A stretch of DNA of 64,000 nucleotides from Chitinophagaceae bacterium (GTDB taxonomy: Bacteria > Bacteroidota > Bacteroidia > Chitinophagales > Chitinophagaceae): contig CANFHA010000008.1 in assembly GCA_947446645.1 (NCBI GenBank), forward strand, positions 62,001 through 126,000, read 5' to 3'. Position 1 is the stretch's first letter. Each line of letters opens with the position of its first letter. The notes beneath the pieces were generated by a model. The model was not told the DNA's origin, searched no databases, and saw only the letters and a list, made by a program, of their open reading frames with translations. Made by a program: the position numbers and the translations under genes. Positions 1 to 64,000 of this stretch are shown in pieces.

Positions 1-167
1 TGTTTTATAGTTGTGATACCTCTGGAATTAAAGACCTAAAGTTAAAGCATCATTACCAATATATCTTAGTGTTGCTTGCTTAAAAATGACTGACTTGCTT
101 TTCGCCGGTTGTTCTTTGGGTATAATGACATAATTACCTGTGTAGAATACTGCTGCAATGAATATGC

Positions 168-584
168 TTAGTAATCGGCAGAGTAAAGATAGAAGTACTT
201 AATGTATATGAAGAGGATCACTGCGGCTATCGTAAACACGATTAGCGGCGCATACATTACCCCTGTTTCTTTATCCCTCGATAGGTTTTGAAGCGGCAAC
301 ATGATCACAAAATTAAAAATGAACATTGCTGCTGCCACACCTATTATATAAGGAAATGCGAAGAGTATGTGTACATAAGAAGTAGGCATCCAGCCCTCTG
401 CCAGTATACCCAATCCGTAAATGAGCAGCAGGTTTATTACTGTAAAATAGATGAGTGAGGAAAAGAGAGCAATGACTTTATTCTGGGTAAACTTGAATAC
501 GATCTTATACAGGTCGGCTATTAACCTTCTCATCTTCTGAACAACTGATTTAAAAAGCACAAGATAGAGTTTTTTCACTATCAC
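168..584 (-). CDS. hypothetical multi-pass membrane protein
   Basis: 138-aa ORF with several hydrophobic segments; no family recognised. Confidence 0.5.
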   Translation of the reverse strand: MIVKKLYLVLFKSVVQKMRRLIADLYKIVFKFTQNKVIALFSSLIYFTVINLLLIYGLGILAEGWMPTSYVHILFAFPYIIGVAAAMFIFNFVIMLPLQNLSRDKETGVMYAPLIVFTIAAVILFIYIKYFYLYSADY

Positions 585-616
585 AACACATTACGCAATA
601 GCAAAAAATATTTTTT

Positions 617-1732
617 ATGGTAAGGACACACAAAACCGGTCATGGTCCGGAACCGGTAATAATAAACGAGCTCAATATCCGTTCAGTCGATCGGGGGCGC
701 AAAGACATTCTTTCCTGGCGTAGCGCACTCTCTGGTGCGGAGTCGGTATATTTCCCCAATCGCTCCCGTCTCTACGATCTGTTTGAAGATGTCGTTCTCG
801 ATGGTCACTTGTCTGGTATTATCGCTAAGCGCATCGATGCAGTACTCAATAAAGATCTGATCTTTCAGTGCAGCGGAAAAAGATGCAGCGCCATGGATGA
901 ACTTATCCATTCGCTGTCTTTCAGGCAGGTTATGCGCACCATTATGGAAACGCAGTTATGGGGCATCTCAGGCATCGAGTTCATACCTGGTCAGCAACTG
1001 TCCTGCCAGCTTATACCACGCAAGCATATAAAACCGGAATCCGGCATCATCGCCTATGAGCAAACAGGTGCCGATGGCATCGCCTATGAGCCGATCGATA
1101 ATGTCTGGATCATTGGCGACCCCAAAGATCTCGGCCTTCTGCTGAAGTGCGCCCCCTATAGTCTCTATAAGCGCGGCGGCCTGTCAGACTGGGCGCAATA
1201 CATAGAGCTGTTTGGCCAGCCGGTTCGCGTTATCAAGTACGATTCATATGACGAACAAACAAAGCTGGAGCTGAAAAAAATACTGGATGAAAGCGGCAGT
1301 TCTCTCTCTATGATGATTCCCCGCCAGGCCGACTTTGAGCTTAAAGATGGTAAGCAAACCAACTGCGACGGCAACCTCCAGCTATCATTTATCAAGGCAC
1401 TCAACGAAGAGATGTCTATCACCATTCTGGGCAATACCGAGACCACAACCAGCAGCTACAGCACCGGGTACGCACAGAGCAAGGTGCACCTGGAGCAGCA
1501 ATACGAGATCACCCGCAGCGATCTTGTGTACACCGCAGCCATGCTCAACAGCCCAAAATTCCTTTCTATACTGCGTGCTTATGGTTACCCTGTCAGTGGT
1601 GGTCTCTTTGTCTTCTCAAAAGATATGGACATCGACTACCTCAAAACAAGGCTCGCTATTGATAAAGAAGTCTCCCAAATGGTCCCGATCAGCGACGACT
1701 ATTGGTACAATACCTATGGTATACCTCGATAG
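617..1732 (+). CDS. DUF935 / Mu gp29-like phage portal protein
   Basis: 371 aa; overall DUF935 pattern (LYDLFEDVVLDGHLSGIIAKRIDAVLNKDL..., ETTTSSYSTGYAQSKVH) recognised from memory. Confidence 0.75.
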   Translation: MVRTHKTGHGPEPVIINELNIRSVDRGRKDILSWRSALSGAESVYFPNRSRLYDLFEDVVLDGHLSGIIAKRIDAVLNKDLIFQCSGKRCSAMDELIHSLSFRQVMRTIMETQLWGISGIEFIPGQQLSCQLIPRKHIKPESGIIAYEQTGADGIAYEPIDNVWIIGDPKDLGLLLKCAPYSLYKRGGLSDWAQYIELFGQPVRVIKYDSYDEQTKLELKKILDESGSSLSMMIPRQADFELKDGKQTNCDGNLQLSFIKALNEEMSITILGNTETTTSSYSTGYAQSKVHLEQQYEITRSDLVYTAAMLNSPKFLSILRAYGYPVSGGLFVFSKDMDIDYLKTRLAIDKEVSQMVPISDDYWYNTYGIPR

Positions 1733-1824
1733 GCTATTTTCTAAAACATTTTTTGAATCACCCAACTGATGTATGAATATATTGTCATATTTTCATATCC
1801 CGTCTCTAACAATACAATGACCCT

Positions 1825-2397
1825 ATGAAACCAATACTCATTTCCATTCTCACATTGATACTTGCAACATCACTGCATGCACAGCAATATCAAATCGGTC
1901 TCAATAGCGAAGCAGTTTTCAGCAGGGACCTACTAGTCTTAGAAGATTACCATAGCAATCAACACATGTTTATTGCAAATACACTTAGCGGCCAGTATGA
2001 TAATCATCATTGGCAGTACGGTTTCAGCGCAGGCTATAGGACCGGTTCTGTTTCGGCTTCATTTTTTACTCCGAGTTTGATCTGTACTTACTCCACTTCT
2101 CCAAAGCCACCGACTTTAGTTACAGTACACGGTTCATTAACAGAAATTCCACTTAGACTGTTTGCCAATCGGAAGGTTACCTTCAAACGCATGGAGCTAT
2201 ACTTTGGGCCATTTCTTGGATATAGTACTGCTAGCGATAAGTACGATGTTGTGGAATCCGGGGTACATAACGTACAGATTTATCACCACAATTGGCTTGT
2301 TGGCGGCATACAGACTGGTGGCACGTACTTCGTTAAAAAGCATTTCGGTATAAATGCAGGCATTACTACAGAATATAATATGTTTTTTCCAATATAA
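1825..2397 (+). CDS. secreted outer-membrane beta-barrel-like hypothetical protein
   Basis: N-terminal signal peptide MKPILISILTLILATSLHAQ; alternating aromatic/polar pattern. Confidence 0.45.
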   Translation: MKPILISILTLILATSLHAQQYQIGLNSEAVFSRDLLVLEDYHSNQHMFIANTLSGQYDNHHWQYGFSAGYRTGSVSASFFTPSLICTYSTSPKPPTLVTVHGSLTEIPLRLFANRKVTFKRMELYFGPFLGYSTASDKYDVVESGVHNVQIYHHNWLVGGIQTGGTYFVKKHFGINAGITTEYNMFFPI

Positions 2398-2670
2398 ATT
2401 ATACCCGTCATTGCTACACTATTACACTAGGCCTTCGTTATAAACTCTGATGGGCAACTCATATACGTACAGTACAGTCCAACAATAAATCCCCCTTTGG
2501 ATTGAGTGGATTGTAGTCCTTAAACACCACATTTTATGGACTCTGCGCAAACTTTTTTTTAAATAGAAAACGTGGATGGGTAATACCTCCAGGCGGGGTC
2601 GGGGGGTGGTTAGCTCGTACCGACTCACAAAAATCCAAATTCCCGATTACCAACTCCTAATCCCCAAACT

Positions 2671-3183
2671 ATGAATTCCCCTTTCGCAAACATCTTCCTT
2701 GCGCTACAGCAGCACATTCAGGCGCAGATCCCCGCTATCACCTATATCGATCAGGATCTCGGCCAGCTCAAACCAGGCATTCGCCCACCCGTAGCCTGGC
2801 CATGTATGCTCATCGATTTCGAAGAGTTCGATTTTGAAAACATGGGCGATAATGTACAGACAGCAAAAGGCACGGTAGTGCTGCGACTAGGTTTCGCGCC
2901 ATACAGCAATACCGGTAGCAACACACCATCTCCATATCTCGAACAAGCACTCGGTTTTTACGATATAGAATGGGCAGTACACCGGGTCAGTCAGGGCTGG
3001 TCACCGGGCGATGACTATGGCCATCTCATCCGCACAAGTGTCACTACTCAAAAACGGCCCGACAACTATCGTGTCCGTGAGCTGCGCTACAGCCTCGCCT
3101 TCCAGGACTACAGCACCAAACCCGGCATACAATATGTACCCGCATCTATAATACTATCCCCTCAGCTGCAGTTCCCTGCCTAG
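2671..3183 (+). CDS. Mu-like prophage tail-associated protein (possible tail terminator) of Bacteroidota phages
   Basis: 170 aa; pattern LQQHIQAQIP..YIDQDLGQL..RPPVAWPCMLIDFEEF..LRLGFAPYS resembles proteins near DUF935 in Bacteroidota Mu-like elements. Confidence 0.45.
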   Translation: MNSPFANIFLALQQHIQAQIPAITYIDQDLGQLKPGIRPPVAWPCMLIDFEEFDFENMGDNVQTAKGTVVLRLGFAPYSNTGSNTPSPYLEQALGFYDIEWAVHRVSQGWSPGDDYGHLIRTSVTTQKRPDNYRVRELRYSLAFQDYSTKPGIQYVPASIILSPQLQFPA

Positions 3184-3236
3184 CAAATAGCTATCCACCC
3201 ACCACATATTTTTACTGCCACAGCCTCGCATACTTA
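3178..3236. repeat. direct repeat copy 1 (second copy about 3610-3668)
   Basis: tgcctagcaaatagctatccacccaccacatatttttactgccacagcctcgca versus tgcctagcaactagctatccacccagcacatatttttactgccacagccacgca. Confidence 0.75.
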
Positions 3237-3609
3237 CCACCCACAACTTATCACTCACCACTTTATACTAAACCGATCAATTTTATCAAAAAGCCTAATC
3301 GTGGGTGTCATGGTGGGTAAACAATTAGCTGCGCCGAGGACTTTCACCATGACAGTGCTCGCTTTCTTGCCTGCGTAGTGGGCATCTTTACTCGCGCTTT
3401 ACGCAACACTTCCCCTCTTGAGAGGGGTTAGGGGTGTGTTTTCTTCACACAATTGAGTATCATCCGCTTACACTACTTATCATTGGCAGCCCCACCAAAC
3501 CATGACCTGCTCAGGTGTTGTACTTGGCTTAAATAGAATCTCAATTGCGTTTTATTATTATAACCTACGACTAACTTCACCATTTGAAATTCGGCCATTT
3601 GTTCTGACT

Positions 3610-3668
3610 TGCCTAGCAACTAGCTATCCACCCAGCACATATTTTTACTGCCACAGCCACGCACACTC
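3610..3668. repeat. direct repeat copy 2 (see 3178-3236)
   Basis: near-identical to 3178-3236, read directly. Confidence 0.75.
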
Positions 3669-3721
3669 AAGACTTATCACTCGCATACTTACGACTCACG
3701 ACTTATGACTTACGACTAACA

Positions 3722-4102
3722 TCACCATTTCAGATGCGGCCATCTGTTCTGAAAAAAATGCACCACCGGCGACTTTTCTTTTAAGAATTGCAGTTGCTCT
3801 GAGTTATCACGCACTATAAACGAAATCGTCGTTGGGGAAAGGAAAAATTCGGTAACCATTTGTCGGAGTATATCCTCAAAACACTTGTTTTTTATAGCCG
3901 CATAGTAGTAATATCTGGCTACAAGGCACTCATTCCGTCTGTCCACCAGGCTGTTATTGCGTCCTTTACGCTTCTCCTTAGTAATGCCGATATCCTTTAT
4001 TATTTCTTTAAATACCTTGTGTCCGCGCATAGATGATAGAGTTTTCACTACAAAGGTAAATACACCCACAATAGCCATCAGTAAAAAACACCAACACAAC
4101 AA
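3722..4102 (-). CDS. hypothetical protein with N-terminal TM segment
   Basis: 126-aa ORF; its 3' end partly duplicated at about 3567-3608. Confidence 0.4.
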   Translation of the reverse strand: MLCWCFLLMAIVGVFTFVVKTLSSMRGHKVFKEIIKDIGITKEKRKGRNNSLVDRRNECLVARYYYYAAIKNKCFEDILRQMVTEFFLSPTTISFIVRDNSEQLQFLKEKSPVVHFFQNRWPHLKW

Positions 4103-4192
4103 TGTGGATAAATCGGTCAGAATGCTTTACCAGCTTACATTTCAGTCATCAAAATGTAGTGTGGATATTTTCTCTTCATTTCGGTATGCAGA

Positions 4193-4735
4193 TTAGTACT
4201 TTTGTAGTCCATCCAGGCTCCTTTTCATCATCACATCCGTCTGGTGGTCTGTGCCTAATACAAATGGGTGAGCACCAAATATTTTAAATCCATACCGCTC
4301 ATAAAATTTTATTGCACCATCGTTACGCTCCCACACACCCAGCCATATCGTATCATGCTGCTTGGCAGTCGCATAAGCCAGGCAGTAGTCCATTAGTGCG
4401 CTTCCCGTTCTTTTGCCCTGGTGTTGCTGCCGCACGTATAGTCGCTCCAGTTCTATTGGGTTCTGCGCATCAAGTCCCTCTGGCCTCTCCTTGGTTCGCA
4501 GCTTGGCATACCCTACTACGGTATTTCCATCCTGTGCAAATAAAAACAGGTTTTCAGTATCTGCCAGCTCGGCTGCAAGTTTCGCTTCGTTCATTTCAGC
4601 GGCCAGGTACAGGTCCATGTCTTCCGGCTTATTCAGCGGCGCAAATTTGTCACAAAATGTCGTCACGCTTAGTTCGGTTAACAGGGTTGCATCTTTAGTG
4701 CCTGCATGCGTTATCATCAGTTTATCCGGGCTCAT
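4193..4735 (-). CDS. GNAT family N-acetyltransferase
   Basis: IELERLYVRQQHQGKRTGSALMDYCLAYA...WLGVWERNDGAIKFYERYGF motif. Confidence 0.9.
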   Translation of the reverse strand: MSPDKLMITHAGTKDATLLTELSVTTFCDKFAPLNKPEDMDLYLAAEMNEAKLAAELADTENLFLFAQDGNTVVGYAKLRTKERPEGLDAQNPIELERLYVRQQHQGKRTGSALMDYCLAYATAKQHDTIWLGVWERNDGAIKFYERYGFKIFGAHPFVLGTDHQTDVMMKRSLDGLQKY

Positions 4736-4852
4736 ACTGCAAATGTATTGCGGATGATAGTGACAGGCGAAACATTTCCATATTAGTTAACGATCTATTA
4801 AAAGCAGATCATCAAAATCCATTTCGTACTACCTTTCGTTATTATTACCGTT

Positions 4853-5374
4853 ATGCGTAACTTCAAATTGATTTCTTTATTCTGCTTCACGCTCCTTTTC
4901 GCGCGCTGCACTAATGCTCAAAACTCAAAAGCCATGACCGAACATAGTAACAATCCATATTATTCCCGCACCGATACCACACCATTGCATGTCAGCGATG
5001 CCGAATGGAAAAAAGTATTATCTCCTGAGGTATATAAAATAGCCCGGGAAAAAGGGACCGAGTACGCCTTTACCGGCAAGTATTATAAGGCAGACACCAA
5101 AGGCATGTACTATTGTGCGGCCTGTGGCAATGCGCTCTTCAAGTCAGATGCCAAGTTTGCGAGCAGTTGCGGTTGGCCCAGTTTCTATGAGTCTATTAGG
5201 CCCACAAGTGTCAGGTACGTGTCCGACAATAGTCATGGTATGCGCCGCACTGAGGTATTATGCGGCCGTTGCGAAGCACACCTGGGTCACATCTTCGATG
5301 ACGGCCCGCCACCCACAGGCCAGCGCTTTTGTATGAATTCCGCCGTCCTCGATTTCGAGCCCGACCAAAAATAA
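4853..5374 (+). CDS. msrB: peptide-methionine (R)-S-oxide reductase MsrB with signal/lipobox-like N-terminus
   Basis: YYCAACGNALFKSDAKFASSCGWPSF...VLCGRCEAHLGHIFDDGPPPTGQRFCMNSAVLDF. Confidence 0.95.
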   Translation: MRNFKLISLFCFTLLFARCTNAQNSKAMTEHSNNPYYSRTDTTPLHVSDAEWKKVLSPEVYKIAREKGTEYAFTGKYYKADTKGMYYCAACGNALFKSDAKFASSCGWPSFYESIRPTSVRYVSDNSHGMRRTEVLCGRCEAHLGHIFDDGPPPTGQRFCMNSAVLDFEPDQK

Positions 5375-5379
5375 AAAAA

Positions 5380-5401
5380 CCGGCATCTGTAAAGATGCCG
5401 G
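5380..5401. terminator. bidirectional rho-independent-like terminator between msrB and gyrB
   Basis: ccggcatc-tgtaaa-gatgccgg flanked by A and T tracts; convergent genes. Confidence 0.8.
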
Positions 5402-5452
5402 TTTCAAAATTTTACTAGTTACTACCACTATACACGCTGACTTACGACTAAC

Positions 5453-7432
<1,980 letters not shown>

Positions 7433-7768
7433 TTATAAGAAAATATTTCGTGGTCAGTAGCCAAAAAGTGAGTTCGCAAACCACCATTGATCTGCTTGTT
7501 TAGGAGTGCGGCACTTGTTGATTGACCTTGTTAAAATGCAGTAAGAAAATCAGTTATTTGACCCGTTTTCTAACCTCACAAAGATAGCCAAAATATAACT
7601 TTTAAACAAGTCACATACTTCTAAAAAATGCTTAAAAAGCGTTGAAAATGGTGAATTGTGGATAAATAGGGGTTAAATATATTTTTCCTGTAAAATCAGG
7701 TTATATAACGCAGCATCTTATTCGTGATCAGCAGAAATATTTGCGTAACCGAACGGTTTCTTATAATT

Positions 7769-7788
7769 TTGTAACTGATTGGTTACAA
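7769..7788. promoter_or_regulatory. candidate operator of the ArsR-type regulator
   Basis: TTGTAAC-tgattg-GTTACAA inverted repeat 17 bp upstream of the ATG; weaker related site gtaaccgaacggtttc at about 7745-7760. Confidence 0.6.
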
Positions 7789-7804
7789 TTAGGAAAAATA
7801 GTAC

Positions 7805-8152
7805 ATGAGAAGAGATGTTTTTCAGGCGATAGCAGACCCTAACCGGAGGGCAATTATTGAGCTTCTTGGGCACAGTCAGCTCACCCCAAATGCCGTTGCC
7901 GCACATTTCGATGTCAGCCGGCCGGCTATTTCAAAGCATATTAAGATACTGGCTGAGTGCGGTTTGGTTATTGTGACACAGCGAGGAAGGGAACGGTACT
8001 ATGAAGCCAATTATAAAGCATTGGGGGAAGTATCAAAATGGGTTGACCAGTACAGGAATTTCTGGGAGAACAAGCTTGACGCGCTTGGCAATTTTCTTGC
8101 GTCAGAAGCAAAAGTGCATAAATCCAAACCACATAAAAACAAACAAAAATGA
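7805..8152 (+). CDS. ArsR-family metalloregulator-like HTH transcriptional regulator
   Basis: VFQAIADPNRRAIIELLGHSQLTPNAVAAHFDVSRPAISKHIKILAECGLV. Confidence 0.92.
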   Translation: MRRDVFQAIADPNRRAIIELLGHSQLTPNAVAAHFDVSRPAISKHIKILAECGLVIVTQRGRERYYEANYKALGEVSKWVDQYRNFWENKLDALGNFLASEAKVHKSKPHKNKQK

Positions 8153-8577
8153 GCACAGAACCATTTGTAATTGAAAGGACCTACAATGCGCCCGTATCTG
8201 CTGTATGGGCTGCCATCTCCCAAAAAGAGAAAATGAAGCAATGGTATTTCGACCTTGCAGAATTCACGGCCGCAGTCCGCTTCGAATTCCGGTTCACCGG
8301 CGGAAGCGAAGACAGGCAATTCGTGCACATCTGCACCGTAACAAGGGTTGAAGAAAATAAAGTGCTGGCATACACATGGCGATACGATGGATACCCCGGG
8401 ATATCCGAAGTCATTTTTGAGCTGTTCGATGAAGGCGATAACACCAGGGTACGGCTGACCCACACAGGTTTAGAAAGCTTCCCGGTAACGCCATTTAAAG
8501 ATTTTGCAAAAGAGAATTTCGCGGCAGGCTGGACACACATTATCGGCACTTCTTTGAAAGAGTACCTCGGGCAGTAA
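8149..8577 (+). CDS. SRPBCC / AHSA1-type domain protein
   Basis: ERTYNAPVSAVWAAISQKEKMKQWYFD...GWTHIIGTSLKEYL; overlaps ArsR stop by 4 nt. Confidence 0.9.
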   Translation: MSTEPFVIERTYNAPVSAVWAAISQKEKMKQWYFDLAEFTAAVRFEFRFTGGSEDRQFVHICTVTRVEENKVLAYTWRYDGYPGISEVIFELFDEGDNTRVRLTHTGLESFPVTPFKDFAKENFAAGWTHIIGTSLKEYLGQ

Positions 8578-8684
8578 AACTTAATTTTTACCGATATTTA
8601 AACCAATAATCAACAGGAGGATCGAAGCCACCAAGCTACATTGTTGGGAGAAATAAGGATAATGCTATCCGGTTTTATGGGGGC

Positions 8685-10754
8685 TTAGGCAGCAGGCAGT
8701 TCAATAAAGAAGCTGCTTCCTTTTCCAGGCTCGCTTTCCGGCCATATCCGGCCGTTGTGCGCCTGCACTATCTGCTTGCAGATAGACAGGCCCAGGCCGA
8801 ATGATGGCTCGCCTGCAGTGCCTTCCCTTTTAGCTGTTGTGAACGTATTAAAGATCAGCGGCAGCAGTTTGTCAGGAATTCCTATGCCCGGGTCTTTAAC
8901 TTCGATCAGGATATGCCCATTCTCATTTTTAGCGGATATAGTGATAGCAGAATTTGCCGGGCTGAATTTGATGGCATTGCTCATTAAGTTGCCCAGTACA
9001 CGCTTCATTTTTTCCTTGTTCACATTAGCGTAAAGGGGCCCATTGGGCAACGATATACTGATCGTCTGCTGCTTATCATTTGCTTTGAACCTTAAGGAGC
9101 TTACCGACTCGTTTATGAGCTCGTTTATATCACCACGCTCTTTCTTTATCACCGTTCCCAGTTCCGTATCACCGCTGAATTCAAGCAACTCGCCGATGAG
9201 TATCATCGCGCTTTTCGATGCGCTCAGCACCATGTCCAATGGCTCTTTGATAGCGTCATCCATAGCTTCCTGTTGTATCATTGTACCGGCCATGGTTATT
9301 ACACTTATTGGGTTTCTGAGGTCATGCGCTACAATATGCAATATGTTGTCCATGTCATGGTTGCTTTGCCTCAGCTTGTCTGTTGTAAGCTCCAGTTGTT
9401 TTTTCTGCTCTCTTATGCGTGTGTTGAGCAATGTCAGTTTCTGTATATTTCGTTTACTCCTGTTGTAGTTGATATATCCCAAAACGATGATCGCAGCAAG
9501 CAGAACAGCCAGGCCTAAAGCTACACCAAGGTATAGGTAGTGCATCTGGTTTTGCTTTTGCAGCATAGTTATATCAAAGGATTGCTGATTATCCTTCAAT
9601 TCCTTGTTTACATCATTCTGCAGTTGGTCCTTTTCCTTCTCCCACAAAGAGTCGCGCTGCAGGGCAAATTCGCGGTAGTACTTAAACGCCTGGTCCGTAT
9701 TTCCGGTTTTGTCGTAGTACTGGTACATAAGTTCCTTCCAATCGGTAACGGCGCCCAGGCTATGCGAAATGGTGTCCATTTCCGCCCGCAGATCGGTCAG
9801 TGTGCTGTAAAGCGCCGTTAAGTCATTTTTCTTAAGATAGGCTTTCGCAAGTTTTATATGGGTGAGCACTGCATCCTGGTTGTCATAATGCGGCTGTATA
9901 TTGATATTGTAGCTTTTTCGTAGTAATGAAATGGCCGAATCCACGTCACCGTTTGCTAACAGCACACCACCCTTATTACCATACACCACAGCCTGCGCGC
10001 GCCGGGTAAGCGGCACACTCACGGCTTTGAAATTCTGGGAAATGAACGCAATTGTAGAATCGTAGTAGAACAAAGCGCTATCGGGCTTGTTCATATGCTC
10101 ATAACAGAGCGCTATATCGTCCAGAATTTCCTGCAGAGACACGTACGTCTGGTTATTACAGTAGCTACGATATTTAAAAGTTGACTTAAAGAAGTCTGCT
10201 GCTTCGCGATATTTTTTTTGCTTGTAAGATATCATGGCAAGGCCATAATAGTAGACCTCGCGTGAGCAGGAATCAGAAGATGCTTCTCCAGCCTGGCGGG
10301 CCATAAAAAAGTAGTTGTACGACTGGCTGAAGTGGTTTGTGGCAAATAATAACCTGGCTTTTGCAACCAGGGCATTTACATATCCGGATTCTATCTCTTT
10401 CTGATACCTGTTGCGCTCTATGATCTCCAGGGAGCTATCGGCATAGAGCAGGCCGGTATCGTATATGCCGGAGAGGTAGTAATCCATGCTTTTAGATGAA
10501 TAAACTAAGGATAGGCATAGTGGTGTGGTCACCCTGTTTTTTGCATAAAAAGAGTCAATGTTCCGGATAATGCCTTTACCGTCTGCTACTTCACCCCTCG
10601 TATATAGCTGATACTGCCCCTCAAAAAACGTTTTACAGCGCAAATCGCCACGCGACAGGCCAGGCTCTCTTTTACATGCGGCCATTAGTAAAACAATGGC
10701 AACAGCAAGCAAGATTGGTATTAAAAATAAAATATTTCTGTTATAAAACTTCAT
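8685..10754 (-). CDS. TPR-containing sensor histidine kinase
   Basis: HDLRNPISVI H-box, N-box NAIKFSPANS, G-boxes DPGIGIPDKLL / GLGLSICKQIVQAHNGRI; lipoprotein-like N-terminus. Confidence 0.92.
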   Translation of the reverse strand: MKFYNRNILFLIPILLAVAIVLLMAACKREPGLSRGDLRCKTFFEGQYQLYTRGEVADGKGIIRNIDSFYAKNRVTTPLCLSLVYSSKSMDYYLSGIYDTGLLYADSSLEIIERNRYQKEIESGYVNALVAKARLLFATNHFSQSYNYFFMARQAGEASSDSCSREVYYYGLAMISYKQKKYREAADFFKSTFKYRSYCNNQTYVSLQEILDDIALCYEHMNKPDSALFYYDSTIAFISQNFKAVSVPLTRRAQAVVYGNKGGVLLANGDVDSAISLLRKSYNINIQPHYDNQDAVLTHIKLAKAYLKKNDLTALYSTLTDLRAEMDTISHSLGAVTDWKELMYQYYDKTGNTDQAFKYYREFALQRDSLWEKEKDQLQNDVNKELKDNQQSFDITMLQKQNQMHYLYLGVALGLAVLLAAIIVLGYINYNRSKRNIQKLTLLNTRIREQKKQLELTTDKLRQSNHDMDNILHIVAHDLRNPISVITMAGTMIQQEAMDDAIKEPLDMVLSASKSAMILIGELLEFSGDTELGTVIKKERGDINELINESVSSLRFKANDKQQTISISLPNGPLYANVNKEKMKRVLGNLMSNAIKFSPANSAITISAKNENGHILIEVKDPGIGIPDKLLPLIFNTFTTAKREGTAGEPSFGLGLSICKQIVQAHNGRIWPESEPGKGSSFFIELPAA

Positions 10755-10813
10755 GTTTAGTGCAATGACTATCAGAGCCAAATGTACGTCGGCATAATAA
10801 CGAATTCATAAAA

Positions 10814-11992
10814 TTAAAAACCAGCACCAATGCCTATCTCACCAAACTCGGCAATTATCTTATGTGTTTTTAGCAAGGCAGAGACAAAAAGTTCTTTAAT
10901 GGGCCCGTGCTCCTTTTGCACCAGGTAGAAGTTGCCACCAATTTTCTCATAGTAGGCATCTTGCTTCAGGTAGGCCTGGTGGGTGTACACACCCAGCTGA
11001 AAAACTACCCCCAGCCGGCCCAGCAAAAATTCATTACCTATGAAAACTGCGCTTTTGTAAGAGTTTTGTTGTTCGGAGCCCGGATCTATTTCATTGTTAC
11101 GTAAAAAAGCATAGACATCGGTATGGTATGAGTAATCCATACCTGCAAACATCTTATTCTTGCTAAGCCAGCGCCTGCTCACATAGCCGGTAGCTATGTA
11201 TACCGGGTACAGCGGACCCGCTGGCGCTTCGCTTGATACCAGCGACATAGTAAGCCGCCCCTGCACCAGCCACCTGTTCTTAAGCGAGGGTAATTTGCGC
11301 TCAATATGAGGCGGACGTGATGTAACCGGGAAGTACCGGATACCTATATGAGCACCATAAGTGTTAACGCCGAGGTTCGGCTTGTGGTAAGAGGCATCGG
11401 AAATATGGTTAAAATTGGCTCCCAGCTGTATATCCCAGTGGCGGTTGGCGTGAAAACGCAGATCGGTGGCCAGCGAAAAAAAGTCGTTGATATGGCTTCC
11501 GATGGCCACATTCAGCGTATCAACCGGGTCAACGCGGCTATAACGACGCGATACATACCCGATACCATCCCCTATCCTTAGCGTCCATTCTACCCATTTC
11601 CCTTTTATAAGGGGCAGTTCGATGTTAGGATAAACGCCAATGCACCGGCCGTAAATAGAATCTATACCGTAGTTCAGATAGGTAATACCAATACCTACCG
11701 TCGGGTATCTTCGCCTTTGCTCCCATGCTTTTTTACCATAGGTATGCAGCATCAGGTTCACATCAAGCCCGGTTGAGCGCTGCGGCAGCGGCACCGTAAA
11801 CTTGGCTTCATGCTTGTACACCTTTTCTGCAAGTATATTCGCCTCTATACCGAAGCCGGACCATGGCGCAACACCAGTAACACTTTCCTGCGCCTGGCAC
11901 CAGTGTGGCAGGAACAATAGCAGATAGCCTGCAAGTAAAATTTTATTTATTGGCCGAATAAGTAAGAATAACTTAGAATAACTACCAGTCAT
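10814..11992 (-). CDS. acyloxyacyl hydrolase / PagL-like outer-membrane protein
   Basis: NRHWDIQLGANFNHISDASYHKPNLGVNTYGAHIGIRYF; signal peptide ending WCQAQ; start trimmed to MTGSYS. Confidence 0.65.
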   Translation of the reverse strand: MTGSYSKLFLLIRPINKILLAGYLLLFLPHWCQAQESVTGVAPWSGFGIEANILAEKVYKHEAKFTVPLPQRSTGLDVNLMLHTYGKKAWEQRRRYPTVGIGITYLNYGIDSIYGRCIGVYPNIELPLIKGKWVEWTLRIGDGIGYVSRRYSRVDPVDTLNVAIGSHINDFFSLATDLRFHANRHWDIQLGANFNHISDASYHKPNLGVNTYGAHIGIRYFPVTSRPPHIERKLPSLKNRWLVQGRLTMSLVSSEAPAGPLYPVYIATGYVSRRWLSKNKMFAGMDYSYHTDVYAFLRNNEIDPGSEQQNSYKSAVFIGNEFLLGRLGVVFQLGVYTHQAYLKQDAYYEKIGGNFYLVQKEHGPIKELFVSALLKTHKIIAEFGEIGIGAGF

Positions 11993-12062
11993 AATGTCTG
12001 AAACAAATATACTTACTAAAGGGGAAACTCCATTATTAACAGGGTTATGAGGTGGTTTTATG

Positions 12063-12070
12063 TACCTTTG
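12063..12070 (+). promoter_or_regulatory. Bacteroidota -7 motif TAnnTTTG
   Basis: TACCTTTG ending 5 nt before ATG 12076. Confidence 0.35.
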
Positions 12071-12075
12071 CGGCA

Positions 12076-12672
12076 ATGCGCCGTCTTGCTGCTATACTTT
12101 TAAGATCTTTCCTGCAAGGGCTACTGCTGTTAAGCCCCATCGCAATCACCGCTTATATCCTCTATTCCGCGTTTAATGGTCTGGACAACCTTGTGCCTTT
12201 TGTGCATGAATATGGCCGTGGCCTGGGTGTGGTTACAATAGCGGTACTGGTAACATCGGTTGGTTATTTAGGTACCCGCTTCTTTGTAGGCAAGTGGCTG
12301 TTTGATGCTTTTGAGTACGTACTTGAGCATACACCCGGCGTAAAACATATCTTTTCATCTGTACGTGATGTAATAGGATCGTTCGTAGGTGATAAGAAAA
12401 GATTTAATAAGCCCGTATGGGTGTGCATGAATGTGAACCCTGAGGTGTGGCGTATAGGATTTATGACACAAAAAGACATGTCGGGTTTTGGCATGGAAGG
12501 CAAGGTTGCGGTATATTTGCCGCATGCATACGCGATATCAGGTTGGGTAATAGTTACAGACAGTAAAAATATAAAGCCGCTAAAGGAAATGACTTCCGGA
12601 GAAGCTATGAAATTTGCGGTTAGTGGTGGTATAACAACGGTAGAAGAAAATGCAAATAAAGATCAACTTTAA
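12076..12672 (+). CDS. DUF502 family membrane protein
   Basis: GLLLLSPIAITAYILY...LVTSVGYLGTRFF...TPGVKHIFSSVRDVIGSF; start trimmed to MRRLAAILL. Confidence 0.85.
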   Translation: MRRLAAILLRSFLQGLLLLSPIAITAYILYSAFNGLDNLVPFVHEYGRGLGVVTIAVLVTSVGYLGTRFFVGKWLFDAFEYVLEHTPGVKHIFSSVRDVIGSFVGDKKRFNKPVWVCMNVNPEVWRIGFMTQKDMSGFGMEGKVAVYLPHAYAISGWVIVTDSKNIKPLKEMTSGEAMKFAVSGGITTVEENANKDQL

Positions 12673-13729
12673 TGCCGGGCCGGCAGCTTTGCCGCCCGAG
12701 GTGCTACATGAGGCGGCAAAAGCCGTCAACAAGTATAAGAAAACAGGGCTTTCCATTCTGGAACTGCCACACAGGGGCAAAGAATTTGCGGAGATCATAG
12801 CGGAAAGTAAACAGCTCGTAAGGGAATTGTGTGGACTTGATGACAACTATGAGATATTGTGGCTGCATGGCGGCGGCAGGCAGCAGTTCTTCATGATTCC
12901 CATGAACTTTCTGCCCGAGAACGGCTCGGCAGGGTATATAGACAGCGGACGGTGGTCTGAAGAGGCGCTTGAATATGCGGCCCACTACGGAGACGTACAA
13001 GTGCTGGCCTCATCAAAAAAAGACAACTACAGGCATCTGCCAACCTGGCCCGCAAAAATCCCAAAAAATTTAGCCTACGTGCACTTTACCACCAATAATA
13101 CCATTTATGGTACACAGTGGAAAGACGTGCCGGAATCGAAGGGAGTGCCGCTGATCGCCGATATGAGCAGCGACATCTTCAGCAGGGAACATGACTATAC
13201 TAAATACTCCATGTTTTACGCTGCGGTACAAAAGAACCTGGGTACACCCGGCATAGCACTTACTGCTATACGCAAGGATTTACTGAAGAAGGTAGCACGC
13301 TCATTGCCGCCCATGCTCAGCTATCCCGCACAGGTGAAAGAAGATTCTATACTGAATACAGCAAATGTGTTTGGTATCTATGTATCTCTGCTCATGCTGC
13401 GGTGGATAAAAGCAAAGGGCATTGCAACAATAGAAAAGGATAACAACCAAAAAGCACAATTGCTGTATAGTGCCCTGGACCAAAGCAGCGTCTTTACGCC
13501 CTACGTAACAGAAAAGGCGGACAGGAGCATGACCAATGTATGCTTTACGGCAAAGAATGCAGAAAGTGAAAAGGCTTTCCTGGCATTGTGTGAAGAGAAT
13601 GATATTGTAGGTATAAGCGGCCATAGGTCTGCAGGGGGGTTCAGGGTATCGCTGTACAATGCGGTAGACCTGGAATCGGTACGGCACCTGGTGCGGTTAA
13701 TGCAGGAATTTGAAAGTAAAGAACGATAA
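12650..13729 (+). CDS. serC: 3-phosphoserine aminotransferase
   Basis: INFNAGPAALPPEVL..., ILWLHGGGRQQFFMIPMNFL, AAVQKNLGTPGIALTAI; starts inside 3' end of DUF502 gene. Confidence 0.93.
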   Translation: MQIKINFNAGPAALPPEVLHEAAKAVNKYKKTGLSILELPHRGKEFAEIIAESKQLVRELCGLDDNYEILWLHGGGRQQFFMIPMNFLPENGSAGYIDSGRWSEEALEYAAHYGDVQVLASSKKDNYRHLPTWPAKIPKNLAYVHFTTNNTIYGTQWKDVPESKGVPLIADMSSDIFSREHDYTKYSMFYAAVQKNLGTPGIALTAIRKDLLKKVARSLPPMLSYPAQVKEDSILNTANVFGIYVSLLMLRWIKAKGIATIEKDNNQKAQLLYSALDQSSVFTPYVTEKADRSMTNVCFTAKNAESEKAFLALCEENDIVGISGHRSAGGFRVSLYNAVDLESVRHLVRLMQEFESKER

Positions 13730-13831
13730 ATATAGCCCACAGTATGGGTGAACTTATTTTATTATCGTTCGTAAGTAATAATTTCGCAGATAGTTAATAA
13801 TCCTAAATGCCCCGCATGGGGTCAACAATCT

Positions 13832-15073
13832 ATGGCAAAGATCACTCCTTTTAAAGGCCTGAGGCCGGTGAAGCAACTGGCAGCCGAAGTAGCTACACTT
13901 CCCTATGACGTGGTAAGCGTAGCCGAGGCGCGGGAATTTAAAAAGTTTCCGTACAACTTCTACCATGTAACCCGCTCAGAGATAGACCTGGCCGACAACG
14001 TAGACGTGCATAGCCAGCTGGTATATGACAAAGCCAAGGAGAACCTGGATGCCATGGTACAGGAAAAAGTAATGGTTCAGGACTCAGACCCCTACTACTA
14101 TATATACGAACTTGTGATGAATGGCCGGTCTCAGACAGGGCTGGTATGCGGCTCATCTATAGACGACTATAATAACGGCATTGTAAAGAAGCACGAATTT
14201 ACCCGCCCGGAGAAAGAACTGGACCGTATAAACCATATAGTTACTACGGGCGCACAAACGGGAATTGTGTTCCTCGCTTATAACGATTGTGATAGTGTAC
14301 AGCAGATAATAGAAGAGTGGAAAAACACGCATGAGCCGGAGTACGACTTTACTGCACCGGATGGCGTGCGCCACATCTTTTGGGTGATGAATGAATATGC
14401 AAAAGTAGCGTCAATTACACACGATTTTTCACACAGTGTACCCTGTACATATATTGCAGATGGGCACCACCGTGCAGCCTCTGCTGCAAAGGTGTGCAAG
14501 GAGCGCCGCGATAACGGCTATTCCGTGATCGGTGACGAATCATTTAATTACTTTATTACCTGTATCTTCCCGGCAAGCCAGCTGGAAATAATGGACTACA
14601 ACCGCGTAGCAAAAGACCTTAACGGTAGGACTCCGGAAGAATTTCTGAAAGAACTGGAGCACGATTTTGAAGTATCTCTGCCCAGTGATGAACCATATAA
14701 GCCCTATCATGCGCATGACTTTGGCATGTACCTTAATGGCAGGTGGTATGAACTGGAAGCAAAGCCAGGTAGCTATACCAGTGACGCTATAGGCGTGCTT
14801 GATGTAACTATACTGCAACAAAATGTGCTGGACAAACTGCTGGGTATTAAAGACCCACGAGTAGATAAACGCATAGACTTTGTAGGCGGAATACGGGGTA
14901 TGGAAGCCCTGCAGAAGAAAGTAGACAGCAAGGAAGCCGCAGTAGCCTTCTCCCTCTACCCAGTTACCATACAGCAATTATTTGATATTGCGGACAGCGG
15001 AAATGTGATGCCGCCGAAGAGCACATGGTTCGAGCCAAAGCTGAGAGACGGGCTGGTAGTGTATATGATATAA
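13832..15073 (+). CDS. DUF1015 family protein
   Basis: FKGLRPVKQLAAEVATLPYDVVSVAEAREF..., TYIADGHHRAASA. Confidence 0.9.
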   Translation: MAKITPFKGLRPVKQLAAEVATLPYDVVSVAEAREFKKFPYNFYHVTRSEIDLADNVDVHSQLVYDKAKENLDAMVQEKVMVQDSDPYYYIYELVMNGRSQTGLVCGSSIDDYNNGIVKKHEFTRPEKELDRINHIVTTGAQTGIVFLAYNDCDSVQQIIEEWKNTHEPEYDFTAPDGVRHIFWVMNEYAKVASITHDFSHSVPCTYIADGHHRAASAAKVCKERRDNGYSVIGDESFNYFITCIFPASQLEIMDYNRVAKDLNGRTPEEFLKELEHDFEVSLPSDEPYKPYHAHDFGMYLNGRWYELEAKPGSYTSDAIGVLDVTILQQNVLDKLLGIKDPRVDKRIDFVGGIRGMEALQKKVDSKEAAVAFSLYPVTIQQLFDIADSGNVMPPKSTWFEPKLRDGLVVYMI

Positions 15074-15191
15074 GGCACAAGTTAAAAGTCAAAACCTAAA
15101 GCAGCTATTTTAAAGATAGTGTCTTAATAAATCGCGATCGTTGATACAACACTTAACTTTTTGATTTTCACTTTTGCCTTTTAACTTAGCT

Positions 15192-16157
15192 ATGGAGTAC
15201 AGAAGAATGGGGAAAACTGGGCTGCAACTGAGCTTGCTGTCTTATGGTTCATGGGTTACCTTTTACAAACAGGTAGATGAAAATGCCTGTGACAAACTTA
15301 TCACTACAGCTTACGATAACGGTATCAACTTCTTCGACAACGCAGAAGGATATGAAAATGGCCGTTCGGAAACGCTAATGGGCAAAGTGCTCAGTAAGAA
15401 AGGATGGGACAGAAGCTCTTATTGCCTCTCCAGCAAGGTTTTCTTTGGCATTTTCGGGAAAGAAAACAGGCCTAACCAGACGGGACTAAGCCGCAAACAC
15501 ATTACAGAAGCCTGCCATGGCGCCCTTAAAAGACTAAAGACCGAATACCTTGACATTTACTACTGCCATCGGCCTGATCCCAATACCCCAATGGAGGAGA
15601 TAGTGCGGACGATGAATATATTGCTGCAGCAAGGCAAAATCTTCTACTGGGGTACCAGCGAATGGAGCGCAGCCGAAATTACTGAAGCCCACCAGGTAGC
15701 CAATGCGCTAAACCTTATTGGGCCTGATGTGGAACAACCGCAATACAACCTGTTTGAGCGCCGGAAAATGGAACACGACTACCTTGACCTCTTCAAACAT
15801 GCAGGTATGGGCACAACCACTTGGAGCCCGCTTGCATCAGGATTGCTGACAGGAAAGTATAATAAAGGAATACCCGAAGGCTCACGCCTGGCTATAGAGA
15901 CCTACGCATGGCTCAGGGACAGAACAATGCAGCAGGAAAAAATAGAAAAGGTAAAAAAACTGCAAACCCTTGCAGCAGATATGGGCACATCGGTAGCCAC
16001 CTTATCCATAGCCTGGTGTATCCGCAATCCCAATGTAACATCTGCCATACTTGGCGCCACTAAGGAGGCCCAACTGCTGGAAAACCTTGGCGCACTGGAG
16101 CTATACAAATTACTAACGCCGGAGAAAATGAGTGAAATAGAAGGGATAATGGCTTAA
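15192..16157 (+). CDS. aldo/keto reductase (voltage-gated K+ channel beta-subunit-like)
   Basis: MEYRRMGKTGLQLSLLSYGSWVTF...YYCHRPDPNTPMEEIVRTMN...YWGTSEWSAAEI. Confidence 0.92.
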   Translation: MEYRRMGKTGLQLSLLSYGSWVTFYKQVDENACDKLITTAYDNGINFFDNAEGYENGRSETLMGKVLSKKGWDRSSYCLSSKVFFGIFGKENRPNQTGLSRKHITEACHGALKRLKTEYLDIYYCHRPDPNTPMEEIVRTMNILLQQGKIFYWGTSEWSAAEITEAHQVANALNLIGPDVEQPQYNLFERRKMEHDYLDLFKHAGMGTTTWSPLASGLLTGKYNKGIPEGSRLAIETYAWLRDRTMQQEKIEKVKKLQTLAADMGTSVATLSIAWCIRNPNVTSAILGATKEAQLLENLGALELYKLLTPEKMSEIEGIMA

Positions 16158-16164
16158 CCTTGCT

Positions 16165-16737
16165 TCAGTTTTTTTCAAGCAACCGGATCTTTGCCAATGC
16201 CCCGGCTACACTTATTACGTACCGGCCTGTCGTTTCCTGCTTCGTAAGCGACCTGATACCAATAAACCCAATGTCCCCATTCCTGCTGAGCATTACCATA
16301 GAGGGGCACGCCATTCCATAGCTAAGCTTCCTGAATTCCTCTTGCGACGTGGTAGCTATTGGAAACCTCAGCGAATGTTTGGTAACAAATGCTTTCAAAC
16401 CGGTTGTATCATCAAAGGTCAGGGCTACAAAGTTGCATTGAGGGTCATTTTTTAAACTATCATATAGCGCGTTTACTTCCTCAAACTCCTCCCTGCAGCC
16501 GCTGCACCCTTCAAACCAGAAGCTGATGAAGGTGACTTTATCCCTACAAACCTCATTTGTAAGGCGCTTCCCATCGAGCGTGGTGAGATCATATGCCGGA
16601 TAGTGCTTTCCTTTGTAGAGGGAATCATAATCGGGCGGAGCCCAGCTTTTCTTTTCGGGCGCAGCTGCTACTGTGTTTTGTGCTGTTGCGCTAAATACCC
16701 ATAAGAAGGACAGCATTATTAATGACAGGTATTTCAT
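16165..16737 (-). CDS. TlpA/AhpC-type thioredoxin-fold protein
   Basis: PAYDLTTLDGKRLTNEVCRDKVTFISFWFEGCSGCREEFEEVNALYD. Confidence 0.85.
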   Translation of the reverse strand: MKYLSLIMLSFLWVFSATAQNTVAAAPEKKSWAPPDYDSLYKGKHYPAYDLTTLDGKRLTNEVCRDKVTFISFWFEGCSGCREEFEEVNALYDSLKNDPQCNFVALTFDDTTGLKAFVTKHSLRFPIATTSQEEFRKLSYGMACPSMVMLSRNGDIGFIGIRSLTKQETTGRYVISVAGALAKIRLLEKN

Positions 16738-16826
16738 ACTAAAAACGACATTATACAGGGAACCTGCCTGCTAAACTATGACTGTCTGCTGATAAATCAT
16801 ATAGGGAACATCCTAACTTTGCAAAG

Positions 16827-17687
16827 ATGGCAGGTATATCTGTGACCAATAAAAAGCAAATTAGTCCGCTCGACCGCTTCATCGGCAGCGGCGCGAGTGT
16901 GCTTGGCAGTGGGCAGGTAAATGTAAGCAATGCCATTCAATGCGAATTCAAAGAGGTAGCTTTGCCGGAGAATGAGAACGGAGAAGACAAAGGTATGCTC
17001 TACCTGTTCCCTATAGATGACAACATGTACTGCCTGGAACTTTGCTACCTGGTTCATTCTGAAACCTCACAGGTGAATGCACAGGTATTTTCGCTCCGGT
17101 TCTTACCCTTATTCTTCGATCAGTATCCACCGGAAACGCTGATGGCTAACCAGCCTTTCCGGTTCGACCAGACGACGGATATGCCGTTCTCTATCTGTAC
17201 TTTGTCGCGCGCGTTGCTGGAAAAATTGTTTACCGAGAGTAGTTCCAGCTTGTTTATACAATCACTGGAGCGTAGTGGTACATCTATCAGTTTGCTACGA
17301 CGTGCGCTTGAGTGCATTACCACACCATTTGAGGCGTGCCAGGTGCCAGCCTGTCGTTTCCTGGCTCACGAAAGCGAGCGTGAGAAAATACAGGAAGCCC
17401 GCCTGATAATAGAGCAAAGCATAGACCAGCCACACACCATAAGGGAACTGTCGCGCAAGGTGGCTATGAACGAATGCTATCTCAAAAAAGGCTTCAAGAC
17501 GATTGTAGGCAAGACCATACATGAATACCAGCAGGAGCAACGCATAGCCCGCGCCAAAGAACTGCTGCAGCAGCAAGGCTGCACAGTAACTGATGTAGCC
17601 AATATACTAGGCTATAGCAGCATATCCCACTTTAGCACTGCTTTTAAGCGGGTCACAGGTATGAAGCCGTGTGAGTTGCTGGCGTAA
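16827..17687 (+). CDS. AraC-family transcriptional regulator
   Basis: C-terminal HTH: TIRELSRKVAMNECYLKKGFKTIVGKTIHEYQQEQRIARAKELLQQQGCTVTDVANILGYSSISHFSTAFKRVTG. Confidence 0.9.
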   Translation: MAGISVTNKKQISPLDRFIGSGASVLGSGQVNVSNAIQCEFKEVALPENENGEDKGMLYLFPIDDNMYCLELCYLVHSETSQVNAQVFSLRFLPLFFDQYPPETLMANQPFRFDQTTDMPFSICTLSRALLEKLFTESSSSLFIQSLERSGTSISLLRRALECITTPFEACQVPACRFLAHESEREKIQEARLIIEQSIDQPHTIRELSRKVAMNECYLKKGFKTIVGKTIHEYQQEQRIARAKELLQQQGCTVTDVANILGYSSISHFSTAFKRVTGMKPCELLA

Positions 17688-17716
17688 GACCAATCGTGGG
17701 CTTGTGGAACATAGAG

Positions 17717-18007
17717 CTACCTCTGTTTAGAAAGACGGCTTGTGTGATGCACAGAATAAACATAAACGTTCTCTGCTGAAAGTTCATAAATAATAACAAA
17801 AGGGAATCTTTTTAGCTTTACATCCCTTAAGTCATACGATGTATCAATAAAACCGAAAAGGTGAGGATGCCTGCTTAAAACATCATAGCAATGTTCAAGT
17901 TCATTCAGAAATTCTCCGCCTAAGCCTACTCGCTGCGCTTCATAGTATTGATAGCTTTCTATTTCATCCTGGCGGGCTTCTTCAGAAAGAATAATATTGA
18001 AAGCCAT
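17717..18007 (-). CDS. RelE/ParE-superfamily toxin
   Basis: EEARQDEIESYQYYEAQRVGLGGEFLNELEHCYDVL...VKLKRFPFVIIYEL. Confidence 0.8.
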   Translation of the reverse strand: MAFNIILSEEARQDEIESYQYYEAQRVGLGGEFLNELEHCYDVLSRHPHLFGFIDTSYDLRDVKLKRFPFVIIYELSAENVYVYSVHHTSRLSKQR

Positions 18008-18010
18008 GAA

Positions 18011-18238
18011 CTATTTTCCCCCTTGCCTTATGTAGTTATGAACTTCCTCAACAGAGTAGCCCTTGCTTTTACCTGAGAGAAACTTATCCCTCCGCTTGTA
18101 GAATTCGTTTAACTCATCTGTAGAATAGGTGGAGTTTATAGTTTTGCTTTCAATAAAAGAATAGAACTCGGCAACATCTTTATCATTGGCGGTATCAATA
18201 TATTCATGCAAATGCTGCTTTATTTCCGCAATACTCAT
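18011..18238 (-). CDS. putative cognate antitoxin
   Basis: 75-aa ORF 3 nt upstream of the toxin on the same strand; typical antitoxin-toxin arrangement. Confidence 0.6.
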   Translation of the reverse strand: MSIAEIKQHLHEYIDTANDKDVAEFYSFIESKTINSTYSTDELNEFYKRRDKFLSGKSKGYSVEEVHNYIRQGGK

Positions 18239-18357
18239 ACTCAATATTTTATGTAAAAATACCTGATTCTTTGTTTCTAAATTGTAAAAACGAGGGAGAA
18301 ATATCAAATAGAAATGTGTAAACAGACGGCTATTTGTTATGGACCGAAAGCTAAATA

Positions 18358-18579
18358 TTAGGGGACCGGATCATACCCATGTCTTCCCCAAGGGTGGCAG
18401 GAGCAAAAGCGTTTGAAGGCCAGCCAGCCACCTTTGAAGGGTCCATGTTTTTGTATAGCCTGCAGGCCGTAAGCGCTGCAGGTGGGTGTAAAGCGGCATT
18501 TGGCGCCAAAAAACGGAGAGATGGCACCCTGGTAAAAGCGAATAATAGCGATAAACAGTATGGAAAATAATTTACGCAT
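18358..18579 (-). CDS. yidD: membrane protein insertion efficiency factor YidD
   Basis: [62 protein letters not shown]. Confidence 0.95.
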
Positions 18580-18985
18580 TGGGTTGTGCCGCTTTCACTA
18601 TGGTTATTAGCTTTTCAATACCTTTTACTATAGCATCTTTTACGGGTTCGTAGTCGGGCATAGCCTTGTCTGAAAACACCAGGAACAGGTGCATTTGTTT
18701 ATCCGTCGGCATGACATGATACAACAGTTGCTTATTAAGGCGCCAGGATTCTACCATAAGACGCCGTATACGGTGGCGGTGAACAGAGCGCCGGAATTTC
18801 TTTTTAGGCACGGAAAAGCCAGTCTGCACAGGGGAGCTACCAGCAATCCCTGATTCGGAAGTGCGGGGAACCAGCTGGTAAATGAACCTTACGGGAAAAA
18901 CAGAAAACGCTTTCCCTGAAAGGAAAAGCGTGTGAATATGCTGCTCTCGCTTGAGCCGCTCATATACTTTGAAAGTATTACGAAT
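18572..18985 (-). CDS. rnpA: ribonuclease P protein component, probable non-ATG start
   Basis: [29 protein letters not shown]; frame extends upstream as (I)[39 protein letters not shown]. Confidence 0.9.
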
Positions 18986-19007
18986 GGCAGAATAGATTTA
19001 AAAAATA

Positions 19008-19163
19008 TTACTTCAGGCGACGTTCGTCGGATACAGTGAGCTTATGACGGCCTTTTGCACGGCGGGAAGCCAGCACTTTGCGGCCATTAGCTGATTCCAT
19101 ACGCTTACGGAAACCATGAACTGTCTTGCGGCTGCGGCGGTGCGGTTGGTATGTACGTTTCAT
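19008..19163 (-). CDS. rpmH: 50S ribosomal protein L34
   Basis: [51 protein letters not shown] (51 aa), below the supplied ORF cutoff. Confidence 0.97.
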
Positions 19164-19397
19164 TTAATTCAAAAGTTAAAAGTCAAAAAAGTAAAAGCGC
19201 CGTTAAGGACACTTTATTTTTAAATGGAGTGCAAAGATAAAGGAAATATTTGGAGTGAACAAAATAAATACGGCCAATTATTTGCAATATTAGAATTTGT
19301 AACGAAATACTCAAAGAGAATGTTCTGATACCAATTATCAGCACACATCATTATAACGATATTTCAGGTAAATTTGTAAGAGGTAAAACTAACGTAT

Positions 19398-19640
19398 ATG
19401 GGTGCTGCAAAAGTATTAGTTAAAGAAATAAACCACTATTTGGAACAACTTAACAATCATCAAAAAAAAGTTGTGCTCAGTGTTGTAAAAACTTTTGCAC
19501 ATGAAGAAAATGATTGGTGGGATAGGATGGAAGATGCAGCGCAGGAATCTATTCAGAGAGGTCTGAATCAACTGAAAGAAGGGAAAGGTATACCGCATGA
19601 AGAAGTAATGAGAAAATATGAGAAATGGCTATCGAAATAA
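19398..19640 (+). CDS. putative antitoxin of ParE/RelE-type module
   Basis: 80 aa, overlaps downstream toxin ORF; C-term GIPHEEVMRKYEKWLSK. Confidence 0.65.
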   Translation: MGAAKVLVKEINHYLEQLNNHQKKVVLSVVKTFAHEENDWWDRMEDAAQESIQRGLNQLKEGKGIPHEEVMRKYEKWLSK

Positions 19641-19927
19641 TCTGGTCGCCAGAAGCAGACGAAACTTTTAAGAGGAATATTGATTATCTCGGAGAAGAAT
19701 GGGGTGATAAGGAGATAGAGAAATACATATCAGAAACACAAAAAATAATAGCCCGCTTACAAATATTCCCGGAATCGTATCCTCAAAGTTCCAAAAGTAA
19801 AAAATACCGCAAGGCCAGATTGAACAAATACATTGCGTTGTTTTATACCTATAATAAACGCAAAAAATCAATAATGATTGTTACGTTCTGGAATTTGAAA
19901 CAAAACCCCGATAAGTTAAAATATTAA
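19625..19927 (+). CDS. RelE/ParE-superfamily toxin
   Basis: IIWSPEADETFKRNIDYLGEEWGDKEIEKYISETQKIIARLQIFPESYPQS...ALFYTYNKRKKSIMIVTFW. Confidence 0.8.
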   Translation: MAIEIIWSPEADETFKRNIDYLGEEWGDKEIEKYISETQKIIARLQIFPESYPQSSKSKKYRKARLNKYIALFYTYNKRKKSIMIVTFWNLKQNPDKLKY

Positions 19928-19968
19928 GCTATTTGTAGCCATTCCGCACATTAAGTTATATTTGTCAG

Positions 19969-22002
19969 GTGAGTTTTTTATATCCTCTTTTTTTGATAGC
20001 AGGGGTATCGCTGGCTATACCGGTGCTTATCCATCTATTTAACCTGCGCAAGTATAAAACCGTAATTTTTCCGCATACCCGGTTTCTTAAAAACATACAG
20101 CTCAATAGCCGTAAACAAAACCAGGTACGGTATAAATGGCTGCTGCTATCGCGCCTGCTGTTCCTTGCCAGCCTTATACTGGCATTTGCCCAGCCTTTTT
20201 TTAACCATAACCATAAATCAGGAGGCGACCACAGGTTCCAGATCATATACCTCGATAACTCTTACAGCATGTCTGTAAAGAAAGGAGCCCAGAGCATGCT
20301 GGATATAGCCAAAGATGCTGCCCGTAAGCAGGTGCGCCGCGCTGCACCGGGAACTAAATTTGTACTGCTCACCAATGACAAACCAGCCAGCTACCATGCT
20401 GAGCCTGCAGACAAGGTGTTTGCTGAGATAAACGCAACTGAGCTATCGGCATCTACCAAGACAGCCAACCAGGTATTGGCCAATGCACAAAGTGTAATGG
20501 AAAACGACGGCAAGGACGGCGCTGATGTATACTATTATTCCGACTTCCAGCAGAACTCATTTCCCACACAGCCGGATAAAGGGCTGATGAAAAACATTAC
20601 GTTTTATGGAGTGCCGGTGCAAAGCGAGGAGCCGCAAGATATATATATAGACACTGCCTACCTTACCACACCAGTGCTGCAAACCGGCAAGAGCAATTAC
20701 CTGATAGTACATACGCACTGTATGGGAAAGCCGCCGAAGGAAAATGCAGTGCTCAACCTGTCTATAAATGGACAGGTGAAAAGTGCAGCCTCTCTAAATT
20801 TTTCAGATGGACCGGAAAGCTTTGACACGCTGAACTTCCAGGTGAATAGCGCTAACTGGCAAAAGATAGCGCTGACGCTCAATGACCCATCTGTGCGATT
20901 TGATGATACATTCCGCATAACAGCGCGCAGCTCACCCAACTTGTCTGTGCTGGTGCTGAACGAAGGGCAGCCTAATAACTATATACAGGCTGCGTTCAGG
21001 GCTTATAATGGTTTCCGACTGAACCAAGTAGATGCTGCTACAGCACCTAAAGACTGGAAAGACTACAACCTTGTAATACTGAACGGAATAACCCGCATAA
21101 GTGAAGAGCTGGGGAAAACAATAAACAATGCCCTGCAGGCAGGCCAGAGCGTTTGCATATTTCCGGGTAGAACTACAAATTACCAATTGCTGAATGACGG
21201 GCTAAAGCAAGTAGGAGACCTGCAGATAAAAGGGATAGACACGGCAGTGCAAACAGCAAGTACGCTGCAGCAAGGCAGCGCGCTGGTAAAAGATCTGTTT
21301 GAAAAGATACCTGAAAATGTGCAGCTACCTGTGGCCAACTGGCATTACATTATTACGGCAGGCCTAAGCGCAAACCAACAATCTGTGCTTAGCTTCAGGA
21401 ATGGTGACCCGTTCCTGGCAAGGTACAGCCCGTCAAGAGGACAACTTTATATAGGTGCTACATCGGCAGATCTTCAGTCAGGCAACTTTCCGGGAAGTTA
21501 TTTCTTTACGCCCTTTTTGTATGAAATGGCCATGCAGAGCGGCAGTAGCAGCGTATATGCTATAACAGGTGGTACGCAGCAGGCTATTTACCTGCCCCTA
21601 TCCAATACCTCTGAGCGCAACATGGTGCATGTGTATGCAAATGGCATGGACATAATACCCGCTCAGCGGCCCAATGGTGCCGGACTGGACGTATTTATAG
21701 ACCAGGCAGTACAACAGCCAGGCTTCTACGCGCTAAGCACAGCCGGTGGCAGCGACACGACGCTGATAGCACTGAACCAGAGCAAAGCTGAGTCGCAGCT
21801 GGACTTAAGGGATATAAGCGCATTGAAGAGCGGGTGGCAAGGTGATAACGTAAAATGGATGAACCTGACTGAGGGCGGCGGTATAGCAGACAGTGGCAGC
21901 GGTGGCAGCTTTCCCCTTTGGAAAGTTTGTGTAATTTTAGCGTTGATAATGCTGGCCATTGAGACTTTTTTGCTGGCAAAGCCGAAAGTAGCTGTTGCTT
22001 AA
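19969..22002 (+). CDS. BatA-domain membrane protein with vWA-like region
   Basis: MSFLYPLFLIAGVSLAIPVLIHLFNLRKYKTVIFPHTRFLKNIQLNSRK; IIYLDNSYSM; GTG start; C-terminal TM. Confidence 0.88.
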   Translation: MSFLYPLFLIAGVSLAIPVLIHLFNLRKYKTVIFPHTRFLKNIQLNSRKQNQVRYKWLLLSRLLFLASLILAFAQPFFNHNHKSGGDHRFQIIYLDNSYSMSVKKGAQSMLDIAKDAARKQVRRAAPGTKFVLLTNDKPASYHAEPADKVFAEINATELSASTKTANQVLANAQSVMENDGKDGADVYYYSDFQQNSFPTQPDKGLMKNITFYGVPVQSEEPQDIYIDTAYLTTPVLQTGKSNYLIVHTHCMGKPPKENAVLNLSINGQVKSAASLNFSDGPESFDTLNFQVNSANWQKIALTLNDPSVRFDDTFRITARSSPNLSVLVLNEGQPNNYIQAAFRAYNGFRLNQVDAATAPKDWKDYNLVILNGITRISEELGKTINNALQAGQSVCIFPGRTTNYQLLNDGLKQVGDLQIKGIDTAVQTASTLQQGSALVKDLFEKIPENVQLPVANWHYIITAGLSANQQSVLSFRNGDPFLARYSPSRGQLYIGATSADLQSGNFPGSYFFTPFLYEMAMQSGSSSVYAITGGTQQAIYLPLSNTSERNMVHVYANGMDIIPAQRPNGAGLDVFIDQAVQQPGFYALSTAGGSDTTLIALNQSKAESQLDLRDISALKSGWQGDNVKWMNLTEGGGIADSGSGGSFPLWKVCVILALIMLAIETFLLAKPKVAVA

Positions 22003-22154
22003 AGAAAGGTAAAAAGCAAAAGTGATCCCAATAGCTATCGGGACCAAAAGTGGGTAGAACAATAAAGTGTTTTTCGAAAGCAGGTCACTAAACAATAAAT
22101 GTCTGAAATGAACAGACTTTGTGGTTTTGAGTTTTAACTTTTAACTTATAATAG

Positions 22155-23423
22155 ATGCAGGTGCTCATTCATAAGGCCAAGGTAATAGATCCTCAATCAG
22201 AGTTTCATGATAAGGTTGTGGACCTGTTAGTTGATAACGGCATCATCAAAAAAATTGCAGAAGCTATAGATGCAAAAGCTGATACTGTAGTTGAGGCCAG
22301 GGGACTGTGCGTGAGCCCGGGATGGGTAGATGTTTTTGCAGATTACCGTGAGCCGGGTTTTGAGCAAAAAGAAACCATACAGAGTGGCCTTGAAGCAGCA
22401 GCAGCGGGTGGATTCACAGATGTGATGCTGGCACCCAATACACAACCTGCGGTAAGTACAAAATCAATAGTTCAGTTTGTCATTCAAAAAGCAAATGGCA
22501 ACGTTGTAGCCCTGCACCCTATAGGGGCGGCCACACAGAATACAGACGGCAAGGACCTGGCCGAAATGCTGGATATGCGCGCGAACGGCGCAGTGGCATT
22601 CTCTGATGGCTGGAAACCGCTGCAGCATGCCAACCTGATGCTGAAAGCACTGGAATATGTGAAAGCATTTCATGGTACCATTATACAAATACCGGTAGAT
22701 GCTTCGCTGGCATCGGGCGGATTAATGAACGAGGGTATTATTTCTACCGGACTGGGCATGGCCGGTATACCTGCGCTGGCGGAGTCGATAATGGTGCACC
22801 GGGATATTGAGCTTTTGCGCTATACAGGCTCAAAGCTGCATATAACCGGTGTGTCTACAGCCGAGTCGCTGGAAATGATAAGGAAAGCGAAAACAGAGGG
22901 GCTTGCAGTTACCTGCTCTGTAACACCGTACCATCTGGCACTAACCGAGGAATCGCTGACCAGCTATGACAGCGCATTCAAAGTATCGCCGCCACTAAGG
23001 AGCGAAGCAGACCGCATGGCACTTATAGCTGGCCTGAAAGACGGAACGATAGACTGCATAGCAACCCACCACCGCCCTCATGAATGGGACGCGAAAACAA
23101 AGGAGTTTGAATATGCATCTGACGGGATGGCGGTGCAGGAAAGCACCTTTAACATACTGTGGGATACGCTGAAAGAATTTATAACCATAGAGCGCCTGGT
23201 GGAGACGCTGACCATAATGCCACGAGCCATCTTCGGGCTGGAGGCGCACGAAATAAGCAAGGGCAGTAAAGCTACGCTGACCTTGTTTACTACAAGCGGC
23301 AGCCATACGCTTGCAAAACGAGACACGAAGTCAACAGGCATCAACAATCCATTTACCGACAAGAAACTGAGCGGGCGAGTACTCGGCATCATCAATAACG
23401 GACAACTACATTTAAACAAATAG
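22155..23423 (+). CDS. pyrC: dihydroorotase (multifunctional complex type)
   Basis: LCVSPGWVDVFADYREPGFEQKETIQSGLEAAAAGGFTDVMLAPNTQPAV...CIATHHRPHEWDAK. Confidence 0.85.
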   Translation: MQVLIHKAKVIDPQSEFHDKVVDLLVDNGIIKKIAEAIDAKADTVVEARGLCVSPGWVDVFADYREPGFEQKETIQSGLEAAAAGGFTDVMLAPNTQPAVSTKSIVQFVIQKANGNVVALHPIGAATQNTDGKDLAEMLDMRANGAVAFSDGWKPLQHANLMLKALEYVKAFHGTIIQIPVDASLASGGLMNEGIISTGLGMAGIPALAESIMVHRDIELLRYTGSKLHITGVSTAESLEMIRKAKTEGLAVTCSVTPYHLALTEESLTSYDSAFKVSPPLRSEADRMALIAGLKDGTIDCIATHHRPHEWDAKTKEFEYASDGMAVQESTFNILWDTLKEFITIERLVETLTIMPRAIFGLEAHEISKGSKATLTLFTTSGSHTLAKRDTKSTGINNPFTDKKLSGRVLGIINNGQLHLNK

Positions 23424-23426
23424 ATC

Positions 23427-23972
23427 ATGGAAAATATCAGTACTGCGGAAAGAAACAAAATGGCCGCTATTTACGGCATATTACTTGGCATCATCTACAT
23501 GGTGCTGACTACATTTACTTATATGAGCGCCGGAAGCCTGATGGGATTCTACGGCTTTACAGCACTTGCCTTTATTCTTTATTTTATAGGCATGGGCATT
23601 TTCGCAGGCAGAATAAGGAAAGCGAATGGCGGCTACATAGAGTTTAAGGATGTTTTTGCAGCGATCATAATAATGGTGTTTATCTCTTGCCTTATCAGTT
23701 ATGTGTACAACCTTATTTACATGAAATATGTGGATCCTGGCTTTATGGATAAGATGAAGAATACCACTATCCAGTTCATGGAAAAAAACAAAGTACCGGA
23801 TGAGCAGATAGACGAAGCTATGCGCAAATTTGACAAACAGGCGGCAGATGCCAAAAGCTTCAGCATTGGCAGTATGCTACTTTCTTATTTTGAGATGTCT
23901 GTGTTTTGCTGCCTGTTCGGCCTCATCGTTGCGGCTATTGTAAAAAAGAAGAAGCCGATATTTGATAATTAA
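23427..23972 (+). CDS. DUF4199 domain-containing membrane protein
   Basis: YGILLGIIYMVLTTFTY..., GFTALAFILYFIGMGIFAGRIRKANGGYIEFKDVFAAIIIMVFISCLISYVYNLIY. Confidence 0.85.
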   Translation: MENISTAERNKMAAIYGILLGIIYMVLTTFTYMSAGSLMGFYGFTALAFILYFIGMGIFAGRIRKANGGYIEFKDVFAAIIIMVFISCLISYVYNLIYMKYVDPGFMDKMKNTTIQFMEKNKVPDEQIDEAMRKFDKQAADAKSFSIGSMLLSYFEMSVFCCLFGLIVAAIVKKKKPIFDN

Positions 23973-24093
23973 AACTGATGTCGCAAATTTCGACATCAAA
24001 GGCAGGTAAATTTGAAAACTTGAGTTTCAAATTTTGCCCTCTATTTTAAACTAATTGTGATTTATAAATATTTTTTAATGTATGCAAATAAAT

Positions 24094-24120
24094 CTTGCTA
24101 TAACAAATTGTTATAGCAAG
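24094..24120. promoter_or_regulatory. perfect 13-bp-arm palindrome, candidate operator of the ORF6N gene
   Basis: CTTGCTATAACAA-a-TTGTTATAGCAAG, 17 nt upstream of ATG 24137. Confidence 0.6.
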
Positions 24121-24136
24121 ATGGGTGAGAAATCTA

Positions 24137-24669
24137 ATGGAGAAAAAGAAACTACAGCTAGTGCAAGATGAAATAATATTTCTAAAATATACCTTATTCG
24201 TGGGCTTAAGATCATGCTAGATAATGAGCTGGCAGAACTGCATGGCGTCACCACTTCCGTATTAAATCAATCAACAAAAAGGAACTCAGATCGTTTCCCA
24301 GATGATTTCATGTTTCAGCTGACAAAAGAGGAGTTTGAAACCCTAAAAACACAAATAGTGACATCAAATTGGGGCGGCCGAAGAAATTTGCCTTACGCAT
24401 TCACAGAACAAGGTGTTGCCATGTTATCCAGCGTACTTAGCAGTGATATCGCCATAAGAGTAAATATTCAAATCATACGCTTGTTTACTAAGATGCGCGA
24501 AATGGTAATGAGTAACCAAAGCCTACTGTTACGAATGGAAAAGATGGAGCGTGAGTTAAATAGTCAAGGACAGGATATAGATACTATATTTAATTACCTT
24601 GATCAGTTCATTAAACAAAATGAGAAGCCACGGGAAAAGATCGGATTTAAGCAAAGAAATGAAGACTAA
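24137..24669 (+). pseudogene. ORF6N-domain DNA-binding protein, frameshifted near its N-terminus
   Basis: MEKKKLQLVQDEII in frame 1; (S)KIYLIRGLKIMLDNELAELHGVTTSVLNQSTKRNSDRFPDDFMFQLTKEEFE in another frame; removing one AT dinucleotide near 24175-24178 restores one ORF. Confidence 0.75.
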
Positions 24670-24775
24670 CCTTTCTCTCTTTACACCGAAATGAAGTAAT
24701 AAAAATGACGCCCATTTCATTTTACCCCTTATTTCGTATCATTGTTTTCATAGTTTTAAGTAACTCCGCAAAGCA

Positions 24776-26111
24776 TTGATAAAAAGATTCTTCAGTAAGC
24801 ATTTTGTTGTGCTGCTTGGCAACGGCTCTACCTCCGTTATTGGCTTTGTCATGGCCTACATTATATTTCATTATCTCTCTGAGGCTGAGGCTGGTATGTG
24901 GTTTTTTCTCCAAAGCTTTGTGGGCCTTTGCGAGGCTTGCAGGTATGGATTTTTGTCTACGGCCGCTGTAAAGTTCTACGCCGGTACTGATACCCAAAGA
25001 GGTGCAATAGTGCTGGGGTCTGTATGGTTTCTCGCTATTGGCCTGTCTGTTGTTTTCATGACGCTCAATGGACTTGCATTCTTTATCCTTCCCTTTACTC
25101 ATAATTATGAGTTCATATTATGCATAAAGTAGGTAGGGATAAACTATCTAAGCTCATTGCCGGCAGATGTAGTATTCTGGAGGCTGCAGGCCGACGAGGA
25201 GTACACAAAAAAGTTCTGGTTCAGAATGATAAACAGCTGTAGTACTATCCTTGCTTTCTTAGTGCTGGTTTTCCTGCATCGTTTTACGCTGGAAAATGTG
25301 ATCATTTACAATTTTGTAACCAACTGCACATCCAGTCTTATAGGCATTATCTGGTACAAGAGCGGCATACAGTATATTGCCAGGAGAACAAAAGAATGTG
25401 TGACAGAGATATTCCATTTCGGAAAGTTCACCTTTGGCACTACCATGTTCTCCAGCCTGCTTGGCAATACCGACACATGGATACTCAACTTTGTGCTGGG
25501 GCCGGCAGCTGTGGCTGTGTACAACCTGGGCAACCGGCTTATGGCCATTGCGGAGCTCCCTCTTCGTTCATTTGCCACTACTGCTATGTCTGAAATGTCT
25601 GTAGCCTATAATGCCAAAGACACCCAGGAAGTAGGCAACCTATTCCGGAAGTACGCTGGGATGCTTACGATAGTGTTTATACTAATGGTACCGTTTGTAT
25701 TATTTGGTGCGGATTACGCGATAGAACTTCTTGGCGGCCATAAATTTGATGGTGCAGACGGGACGGAAGCAGCTAATATTTTCAGGCTTGTAATGATAAT
25801 GGCCATTGCGTACCCTATAGACCGGTTTTAATGGTATAGCGCTGGACGTAACTCACCATACAAAAGTCAATTTTTACAAAATGGTAATTGTGATAATACT
25901 GAAGGTAGCCTGCGGCTTCGTCTTTACGCAGCTATTGAAAAATGTTTACGGTATAGTTGCAGCGAATTACATTTCACTGATAGTGTCAATAATATATGGC
26001 TACTACCAACTGCGGAAACACGTTCCACACAGCCTTTCAGGCGTGTTGGGAGTAGGATATAAGGAATGTATATTGCTGGTACAACAATCTTACAGAAATT
26101 TTAAAAAGTGA
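24776..26111 (+). pseudogene. polysaccharide/O-antigen flippase-like membrane protein, disrupted
   Basis: ORFs 24776-25132 and 25157-25831 share a frame, separated by TAG at 25130-25132 (...FILCIK*VGINYLSSLPADVVFW); third piece needs loss of one T in TTTT at 25826-25829 (DRF|NGIALDVTHHTKVNFYKMVIVIIL). Confidence 0.85.
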
Positions 26112-26121
26112 TCTCTCCACC

Positions 26122-27039
26122 ATGAATGAACAACACTATTTCAAGGATGTAACCTTGCTAATTACACACTACAACCGATGGCGGTCGCTGGAGCGGCTGC
26201 TGAATTCACTAGAGAAATTGAATTGCAAATTTGAGGACATAGTCGTGTCTGATGATGCCAGCCGGCCCGAGCATCTTGACGAAGTAAAGCGGATGCAGAG
26301 CACTTATAACTACCGGCTTATAACCACACCAAAAAACGGTGGCTATGGCAACTGCATTAATAAGGGTATGGACCAGATACACACGCCCTATACGCTATAC
26401 CTGCAGGAAGACTTTGTGCCATTTGATATTTTCCCACAGAATTTTGAGCATGCGCTGACAATAATGAACGAAGACCAAAGCGTGGACTACATTCGCTTCT
26501 GGGCGATAGGCGAGCAGCATATAGACCTTAAGCCTTACAAGTGGGGCTTTTCAGAAATGGTCTTTAAGTTCTCGAATCCGCACCACCTGAAATTTTACCA
26601 GTTCAGCGACACACCTAATATCAAGCGAAGCACGTTCACAGAAAAGTTTGGCCGCTACCGTGAGGGTATTCATGGTGACCTGACAGATTACTACATGGCT
26701 ATATCTTTCCTGCACAACAAAGGTAAAGGGCTGTTTTACAATAAGTACGATACGCTATTCGCACACGACAACTCTGATGAAGCAAGCGTATCCCGCCCGC
26801 TGACGCACTGGAAGCAAAGCACCAGCTTGCCTATACGGCTTATGCGTTTTTTCTTCCTCAGGTATAAGTGGATGAAGGGCACCTGGCTGGTATTGTTCCT
26901 GAAGAAAAACGTTCATTCGCTCATACTGGCTTTACGCTTGCTTTCAGACTGGCTTCCATTAGAAGAGATAGCAGATATTGATTGCCGTTCATTTGATATA
27001 ATTGACGATGGAAGATGGTTCAAGCTCGTGGCGGATTAA
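26122..27039 (+). CDS. family 2-type glycosyltransferase
   Basis: VTLLITHYNRWRSLERLLNSLEKLNCKFEDIVVSDDASRPEHLDEV...TPKNGGYGNCINKGMDQIHTPYTLYLQED. Confidence 0.9.
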   Translation: MNEQHYFKDVTLLITHYNRWRSLERLLNSLEKLNCKFEDIVVSDDASRPEHLDEVKRMQSTYNYRLITTPKNGGYGNCINKGMDQIHTPYTLYLQEDFVPFDIFPQNFEHALTIMNEDQSVDYIRFWAIGEQHIDLKPYKWGFSEMVFKFSNPHHLKFYQFSDTPNIKRSTFTEKFGRYREGIHGDLTDYYMAISFLHNKGKGLFYNKYDTLFAHDNSDEASVSRPLTHWKQSTSLPIRLMRFFFLRYKWMKGTWLVLFLKKNVHSLILALRLLSDWLPLEEIADIDCRSFDIIDDGRWFKLVAD

Positions 27040-27154
27040 AAATGTTTAAAATGATGTAAATACAGTAGCAAGTATATAGGCAACAGGGAGGGGACATGAA
27101 AATTTCGCGCGTGACATAGGAGCCAAAAAGACAAGTTCAAATTCATTTTACATT

Positions 27155-28045
27155 ATGTCTAATATTTCAAGGCTCCTTCTGGTGCTGCTAGCCTTTATCA
27201 CGGGCGCTGTGTTCCTGTTTTCGGCATATACCAAGATGTACCCGACCATACAGGCATTTGAATATAACATAGCCAGCCAGGCTGGATGGTCCTATATGGC
27301 CGCTTCTATAGCAGCAAGATTTTTTATTGGGCTTGAAGCAGGGCTGGGTTCACTTATCTTATTTCACTATTTCGGCAAGAATAAGTGGGTGCTAAAAGCT
27401 TCATTTGCACTGGTGGCCGGCTTCACGCTATACCTGGTATGGCTATGGATAAAAATGGGCAACAATGTAAACTGGGGCTGCTTCGGCAATAACATTTGGA
27501 TGAGCCCATCTACTTCTATTATTAAAAACATTGTATTGCTGTTGGCCATTGGTGTGCTTACACGCTGGCATAAAGGCATCACATGGTCCAACGTAATTCC
27601 TGTGGTACACATGATCTGCATGTTCAGCCTCGCATACCTGCTCATACCTGTTTTCACCCATTACAGGCTTAACAGCGCAGCTATTTATGCAGTGCCTAAG
27701 TATGCGCCGGCTGTAGACCTTTCCAGGGGCAAACACATTGTAGCGTTCGTGAGCCCGGAGTGCAGCCACTGCCACAAAGCCAGCTCCATAATGCACGGCA
27801 TGATGACTAAAAACCCGGCAATCCCATTCCTTCTTGTGATAGCCGACACCGCCGCCGACCTTAGTGATTTCTGGAAAGAAACGAATGCCGAAACAGTACC
27901 TCATTCGCGGCTAGGCGAAGAACCATTTGACAAGTACACCGGAGGTGAATACCCACAAATAATATGGGTGAACAATGGAATGGTAGAAGCAAACACCACT
28001 TACCCTGAACTAGATCAGAAAGTTATAGAGCAATGGATGAAGTAG
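27155..28045 (+). CDS. MauE/DoxX-like membrane protein with C-terminal thioredoxin-like domain
   Basis: N-term LLAFITGAVFLFSAYTKMYPTIQAFEY; C-term HIVAFVSPECSHCHKASSIMHGM. Confidence 0.8.
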   Translation: MSNISRLLLVLLAFITGAVFLFSAYTKMYPTIQAFEYNIASQAGWSYMAASIAARFFIGLEAGLGSLILFHYFGKNKWVLKASFALVAGFTLYLVWLWIKMGNNVNWGCFGNNIWMSPSTSIIKNIVLLLAIGVLTRWHKGITWSNVIPVVHMICMFSLAYLLIPVFTHYRLNSAAIYAVPKYAPAVDLSRGKHIVAFVSPECSHCHKASSIMHGMMTKNPAIPFLLVIADTAADLSDFWKETNAETVPHSRLGEEPFDKYTGGEYPQIIWVNNGMVEANTTYPELDQKVIEQWMK

Positions 28046-28085
28046 ATGGCATGGTTTTCATAGCTGCATAGTAAAACACACTACT

Positions 28086-28271
28086 ATGCCACTACTTACC
28101 ATTCTGCTCGTAATAATAGTTGTCGGAGTATTGCTCTGGCTTGTGAACTCTTATGTTCCTATGGACAGCAAAATTAAAAGCATTCTTAATGATGTTGTTG
28201 TCATTGTGCTCATCATATGGCTGCTTAATGCCTTTGGGGTGCTTTCGTCATTGCAGCATGTAAAAGTGTAG
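28086..28271 (+). CDS. small Thivi_2564-like membrane protein
   Basis: 61 aa, two TM segments, LLWLVNSYVPMDSKIKSILNDVVVIVLIIWLL. Confidence 0.75.
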   Translation: MPLLTILLVIIVVGVLLWLVNSYVPMDSKIKSILNDVVVIVLIIWLLNAFGVLSSLQHVKV

Positions 28272-28297
28272 CTCTTCAGCATTGCATTAAGAACAAT

Positions 28298-28324
28298 AGA
28301 GGCCGCCCGCTATGGGCAGCCTCT
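28298..28324. terminator. stem-loop between convergent genes
   Basis: AGAGGCcGCCC-gctat-GGGCaGCCTCT. Confidence 0.6.
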
Positions 28325-28360
28325 ACGTGTTATAGTGAAAGGTGTGGATAAGGACTGGCT

Positions 28361-29371
28361 TTATTTTTCCTTTATATTGCTGCAGATATTGCCCGCCAGG
28401 CTGGCGACAATATTGTTGTACGCTTTTTCGTTCAGCTTTTCATTGGCAGTCTTTTTTGCTTCATCCTTTATTTTAGGATCTAGGCAGAGGCCTTTTTTGA
28501 ACGCCATGCGGTAACCGCTATAAAACAGGCCTTTAGAGTAGAACATATTGTCTTTCTTTCCTTCAGCCAGTGGCAGTGGGTTAGGACCAAACATATACAT
28601 GCTCACGGCGCTAAGGAAATGGCGGTCTTTACGATGTTTAGAATCACAAAGCATAGTGTTTACTACTACCAATACTGCATCTACATCAAGCTCTTTGCAA
28701 AGATCACTACCCATTGACTCGATCAGTTTATCATCCATTTCACCAACACCGCCGTTTGTCTTTACTGATTTATGTTTTGCATTAGCCACAAACCTGTTGC
28801 TATTCATATTGCACAGGGTAAAGCCGTCTGCGGGTTCCTTCGTTTCTATAGTAGTTCCTGCATCGCCGCTTCCTTTGAAGAAGGATGTTAATTTACCACC
28901 CAGCTTATTAAGAGTGCTGTGCTTTGCCTCAAAGCTCCTGTAATACTGAGCTTTACCTGCGCTGGCAAACTGTGATGGCGTGAGTATTTCCATATCATTG
29001 CCTTTAAAAACCTGCCTCATAGTATCCATGCTGAGCTTGTAGTAGTAGTTGGCGTACTGGCGCACACCTTCCTGCGACGTGTTGGTAGTTCTGTAGGTGC
29101 GACCCGTGGACCTGGTACCTGATACTTTCGTAAGTCCCGGATCTTCAACATAGAAAGAAACAAGCGCGATGCGTTTTGGCGACTTAGGCAATTTTGCAAA
29201 ATCTACCGTGAAGCCCCGGCCATTTTCCCTGATCTTCGATTTGCTTACATCATACCTGGCCTTTGATGAAAGGTCCTTTTCTGCATAGCTTGACAGCTTT
29301 GATACTCCTTTGCAGGCAGCGAGACTTAGTGTAGCCATGGCAAACATCATGGCATAGTTTGTGTTTTTCAT
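28361..29371 (-). CDS. hypothetical lipoprotein
   Basis: lipobox-like MKNTNYAMMFAMATLSLAAC; ORF caller extended to a TTG at 29380. Confidence 0.6.
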   Translation of the reverse strand: MKNTNYAMMFAMATLSLAACKGVSKLSSYAEKDLSSKARYDVSKSKIRENGRGFTVDFAKLPKSPKRIALVSFYVEDPGLTKVSGTRSTGRTYRTTNTSQEGVRQYANYYYKLSMDTMRQVFKGNDMEILTPSQFASAGKAQYYRSFEAKHSTLNKLGGKLTSFFKGSGDAGTTIETKEPADGFTLCNMNSNRFVANAKHKSVKTNGGVGEMDDKLIESMGSDLCKELDVDAVLVVVNTMLCDSKHRKDRHFLSAVSMYMFGPNPLPLAEGKKDNMFYSKGLFYSGYRMAFKKGLCLDPKIKDEAKKTANEKLNEKAYNNIVASLAGNICSNIKEK

Positions 29372-29417
29372 ACTCTTCAATTTTTATCAAAATTATAGAG
29401 CGTGTCACCGGCATACA

Positions 29418-29433
29418 TACCCTCTTCAGGGTA
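29418..29433. promoter_or_regulatory. palindromic motif copy 1 (TACCCTcttcAGGGTA)
   Basis: within cataccctcttcagggtattta; same 22-mer near 33227; about 47 nt upstream of ATG at 29371. Confidence 0.6.
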
Positions 29434-29467
29434 TTTATGTGATCAGGAACCGGAAGGCAGGGAGGAA

Positions 29468-30106
29468 TCAAATGATCTTATGTGTGTACGCATACTTAAG
29501 CAGGCCTATTATGGTCTGCACACCTGTCTTGCGAAATATGTTTTTTCTGTGCGTCTCTACGGTACGCTCGCTGATGCAGAGCTCATCGGCAATCTGTTTA
29601 TTGCCCATTTCCTTTTCTATCAGCCTTATTATTTCTATTTCACGATTGGTGAGGTGGGAGTCAGCGTCGTCAGTACCTTTTACGGCCCTCATCAGCTCTC
29701 TTGTAATATCCGGCGAGAAATAAACATCTCCGGCGGCCACCTTTTTCAATGCCTCAATAAGCTCCGCTTTGCCGGTATTCTTCAGAATATAGCCGGAGAT
29801 ACCTGAATCGAGCATCTCTTTGATGACAGTAATATCGCTGAACATAGACAGGGCAAGGATGTAAAGGGCAGGATACTTTTTCCTTATCAGCCGTGTGAGC
29901 TCTACACCGGTCAGCTCCGGCATCTGCACATCAGTAAGTACTATGTCTACCTGCAGCTTCTCCAGCATTTGCAGTACGTCTGCAGGCATATTGCAGGTAC
30001 CGCTTATTTCAAAATCCGACTCATTGAGCAATAGTGAGCTAATGCCATCTATTACCAGCTGGTGATCGTCAACTATGAATATTTTAATTTTATCCTTTGC
30101 TCTCAT
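29468..30106 (-). CDS. NarL/LuxR-family response regulator
   Basis: KIFIVDDHQLVIDGISSLL...DIVLTDVQMPELTGVEL...LTNREIEIIRLIEKEMGNKQIADELCISERTVETHRKNIFRKTGVQTIIGLLKYA. Confidence 0.95.
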   Translation of the reverse strand: MRAKDKIKIFIVDDHQLVIDGISSLLLNESDFEISGTCNMPADVLQMLEKLQVDIVLTDVQMPELTGVELTRLIRKKYPALYILALSMFSDITVIKEMLDSGISGYILKNTGKAELIEALKKVAAGDVYFSPDITRELMRAVKGTDDADSHLTNREIEIIRLIEKEMGNKQIADELCISERTVETHRKNIFRKTGVQTIIGLLKYAYTHKII

Positions 30107-32045
30107 CGCCTTTATACGGAATATACACAGCTACCAGTGTTCCTTTACCCGGCGCCGAATCATAGTCTACTTTTCCATTCAGGAAGGCCACCCTGGCCTT
30201 GATACTTTTTAGTCCTATACCGTCCCTGCTCTTTGCCGGATCGAAGCCCGAGCCATTATCTTCAATAGTCACTGTAATGCTTTCTGCATCTTTATGCAGC
30301 TGTATGTACAAGGTAGTTGCCTGCGCGTGCTTAATAACATTGTTCACAGACTCCTGTATTATGCGATACAGTACTATCTCAACGTTGGCATCTATCGATT
30401 CCTTTAGGCCGAAAGTCTCAAGTGTTACTTTCAGTGCGGCGGCGTCTATCTTATCAATAAAATCTTTCACGGCCATATGCAGGCCCAGTTTCAGCAATAC
30501 GTTTGGCATCATCTGGTGAGAAATAGCCCTTACTTCACGGCAACTCTCATCTACAAGGCTAAGCGTTTTTGCCATTAGCACGCGCTCTGCCTCTTCTGTA
30601 ATTTTTATACGGTCTGCTATGCCCGACAAGTTCATTTTTACTGTAGAAAATAACTGGCCTATTCCGTCATGCAGATCGCGTGCTATTCTCTGGCGTTCCA
30701 TTTCCTCGGCAGCTATTACAGCCCTGGATGCCATTTGCTGCTGTTTCAATATCTCTTCATTCAGTATAGCGGCCTGCCTGAGGCGATAGCGATTGTAAAA
30801 CAAAACGGCGAGCACTACGGCCAGAATAAAGAAGGCTATGATACCCGCAATAATGACATTACGGTAGTTAATAGATAATTGCTTTATGGTATTCTGTTCA
30901 TTGAGCAACTCTATTTGCTGCTGCTTTTTTTCCGACTCATATTTAAACATCAATTCGCTGAACTGGCCTGCCATTGCCTGCGAATTAATAGTATCCGTGA
31001 TGCTGGAGTACAAGTCGAAATACCGCATGGCGGAATCCGGCTGCTTTTTGAGGATGTAGTACCCGGCAAGGCCGTGGTAAAGCGTTCTCAAAATTGACGA
31101 CTTAATATCGGCGTCTTTCAATGCTATAGCCGTTTTCAGGTAAAAATTGGCTGAGTCTGCCTGCCTGCTGTCGATGTATGCAGAAGCAATGTTAGCTGCG
31201 TAAAATGCTTCATCGTTCTTACTCTCCAGTTTCAGGGATACATCAAACGCCAGTTTATAATAGCGGATGCCAATCTGGTCCTCCCCTCTTGACCTGTACA
31301 AATAGGCCAGATCGTTGTATGCCGCAGCCAGCTGGCTTAGTGCGTTTGTCAGCCTGAAAAGATCTATAGCCTTTAACTGGTAAACTATGGCGCTATCCAG
31401 CATGTTTTTGCCGGCATAGATTCCTTGTATAACAGCGTAAGTGACACCTACTTCAAAACTGTCATTATTAGCAATAGCAAGAGACAAAGCCTGCCGTGAA
31501 TAGCGCAACGCCTCATCGAATTTCTTCACTTTCTGGTACAGAGTGGAAACATTGTTGAGGGTGATCAGTATGAACTGATCGTTCTTCAGCTCCTCGGCCA
31601 GTTTCAGCACCTGGAGCTGATAAGTAGCTGCCTGCTCATAATCTCCCTCCTCCTGGTAAATGACGGCTATCTTATTAAGAGAGCTTACGATCAGCGATTT
31701 GTCGCCAATACGCTGCCTTATTTCCAGCGCCTTTTTATTGTTGATAAGTGCGTTGGTGTAGTCGCTCTTATAGTACTGTATTACCGCAAGATCATTGAGC
31801 GCATTTGCGGTATACTTTGGTATGTTTATCCTGTCTGTTATTGCCTGCTGCATTTTCTGATACTGCAGTGCTGTGTCAGGTGCATTGTTTGCATACTCAA
31901 AGCTCAGCTCTGATAAAATAGCAATCCGTAGCGTATCGTCTTTTACACGATTGAGCTCATTTTTCAGACTATCGTTTTTAGCGTGCGAGCTAAAGGCCCG
32001 CACGCTAAAAGATATTACCAGCACTAACTTGAATAGAGATCTCAT
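30090..32045 (-). CDS. TPR sensor histidine kinase, NarX/HisKA_3 type
   Basis: TPR array, TM, EMERQRIARDLHDGIGQLFSTVKMNLSG, DNGSGFDPAKSRDGIGLKSIKARVAFLNG; overlaps response regulator. Confidence 0.93.
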   Translation of the reverse strand: MRSLFKLVLVISFSVRAFSSHAKNDSLKNELNRVKDDTLRIAILSELSFEYANNAPDTALQYQKMQQAITDRINIPKYTANALNDLAVIQYYKSDYTNALINNKKALEIRQRIGDKSLIVSSLNKIAVIYQEEGDYEQAATYQLQVLKLAEELKNDQFILITLNNVSTLYQKVKKFDEALRYSRQALSLAIANNDSFEVGVTYAVIQGIYAGKNMLDSAIVYQLKAIDLFRLTNALSQLAAAYNDLAYLYRSRGEDQIGIRYYKLAFDVSLKLESKNDEAFYAANIASAYIDSRQADSANFYLKTAIALKDADIKSSILRTLYHGLAGYYILKKQPDSAMRYFDLYSSITDTINSQAMAGQFSELMFKYESEKKQQQIELLNEQNTIKQLSINYRNVIIAGIIAFFILAVVLAVLFYNRYRLRQAAILNEEILKQQQMASRAVIAAEEMERQRIARDLHDGIGQLFSTVKMNLSGIADRIKITEEAERVLMAKTLSLVDESCREVRAISHQMMPNVLLKLGLHMAVKDFIDKIDAAALKVTLETFGLKESIDANVEIVLYRIIQESVNNVIKHAQATTLYIQLHKDAESITVTIEDNGSGFDPAKSRDGIGLKSIKARVAFLNGKVDYDSAPGKGTLVAVYIPYKGDESKG

Positions 32046-32096
32046 GTTTAAGTAAGGCAAATATAGAGGATTAATGATGCCATAAGGCTTAAGATA

Positions 32097-33136
32097 CTAT
32101 GCCTTGATTTCCTTCTTACCCTTAAAATGAAAATATTTTCCAGATCCTATAGACAGGCCCATGCCCAGAGAAATGTAGGTCCCGTTATCCATGAAGTCCT
32201 TGCCCATTACCGGGCCTGGTTTCTGGCCAAATTCGAAGTTATACTCAAATGAAACCCTTTTACAATTATGATGTGTGAACCCGGCTTTCCAGCCGAGGTG
32301 TCTGATAGCGCCGCTTTGGGGTATCAGTTTCCATTCTGTTCCAGTGTTGTCTATAACATTTGAGATGGGGACAACAGGCGCCAGCATTACATCTGCATAC
32401 AGATCCAATGTATTCCGATTGGCTTTTATACCTTCGCCCGAACTTATTTCCACATTAGTAATAGAACGATAATGGAGACCACCATATATACTAACCACAT
32501 GTGTCATGGACAGTGGTTTGTAGGATTCTCCTGAGGGCTGAATGTTGCCTGTTGATGTTCCTACTTCATCTATAGGCACAGTTACATGCCCGTCTTTGCT
32601 CTGATATTTGTAAAAAGGATGGCTCTTCATATCGAACTCAAGCCCCCTGCGGTTTATGTATATACCCCCTTCCACGCCAAAAAGTCGTTTCACTGTAGCG
32701 GGTATGCGTATGTAGCGCGTATGGGTATAGTTGCCATAGTGACTGCTTGATAAAACTATCTTGACATTTCTTTTGGTCTTATTCTTATTTACAAGGTAGA
32801 AGGCACTACCCATGTCTATGACCAGTTGCTTTTTCTGCCCGCCTTTATTCTCTGGGAAACCTGTAACCACATGATGGGTAGCGGCATCTGCCCACGCAAA
32901 CTTTGCCTGCACATAAGGCATGATCCGGCTGCCTACCATAGTCTCCAGTTTCACTGCACTGCCAAGGCAGGGCTCGAGGTAAGTATCTGCCGTGAAGAGG
33001 TCCAGATACAACATTGTTCTTTTATAGTCGTCAGGATCATTTTCTGTTTTGCGGTAGGAAACATTTTGTGCCTGCAATGCCATGCTGGCTGTAAGCATGC
33101 CAGCGAGCAGCATTGTACTTTTTTTGTTCAGATGCA
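32097..33136 (-). CDS. hypothetical outer-membrane protein
   Basis: signal peptide MHLNKKSTMLLAGMLTASMALQAQ; barrel-like C-terminus; ORF caller start 33275 is probably too far upstream. Confidence 0.55.
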
Positions 33137-33226
33137 TAATTGTACGTTTTAGAGGCTCGTAAATACAGGCGCCGGTGTTAAACATAAATGATGCTGTAAA
33201 AGTAGATTTGGTGAATTTGATACGCA

Positions 33227-33242
33227 TACCCTCTTCAGGGTA
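33227..33242. promoter_or_regulatory. palindromic motif copy 2 (TACCCTcttcAGGGTA)
   Basis: identical 22-mer cataccctcttcagggtattta as near 29418; about 91 nt upstream of ATG 33136. Confidence 0.6.
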
Positions 33243-33302
33243 TTTAAAGCAAAAAGGAGCCATTAGAGGCTCCATTCCGGTATGCGATCTGTCTTTCTGC
33301 TA

Positions 33303-34133
33303 TTATTTGTGGGCTACAAATATTGGCATTTTATGATGCCTGACGATATCGGAGATGAAACCTTTCTTAAACAGATCTGAAAAAGTACGCCGGCCGTAAG
33401 CACCCGCCACCAGCATTGGGTCGCTGTGTGCGAGCATCCATTTTTCTATATCTTCTTCGTTGCGAATATCTACTTTAGTAACCGTGAAACGCCTAAAATG
33501 ACAGGCGAGCAACTCCTGCACTTCGTGGCGAAGGGGCATGTCTGAATCATTTTCTGAAAAGTAAACGAGCAATGCATTGAGATCGCCGGAGCGCGGAAAA
33601 AGGTAGCTGAATTGCTTAATTGCGAAGGCAGACTGCCCACCGCCATCATAGGTAAGTATGATATTCTTTGGTTCCCGGTAAGTTTCAGGAAGAAGTATTA
33701 CGGGACATTCGGCACCATGCAGCACATTTTCAATATAATCTTCCCGGGTATCTGCCCCGGCATTATCGTAAAAAGAATTACTGCTAAGCACTAATAGGTC
33801 GGCAAACCGCGTTTCTTCGTGTAGCAGATCAGCTATGTTCCTGGCAGGCTGCCTTCGCGCAGTGCATTCAATTCCTGCTTCCGCACACATCTCTCTGAAG
33901 CGTGTCATATTCTGTTGCACAATCGCGTCGTTTGCAAGCACAACCTCGCTTACCAGCAGCGGCCCGGAAGGAACAACACTAAATGAGTAAAGTAATTCGG
34001 CATACTCTACAGTAGGAAGAAACAGGCCGACAGCGTGCAGCGGCTGATACAAGTGTATCTGGTTTACGAACGCCACGAGATCGGGCGAGAATTGTTCTCC
34101 ATCAAATGCAAGCAGTACCTTTTTCATGATCAA
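33303..34133 (-). CDS. universal stress protein (UspA-like, tandem domains)
   Basis: KVLLAFDGEQFSPDLVAFVNQIH...LVLSSNSFYD...VILLPE...PMLVAGAYGRRTFSDLFKKG. Confidence 0.8.
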   Translation of the reverse strand: MIMKKVLLAFDGEQFSPDLVAFVNQIHLYQPLHAVGLFLPTVEYAELLYSFSVVPSGPLLVSEVVLANDAIVQQNMTRFREMCAEAGIECTARRQPARNIADLLHEETRFADLLVLSSNSFYDNAGADTREDYIENVLHGAECPVILLPETYREPKNIILTYDGGGQSAFAIKQFSYLFPRSGDLNALLVYFSENDSDMPLRHEVQELLACHFRRFTVTKVDIRNEEDIEKWMLAHSDPMLVAGAYGRRTFSDLFKKGFISDIVRHHKMPIFVAHK

Positions 34134-34234
34134 TTATTCTTACTCAAATTTCGTGCCTTTACTCAAATTTAATGCAGGCAAGAACCCATTTTACAACTCC
34201 CTGTTAGTGAATTTGTTCTTACTTTTATTGGGAT

Positions 34235-34555
34235 ATGGAGAAGCTGGCGATCATAGAAAAGATAGAGAGCGGAGCACATCACTTTCTGCACTGTGTGAGG
34301 ATAGAATATGATGGTACGCGGGAGGCCGGGTCTATTGTAAGAAAGTATATGACGGAGGGCAAGATCTCAAGTGAAGAAGAGCATACTCTTAAGCTACAGT
34401 TAGTTGATTCACTGAAACTGGTGGGCGTAGTGGTTCCTTTTGTGCTCATACCCGGTGCGTCCATATTAATGCCGATACTTATCAGAGTGGCTGGCAAACA
34501 TAATATAGAATTGCTGCCTGCAGCATTTACAGCAACGAAAGAAACAGCTAAGTAA
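34235..34555 (+). CDS. LETM1-like small protein
   Basis: LKLVGVVVPFVLIPGASILMPILIRVAGKHNIELLPAAF resembles the LETM1 core motif. Confidence 0.5.
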   Translation: MEKLAIIEKIESGAHHFLHCVRIEYDGTREAGSIVRKYMTEGKISSEEEHTLKLQLVDSLKLVGVVVPFVLIPGASILMPILIRVAGKHNIELLPAAFTATKETAK

Positions 34556-34585
34556 CTCCATCCAGATAATTACAAAACAGAAAAA

Positions 34586-35089
34586 ATGCGCAGACTTACA
34601 TTAAATTTTATCCTTTCTACCTTCCTGGTATTGTCAGCGGGCAATGCATCTTTTGCACAAAGTGAAAAGGCCGTTGCTGCTCAACGCGCGGCAGACGATA
34701 AAAAGCTACAGGAGTACTTTGTGAAAAACCATATTACGGCTCAAAAGAGCGCTGTTGGCGTTTATTATACTATAGCGAAGGAGGGATCCGGCAATAAAAT
34801 TATAGCCGGACAAACCGTGAGCCTGAACTATACCGGCAGGTTGCTTGACGGCACTGTATTCGACTCAAATATTGATCCGGCATTCCATCACCAGGAACCC
34901 CTGGTTTTTGAAGTAGGGAAGGGAGCTATGATAAGAGGTTATGATAAAGGTGTGCAAATGCTGAAAAAAGGATCGAAAGCTACGTTGTATATACCTTCCA
35001 CACTCGGGTATGGGGAAGGAGGAAGGCCATCTATCCCACCAAATGCCGTTCTTATTTTTGAGGTGGAAGTGCTGGATGTAACAAAATAG
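34586..35089 (+). CDS. FKBP-type peptidyl-prolyl cis-trans isomerase, secreted
   Basis: GQTVSLNYTGRLLDGTVFDSN...GYDKGVQMLKKGSKATLYIPSTLGYGEGGRPSIPPNAVLIFEVEVLDV. Confidence 0.95.
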   Translation: MRRLTLNFILSTFLVLSAGNASFAQSEKAVAAQRAADDKKLQEYFVKNHITAQKSAVGVYYTIAKEGSGNKIIAGQTVSLNYTGRLLDGTVFDSNIDPAFHHQEPLVFEVGKGAMIRGYDKGVQMLKKGSKATLYIPSTLGYGEGGRPSIPPNAVLIFEVEVLDVTK

Positions 35090-35224
35090 GCTACTGGTAA
35101 CTCTAATTTTACCTCTACAGTCATCCGGTCTCCACATTGGGCTATATGTGTATCTAGATTTAGGATATCGGTATAACAGTGAATCAGACAGAGCCGAAAA
35201 GAACATAGCAAACAGGCTTAAACA

Positions 35225-35255
35225 AAAGAGCGGCCCCGTCTGGAGGCCGCTCTTT
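35225..35255. terminator. bidirectional terminator-like stem-loop
   Basis: AAAGAGCGGCC-ccgtctgga-GGCCGCTCTTT. Confidence 0.85.
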
Positions 35256-35275
35256 TATCGTTTTATAAGTATGTA

Positions 35276-38200
35276 TTAATGTACCAGTGTTACTTTGGTA
35301 ACATCATATTTAACGCTGCCATTGCTCAGCTTCATAATGAACATTGCACCATTAAGCTCAGCAGGTACGTTCACCTTTACGTTATTGATGCCCTGTACTG
35401 CATGTATTGCCTGCCTGTATGCTACCCTGCCTGCTACATCAGTAAGCTCAAGTGTCAGATCTTCATCCTGCTCTGCACCAAACCTGCACTGGAAAGGACC
35501 ATTTGCCGGATTTGGCATAACAGAAACTTTCTTAGAATGAAGCGCTGTGACGCTTGGCACTACTGTTGTAGAGAACGCCTGGTTGTCAGCAAAGAATGTC
35601 ATGTTAGTAGGATCCTTGTACTGGAAGGTATATACTACTGCTGTTACGTCACCTGCATTCAATACGCTGCCCAGATTGTCTGAAGCGAAATCATCGAAGC
35701 TAACCTGGTAGTTCTTTGTGCCTGTAGCATCAAGTTCCATTGTTGTATAGAACTGGTCGTTCCAGTTAGTGATACCGTCCCTTACAAGTGTGATCCTTAC
35801 TTTGCCTTCGCCTTTTGCAAGGAATTTAAAGGAATGATATGCAGAGAGATCAACCTTGTCTTCGCCTGATGTTACAAACTTCCATACCGATGCATAGCCT
35901 ATTGCGTTGCCGGTCAGTGTTACGTTACGATACAGCGGATATTCTCCATCTACATATACTCTGCTGAAATTGTTGTCCGGCTTCATGCTGGCACCCGGAT
36001 CGGCATCAAGGCTCCAGTTACCATCAGCCATATAAATATCATCAACCAGCGTATCGTTTACATACAGGTGGCCCTGGTATTCATATCCGTCATAGATAGG
36101 AATGTTGAAATTATTTGCGGTACCTGTACCTATTGTGAAAGGTATTACCAGCGAATCAACACCAGAATTTTCGTTCCTTCTTTCTTCAAAGATGATTTTG
36201 CTGTTAGCGGTTGGTTCTGTGCTGGTAATTGCGAGGTTAAGGAAACCCTTATCTCTTTTACCTGCTGCAATGTAAGCAGATGGTACTATCAGATTATTAT
36301 CAACCTGCTGAACCGGCATAACTGCTGCGAGATTAGCCAGGATGTCTTTAGCAAGCATCTCTGTATGCTCTGGTGATGCAGCCCAAACCTGGAAGTTAAA
36401 TACTGAATCATCAGCGCTGTACTCAGATATCAGCCATTTGCTCTGAAGATTGAAGTGGCTGCTGCCAGCAGACTTGCCTGCCGAGAATGCAATACAATAT
36501 TCTATTGTACCGTTCTGCTGCTGCAATGCGAATTCAATAAATTTGTTGCCCTGAATTTCTACGATATCCGTAGACAATAATTTGGCACCGCGGAAACGGT
36601 CGCAGATAGACTTTGTATGATTGTAAGGCTTGCCAGTAGTGGTGATAGCCAGTACTACTGCCTTTGCAAGGTTGTTATTCTCATAATCTACCGAAAACAC
36701 ATCTACCGCTGAAGTAAGCGAGGTTATGTCTGTAGGTGTGCTGATCTTTGGTGTTGTAGATGCATCAAGACTTGCTGGCGTAAAGCGCTGTATTGTATTG
36801 CCGTATCCGCTGGTAGTTCTTGAGGCACTATGTCCGCCCTTGTGGAAAACAGGCATCTTGTTGTAATCGTTCTTTGTATTAACGCTGTTCTTTACGTTGT
36901 TAATGGTTCTGCGACTTACAAGGTCGCCGAGGCTTACGCTCTCAAGACCGCCGCCACCGCCACCACTTACGCTATCACAGATCACCCTTACCTTATGGTA
37001 TGATGTAAATGTGCAACCTCCAGGGTGGTGAGTTACCTGCTGTGCTACCACATATCCACCTATAGATGAGTATGTCTTGGTAGGATTAATTGCTGTAGAG
37101 TGAGTACCATCACCAAAGTCCCAGCTATACGTATTGCCGGTGGATGGTGTAGCAGATGTAAATGCGAAGCTGTTACCTGTGAGCTGCTGTATAGAATCAT
37201 TTACTGTAAAGTCATGGACCGGATCAGGATTAACAACTAACGTGTGCATAATGCTGTCGGCACCACCGGCGCCTGTTGCTTTAAACCAAACGTTGTATGT
37301 ACCTGTAGCAGAATAAACTTTAATGGGATTTTTAGCTGTAGAGGTCGTACGGTCGCCAAAATTCCAATGATAAGTAAATGGTCCTACGCCAACCGCGCTG
37401 CCGTTGAAAACAAAGATGTTACCTGAAAGACATTCGTTATAGCTGCAAACGTCATAAGAAGCAACTGTATTAATGCTGCCAACACCGCATCCATCAATTG
37501 AAGGATGGAAAGGTGCATGATGACACTGGCCTGCGCCATGGTGGAATGAATGGCATACTACCTGGCCTTCTATAACAGATGTATTAACTGTTTTATGAAC
37601 ATCGCAACCAGGGGCAAATACGGTTCCTTCAATTGCGCCAGAACCTTCTACATTCAGTGTTGTACAGTTATGGAAGTTATACAAAATGTAAGATGCCTCG
37701 GCGAAACCTGCACCTGACTGGTTGCACACATTCCAGGTAAATGCACCGGGTGCATTTACGTTCACGATAAGAACGTGCGAAGCATCAGCATGCACACCAT
37801 ATGCCAGCTGATGTATGTTATTTAGATCGCTGGCATTGATGTTAAGAATGTTGACACCAGAATGCAGATTGATAACAATATTGCCGGGAAGGCCTGTATG
37901 CGACGAAAGCACATTACCGATAGAGTCGGTAATGTCGGCATTGTCTGATAACCCAGCCAGGTCAGTAGCGTTTGCCTGCATCAGCGCAAATGCTGAAGGG
38001 AAATCGATTACATCTGTCTGGTTTACCGGGTTTACGCTGCCACTTACACCAAGATCTGCAGCTGTCACCACCATATTGATACGTGGCGTAGCACCGTAGT
38101 CTGAAGCAGAAGTAATACGTATAGGCGAGTAACTGCCGCTCATGTCTGTATACCATACAGCCGATCCGGTGCAGTCACCTATTTTTACATAGCCGTTCTG

Positions 38201-38494
38201 ATTTACCGTTAACAGGCCCGTGCCGTAGTTTACCCTGCCGCCTACTACCAGCGACACGGGCACACCATGCACCGTAAATGATCCGGGCACCGCAGTGGAT
38301 ACATTATATACACCACCGATGGTGAGGTCTCCACCCACAGCAACCGGACCTTCTGTCTGGTTGTCAATGAGATTAGCTCCCGTTTGTGTGAACACATTAA
38401 AGCCCTGAGCTGGTGCCACCGGATTCTGAGCAAATGCTCCCGAAGCACTAAACAACAAAGCAAATAAACAACTTAGGGGTAACTTTCTTTTCAT
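35276..38494 (-). CDS. choice-of-anchor A family, PKD-domain, T9SS-sorted secreted protein
   Basis: GFNVFTQTGANLIDNQTEGPVAVGGDLTIGG; PKD FTYHWNFGDRTTSTAKNPIKVYSATGTY; C-term VMPNPANGPFQCRF... Confidence 0.85.
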   Translation of the reverse strand: MKRKLPLSCLFALLFSASGAFAQNPVAPAQGFNVFTQTGANLIDNQTEGPVAVGGDLTIGGVYNVSTAVPGSFTVHGVPVSLVVGGRVNYGTGLLTVNQNGYVKIGDCTGSAVWYTDMSGSYSPIRITSASDYGATPRINMVVTAADLGVSGSVNPVNQTDVIDFPSAFALMQANATDLAGLSDNADITDSIGNVLSSHTGLPGNIVINLHSGVNILNINASDLNNIHQLAYGVHADASHVLIVNVNAPGAFTWNVCNQSGAGFAEASYILYNFHNCTTLNVEGSGAIEGTVFAPGCDVHKTVNTSVIEGQVVCHSFHHGAGQCHHAPFHPSIDGCGVGSINTVASYDVCSYNECLSGNIFVFNGSAVGVGPFTYHWNFGDRTTSTAKNPIKVYSATGTYNVWFKATGAGGADSIMHTLVVNPDPVHDFTVNDSIQQLTGNSFAFTSATPSTGNTYSWDFGDGTHSTAINPTKTYSSIGGYVVAQQVTHHPGGCTFTSYHKVRVICDSVSGGGGGGLESVSLGDLVSRRTINNVKNSVNTKNDYNKMPVFHKGGHSASRTTSGYGNTIQRFTPASLDASTTPKISTPTDITSLTSAVDVFSVDYENNNLAKAVVLAITTTGKPYNHTKSICDRFRGAKLLSTDIVEIQGNKFIEFALQQQNGTIEYCIAFSAGKSAGSSHFNLQSKWLISEYSADDSVFNFQVWAASPEHTEMLAKDILANLAAVMPVQQVDNNLIVPSAYIAAGKRDKGFLNLAITSTEPTANSKIIFEERRNENSGVDSLVIPFTIGTGTANNFNIPIYDGYEYQGHLYVNDTLVDDIYMADGNWSLDADPGASMKPDNNFSRVYVDGEYPLYRNVTLTGNAIGYASVWKFVTSGEDKVDLSAYHSFKFLAKGEGKVRITLVRDGITNWNDQFYTTMELDATGTKNYQVSFDDFASDNLGSVLNAGDVTAVVYTFQYKDPTNMTFFADNQAFSTTVVPSVTALHSKKVSVMPNPANGPFQCRFGAEQDEDLTLELTDVAGRVAYRQAIHAVQGINNVKVNVPAELNGAMFIMKLSNGSVKYDVTKVTLVH

Positions 38495-38789
38495 AAATGA
38501 AAATTTAAGTGGTTTGCAAATTGTTAACAACATTTGTTAACCGTTAACATATATAAAGCTATAAACAAATTTTTAGTCTCCAGACTTTTTTCAAAAAAAT
38601 AAATGAAATAGTATATCGGCTATTAAAGTAAAACCGTACCTAATCTGTCTACACAGCAAAAAACTTTTGAAAAGCCATGTAGCATGGGCTTTCAGGCAAT
38701 TTGCATAAGTAGTTATCCACACCTTACTAAGATAACGAAACAAAAATAATGATTTATTTCCATAAATGGAATAGGTTTAACAAATAGAT

Positions 38790-38818
38790 AAAGGGCCAGA
38801 CTCCCGCCGGGCCCTTTT
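38790..38818. terminator. terminator-like stem-loop downstream of 1480-aa gene
   Basis: AAAGGGCC...GGGCCCTTTT. Confidence 0.75.
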
Positions 38819-38834
38819 AACCATTTGATAGGGG

Positions 38835-41800
38835 TCATTGTACAACTAACTTAGAATTAAACGATATGTTACCGGTCCGGATGGTAACAATATAAACTCC
38901 ATCATTAAGGGTGGAAATATCCAACTGGGCTTTGGCGGAAGAAACTGCCATGTCCATTTCAGCCTTGTAGACTACCCTGCCTGCGAGATCAGTGATGGTA
39001 ACATCAGCAGTACCGATAACCTGTTGCGCCCATTGCACATCCAGCAGGCCAGATGCGGGATTAGGATAGATGCCAATGCTATTTTCATTCACCTGGCTGT
39101 TCACTTTCAGGCTGCTGTATGGGGTAATGGTACCAAGTGAGAGGTGCTGCCTGAAATTGATATCTGTGATCGTTTCACTTCCTGATGCGAGCAATACGGC
39201 ATCAGACGCAGTAGTGTAGTATTTGAATTCTTCGGGGTATATAATATAAGAACCGTTGGCCAGCCCGATAAAAGCGTAAGTCCCATCTGCACGGGTATAG
39301 GTATAGGTAACCACCTGGCCTGAGGAACTGAGCAGATAAACCAACATGCCAGCGGCCGGGGCTCCGCCGCTTGTACCCGAAATAATAAGACCGCTTATGG
39401 ACCCTGTGCCAGCCGGCACTACACCGTGTATCATTGTGATATGCTGAGTATCGGTAGCATTGGTGTGAGTGATGCTTACTGCAGTATCCCAGTAGGGAGT
39501 TGAGGAGCTATAGGTTGGCACATAGCCAGTAATACCGGGAACACCTCCCGATATCTTTGTACGAACGAGGTACGTGCCTGCAGCAACACCATTAAACTCA
39601 TAGTATGGAGTGCTGCCATCTGAACAAGCGCACATAGAGTCCATAGCTATCAATGATGTATCGGCCGGGTTGACCTGCATCAACCATACCCTGACTGTGT
39701 CTGCCGATGAGCCACCAGCAACTACATGCCCAAGAATGCGGTTTGCATTCAGCGTAACCGAAGCCGAGGAACTGCAGCCAAAAGCACCAGTACCAACCAC
39801 TGTATAGGTTGTGGTTACAACAGGATTCACAACATTTGATGCACAAGTAGTGCAGGAGAGCCCGGTAGCAGGAAGCCAGACATATGCACCTGCGCCGCTT
39901 GCACTCAGATCAATAGAACTGCTACAACCAGCTGCATTAGCTGATGCGACAACTAACGGTAACGCATATACGGTAACAAGAGCATGGGCAACGCAACCCG
40001 CGGATACTATATAACTGATAGTGTCTACCCCGGGAGCAATGCCAATGACAATACCGGAAGATGCGCCTATAGTTGCCACGGTAGCAATGCCTGGCGTGCT
40101 GCTGCTCCAGGTGCCTTCAAAGGCAATGTCGCTAAGACTTGTGTTATCGCCTACGCATAGTGCACTGACACCGGAAATAAAACCAGGTGTGCTGGTGACT
40201 GAAACGACAAGCGACGCAGAACAACCGGTAGCCAAAGTGTAGCTAATATTTGCAGTACCTGCTGATATCCCGCCTACGGTGCCATCTGCACCAATTGCAG
40301 CAGAGGCAGGAGCATCGCTGAGCCAGGTGCCACCTGCCGGCGCGGAGCTGAGCGAAGAACTGGTACCCACACAGAGCAAGCCCGGGTCCGGAATGGCGGA
40401 GGGAACGGGATTGACTGTATTAGTAGCTGCAACGTAACACCCTGTGGGCAATATGTATGATATGACGGTAGTTCCTGCTGCTAAGCCGGTCACGAGGCCG
40501 CCTGTGCCTATTGACGCAATTGCAACAGAAGAAGAGGACCACGACCCGCCAATACTGGCATCACTTAGCAGCGCACTGCTGCCAGCACAGACAGAATGAC
40601 TACCTAAAATAGTTGCGGGCAATGAATTCACCGAGACAATTTTTGTAACAGAACCAGTACCGTATTTTGTACTGGTGGTATAAGTGAGGGTATCTGATCC
40701 GGGACTTACTCCGATTACCGTATCCGCTGACATTGATGCAGTTCCATTGGAAACTGTCCATACACCACCGGAAGGAACCTGTGTGAAATTAAATTTCGAC
40801 CCGGCACAAACGCTGTTTGCACCGTATATAAGCGTTATCACATTCTCAACTGTATCGGTCATTACTACAGCATTGTCATCAAAGAAAATGCCTGCATGAT
40901 TGAAGATGGTTGTGCCATCGGTAAGGCCTCCTTTCGTCTTAATATGGAATATCAACATGCCTGTGCACTCATTATGGTGACTGCTGTCCAGGAGATCTAT
41001 ACGCGGAAAATCGAACTTTACAATATTGTGCCCGCCTGCATTATAAACAGCTGTGTTCATGACAGCAGTTGCGGCATCTATGCGCAGTGATTTTATATCT
41101 ACATTGTCAGAGAGCGTATCCATTAGGGCTATATTATGTGCAGTATCGTTACCTGTATTTTCAAAGCTGATGGTGTACTGCAATGTTGTACCGGGCAAGA
41201 TGTAGCCACCGGGCACGGCCAACATTTCATTGGGATCGTAAGATGATCTTACGGTATCTATTCTTGTAACATTGTTGTTTGTAGCGTCTGCATCGCCTGA
41301 TATGGGCGTGACAGAATAAGCAGACAGTATGGTATCGCCGGGTGTGAGCGATGCGCCCGGCACAGTAAGTGAATAGGAAATAGTGCGCGAACCGGAAGCC
41401 GCAGATAACGCCGATAAATTCCAGGTAACTGTATTACCCACAACGGTGGCAGGCGAGGGCACCGAACCATCAAAAACGTACTTTGGATTAATGTTCATGG
41501 TCACCACAGCATCTTCTGCAGTGCAATAGCTATTGGTAACCAGTATAGTGCCGGAAGCAACGTGCGCACCTGCAATTGCACTTGTATTTAATGCAAGATC
41601 AAAGCCGCTGGCTGCAGAGCAATTGAATCCGAGGTATTTGGTAGTGATATTATAGCTCAGTGAACTGATGGAATCCGTAATAATACCGCTGCCTGCACAG
41701 GTAAACATCAATCCCGGAGGGCCGGACAATACCCTGAAATTGTAGACGTCACCAGGTATACCATACGCATTGTAGTAGATGCCGCTGGTGGCTGACAGGG

Positions 41801-43268
41801 TATCAACCGGTACACTGTTTGAATCAATTTCCACCAGCAAGGGAAAATAATTATACAGCTCAGTACTGTCTTTTGAGCAGTTACTATTAGCATCGAGGTA
41901 GAACCTTACATCAAAAGTTCTGCATAGCAGGTAATTGTATGAAAAATCGATCGAATCTAATACAGCTGCACCATTCATCAACAATTCCTTGATGGTATAA
42001 GTGCCTGCACTGGCATAGCTATGCGAAACGCTTACATAGGACTGCGGCGATGCCGGCAGCAGTGAACTGGTGTCAGCGGTGCCATCGCCGAAATAGGCAA
42101 TGACTGCAGATGCCAGGGGGCTGGTGGTTAACGTAGATAACGTTATGCCGCTGCAGGTACCACTTTTAAAAATGGAAAAGCTGTCTGCGATGAAATCAGG
42201 CGTAAGCGAAATTTTACGGATCACATAGTTGTTTACATCAGAGACATAGAGATCGCGGTAACGGTACAGCACCGCAGCATAAGGTGAACTGAAAGAAGCC
42301 AGAGTTGCAGGACCGCCATCACCAGAAAATCCACGGGAATAATTTCCTGCTATGGTAGAAATATTACCGGCTGCGTTTATCTTTCTTATGCCAGAAACGG
42401 GAACAGACAGGTCGCTGCCATCTGTTATGTACACATTGCCGGAACTATCTGCCAATATGTGAAACGCTTCTGAAATTGATGCAGCAGTGGCTGCGCCGCC
42501 GTCGCCAGAATAACCTGTTGTACCATTTCCTGCAACAGTAGTGATCACACCGGCAGTATCAATTTTTCTTAACCTGGAATTACCAAAGTCTCCCACGTAC
42601 AGATTTCCTAATGGATCAACACAAAGCGTAGAAGGATAGAGCAGTGATGCTGCAGTAGCAGGTCCACCATCTCCGTCAAATCCACCGACGTCCAGTGATG
42701 GGAACCCGGCAATAGTAGAAATAATACCGGCAGTATCTATTTTTCGTATCACAGATGCAGAATTATCTGCGAGATATATGTTTCCTTTAAAATCACGGGC
42801 TACACCATAAACTGTTTCGATGGATGCACTGCTTGCAGGACCACCGTCTCCACCAGCCCACGAAAGACCATTAATACCCGCAATTTTAGCAATAATTCCT
42901 GTTGAAGTATTGACCTTGCGGATAACATTGTTGGCATCATCTGAGAAAATAATATTGCCTTCTGCATCTACGCACATGCCTGTATTGCCATGAAGCTGTG
43001 CATTGGTTGCAGGACCGCCATTCCCGCTATAACCAGCAACGCCAGTGCCAGCCACAACAGTAATTATTCCTGAGCGGTCAATTTTCTTAATCATGTTACA
43101 ATCTGCACAAGCATAATAAATATTACCTGCCGTGTCAATAGTCATGTGGAGTGGCGCTTCTCCCCCTGGCATGGTAACATATGTGCTTACTACCCCCTGG
43201 CCGAAACACACTGACGCAACCAGCAACAGCCAGGCAACAATGGGTAATAAAAAAACTCGTTTCTTCAT
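38835..43268 (-). CDS. NHL-repeat, Ig-like/DUF11-like, T9SS-sorted secreted protein (about 1480 aa)
   Basis: repeated AGTGVAGYSGNGGPATNAQL...IRKINTAG; YDPNEMLAVPGGYILPGTTLQYTISFENTGNDTAHNI; C-term IYPNPASGLLDVQW. Confidence 0.85.
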   Translation of the reverse strand: MKKRVFLLPIVAWLLLVASVCFGQGVVSTYVTMPGGEAPLHMTIDTAGNIYYACADCNMIKKIDRSGIITVVAGTGVAGYSGNGGPATNAQLHGNTGMCVDAEGNIIFSDDANNVIRKVNTSTGIIAKIAGINGLSWAGGDGGPASSASIETVYGVARDFKGNIYLADNSASVIRKIDTAGIISTIAGFPSLDVGGFDGDGGPATAASLLYPSTLCVDPLGNLYVGDFGNSRLRKIDTAGVITTVAGNGTTGYSGDGGAATAASISEAFHILADSSGNVYITDGSDLSVPVSGIRKINAAGNISTIAGNYSRGFSGDGGPATLASFSSPYAAVLYRYRDLYVSDVNNYVIRKISLTPDFIADSFSIFKSGTCSGITLSTLTTSPLASAVIAYFGDGTADTSSLLPASPQSYVSVSHSYASAGTYTIKELLMNGAAVLDSIDFSYNYLLCRTFDVRFYLDANSNCSKDSTELYNYFPLLVEIDSNSVPVDTLSATSGIYYNAYGIPGDVYNFRVLSGPPGLMFTCAGSGIITDSISSLSYNITTKYLGFNCSAASGFDLALNTSAIAGAHVASGTILVTNSYCTAEDAVVTMNINPKYVFDGSVPSPATVVGNTVTWNLSALSAASGSRTISYSLTVPGASLTPGDTILSAYSVTPISGDADATNNNVTRIDTVRSSYDPNEMLAVPGGYILPGTTLQYTISFENTGNDTAHNIALMDTLSDNVDIKSLRIDAATAVMNTAVYNAGGHNIVKFDFPRIDLLDSSHHNECTGMLIFHIKTKGGLTDGTTIFNHAGIFFDDNAVVMTDTVENVITLIYGANSVCAGSKFNFTQVPSGGVWTVSNGTASMSADTVIGVSPGSDTLTYTTSTKYGTGSVTKIVSVNSLPATILGSHSVCAGSSALLSDASIGGSWSSSSVAIASIGTGGLVTGLAAGTTVISYILPTGCYVAATNTVNPVPSAIPDPGLLCVGTSSSLSSAPAGGTWLSDAPASAAIGADGTVGGISAGTANISYTLATGCSASLVVSVTSTPGFISGVSALCVGDNTSLSDIAFEGTWSSSTPGIATVATIGASSGIVIGIAPGVDTISYIVSAGCVAHALVTVYALPLVVASANAAGCSSSIDLSASGAGAYVWLPATGLSCTTCASNVVNPVVTTTYTVVGTGAFGCSSSASVTLNANRILGHVVAGGSSADTVRVWLMQVNPADTSLIAMDSMCACSDGSTPYYEFNGVAAGTYLVRTKISGGVPGITGYVPTYSSSTPYWDTAVSITHTNATDTQHITMIHGVVPAGTGSISGLIISGTSGGAPAAGMLVYLLSSSGQVVTYTYTRADGTYAFIGLANGSYIIYPEEFKYYTTASDAVLLASGSETITDINFRQHLSLGTITPYSSLKVNSQVNENSIGIYPNPASGLLDVQWAQQVIGTADVTITDLAGRVVYKAEMDMAVSSAKAQLDISTLNDGVYIVTIRTGNISFNSKLVVQ

Positions 43269-43378
43269 GACATACACTTTTGTAGAGACAACGGAATAGG
43301 GCCTTTCATAGGTTTTGGGTTTATGCGTTACTTATAAGGCGTATTATTATAAATAAATGTTAGTACTCTGTTCAATTT

Positions 43379-45947
43379 TTACTTGTCTATTTTTGTTACC
43401 TGCTTTGATTTTACTTTCCTTCCACTGGCATCATACACGGTCAGCAGGTATACCCCGGCGGGTAAGCTGCTCATATCCAGGCTGTTGGTATTTTCCGCTA
43501 ACAGCACCACCCTGCCGTCTGCCGTCGCTACCCGCACCGTTGTTTTATCGCACCATATTACATATTCAGTGCCCCACACCGGGTTTGGGTACAGCTCCAG
43601 GTCATCTGGCAAGCAGCCCGGGTAGTTATAGGGCTGCGATGCCACACGACACCCGAGCGAACTGGTTACTACAACGCCGTATTCACCGCTGCCCGTTACC
43701 GTGAAAGAATCGGATATTGCTCCGGCCACAGCGGTACCGCCCATAATCCACTGATAACCGGCATAACTGTCTTGTCTCCATAAAACGTTTTCTTTGCGTC
43801 TGATTGCCGGCACTTCAGGTAATGGGTTCACAGTTATCTCCATGGCGGCCATTGCTATGCCACATGTATTGCTGATGCTATACCGTATGCTATCCGCACC
43901 GGGCGACACGCCCAATACAATTCCGGTCTGCAGGTCCACCGTTGCTATTACCTCAAAGTCTGAGCTCCAGGTACCGAGTACCAGGCCTCCGTCCATAGCC
44001 ACCTGGGCACCTACGCACACATTGCCAGGCCCCGATATAACCGGCAGCTGTGGGAAGGTATCAACATGTACAATAAAGAAGGTGGTATCAGCACAGGCAG
44101 CATTGCTCACTACATACAATATTTCACCGATTCCGGGATCTTCGGCCGTTACTTTACCCTCATTTACGGTAGCTACTGCATTTACGCTGGCCCATATACC
44201 TCCGGCTTTAGCATCTGTGAGTATTAATGTGTCGCCAATACAAACTGAAGATGAACCTGTTATAGAGCCGGCATCTGGTACGGCATATACCTGTATCACG
44301 CTTATGGCGGTATCTGCACTGCAGCCATTGCTTATCGTATACAGCACCGTGTCCACACCTGGGGATGCACCAGTTACAGTGGCAATATTACCGCTGGCTG
44401 AAAGATGAAGACTGGTGTTACTACAGGCCCATGTGCCCCCCATAAGGTTGTCACTGAGCGAAATTGCCGCCCCCACGCAAGTAGCATCTGTACCGCTTAT
44501 TCTACCTGCACTGGTTATGATCGGTGATACAGAGATAGTCACTATGGTAGTATCTGCCAGCGCTCCATTTGTTACGCGCACCGTAAAATTATCGCTGCCC
44601 AGGTAACTTGCTGCCGGTCTGTATGACATATCGTGCGGCACCAGGCTATTGCCGGTAGATAGCGTATCGTAAGACGCATCAAGATCGCCATGCAGCGGTG
44701 CAGTAACTACACTCCAGCTGTCCGACACCCCTGCTGTATAATCTCTGATGGCCAAAGCAGTATCAAGTGATCGTAGCAGGTCCTGGCAGGCGTTCAGGGT
44801 TTGGTTGTGCCCGTGCGTAAAAGATAATAGTGGTGTCAGCCGGACTTTACGGACCCGTACATTATCAAGGTCAGCAATATAGATGCCGCCATTGTCATCT
44901 CCGCACACTGATAGAGGGCGGTAAAGAAGTGCGTTCACGGCAAGCCCTTCGTCACCTCCAAAAGCAGCAGTGCCCGCGCCAGCCATTGTACCTATAGTGC
45001 CACCTGCACTCACCTTTCTTATGCGATTGTTTTTACAGTCGGCAATAAACAGTTCACCGCTGCCATTTACGTATGCGCCTGTAGGCAGGTTTAGCTTAGC
45101 GGCAGTGGCAGCACTGCCATCTCCGGCATAGCCGTTCCCCGCCACAGTTACTATTAGCCCACCGGCAGCCGGATCGGCCCTGCGGATACGGTTATTCCAG
45201 GCATCGCATATATACACATAGCCTGCCGCATCCGTTGCGATACCCCATATTATTTTAAGCTGGGCTGCAGTAGCCGGGCCTCCGTCTCCACTGAACCCAC
45301 TTGCACCATTGCCGGCAATGGTGCTGATGATGCCTGAAGTGCTCACTTTGCGCACACGGTAGTTGTTAGCATCACCTATGTAGATGTTGCCCGCACCGTC
45401 TACGGCAATGCCGATTGGATTATTCAGTTTGGCGTCCGTTGCAGGCCCGCCATCGCCGTAAAAACCCGCCACACCGCTGCCGGCTACCGTGCTGACAATG
45501 CCGGAAGTATTTATTTTGCGTATTCGGTTATTCGTCTGGTCGGCTACGTATACGTTGCCCGAAGCATCGACAGCAAGCCCCCAGTTAGAACTAAGCTGAG
45601 CAGCTGTAGCGGCAATACCATCGCCATTGAAACCCGGAGTGCCCGTGCCTGCGATGGTAGTTATAATGCCACTGGTATTTACCTTCCGGATGCAATTGTT
45701 CAACTGGTCACTGATGTAGATGTTGCCCGCAGCATCTACCGCTACGCAACCTGGTGAATCAAGGGCTGCAGCGGTTGCAGGGCCATTGTCGCCATAATAT
45801 CCTGTAAGGCCATTGCCGGCCACCGTGTTTATTACTTGTGCACGAACATAAAGACCAGGAAGTGTGAGCAAGGCTATAAAAAATGTAGTCAATACCCATC
45901 GTACGACAGGTATTGACTACATTTTTTCCAGAGGAAAATAGTTTCAC
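43379..45947 (-). CDS. NHL-repeat T9SS-sorted secreted protein, paralogous to the upstream-numbered neighbour; N-terminus possibly frameshifted
   Basis: AGNGLTGYYGDNGPATAAALDSPGCVAVDAAGNIYISDQLNNCIRKVNTSG repeats; LYPNPVWGTEYVIW C-term; called ORF begins 45892 without ATG while MKLFSSGKNVVNTCRTM lies in the adjacent frame. Confidence 0.75.
45878..45927. repeat. perfect 19-bp inverted repeat, 12-nt loop
   Basis: AAAAAATGTAGTCAATACC-catcgtacgaca-GGTATTGACTACATTTTTT. Confidence 0.9.
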
Positions 45948-46011
45948 CAGGTTTTTTATAGTTTACGGGTTTGGCTTGGTGATAGGTTTATAGGGAAATT
46001 AGTAAATAAAG

Positions 46012-47578
46012 CTACTTAATAAACTTATAGCCTGCTGATAGACGGAAATAAACCGAAGACAGCGGGGCATTCACATCATAGTTACCTACTATGTTGCGGT
46101 TGACTATACTTTGCTCCATGAGCGCATCAAAAAGCCATCTGTGTGTTACTTCATACGTGAAGCCCAGCATGTAACCCACATTCAGCCGGCCAGCTGTTGA
46201 CACCTGGTAAGCGGGCCCATTGTAGTTGGATATAGGGTTTCCGGAATATTGGATACCAGGCCCAACCGGAGTAGTTACCGGTAACACAGGCGTGACTTCG
46301 GAAAAGTCTAGCGACCGTGTAACATCATGTTTTGTAAACGTATTCTCTTTAATACCCGTGAGTTTATTGTATGTGAAATTAGCACCACCATATACCGATA
46401 GCTTTTTACCAAGTTTGTACTTCACCAGTATGGGCAGTTCCAGCTCCAGGTAAGCTCCACCAGTCTTATATGACTTTATGATAGAATCATAAGTAGCAGT
46501 GTACGTGTAATTCGTGGTATAGGAGATGGTGTCAACTGTGCTGCCTATTACAGCCACGTTTGGTGTGCTGGCTCCGTTTTGCTTTGTTTGTCCACCCTCA
46601 ATCACTTTGTAGTAGGTTTGGTTATTGCCTATGCTGCGGGTGCTAAGCTGTGCATATTTTATTGCCGGCTGGGTCATCAGTGCAACTTTTGGGGAAAGGT
46701 TGTATTGCAGGTAAGGCGAAATGACATACTTTGATGCCGCGTTGCTATTAGTTCCTCTTTCATAGCCGGCCTTCATTCCAAGTTCTATCCTGTTGAACAA
46801 TGGCTTTGCAGCTGTTGCTATTTTGTCCTTTTTCGCCGCCTTAGTTTTTGCAACTTCTTTCTTTTGAAGTTGTATTGGCCTTTCCTGTTTGTTCACAGCC
46901 AGATCTTCGTTTTGGGCACCAGCATCTACTTTTTTATTGCTATTCTGATCGCCATTACCGGACGTTTCTTCAATTTGTTCAGATAGCTTCCCTGCCTTAG
47001 CTTTTCCATTCTGTTTGTCGTTCTGCTTAGCATGACCGTTTACAGACACGTTATTCTTTGTAGTTGCCGACTTACTGCGGCTACCGTTCCACTTTTGCTG
47101 ACGTGTGTCTGCGTCTTTGCTGGTAGCTGCCTTTGCTATTAGCTTTTTATCTGCAGGCGTAGCATGAGTTCCTGCGCTTGCGTTATCCGCAGCAGTAGCC
47201 GGTACATTTCGCCGTGCTCCCGTTTACTGATAGCGGCGCCGAAATGGCGTCGCCATTGGCTACTTTGCCACCTTCGGTAGTTGTGGTATTTACAGCCTGT
47301 TGCACAGGGGCTTTAGCTGCAATACTGAGCTCCGTGTTACCAGCGTTCTGGTGGCCTTTGTTCCCCAGTATTTTCTTTACGACGGGTATGCTCAGCACCG
47401 CGACCAATGATACCATGGCTATATGCCCACCCCAACGAAAGGATGGCTTTGGTGCTGAGGGGATCAATCCATCAAGCTGTTTATCCAGTGCCTCCCATAC
47501 GTCAGGTGGAGGTGTCTCCCGGTACCTGCCCAACTTTTCCCTGAAAAAGTCGTCGATATGTTTCAAATAGTTTTTCAC
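46012..47578 (-). CDS. putative dual-membrane-spanning anti-sigma-like protein (cytoplasmic N-term, TM, disordered linker, C-terminal OM beta-barrel); interrupted by apparent 1-nt frameshift near 47219-47221
   Basis: N part (47183-47578): MKNYLKHIDDFFREKLGRYRETPPPDVWEALDKQLDG...HIAMVSLVAVLSIPVVKKIL; C part (46012-47049): charged linker then barrel ending SSVYFRLSAGYKFIK; removing one G of GGG joins ...SVNG|ARRNVPATAADNASAGTHATPADKKLIAKAATSKDADTRQQKWNGSRSKSATTKNNVSVNGHAKQN. Confidence 0.7.
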
Positions 47579-47589
47579 ACGCGCTCCAT

Positions 47590-48210
47590 TTACTTTATCA
47601 ATGCATTTATCTTTTCTTTCAGTCTTCTGCGGGCATCATTGAGGTGCCAACGGCAGTTATTCTGGTTTATATTCAGTATTTCTGCTATTTCCTTATGCGA
47701 ATAATTTTCAAAAACAAACAGGTTAAAAACCTCCCGCTGTGCATCGGGCAGGGTAGCTACTATTTTCAATAGTTCCTTATGCGACAGGTCTTCCACTGAT
47801 CCGTTGCATGACAAAATTAATGGCTTCACCGCTATGGGCCGGGTGTGCTGGTACATATACCGGAGCTTGTAGATGCGCTGTGTATCATGAAACCTTGCAT
47901 ATTCCTCTGAATTAGTGAACTGGAACCGCATGCTTACTTCTTCGTCGGTTGTTAGCTGCTCCTTTGCCTGTATTTTCAAGGCAATCATGTGCGGCGAGAT
48001 CAGATCTGCCTGGCTCACCAGCAGCAAAATGTGGAAGGCAGCATCTGCATCAATGAATACATAGGTTTCAAAAATGAGAATATTGAAATCGGTGTAGGCC
48101 ATGTCCACAAACTGCTCTACACGCTTTGTTACGAAGTCAAGGTTCTGACTTACAATCCTTTGCAACCTTGCCTCTTCATCTTCCACAAACTCATCGGTGG
48201 GCATCTTCAC
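47590..48210 (-). CDS. sigma-70 region-4-like regulator with divergent N-terminal half
   Basis: C-term LPDAQREVFNLFVFENYSHKEIAEILNINQNNCRWHLNDARRRLKEKI is sigma4-like; typical region 2 not recognised; frame open upstream to about 48303 without ATG. Confidence 0.75.
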   Translation of the reverse strand: MKMPTDEFVEDEEARLQRIVSQNLDFVTKRVEQFVDMAYTDFNILIFETYVFIDADAAFHILLLVSQADLISPHMIALKIQAKEQLTTDEEVSMRFQFTNSEEYARFHDTQRIYKLRYMYQHTRPIAVKPLILSCNGSVEDLSHKELLKIVATLPDAQREVFNLFVFENYSHKEIAEILNINQNNCRWHLNDARRRLKEKINALIK

Positions 48211-48384
48211 TTCTTCTGCTACTGTCCAGCCTGCTGGTGGGGTAATATGGCTTAAGATATTGTCTGAAACTTCTTCTATCCTGATATGCGAAATAGTGTA
48301 TGGTTATTTAAGTTTGTTAAAAAGCTTATAAAACCATGCCAGTATTCAGCGCAGGAACTGAGTGAGCAGGATAGGAACAACCAG

Positions 48385-49929
48385 CTATTCGTATTCTAAC
48401 GCGTATAAAGCGTTGTCCTGAAAAATGTAGCTGACCAGTCCGTCAGGGCGCGTCAGTACAAAATTTGTGAAGGCCCGGGCCGGGGTCGCGGCCCGCAGAG
48501 GGATAGGTGCCCACTCCGTAAAATCAGCATCGATTGAGGTCTTCATCCCTGCAGTGTAGTACCGGCCATACATTATCAGTTGACTATGTTTCCGGGTGCC
48601 GTACACGCTTCGCTCGGTATAGTCAATAGACGGAGACATAATACTTCCCTTTCGCGGCTCATAGTATTGTGTTATTACACAGCCTCCATGCATCACTTTG
48701 AGCACTCGGTTCTCATTGGGATCGTAGGTGGTTGTATCTGCTGCCGGCAGATAGGCTATATCATATTTGCACATAAACGGCCCTTTGCGGTCGTTGCCAT
48801 ACTGGTATAGCGTGAGCGGATTTCGGTTATTCGGCATAGCCAGCTGAGCCCAGGTGCGGCAGTTGGCGTCCACGACCCATTCTTCCTTCCAGTCAAATGC
48901 TGATGCTGGCTTACCAGTGGCAAGAAACTTCCGGGTTTTATAGTCATAATCCATTCTCCTGTTAACCACGCCCTCAGTACTACGAGTAAGAACAGTTACC
49001 TGATCTTTAGCAGATAGCCACTTGTAAACCTGCGGTAATCGCAGTGCAGGATATTTAACTGCATACAGGTTACTATCTCTTAGTATAGAGGTAAGGGATA
49101 CCTGGGTGTAGCGATAGGTCGTTGCAACGGTGTTACTGCTACCGAGCGAGGAGTCGTAGATCCGTTCTAACCTGCCGTTGGGGTCATATTCATATTTAAA
49201 GATCCGCTGGTTTGGCTCATAGTTGTTACAATTGTTAGCTATTGATCTATAGTCCGATTCAAGACTGGCCAACAATCCATTTTCATTAAAGACATACCTA
49301 TTGTACCACTTGGTGTTGATATTGAGCCTGCCTTTTATCTTTCCACAATAGGTGCTTGAGTAGCCCGGGTTTTCAAAATGGCTATGACCTGTGCCTGTGA
49401 CACCGATACTCACAAGTTTGCCGCCATTGCGCTGATAACCATAAGAGACAGTATCATTGCCTGCAGTTCCAGCCACTGAATCAACAGCAATCGTATTCTT
49501 TCTTAGCAGAAAGCCATCACTGTCATAATCCAGGAAGCCTTGCTCCAGCACTTTTGCCTGTGCCATAATGCTATCAAGCAACAACCCCATTCTTACAGGT
49601 AGTGTATCATCTATAAATGATGCAATTTCCGGGTAGCGCACTATATCCACCTTTTTAAATCTTACGTGATGATAACCAGTTGCGGCTATATCATTGTACC
49701 TGAGCAGCGGCAACAAACTATTTGTGAAAGAGCTTGTGTTCGTATCCCGGCTTTCCTGTGGGTTACGTGAGTAGTCTCCTAAGTAATTGCTGAGCAATCC
49801 GGTTACGTGCAGCCTTATGATCAGGCTGTCTTCCCAGCCCGCAATATAAAAAGGGCGTGCCTGTTGGCAGTAAACGGAAATTGGCAACAGCAAAACCAAT
49901 AGCAAAAGCCTGTAGAACCCGGGATACAT
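48385..49929 (-). CDS. hypothetical secreted protein with YD-like segments
   Basis: signal peptide MYPGFYRLLLLVLLLPISVYCQQ; YKYEYDPNGRLERIYD-like segments. Confidence 0.55.
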   Translation of the reverse strand: MYPGFYRLLLLVLLLPISVYCQQARPFYIAGWEDSLIIRLHVTGLLSNYLGDYSRNPQESRDTNTSSFTNSLLPLLRYNDIAATGYHHVRFKKVDIVRYPEIASFIDDTLPVRMGLLLDSIMAQAKVLEQGFLDYDSDGFLLRKNTIAVDSVAGTAGNDTVSYGYQRNGGKLVSIGVTGTGHSHFENPGYSSTYCGKIKGRLNINTKWYNRYVFNENGLLASLESDYRSIANNCNNYEPNQRIFKYEYDPNGRLERIYDSSLGSSNTVATTYRYTQVSLTSILRDSNLYAVKYPALRLPQVYKWLSAKDQVTVLTRSTEGVVNRRMDYDYKTRKFLATGKPASAFDWKEEWVVDANCRTWAQLAMPNNRNPLTLYQYGNDRKGPFMCKYDIAYLPAADTTTYDPNENRVLKVMHGGCVITQYYEPRKGSIMSPSIDYTERSVYGTRKHSQLIMYGRYYTAGMKTSIDADFTEWAPIPLRAATPARAFTNFVLTRPDGLVSYIFQDNALYALEYE

Positions 49930-49954
49930 TCCAAACAAAGGTAGGGCACGTGAC

Positions 49955-51181
49955 TTATACCTCAGTATAAGCCAGAGACTTGCCAAATGTCTCTGAAAGC
50001 AGGGAGGCGGAGAGTATAGCCAGTCCCCACACGATGAAGCCAGTGACCATAAGACCGCCGGTAAGATCGAGATGAAAAACGCGCTCAAAAAACTGGTGCA
50101 GCGGGATAAGCAGCACCAGCGCTCCACGCATGAAGTTAGTTACCGTAGCTGTAACCGTTACCCGCAGATTAGTACCAAAATGCTCTGCGGTGCTTGTAAC
50201 AAACACTGAAAGATAGCCGCAGCCAAGGCCCATAAAGAAGGAGGTAATACTCAGTTGCTCTCCCTTGCCTATGCTTACGAAATGGCATATTGTTGCTACC
50301 ACGCCCATAGCCATAAACGCCAGTAGTATTTTCTTCCGGCTCCTGAATACCTGGCTCAGTATGCCGCTGGAAAGATCGCCTGCGGATATACCCACCTGGA
50401 ACAGAATGAAGCACGTAGAGAGCTTCAGCCCGACTATGTGGTGCGCTTTGGCGATCTCAGGTGAAAGGGTAATGAGCAAGCCTACGCTGTACCATATAGG
50501 AACACCCATAAGTATGCAGGCTACATATTTCAACGCCCTCTTCCGAGAGGAGAACAAAATCAATAACGATCCTCTTTTCTCGCCCAGTGTTTTTGCCTCC
50601 ATAAACATTGACGACTCAAATGAACGCAGACGCAGCACCAGCAATATACCACCTGCTATACCGGCGGCCATAAATGCATGCCGCCATGGCAACACATCGC
50701 CGATGAGCCCGGCGGTTACTGCACCAAGGGCACCGAGTGTAGCTACCAGTATAGTACCATAGCCACGCCGCTCTATGGACATACTCTCAGATACCAGCGT
50801 GATGCCTGAGCCAAGCTCACCGGCAAGCCCAACACCAGCAAGCAATCGAATGACTGCATAGGTATTGACATCGTGCACATAGGCGTTGGCAAAATTGGCG
50901 AGGGAGTAGAGAAGTATAGACCCGTACAGTACAGTTACACGTCCCTTCTTATCCGCTATTATACCGGTAATGATACCGCCTATCATCATACCAGCCATCT
51001 GTATAGAAAGTAACTTCTCGCCCGCAGTGGTGAGCTCAGTACCAGATAAACCAAGATCCCTTAGCGAAGGAATTCGGTATACATTGAACAGGAAGAGATC
51101 AAAGGCATCTATAAAGAAGCCAATGCCTGCGACAAGCACAGCAATGTTGAATGGCGAGTGGTATATTTTATCGGTGTTCAA
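49955..51181 (-). CDS. MFS transporter
   Basis: about 12 TM; GFFIDAFDLFLFNVYRI...GGIITGIIADKKGRVTVLYGSILLYS...LLAGVGLAGELGSGITLVSESM. Confidence 0.92.
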   Translation of the reverse strand: MNTDKIYHSPFNIAVLVAGIGFFIDAFDLFLFNVYRIPSLRDLGLSGTELTTAGEKLLSIQMAGMMIGGIITGIIADKKGRVTVLYGSILLYSLANFANAYVHDVNTYAVIRLLAGVGLAGELGSGITLVSESMSIERRGYGTILVATLGALGAVTAGLIGDVLPWRHAFMAAGIAGGILLVLRLRSFESSMFMEAKTLGEKRGSLLILFSSRKRALKYVACILMGVPIWYSVGLLITLSPEIAKAHHIVGLKLSTCFILFQVGISAGDLSSGILSQVFRSRKKILLAFMAMGVVATICHFVSIGKGEQLSITSFFMGLGCGYLSVFVTSTAEHFGTNLRVTVTATVTNFMRGALVLLIPLHQFFERVFHLDLTGGLMVTGFIVWGLAILSASLLSETFGKSLAYTEV

Positions 51182-51257
51182 GCAGTTCTTACTGATGAAT
51201 ATAACGGACTATCATAACTGCATACTGAACAATTGAATACAATCCCGAAGCTATGCA

Positions 51258-51782
51258 TTAACCCTGTACTGTTTTGAAGGAGGCAATAAACTTATCGGCG
51301 CTGATGGGTATCCCTGTTTTGAGACCAAAAATGGTAATTAGGGAATACTTGTATTTGTTTATCAGGTAGATGCGATCCTTGCCTGTGTACTCATCGGTAA
51401 CAAAAGTAAACTCGATGTAGGGAGTTGGGCCAAGATTGGTTTCCAGTGTGGTTACCTTAATGGCGTTCATGCCGGCTGTGGCACCATCGCGCTCGTTTTC
51501 CAGTATCTGCTTAATGGTCTGATCCTTGGGGTAGAATGTGCGCATGTCTATCCAGCCTGCCATGTACACTTCGCTCTCAGAGGCGGCGTAGGTAGCAATG
51601 TTTACTTTAAAGATAACACCATCGTCTGTGCGGTCGTCTTGCGAACTTTCTTCAGGGGTGCCGGGGAATTCTACAACAAAATGACCTTCAGCCGACGTAT
51701 ACTTTACCCCATCACCCTTAGGCCTGAAGCCGGAGAACAAAACCACAATTGCCAGCAGCGGAATAAATGCGAACCTTTTCAT
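51258..51782 (-). CDS. hypothetical secreted protein
   Basis: MKRFAFIPLLAIVVLFSGF signal; 174 aa. Confidence 0.6.
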   Translation of the reverse strand: MKRFAFIPLLAIVVLFSGFRPKGDGVKYTSAEGHFVVEFPGTPEESSQDDRTDDGVIFKVNIATYAASESEVYMAGWIDMRTFYPKDQTIKQILENERDGATAGMNAIKVTTLETNLGPTPYIEFTFVTDEYTGKDRIYLINKYKYSLITIFGLKTGIPISADKFIASFKTVQG

Positions 51783-52256
51783 GATACCCTGGTTAAACGG
51801 TTGAAAGAGAGAAAGTAACTGATTTCCTTATTTCAAAAATACATTAAATAACAAGATAGTGTTGTCGTCGCTCCGGGTATTTTAATTGCGCTTGCAGCAA
51901 TTGAACAACCGAGTGTAAATTTATTATTGCACAGATTGTGATTGAAAATCAACACTATAGCTCCGATTCTTTGCACACTTGTACAACTTTGAAATTGCGG
52001 GTTTCCGCGGGAAATTTCCGGTACCGGAAATTCAATTTTACGCAGATGCGATTGCGGATTTACTTCTGGTTTTTGCGGTTCAAAACAAGTGCTTCATCCT
52101 GTAAATAAGTTTACCTGCCGGCAATGTTTTTTCTCAAAATAAAATGGCTATGTTGCGTTTTAAAATACATTTTAAGACCACAATTAGTGTGCCGAAGTGG
52201 GTGGTGGCATGGATGAGATTTCCACAAATTTTGGGAGTGGGGAGGGTGGGCTTTGG

Positions 52257-52283
52257 GCGGGCTGTAAGGGACTACTTTCGAAC
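52257..52283. repeat. tRNA-3'-end-like repeat C
   Basis: gcgggctgtaagggactactttcgaac, near-identical to 53263-53289. Confidence 0.7.
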
Positions 52284-52489
52284 TTTTTTGTCGAGGATTT
52301 AAAGAATATTGAGAATTTTTAGATTGTGAGGAAAAGATTCTCAGTTAGTGTTTCGGAGGCGAACACTTTGGCATTTTTGTAACGCAACGACTATTCGCAT
52401 TTCAAGGACTCGTGACAGATTATTTTACAACTGCCGACAGTATACTTTAAACAGTAGTACGATATTGATATACCCCGTAATTTTGATAG

Positions 52490-53119
52490 ATGAGTACAAT
52501 GCCTACAAAAAACGAAGATCATAAACTACCTATTTCTTATGCTGTAGGCTATATGCTGAAAGTGATAAAATCAGGCAAGCGAATAAATAAATTTAAAGAT
52601 GAGTTTAATGCTATTAAGCACGGTGACTATGATATGTTCCTTGATTACATTAAGGAACCAGAGCCATTTATGGTGCAATGGAGCCGTGGTGTAATAAAAA
52701 CGGACAATTTTTCTCAGCGAGCTGGTGACTGCGATTTTGTAATGATGGTTAGGGCAGAACCTTCAATATCAAAGTTCTTAAAGACCTGCTTTGCAGAGTA
52801 TGGCAGTATTACGGATGCCGATCTTCCTGACCCAATTTTTATGAAGTGTGCAGCTTTTGAAATTTCCTTACGAAATCACAATAACAACATACGAGCTTCA
52901 AAAAACATTCCCTGGGAGAAAAAAGATTTGGTTGATGTGATAGACGAATTGTGTGTTTATAGGAATATCCCTGAAGCTGATAAAAACATACTACAGGATG
53001 GAAGAAAATTTCTCAATCGGATAAAGCATAAGCCAACCGCTACTTCTTGGTCTAATGGAATCACAAAGTTTAATGTGGCATGGACTGTACGAAACAAGTA
53101 TTTAATACAATTGGTATGA
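52490..53119 (+). CDS. hypothetical protein of accessory island
   Basis: 209-aa ORF, AT-rich relative to neighbours; no confident family. Confidence 0.6.
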   Translation: MSTMPTKNEDHKLPISYAVGYMLKVIKSGKRINKFKDEFNAIKHGDYDMFLDYIKEPEPFMVQWSRGVIKTDNFSQRAGDCDFVMMVRAEPSISKFLKTCFAEYGSITDADLPDPIFMKCAAFEISLRNHNNNIRASKNIPWEKKDLVDVIDELCVYRNIPEADKNILQDGRKFLNRIKHKPTATSWSNGITKFNVAWTVRNKYLIQLV

Positions 53120-53208
53120 CCAGTTTAGGCTTTTTTCGGTAAAGTATTTTAGTTATTGATATTTGGCTATATCCTCGTTGGCTCAAGTGTTTTCTTCTTG
53201 TAACGCCT

Positions 53209-53289
53209 AAGGGGACATTTCGAACGACAAAACCCGCTCCTCGCGCGGGTTTTCCTTTCAAGCGGGCTGTAAGGGACAACTTTCGAACT
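53209..53289. repeat. composite repeat B (aaggggacatttcgaac + hairpin + gcgggctgtaagggacaactttcgaac)
   Basis: shares layout with 54028-54103: aaggggaca-yttcRaacgacaaaacccgc...gcgggttt. Confidence 0.75.
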
Positions 53290-53363
53290 ATTTAATGGAG
53301 GATCTGAAGGCGATATATTATTTTCACCATGATTTTTTATAAAATTTCAAAGTTGATGCGATT

Positions 53364-54011
53364 ATGGGTTTAGATGTCTGCCATTACAAATTAACTCTTA
53401 ATCCAGATGATAGGAACAATTATCTGGAAACTGAAGGTTGGGATGCAAGTTCGTGCAATTTACCCTTAGATACTTTCACATCGTATATTCAAGACATTCC
53501 CTCGGTGGAGTTTAATAAATATATTTTAGTTATTGAGGACAAGCGGCACCTTGATAAAATAGATAAGGGGATTCTAGAGTCTGCCGTACAGGTATACACA
53601 GGATCGGCAATTGAAAAAGTAAAAGATAAAATAGAGGAATTTATTCTAAGCCAGAGATTGGATAAATTGGAAAGGCAGTATCTCACTTGCGAAAGTTCAG
53701 GATCAAACAGTGAATCCAACTGTACTTATCAATCAATAAGCTTCGCCGAAAATACGATTGTGCAAGGTTTCTACTATAACGAAGTAGGATACCAACGAAA
53801 AGGGATGAGTAATGATTTTTATGCAAAATTCAAGGGGTATGAATTTTATGGAAAAAAAGAAGATTTCGAAAATGCTTTAAAGTGTGTTGGTGATGAATGG
53901 TACATTGAAAAATGGGGACAAGAAGTTGTCAATAAAATGCGGGAGGATTTTAGAAGGGATTTTGTGGACTCGTTTGAATTTGGTTTAAGTCTCTTATATC
54001 CAAGTTTCTAG
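53364..54011 (+). CDS. hypothetical protein (MGLDVCHYKL... type) of accessory island
   Basis: 215-aa ORF. Confidence 0.6.
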   Translation: MGLDVCHYKLTLNPDDRNNYLETEGWDASSCNLPLDTFTSYIQDIPSVEFNKYILVIEDKRHLDKIDKGILESAVQVYTGSAIEKVKDKIEEFILSQRLDKLERQYLTCESSGSNSESNCTYQSISFAENTIVQGFYYNEVGYQRKGMSNDFYAKFKGYEFYGKKEDFENALKCVGDEWYIEKWGQEVVNKMREDFRRDFVDSFEFGLSLLYPSF

Positions 54012-54027
54012 TTGTGCAGGACTATCC

Positions 54028-54103
54028 AAGGGGACACTTCAAACGACAAAACCCGCACTCAGCGCGGGTTTCAATTTTCAGCGGAGAGAAGGGGATTCGA
54101 ACC
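54028..54103. repeat. composite repeat A ending in partial tRNA 3' end (minus strand)
   Basis: minus strand reads GGTTCGAATCCCCTTCTCTCCGC then hairpin aaacccgcgctgagtgcgggtttt; rest of a tRNA absent. Confidence 0.7.
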
Positions 54104-54124
54104 TGATATGAATAGTAGGCTAAA

Positions 54125-54580
54125 TTACCACTTAATACTCCCCTTTATATCCTGCCGACCCTGGTAGCTGACGGGTACTTTTTTATAGATGCCGTGTTTG
54201 CCGGCCTTTATGGAGCCGGAGAGCTTTATCTCCACATCGCTGCTTATAAGCAACTGAAGCGCATTGGGAAGTACATTTTTCAGGTCTACATTCAGCATTA
54301 CCGGCAGGGCAAAAGTATCGAGCCGGGGGATGGTGCAACTTTCATCTACCTGCATTTTGCCAAGGCTCCTGCCATTCAGAAAAACGTCTACATCCGCATC
54401 CTTCAGCTTCATGCCGTACCTGTTGGGGTTGAACATGTTTATGTCCAGGCACATCTGGGTCTGCAGGCCGTTTTGCTTCAGGCGAAAGTTTTGTACGTTC
54501 TGGTATACCAGCTCTTTTGGCGCGCTGCATGAGCATGCGAAGAGGATGACCAGCAAGGGAAACAAACTGATGTACTTCAT
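54125..54580 (-). CDS. LEA type 2 family-like lipoprotein
   Basis: lipobox LLVILFACSC; CLDINMFNPNRYGMKLKDADVDVFLNGRSLGKM. Confidence 0.75.
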   Translation of the reverse strand: MKYISLFPLLVILFACSCSAPKELVYQNVQNFRLKQNGLQTQMCLDINMFNPNRYGMKLKDADVDVFLNGRSLGKMQVDESCTIPRLDTFALPVMLNVDLKNVLPNALQLLISSDVEIKLSGSIKAGKHGIYKKVPVSYQGRQDIKGSIKW

Positions 54581-54851
54581 AGTTTTATGTCTTTTCAAGG
54601 GCTTTTTTGTTGTATGGATCAATATTTCACTTATACCAAATGGAGAATAAAAATACGCGCGATGCTCTGAACGCGTCTGACGGCTGGAAGCCGTACTGAC
54701 GCTAATGACGATGCTTATTTTAAAAGGCTAATCAGTGCTACAACTGATAGTAGTGCAATTAATACAATAATAACCATTTCGCGTCATAATTGGTTTGTAA
54801 GAATATCATAAACATTGCAGGCCATTTGTAGCAACGAGGTGGATGGTTATG

Positions 54852-54909
54852 CAGCCCCACGGCTGTGTTGTGTACCCTTGGGCGGAGAGATGCCGCCCTT
54901 GCAGGGCTG
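54852..54909. repeat. REP-like nested palindromic element
   Basis: cagcc-ccac-ggctg, gggcgg-agagatg-ccgccc, closing with gcagggctg; additional small hairpin acggct-gga-agccgt at 54680-54694. Confidence 0.55.
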
Positions 54910-54936
54910 AGTGTTGTTCAGGCCACCAATTACTTG

Positions 54937-56079
54937 TTATTTTTCCGGTGTTATCCAGCTTAGGTAGTTGTCTTTATCTACTATCTCAAAGGCTGCATCA
55001 GGGTATGCTTTCGCAAATGCCAAGGGTATTTTTGCTTTTCCTTTCTGCCATTTACATTCTATGGCCTGCATTTGCTGCCGTGTGTTTACTTCCAGCAGAT
55101 CTATCTCCTGTCCATCGTATGTGCGCCAAAAAAAATATTGCGGGTGGTAGCCGTGATAACTATTGTATTTCAACCTTTCACTCATCACGTACTGTTCCCA
55201 TAGCTGGCCCACATCGTTGCGGGCATGCAGCGGGCTGAAATTATTGATCAACGCATTTCTTATGCCATTATCATGAAAATACCATTTCTTGCTTTTGGTA
55301 ACTTCCTTTCTCAGATTGCCACTATAACCCGACAGGGGATAAATAAGAAATACTTTGGTCAGGAGGTCAAGGTATCGTTCTACGGTTATTTTATTCAGCT
55401 GCAGACTGTTACCCAGCTCTACCGTGCTTACCTGGCTCCCTACCTGCCACGCAAGCATCTGAAGCAATTTAAAAAGAACGTCAGCACCTTTTATATTCTC
55501 CATCATAAGCAGGTCTTTGAGCAGGTAGCTGTTTACCAGCTGCCTTAAATAGTCCTGTTGCTCTTCCTGGCTTTCCAGGTGCCACAACTCCGGATAGCTG
55601 CCATAAATAAGCCGGTCCTCAAGGTTGCGAATGGTAGACAAATGATCTTCTGTTTTTGCAAGCTCGCACTGAGCAATAGGGTATAGCTGGTATATAATAT
55701 TGCGCCCCACAAGTGGCTCCCCTGTTTTGTATACCAGGTCGAAACTGCTGCTGCCTGTAACAATAATGGTAATATCCTTAACATTATCAATCATCAGCTT
55801 CAGGATCATGCCGATGTCAGGCACCGACTGTGCTTCGTCTATAATAATGATCTTCTTACCTTTTGTGAGCTTACGGTAATTGGCAATTGTTCGTTTGCCC
55901 AGCGTAGCCGCTACCTGCATATCCTCACCCTGCAACAACAATACATCACTGCCGTGGGTAGCGGCTATATTTTCAATAATAGTCGTCTTGCCAATACGGC
56001 GCGTGCCGTACAACATTACCACCTTTTGCTTTCCTATCTGCTTTGCTATCTGATATTGTAATAACCGCGGAATATCCAT
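54937..56079 (-). CDS. AAA ATPase, DUF4143-type
   Basis: VVMLYGTRRIGKTTIIENIA (P-loop), KIIIIDEAQSVPDIGMILKLMID, ...FFWRTYDGQEIDLLEVN..AIECKW. Confidence 0.9.
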   Translation of the reverse strand: MDIPRLLQYQIAKQIGKQKVVMLYGTRRIGKTTIIENIAATHGSDVLLLQGEDMQVAATLGKRTIANYRKLTKGKKIIIIDEAQSVPDIGMILKLMIDNVKDITIIVTGSSSFDLVYKTGEPLVGRNIIYQLYPIAQCELAKTEDHLSTIRNLEDRLIYGSYPELWHLESQEEQQDYLRQLVNSYLLKDLLMMENIKGADVLFKLLQMLAWQVGSQVSTVELGNSLQLNKITVERYLDLLTKVFLIYPLSGYSGNLRKEVTKSKKWYFHDNGIRNALINNFSPLHARNDVGQLWEQYVMSERLKYNSYHGYHPQYFFWRTYDGQEIDLLEVNTRQQMQAIECKWQKGKAKIPLAFAKAYPDAAFEIVDKDNYLSWITPEK

Positions 56080-56086
56080 AAAATGC

Positions 56087-56225
56087 AAATTAGGTCATTT
56101 GAGTGACGCAATTTACATTAATTAGGTCATTGTAGTGACCTAATTAACAAAAATGGATCATAAAATGTAAATTAGGTCAGGTGACTGACCTAATTTACAT
56201 TAATTAGGTCAGTCATTAAATTTTT
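56087..56225. promoter_or_regulatory. array of AATTAGGTCA...TGACCTAATT palindromes
   Basis: perfect pairs at 56118-56147 (TTAATTAGGTCA-n6-TGACCTAATTAA) and 56165-56200 (ATGTAAATTAGGTCAG-n4-CTGACCTAATTTACAT), imperfect at 56087-56114, partial unit after 56201. Confidence 0.85.
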
Positions 56226-56272
56226 ATTTAATGACCAAAGCGACTTTAACGGGAACTGTGAAAATATCCAGC

Positions 56273-57655
56273 TTAAACGTGGTAAAGGAATATCTGGGGG
56301 AGTACGCCTAACAGTATTACCAGAATACAGGTAATGATAAGCAGAACTTTATCCATTGGGGTAACCTCAGAGGTAAGCTCGGGATTGCCGGGTTTGAAGT
56401 ACATAGCTATGATGACCCTGAAATAGTAGTATACACTTATTGCTGCCATGAGCAATGCAAATATTACCAGCCACAACAGATGACCCTGCTGCACTACTGC
56501 CTGCAGCACATAGTACTTAGCCATAAAGCCACCGGTAAGTGGTATACCGGCAAGCGAGAAAACGAAAATAGATGCCGCGAAAGCGAGCAATGGTTCTTTC
56601 TTAGCAAGACCATTGAACCCATCGTAGGTGTAATCTTTCAGCTTAACCAGAACGGAGAAAATACCAATAGTGGCAACGCTGTATGCTACGGCATAGATAA
56701 TGATACCCTGCCATGCAAACTTATTGAGTGCCAGTATGGAGAACAGCATAAAGCCGGCCTGCGCTATAGATGAATAAGCGAGCATACGCTTTACGCTCTG
56801 CTGGAAAACAGCTGTAACATTACCTACCAGCAGTGTAGCGGCCGTGATAATAGCCAGGATAAGCGTCCAGTGTTCGCTGAGGGTATTGAATGAAACCTGG
56901 AACAAACGCAGGAACGCAAAGAATGCGGAGGCTTTTACTATTGTTGCCATGTAGGCGGTAAAAGGAGTAGGCGCGCCATCGTATACGTCGGGCGTCCACA
57001 TGTGCATAGGTGCCGCTGACACTTTGAAAGACAGGGCAACCATGATGAACATGATACCGGCAAGTGCAAGCGGGTTAAGGGCATCGGTATGCAATATGCC
57101 TACCATGTCCATAATATTAAAGCTACGGGCGGCACCATAGAGCAGCGTGATACCCATGAGCAATATGCCCGTAGAGAATGCACCCATGAGGAAGTACTTA
57201 AGCGATGCTTCGCTGCTCTTGAGGTTGCGCTTGTCGCTGCCTGCAAGTATGTATTGCGGTATGGATAGTATTTCAATACCGATAAACAGCATCAGCAGAT
57301 TGTTGTAAGTAGAGAGTATGTACAGACCGCAAAGAATAAAGAAAATGAGTGCAAAATACTCGGCTACATGCATGCCTACCTTCTGTATCTCCTTGCCCAT
57401 TAGCAGTATGTAGAGTACGGAACAACCGGTCATGAGCGTATTGAACCAAAGTGAGTAATGCTCTATGCGCAGCATGCCGCTGTACTTAAGCTCAGGGGCA
57501 TTGCCCGATGTGGACATGAGGTCCCAGATGTTGACACCAAGCAGCGCCACGAAAAGCAGGGAAGCAAGGGCTACCACACTCTTCTTATTGCTCACCATAA
57601 AACCGGCAAACATCATTATTATACCAAAAACCGTTGTAGCAATAATTGCCTTCAT
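56273..57655 (-). CDS. nuoN: NADH-quinone oxidoreductase subunit N
   Basis: NNLLMLFIGIEILSIPQYILAGSDKRNLKSSEASLKYFLMGAFSTGI; downstream of nuoM. Confidence 0.93.
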   Translation of the reverse strand: MKAIIATTVFGIIMMFAGFMVSNKKSVVALASLLFVALLGVNIWDLMSTSGNAPELKYSGMLRIEHYSLWFNTLMTGCSVLYILLMGKEIQKVGMHVAEYFALIFFILCGLYILSTYNNLLMLFIGIEILSIPQYILAGSDKRNLKSSEASLKYFLMGAFSTGILLMGITLLYGAARSFNIMDMVGILHTDALNPLALAGIMFIMVALSFKVSAAPMHMWTPDVYDGAPTPFTAYMATIVKASAFFAFLRLFQVSFNTLSEHWTLILAIITAATLLVGNVTAVFQQSVKRMLAYSSIAQAGFMLFSILALNKFAWQGIIIYAVAYSVATIGIFSVLVKLKDYTYDGFNGLAKKEPLLAFAASIFVFSLAGIPLTGGFMAKYYVLQAVVQQGHLLWLVIFALLMAAISVYYYFRVIIAMYFKPGNPELTSEVTPMDKVLLIITCILVILLGVLPQIFLYHV

Positions 57656-57727
57656 GTTCAAATCAAAATTCAAAATTCAAAATTCAAAACCCCACACCTT
57701 CTGCCGCACATATATTTCAATCAAAAA

Positions 57728-59170
57728 CTACTTCACTATCATAGCTGCAATACCTGAGGTCAGATCGAGCAGCGGCTTTGGATAGACGCCCAGGAAAATG
57801 ATCAGGATAATAATTATAGCCACGCCCACAAACTCATTTACACTGATATCTTTAGTGATCAGCATTTTCGCAGTAGCACCATATGCTGTTTTCTGAATCA
57901 TATTCAGGGTATATACCGCACCCAGTATTACGCCAAGCCCAGCTACAACCATTACGGTTACGTGGTTTGACTCTGTGCCGGAGAACAGGCCGTTGAACAA
58001 CATAAATTCACCAATGAAGCCATTGGTAAGCGGCAATGCAATACTTGCGAGCGAAATGATGACAAGTGCAATAGCCATATTAGGTGCTACACTGGCCATA
58101 CCGCCGAGCTTAGTCATATCGCGGGTGCCCCAGCGGTTTTCTACCATGCTTACCATAAGCCACATGCCGGTGATGGTGATGCCGTGATTGAACATCTGCA
58201 CCATGATACCGTGCATGCCCACACTGCTATGCGAGAAAGCAACGGCACTCATAAGGCCCATATGCGCAATGGATGAGTAAGCGATAAGGCGCTTCATATC
58301 TGTTTGCACAATAGCTATGCAGGATGCGTACACTATCCCGATAACTGAAAGCACCACAACGGTATCTGACCAATAAGCCACACCTGCGGGTACCACAGGC
58401 AGCAACCAACGGAGCACTGCATACAGGCCCATCTTTACCATGAGGGCGCTCAGTATGATTGTAACCGGGGTTGGAGATTGCTCATACGTATCCGGCTGCC
58501 AGGTATGGAAGGGAAAAATTGGCATCTTGATGGCAAATGCGATGAACATGAGCCAGAATACCCATTGCTGTGTTTGCGGCGGCAACGAGCTACCGGCGCG
58601 AACTATATCGCTCCATGAGTAGCTGCTCATACCCTGCGACTGCGTAGACAGGTATATAAGACCCGCCAGCATCATAAGACTGCCTACAAATGTGTATATG
58701 AAAAACTTGAAGGTAACAGCGATACGTTTTTCCCCACCCCAGGTGGAACATAGGAAATATACAGGGATGAGCGCAAGCTCCCAGAACATATAGAACACCA
58801 ATGCATCTGAAGCAAGGAAAACACCCATAAGGCCCGCCTGTGAGAGCAGCAAAAACCCATAAAAAGCACCAGGATTCTCTACACTCTTATTAACGCCGGC
58901 AATCATTACTACCATTACTACAATGCCGGTAAGCAGGCAGAGCATGCTGCTCATGCCATCTGCCAACAAGCTGAACTGCGTACCCAAAACAGGGATCCAC
59001 TCATGGTTATAAGTAATAGGTGCCGAGAAATTGGCAGCGCTTACATAAGCAGAAACGGCAAGAGTAAGAATTGAACTTATCAAAGCAAGCGCCTTTGCAC
59101 CTTCACCTTTTACAGCAAAAGACATTGCGCCTGTGATCAACGGAATGAGTATAAGTAATAATAAAATCAT
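57728..59170 (-). CDS. nuoM: NADH-quinone oxidoreductase subunit M
   Basis: FYMFWELALIPVYFLCSTWGGEKRI...FHTWQPDTYEQSPTPVTIILSALMVKMGLYA. Confidence 0.95.
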   Translation of the reverse strand: MILLLLILIPLITGAMSFAVKGEGAKALALISSILTLAVSAYVSAANFSAPITYNHEWIPVLGTQFSLLADGMSSMLCLLTGIVVMVVMIAGVNKSVENPGAFYGFLLLSQAGLMGVFLASDALVFYMFWELALIPVYFLCSTWGGEKRIAVTFKFFIYTFVGSLMMLAGLIYLSTQSQGMSSYSWSDIVRAGSSLPPQTQQWVFWLMFIAFAIKMPIFPFHTWQPDTYEQSPTPVTIILSALMVKMGLYAVLRWLLPVVPAGVAYWSDTVVVLSVIGIVYASCIAIVQTDMKRLIAYSSIAHMGLMSAVAFSHSSVGMHGIMVQMFNHGITITGMWLMVSMVENRWGTRDMTKLGGMASVAPNMAIALVIISLASIALPLTNGFIGEFMLFNGLFSGTESNHVTVMVVAGLGVILGAVYTLNMIQKTAYGATAKMLITKDISVNEFVGVAIIIILIIFLGVYPKPLLDLTSGIAAMIVK

Positions 59171-59269
59171 ATTGTATCTAAGTCAAAAGTTAAAAGTGAA
59201 AACCAAAAGTTTTCGCAATTATTCATTTAATTTAACGTGGGCGATGAAAACCAAAGTTTTCCTCACCGT

Positions 59270-61168
59270 TTACCTAATCCAGAAAAAACTAAGTGTGAAC
59301 AACACCACAATGCCAAGCACCATAATAAAAATGTAGAAGCCCACCTGGCCACTCTGCAGCAGGCGCAGGCGATCACCACCCCATCTTACCGTTTTGCCCA
59401 CACCGTTTACCACACCATCAATACCCTTTTTCTCAGCAAACTTGTCCAGCAGGTTTGACAACCCTTCCATAGGCCTGATAATAATAGCATCATAGATCTC
59501 ATCCACATACCATTTGTTTTCGAGCAGTTTTGCAAATCCTTTGTTTTCGGCAAAGTCAGGTTTCTTGTTGACTACGTATGCTACAACGATCATTATAACG
59601 GCAGCAACTACAGATACTGTCATAAGTATCCATTCTGTAGACTCGCTAAGATGGTGCTCACCAAAGTTGGTAACCACGTTGCTGAGATATGTATTGAAAA
59701 GATTGTGGCCACCCAGCACCTCCGGTATACCTACGTAGCCGCCCACTATGGAAAGCACAGCAAGTATCATGAGTGGAATGGTCATTGCATAAGGACTCTC
59801 ATGCAGATGATGACGCTGGTCTTCAGTGCCGCGGAAGCTACCATTGAATGTAAGGAAGTAGAGGCGGAACATGTAGAATGCAGTCATCATTGCAGCTCCT
59901 ATGCCCAGGTAGTATAGTATAGGATCGTGGGCAAACGCATCGGTGAGGATGGCATCTTTGGAAAAGAAACCAGAGAAGCCAGGGATACCTGAAATAGCCA
60001 GGCAGCCAATAAGGAAGGTAGCCTGGGTGATACGCATATACTTGCCGAGTCCACCCATTTTGCGGATATCCTGCTCGCCCCCCATAGCATGAATGACACT
60101 ACCAGAACCGAGGAACAACAGCGCCTTGAAGAACGCATGTGTCATAACATGGAACACAGCCGTAGTGTATGCACCCACACCCAAGGCAAGGAACATGAAC
60201 CCAAGCTGGCTAACGGTAGAATAGGCCAGTACCTTTTTAATATCGTATTGTTTTATAGCAATGGTAGCGGCAAGAATAGCTGTGGCAAGACCGATAATAG
60301 CAACAACATGCAATATCATTGGTGCCAGGCTATAGAGTGCACCGCTACGGGCTATCATATATATACCAGCGGTAACCATGGTAGCCGCGTGTATGAGCGC
60401 CGATACCGGAGTAGGGCCGGCCATCGCGTCTGGCAACCATGTATATAATGGTATCTGGGCACTTTTGCCGGTAGCACCTATGAACAGGCAAAGGGCGATC
60501 CAGTTGTAAGTGCTGGTAGGTACAATAGTCTGTGAGCCATGAAGCTGACCAAAGAAATCCTGGTAAGAAAGGGTGCCGAATGTGAGCAGTATGAGCAACA
60601 TGCCTACAAGGAAGCCAAGGTCGCCGATGCGGTTCATAACAAATGCTTTTTTAGCAGCATTGGTGTAATCCCTGTTTTTGAACCAGAAGCCAATGAGCAG
60701 GTATGAGCATAAGCCTACACCCTCCCAGCCTATGAACATGATGAGGTAGTTGGCACCGAGCACCAGCAAAAGCATGGAGAAAACGAACAGGTTGAGGTAA
60801 GCAAAGTATTTTACCATGCCCTCATCATGATGCATATAGGATGTGGAGTAGACATGGATAAGGAAGCCTACCCCGGTAATGATAAGCAGGAACAAAGCCG
60901 AAAGCGCATCTACCTGGAAGGCAAAAGGTATGATGAGCTTGCCTGACTGGATGAAATCGAACAGGTGAACGATGACTGGTCCGTGAAATGCGGGGTCTTT
61001 AACTTCAAAGAAAATGCCAAGCGAAACTGCGAATGAGCAAAGTATTGCCAGTGTACCTATGATACCACCCAGGTTTTTAGGCATTCTTTTCCAAAGCAAA
61101 CCGTTGATCAGGAAACCGATCAGCGGAAACAATGGCACTAAATAGACGAGTTGAGAAAAATTCCCCAT
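59270..61168 (-). CDS. nuoL: NADH-quinone oxidoreductase subunit L
   Basis: FIGWEGVGLCSYLLIGFWF...PLYTWLPDAMAGPTPVSALIHAATMVTAGIYMIAR. Confidence 0.96.
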   Translation of the reverse strand: MGNFSQLVYLVPLFPLIGFLINGLLWKRMPKNLGGIIGTLAILCSFAVSLGIFFEVKDPAFHGPVIVHLFDFIQSGKLIIPFAFQVDALSALFLLIITGVGFLIHVYSTSYMHHDEGMVKYFAYLNLFVFSMLLLVLGANYLIMFIGWEGVGLCSYLLIGFWFKNRDYTNAAKKAFVMNRIGDLGFLVGMLLILLTFGTLSYQDFFGQLHGSQTIVPTSTYNWIALCLFIGATGKSAQIPLYTWLPDAMAGPTPVSALIHAATMVTAGIYMIARSGALYSLAPMILHVVAIIGLATAILAATIAIKQYDIKKVLAYSTVSQLGFMFLALGVGAYTTAVFHVMTHAFFKALLFLGSGSVIHAMGGEQDIRKMGGLGKYMRITQATFLIGCLAISGIPGFSGFFSKDAILTDAFAHDPILYYLGIGAAMMTAFYMFRLYFLTFNGSFRGTEDQRHHLHESPYAMTIPLMILAVLSIVGGYVGIPEVLGGHNLFNTYLSNVVTNFGEHHLSESTEWILMTVSVVAAVIMIVVAYVVNKKPDFAENKGFAKLLENKWYVDEIYDAIIIRPMEGLSNLLDKFAEKKGIDGVVNGVGKTVRWGGDRLRLLQSGQVGFYIFIMVLGIVVLFTLSFFWIR

Positions 61169-61186
61169 TTTAAAAATTAAATTATT

Positions 61187-61492
61187 TTAGTGTTTCAGTC
61201 TGTTCAAAATATTAATATCCACCGAGTGAACTTTGCGGTACATCATTACAATGATGGCAAGGCCCACGGCAACCTCTGCAGCAGCTACTACCATTATAAA
61301 GAATACGAATAGCTGCGCATCAGCATCTCCGTAGATCTTTGAAAAAGCTACCAGCAACAGATTTACGGCATTAAGCATAAGCTCTATACACATAAATATA
61401 ATGATGGCATTACGGCGCATAAGCGCTCCCATGATTCCTATGGAAAACAAGAGGAGACTCAGGAACAAGTAATGTGTTGAATTTACCGGCAT
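61187..61492 (-). CDS. nuoK: NADH-quinone oxidoreductase subunit K
   Basis: GIMGALMRRNAIIIFMCIELMLNAVNLLLVAFS...AAAEVAVGLAIIVMMYR. Confidence 0.95.
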   Translation of the reverse strand: MPVNSTHYLFLSLLLFSIGIMGALMRRNAIIIFMCIELMLNAVNLLLVAFSKIYGDADAQLFVFFIMVVAAAEVAVGLAIIVMMYRKVHSVDINILNRLKH

Positions 61493-61572
61493 TTTAAAAA
61501 AGTAAAAGGTAAAAATTAAAAGTAAAATCTTTCATTGCCCCTTATTACTGAGCGGCAATGGTACTGTATTCT

Positions 61573-62115
61573 TTATAAAAATTGCTTCATTTCTGATTCG
61601 TCCTCTTTGGATGGCTTTGCTTCCTCTTTCTTACCAATTACCACGGCACCTATCATAGCACTTAAAAAGAGCACACTGCTAATTTCAAAAGGCAACACAT
61701 ACCTGGTGAACAAAGTACGGCCGAGATTGGTGATAAGACCAATATCAGTTGAAGTTTTGTCCATTGATTCTGTTTTTGCAGTTTTTATAGCCGCCAGGAT
61801 CACCAGGAACAGAACACCACCCGAGATAACACCTGCCAGCTGCACCAGCTGGCCCTTCTGCGGTTCCACATCCGCATTCAGGTTCATAAGCATGATGACG
61901 AACAGGAACAGTACCATGATAGCGCCTGCGTAGACAATGATATTAACGATAGCGAGAAACTGCGCATTCATTAATATATAATGACCTGATATTGCAAAAA
62001 AGGTAACGATGAGGAACATTACACTGTTCACCGGGTTACGGCTAAGTATTACACCTAAGGCGCAGCTTACAGCCAACGCAGATAAAATCCAAAATAAAAT
62101 ATCGTATATCTCCAT
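61573..62115 (-). CDS. nuoJ: NADH-quinone oxidoreductase subunit J
   Basis: LGVILSRNPVNSVMFLIVTFFAISGHYILMNAQFLAIVNIIVYAGAIMVLFLFVIMLMNL. Confidence 0.95.
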   Translation of the reverse strand: MEIYDILFWILSALAVSCALGVILSRNPVNSVMFLIVTFFAISGHYILMNAQFLAIVNIIVYAGAIMVLFLFVIMLMNLNADVEPQKGQLVQLAGVISGGVLFLVILAAIKTAKTESMDKTSTDIGLITNLGRTLFTRYVLPFEISSVLFLSAMIGAVVIGKKEEAKPSKEDESEMKQFL

Positions 62116-62117
62116 AC

Positions 62118-62627
62118 CTATTTGCTGTCCTGTTTTTTAGGGTTAGGAATAAGCAGGTCTTCTTTTTTATAGATGAAACTTGCGCGGTTGTAGTTAGAAG
62201 GCATTATTGTTTCCGTAAGATATATTGCATCCTTAGGGCAGGCCTCCTCGCAGTAGCCGCAAAAAATGCAGCGAAGCATATTGATCTCGTATTTGGCCGC
62301 ATATTTCTCTTCGCGGTACAGCATTTCTTCACCGGCTTTGCGCTCAGCAGCCTCCATGGTAATGGCCTCTGCAGGACAAGCCAGTGCACACAGACCGCAT
62401 GCGGTGCAGCGCTCAGCTCCATTCTCGTCGCGATTCAGGATATGTAAGCCACGGAATACCGGGCTAAACGGGCGTTTTTCCTCAGGATAGCTTGTAGTTG
62501 CTTTCTTTTTAAATATATGCCCCAATGTTATCCCGAGCCCCTTTGCTATAGATGGCAGATATATACGCTCCCCGAATGTCATCGGGGTCCGGTCTATTTG
62601 TACTGCTCTGTTAGTTAGTTTCTCCAT
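62118..62627 (-). CDS. nuoI: NADH-quinone oxidoreductase subunit I
   Basis: two 4Fe-4S motifs CTACGLCALACPAEAI and CIFCGYCEEACPKDAI. Confidence 0.95.
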   Translation of the reverse strand: MEKLTNRAVQIDRTPMTFGERIYLPSIAKGLGITLGHIFKKKATTSYPEEKRPFSPVFRGLHILNRDENGAERCTACGLCALACPAEAITMEAAERKAGEEMLYREEKYAAKYEINMLRCIFCGYCEEACPKDAIYLTETIMPSNYNRASFIYKKEDLLIPNPKKQDSK

Positions 62628-62652
62628 TATTTTCTTTTTCCTAAACCCCGGA

Positions 62653-63726
62653 TCACTTTTTAATAACCCAAATTATCACTGCACCGGTTACCAGCATATT
62701 CACAAGTGCCAGTGGTATCAATGATCGCCATCCTAATTTCATCAGCTGATCATATCTAAAACGTGGCAATGTCCACCTGATAAACATGAAGAAGAGGATC
62801 ATGCACACAACCTTAGTCAATAGCGCCATGATACAAATAGCAGAGAATAATAGTGGACCAACTGCGGTAGCTACCTGATCCATGAACGGGAAGTTGTAAC
62901 CGCCAAAGAACAGGGTAACAATGATAGCCGAGCTTACAAACATATTTATGTACTCAGCAAACAGGTAAAAGCCCAGTTTCATAGACGAATATTCCTGGTG
63001 GTAACCCATGTTCAACTCGCTTTCGCACTCCGGAAGGTCAAAAGGTGCACGGTTAAGCTCGGCAAATGCGCAGGTAAGGAAGATCACAAAACCTACAGGC
63101 TGTTTAAAGAAGTTCCAGGAGAAATAGCCATCGCTCCAGAAGCCGTGCTGCTGAGCTACTATTTCGCGCAGACTAAGTGTGCCGGTAAGCATAAGCAGTG
63201 CGATAAGGCTGATGCCCATAGCCAGCTCGTAAGAGATAGCCTGTGATGCTGCACGGATGCTGCTTAACAGGGAAAATTTATTATTTGAAGCCCAACCACC
63301 CAGCATAACACCGTATACACCAAGGCTTACTACACCAAATACGAACAGAATTCCAATATTGATGTCTGCAACCTGGAAGCTAATAACATGGCCGCTTTTT
63401 GTTACAAAATCCGGACCCCAAGGCACCACAGCACTGGTCATAAGGGCAGTAAGCATGGCAAGACATGGGCCCAGGATGAATATTACCTGTGTAGAACGGT
63501 CAGGAATGATCTCTTCTTTAAAGAATAGCTTAAGACCATCGGCAAGCGGTTGTAACAACCCGAATGGGCCTGCGCGGTTAGGACCAAGCCGGTCCTGCAT
63601 AACTGCGGCCACCTTGCGCTCTCCCCAGGTAGCGTACATAGCTATACCCAGAGACCCCATCAGTATCACTGAAATGAGGATGACCTTCTCTATTATAAGC
63701 GCTGTGTCAATCTGAAGTAACAGCAT
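62653..63726 (-). CDS. nuoH: NADH-quinone oxidoreductase subunit H
   Basis: WGERKVAAVMQDRLGPNRAGPFGLLQPLADGLKLFFKEEIIP...AELNRAPFDLPECESELNMGYHQEYSSMKLGFYLFAEYINMF. Confidence 0.97.
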   Translation of the reverse strand: MLLLQIDTALIIEKVILISVILMGSLGIAMYATWGERKVAAVMQDRLGPNRAGPFGLLQPLADGLKLFFKEEIIPDRSTQVIFILGPCLAMLTALMTSAVVPWGPDFVTKSGHVISFQVADINIGILFVFGVVSLGVYGVMLGGWASNNKFSLLSSIRAASQAISYELAMGISLIALLMLTGTLSLREIVAQQHGFWSDGYFSWNFFKQPVGFVIFLTCAFAELNRAPFDLPECESELNMGYHQEYSSMKLGFYLFAEYINMFVSSAIIVTLFFGGYNFPFMDQVATAVGPLLFSAICIMALLTKVVCMILFFMFIRWTLPRFRYDQLMKLGWRSLIPLALVNMLVTGAVIIWVIKK

Positions 63727-63766
63727 ATTGTCGCAAAAGTAATTTAGTTAGTTAAAAAATTATCGT

Positions 63767-64000
63767 TTAATCAAGTTTTATTGTGCCAATCTCTTTTTTT
63801 AAATTCAAAAGAAAAACTGTCGCAGCATCCCAAATAATAGCATAATCAATCCTAAAATATTCATGTACAAAAATATTCCTTAATCCTATCATTTTGTGCC
63901 ATTCTACGCTGGGATACTTATCCCTTGTATTATCAGTAATATGGTTTGCCGCTTCTCCTATTATCTCCAGCCATTTTACCACTGCGATCCTTAGAACATG
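63767..64000 (-). CDS. HepT-like (DUF86) protein, partial, runs off the window
   Basis: WLEIIGEAANHITDNTRDKYPSVEWHKMIGLRNIFVHEYFRIDYAIIWD; contains RNxxxH-like RNIFVH; frame open to base 64000. Confidence 0.75.
   Translation of the reverse strand, partial: HVLRIAVVKWLEIIGEAANHITDNTRDKYPSVEWHKMIGLRNIFVHEYFRIDYAIIWDAATVFLLNLKKEIGTIKLD

Follow-up and report, generated by a model that had tools for sequence, protein, structure and literature searches.

Does a minus-strand gene pair in a Chitinophagaceae genome encode a switch that couples the state of the outer membrane to transcription, as a reading of the sequence alone had proposed by comparison with the Dma anti-sigma factors of Bacteroides thetaiotaomicron? 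We analysed the pair within a stretch of 64,000 nucleotides (the window, to which plain coordinates refer), together with its intact counterparts in other genomes. The locus in the window is the decayed remnant of a sigma/dual-membrane-spanning anti-sigma switch. Our joint reading, to which we assign a probability of roughly 0.75, is that a Dma/Reo-type ECF sigma/anti-sigma operon has recently been broken here, and that its intact orthologs drive their own operon and a regulon of T9SS surface proteins.

The anti-sigma gene is interrupted by a frameshift

On the minus strand, three open reading frames follow one another, 47590-48210, 47183-47578 and 46012-47049, the last two in different frames. 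Next comes the intact third gene of the conserved cluster (43379-45892, minus strand), which encodes an NHL-repeat, T9SS-sorted protein with NHL and Por_Secre_tail domains; most loci of this subtype likewise have an NHL-repeat T9SS protein behind the anti-sigma.

The N-terminal anti-sigma ORF (47183-47578, minus strand; 85% identical to the intact G015 ortholog where the two align) bears out the short cytoplasmic N-terminus and single membrane segment described in the sequence-only reading: a cytoplasmic domain of about 50 aa is followed by one hydrophobic segment, the TM helix (about 47372-47428), and by the start of a periplasmic linker. Its motif, ID..F.E.L....E.PP..W..L...L, is nearly invariant in the window and the orthologs. 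The long, polar, K/Q/N-rich linker reported between the TM helix and the barrel was confirmed as well. Its remaining part (46797-47220, minus strand) brings the distance from anti-sigma domain to barrel to about 200 aa, as in the orthologs, and has low AF2 confidence where it was modelled.

The C-terminal domain (46012-46797, minus strand), 57-58% identical to that of the G015 ortholog, had been described as barrel-like, and structure prediction agrees. For the ORF 46012-47049, which ends in SSVYFRLSAGYKFIK, an AF2 model built with 36 relatives reached a mean pLDDT of 82.6, with values mostly >90 from residue ~90 onwards, and consists almost entirely of strands, as expected for an outer-membrane beta-barrel. 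Foldseek matched this model to OmpW, OmpA, Ail and FapF. The TM-scores were modest (the best, 0.57 by target length, to OmpW), probably because of the disordered N-terminus and the long strands. The PF13568 match of the barrel ORF is weak and under the curated cut-off. A sequence search of the PDB gave no match.

Overlap between the two open frames is confined to about 47183-47223 (minus strand), where three-frame translation places the loss of the reading frame that the sequence-only reading had implied; 41 of the 42 related loci described below have no such break. A programmed frameshift seems unlikely, as no slippery site is apparent in the overlap.

The sigma gene is a chimera

A sigma-region-4 protein had been noted at 47590-48210, and region 4 is indeed found at the C-terminus of this ORF (47590-47796, minus strand; PF08281, E=2.8e-14), where its identity to the corresponding region of the intact G015 sigma is 91-93%; residues ~136-206 are up to 91-93% identical to orthologous sigma factors. 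As a complete sigma factor, however, the ORF does not stand: Pfam detected no region 2 in it, a region that the intact ortholog carries (PF04542, E=3.8e-9), and residues ~1-130 match a free-standing protein of no known family, here called X. Members of X are proteins of 155-165 aa found in the source genome (G000) and in others, and they match residues ~3-130 with E-values down to ~1e-15. The X-derived segment (47821-48303, minus strand), fused in frame to the sigma remnant, is 33-36% identical to such proteins (E ~1e-11 to 1e-15; relatives aligned on G000:C1, G014:C52 and G016:C35), and the homology extends 5' of the listed GTG start at 48210 to about 48285, a stretch that holds no ATG. By these comparisons the sigma gene is a chimera, in which region 2 appears to have been replaced in frame by the unrelated X.

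The displaced half was not found elsewhere in the source genome, where the best match to region 2 is a paralogue on contig C15 at 57%, and relocation of the sigma half was thus ruled out. Of the 35 genus genomes searched, no other has the fusion, and seven of the 35 contain a match to the X part. An insertion near the breakpoint is likely, since the counterpart of the gene at 51258-51782 lies about 1.5 kb from the sigma gene in G001. In the window, a 580-aa ORF and an MFS transporter (48385-51181) are located between X and that gene.

Folding of the fusion from its single sequence was uninformative (pLDDT 39). An origin of X as a phage protein or a protein of known domain was discarded, its relatives having no match in Pfam, NCBIfam or PHROGs. 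Members of the family occur at L008:1468-1935, L071:9111-9599 and L072:10052-10519.

Intact orthologs and relation to Dma and Reo

A single scan of reference genomes yielded 42 related loci, whose anti-sigmas were gathered by BLAST and profiles and some of which stop at contig ends. Most belong to MAGs named Chitinophagaceae, Flavipsychrobacter, Taibaiella or uncultured Bacteroidetes; the others include Taibaiella soli, whose contig holds an intact pair (L106), and two Roseivirga, and the two Roseivirga anti-sigmas are short and without a barrel match. An ECF sigma with regions 2 and 4 lies directly upstream of the anti-sigma in all 42. Visible damage is limited to one locus, L074 (the record behind G001), whose sigma and anti-sigma each contain a GAA-to-TAA nonsense codon. 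The intact ortholog sigma passes the general ECF model TIGR02937; NCBIfam sigma_PG0214 was rejected as its identity, with a score under the cut-off of that model. Linker lengths form two groups, of about 183-253 and 520-728 residues, plus one of 377, and the source genome itself holds an intact paralogous sigma/anti-sigma pair of the long-linker group on contig C15. In one 1046-aa anti-sigma (L004:5224-8364), the linker of ~728 aa is well beyond the length needed to cross the periplasm.

Dma1/Das1 and Dma2/Das2 of B. thetaiotaomicron (PMC13088901) have the same layout, with an N-terminal anti-sigma domain, a TM helix, a long disordered tether, a C-terminal barrel and an adjacent ECF sigma, and the anti-sigma of EcfO/Reo in Bacteroides fragilis and Phocaeicola vulgatus is likewise reported to reach from the cytoplasm to the surface with a barrel (PMC9308784, PMC13114119). 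The anti-sigma domain with one TM helix, the disordered tether and the C-terminal barrel are all present in the window. The anti-sigma is one continuous polypeptide in the intact orthologs but is split by the frameshift in the window, and the adjacent ECF sigma gene, complete in all 42 related loci, lacks region 2 there.

A profile of the anti-sigma domain matched 70 of 297 Bacteroidota genomes, the source genome included, with a sigma gene upstream in each of the 30 loci that were read; the anti-sigmas of some of these loci are shorter and have no barrel-like C-terminus. In Bacteroidales genomes bearing NigD_N, the profile matched a protein of 410-445 aa downstream of an ECF sigma (E 6.4e-7 to 9.9e-5), and in two of them (G280 and G288) the profile-matched sigma/barrel pair is found about 1 kb from nigD. 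Because the regulons of EcfO/Reo and of Dma1 include nigD genes (PMC13114119, PMC13088901), this is the setting expected for EcfO/Reo or Dma1; the likening is by the nigD neighbour, and no record names these pairs Dma or Reo. The source genome has no match to NigD_N.

Thus, the assignment of the pair to a Dma-like family in a different lineage holds: judged by homology to the nigD-adjacent Bacteroidales pairs, architecture and adjacency (42 of 42), the system is of the Dma type in Chitinophagaceae, and it is defective in the window copy. A barrel is predicted and sigma and anti-sigma genes are adjacent in all related loci, both in keeping with the sequence-only reading. At several loci with a sigma upstream (L142, L150, L153, L156, L158, L162-L165 and L167), the anti-sigma is short, at 226-334 aa, and shares the N-terminal domain but has no barrel-like C-terminus.

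A subtype-wide promoter and a predicted T9SS cargo regulon

Upstream of the sigma genes of the window's subtype, CTAACA and CGCCT occur at a fixed spacing in 18 of 18 cases, defining the subtype promoter CTAACATTT-N12-ACGCCTA (consensus also written TACTAACATTT-N12-ACGCCTAT); in the other subtype the -35 is mostly unchanged, and CGTC stands where this one has CGCC. The combined pattern, CTAACATT-N14-CGYCWA, which pools both subtypes, gave 151 matches versus 6 for the reversed control (sums over 35 genomes). We fetched 60 site regions and read the ORF behind each site. Of the sites read, three stand before sigma genes and about 12 before long ORFs that have a signal-like N-terminus and continue past the end of the fetched stretch. 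For about a quarter of those examined, there is no clear target.

Por_Secre_tail was detected in 31 of the 35 complete downstream proteins scanned, and CHU_C, another T9SS signal domain, in two that possibly overlap the 31; this cargo fraction refers to complete ORFs of usable length. In the whole source genome, Por_Secre_tail has at least 150 matches, estimated at about 4% of genes. A rougher test by tail pattern, again on complete ORFs, was positive for 22 of 26 behind type A sites and 10 of 12 behind type B sites versus 32 of 163 in a background drawn from the same T9SS-rich neighbourhood; three of the failures are sigma genes. The sigma is linked to this promoter by association, and the regulon is a predicted one. 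The subtype-wide sigma promoter and the predicted T9SS cargo regulon are what is new here.

In the window, no consensus promoter was found at the sigma gene. A search for a sigma promoter between the anti-sigma and the NHL gene found none. A predicted sigma-dependent promoter, CTAACATT-N14-CGCCTT, is located at 43336-43363 (minus strand); it has one mismatch to the consensus and, taken alone, is within chance for 64 kb, and the CGCCTT form is found at the same place in seven relatives (G015, G001, G024, G019, G050, G047 and G044). The predicted target (38835-43277, minus strand) starts 58 bp after the site and encodes a T9SS-sorted surface protein of 1480 aa that contains NHL-like repeats and a T9SS sorting domain (E=4.2e-15). 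One-mismatch sites number four in G000 and 7-13 in seven other genomes. At the C15 pair, two divergent one-mismatch sites (L004:4492-4574) lie between the sigma gene and the gene of a 293-aa protein on the opposite strand. Such divergent site pairs recur in several genomes.

Age and reality of the damage

With region 2 and the sigma promoter lost and the anti-sigma frameshifted, the window pair should no longer act as a switch, so that the proposed coupling of the outer membrane to transcription is unlikely here, although it fits the intact orthologs and the C15 pair of the same genome. A truncated membrane anti-sigma from the N-terminal ORF and an X-region 4 protein could be made. In a branch model of 358 codons, omega was 0.14 on the window branch versus 0.095 elsewhere (2dlnL 1.4, not significant), so that selection on this branch shows no significant relaxation. 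Purifying selection thus prevailed along most of the branch, and the lesions are therefore young, or partly assembly error.

The extreme form of the latter, in which the genes are intact in the organism and both chimera and frameshift are artefacts of assembly, appears unlikely to us. It is consistent with the purifying selection on the window copy, with the frequency of single-base shifts as errors and with the origin of both lesions in one draft genome of 32 contigs. However, the chimera lies inside a 245-kb contig as a replacement that keeps the frame, and no copy of the displaced region 2 was found in the rest of the genome. The sigma gene also lacks its own promoter, and G000 is the lowest in type A-like sites among the eight genomes compared.

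We regard it as still less probable that the fusion is a new working regulator, in which X is the sensor and region 4, in the absence of region 2, binds CTAACATT and acts, for instance, as a repressor or competitor. Nearly all of X is joined in frame to region 4, which is complete and matches the ortholog at 91-93% identity, and a target-like promoter is retained at 43336-43363, but the fusion occurs in a single one of the 35 genus genomes, has no clear start codon 5' of the X homology, stands beside a broken anti-sigma and has a fold that could not be predicted (pLDDT 39). A last alternative treats the barrel as an ordinary outer-membrane protein and the N-terminal ORF as a small gene in its own right, with no anti-sigma function. 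It can be dismissed with little hesitation, for all that the window shows two distinct ORFs and the Pfam barrel match is under the curated cut-off: the intact orthologs have one continuous ORF, always just downstream of an ECF sigma, and the N-terminal motif, which follows a sigma gene in 30 of 30 loci read, shows conservation throughout the phylum.

Proposed mechanism and comparison with other regulators of the T9SS

Architecture, adjacency, homology to the Bacteroidales pairs, promoter and cargo enrichment were computed; sigma binding, sensing by the barrel and reading of the promoter by the sigma are proposed from gene position and from the Dma/Reo literature. In the intact orthologs, the cytoplasmic domain of ~50 aa would retain the ECF sigma at the inner membrane, and the TM helix and flexible periplasmic tether would connect this domain to the outer-membrane barrel. 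A signal at the barrel would free the sigma, which might then transcribe both the operon that encodes it and a small set of genes for surface proteins exported by the T9SS, through CTAACATTT-N12-ACGCCTA. More tentatively, and with the odds against it in our estimate, the barrel could sense T9SS surface proteins as they are displayed or secreted and, via the tether, set transcription of the same class of cargo, in a direct feedback loop with subtype-specific promoters sharing one -35.

These results would take the Dma/Reo class beyond gut Bacteroidales and into environmental Chitinophagaceae, with the window copy as an illustration of how such a switch decays. They also supply a concrete promoter and a testable target class, T9SS cargo, so that sensing by the barrel could be asked via defined promoters. 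The reported outputs of Dma/Das are vesiculation, nigD1 and PUL expression (PMC13088901), whereas that of the Chitinophagaceae system is predicted T9SS cargo. EcfO/Reo, too, differs, as it responds to toxins, envelope stress and oxygen and has a regulon with nigD genes, not T9SS cargo (PMC9308784, PMC13114119).

The literature searched, which was of limited extent, yielded no anti-sigma of the barrel type with a regulon of cargo genes. Control of the T9SS by ECF sigma factors is known in Porphyromonas gingivalis (PMC4800418) and has been suggested in Flavobacterium psychrophilum (PMC9723704). In the PorY-PorX-SigP cascade of P. gingivalis (PMC4800418, PMC7712824), an ECF sigma likewise controls T9SS genes and the T9SS-exported PorA feeds in, but the cascade is built on a two-component system, acts on secretion components and, as reported, includes no barrel anti-sigma. 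The SM6 promoters of F. psychrophilum, described together with an ECF/anti-sigma pair (PMC9723704), have targets that include the T9SS machinery proteins GldN and PorU; unlike that set, the predicted targets in Chitinophagaceae are cargo proteins with their own -35/-10 pair.
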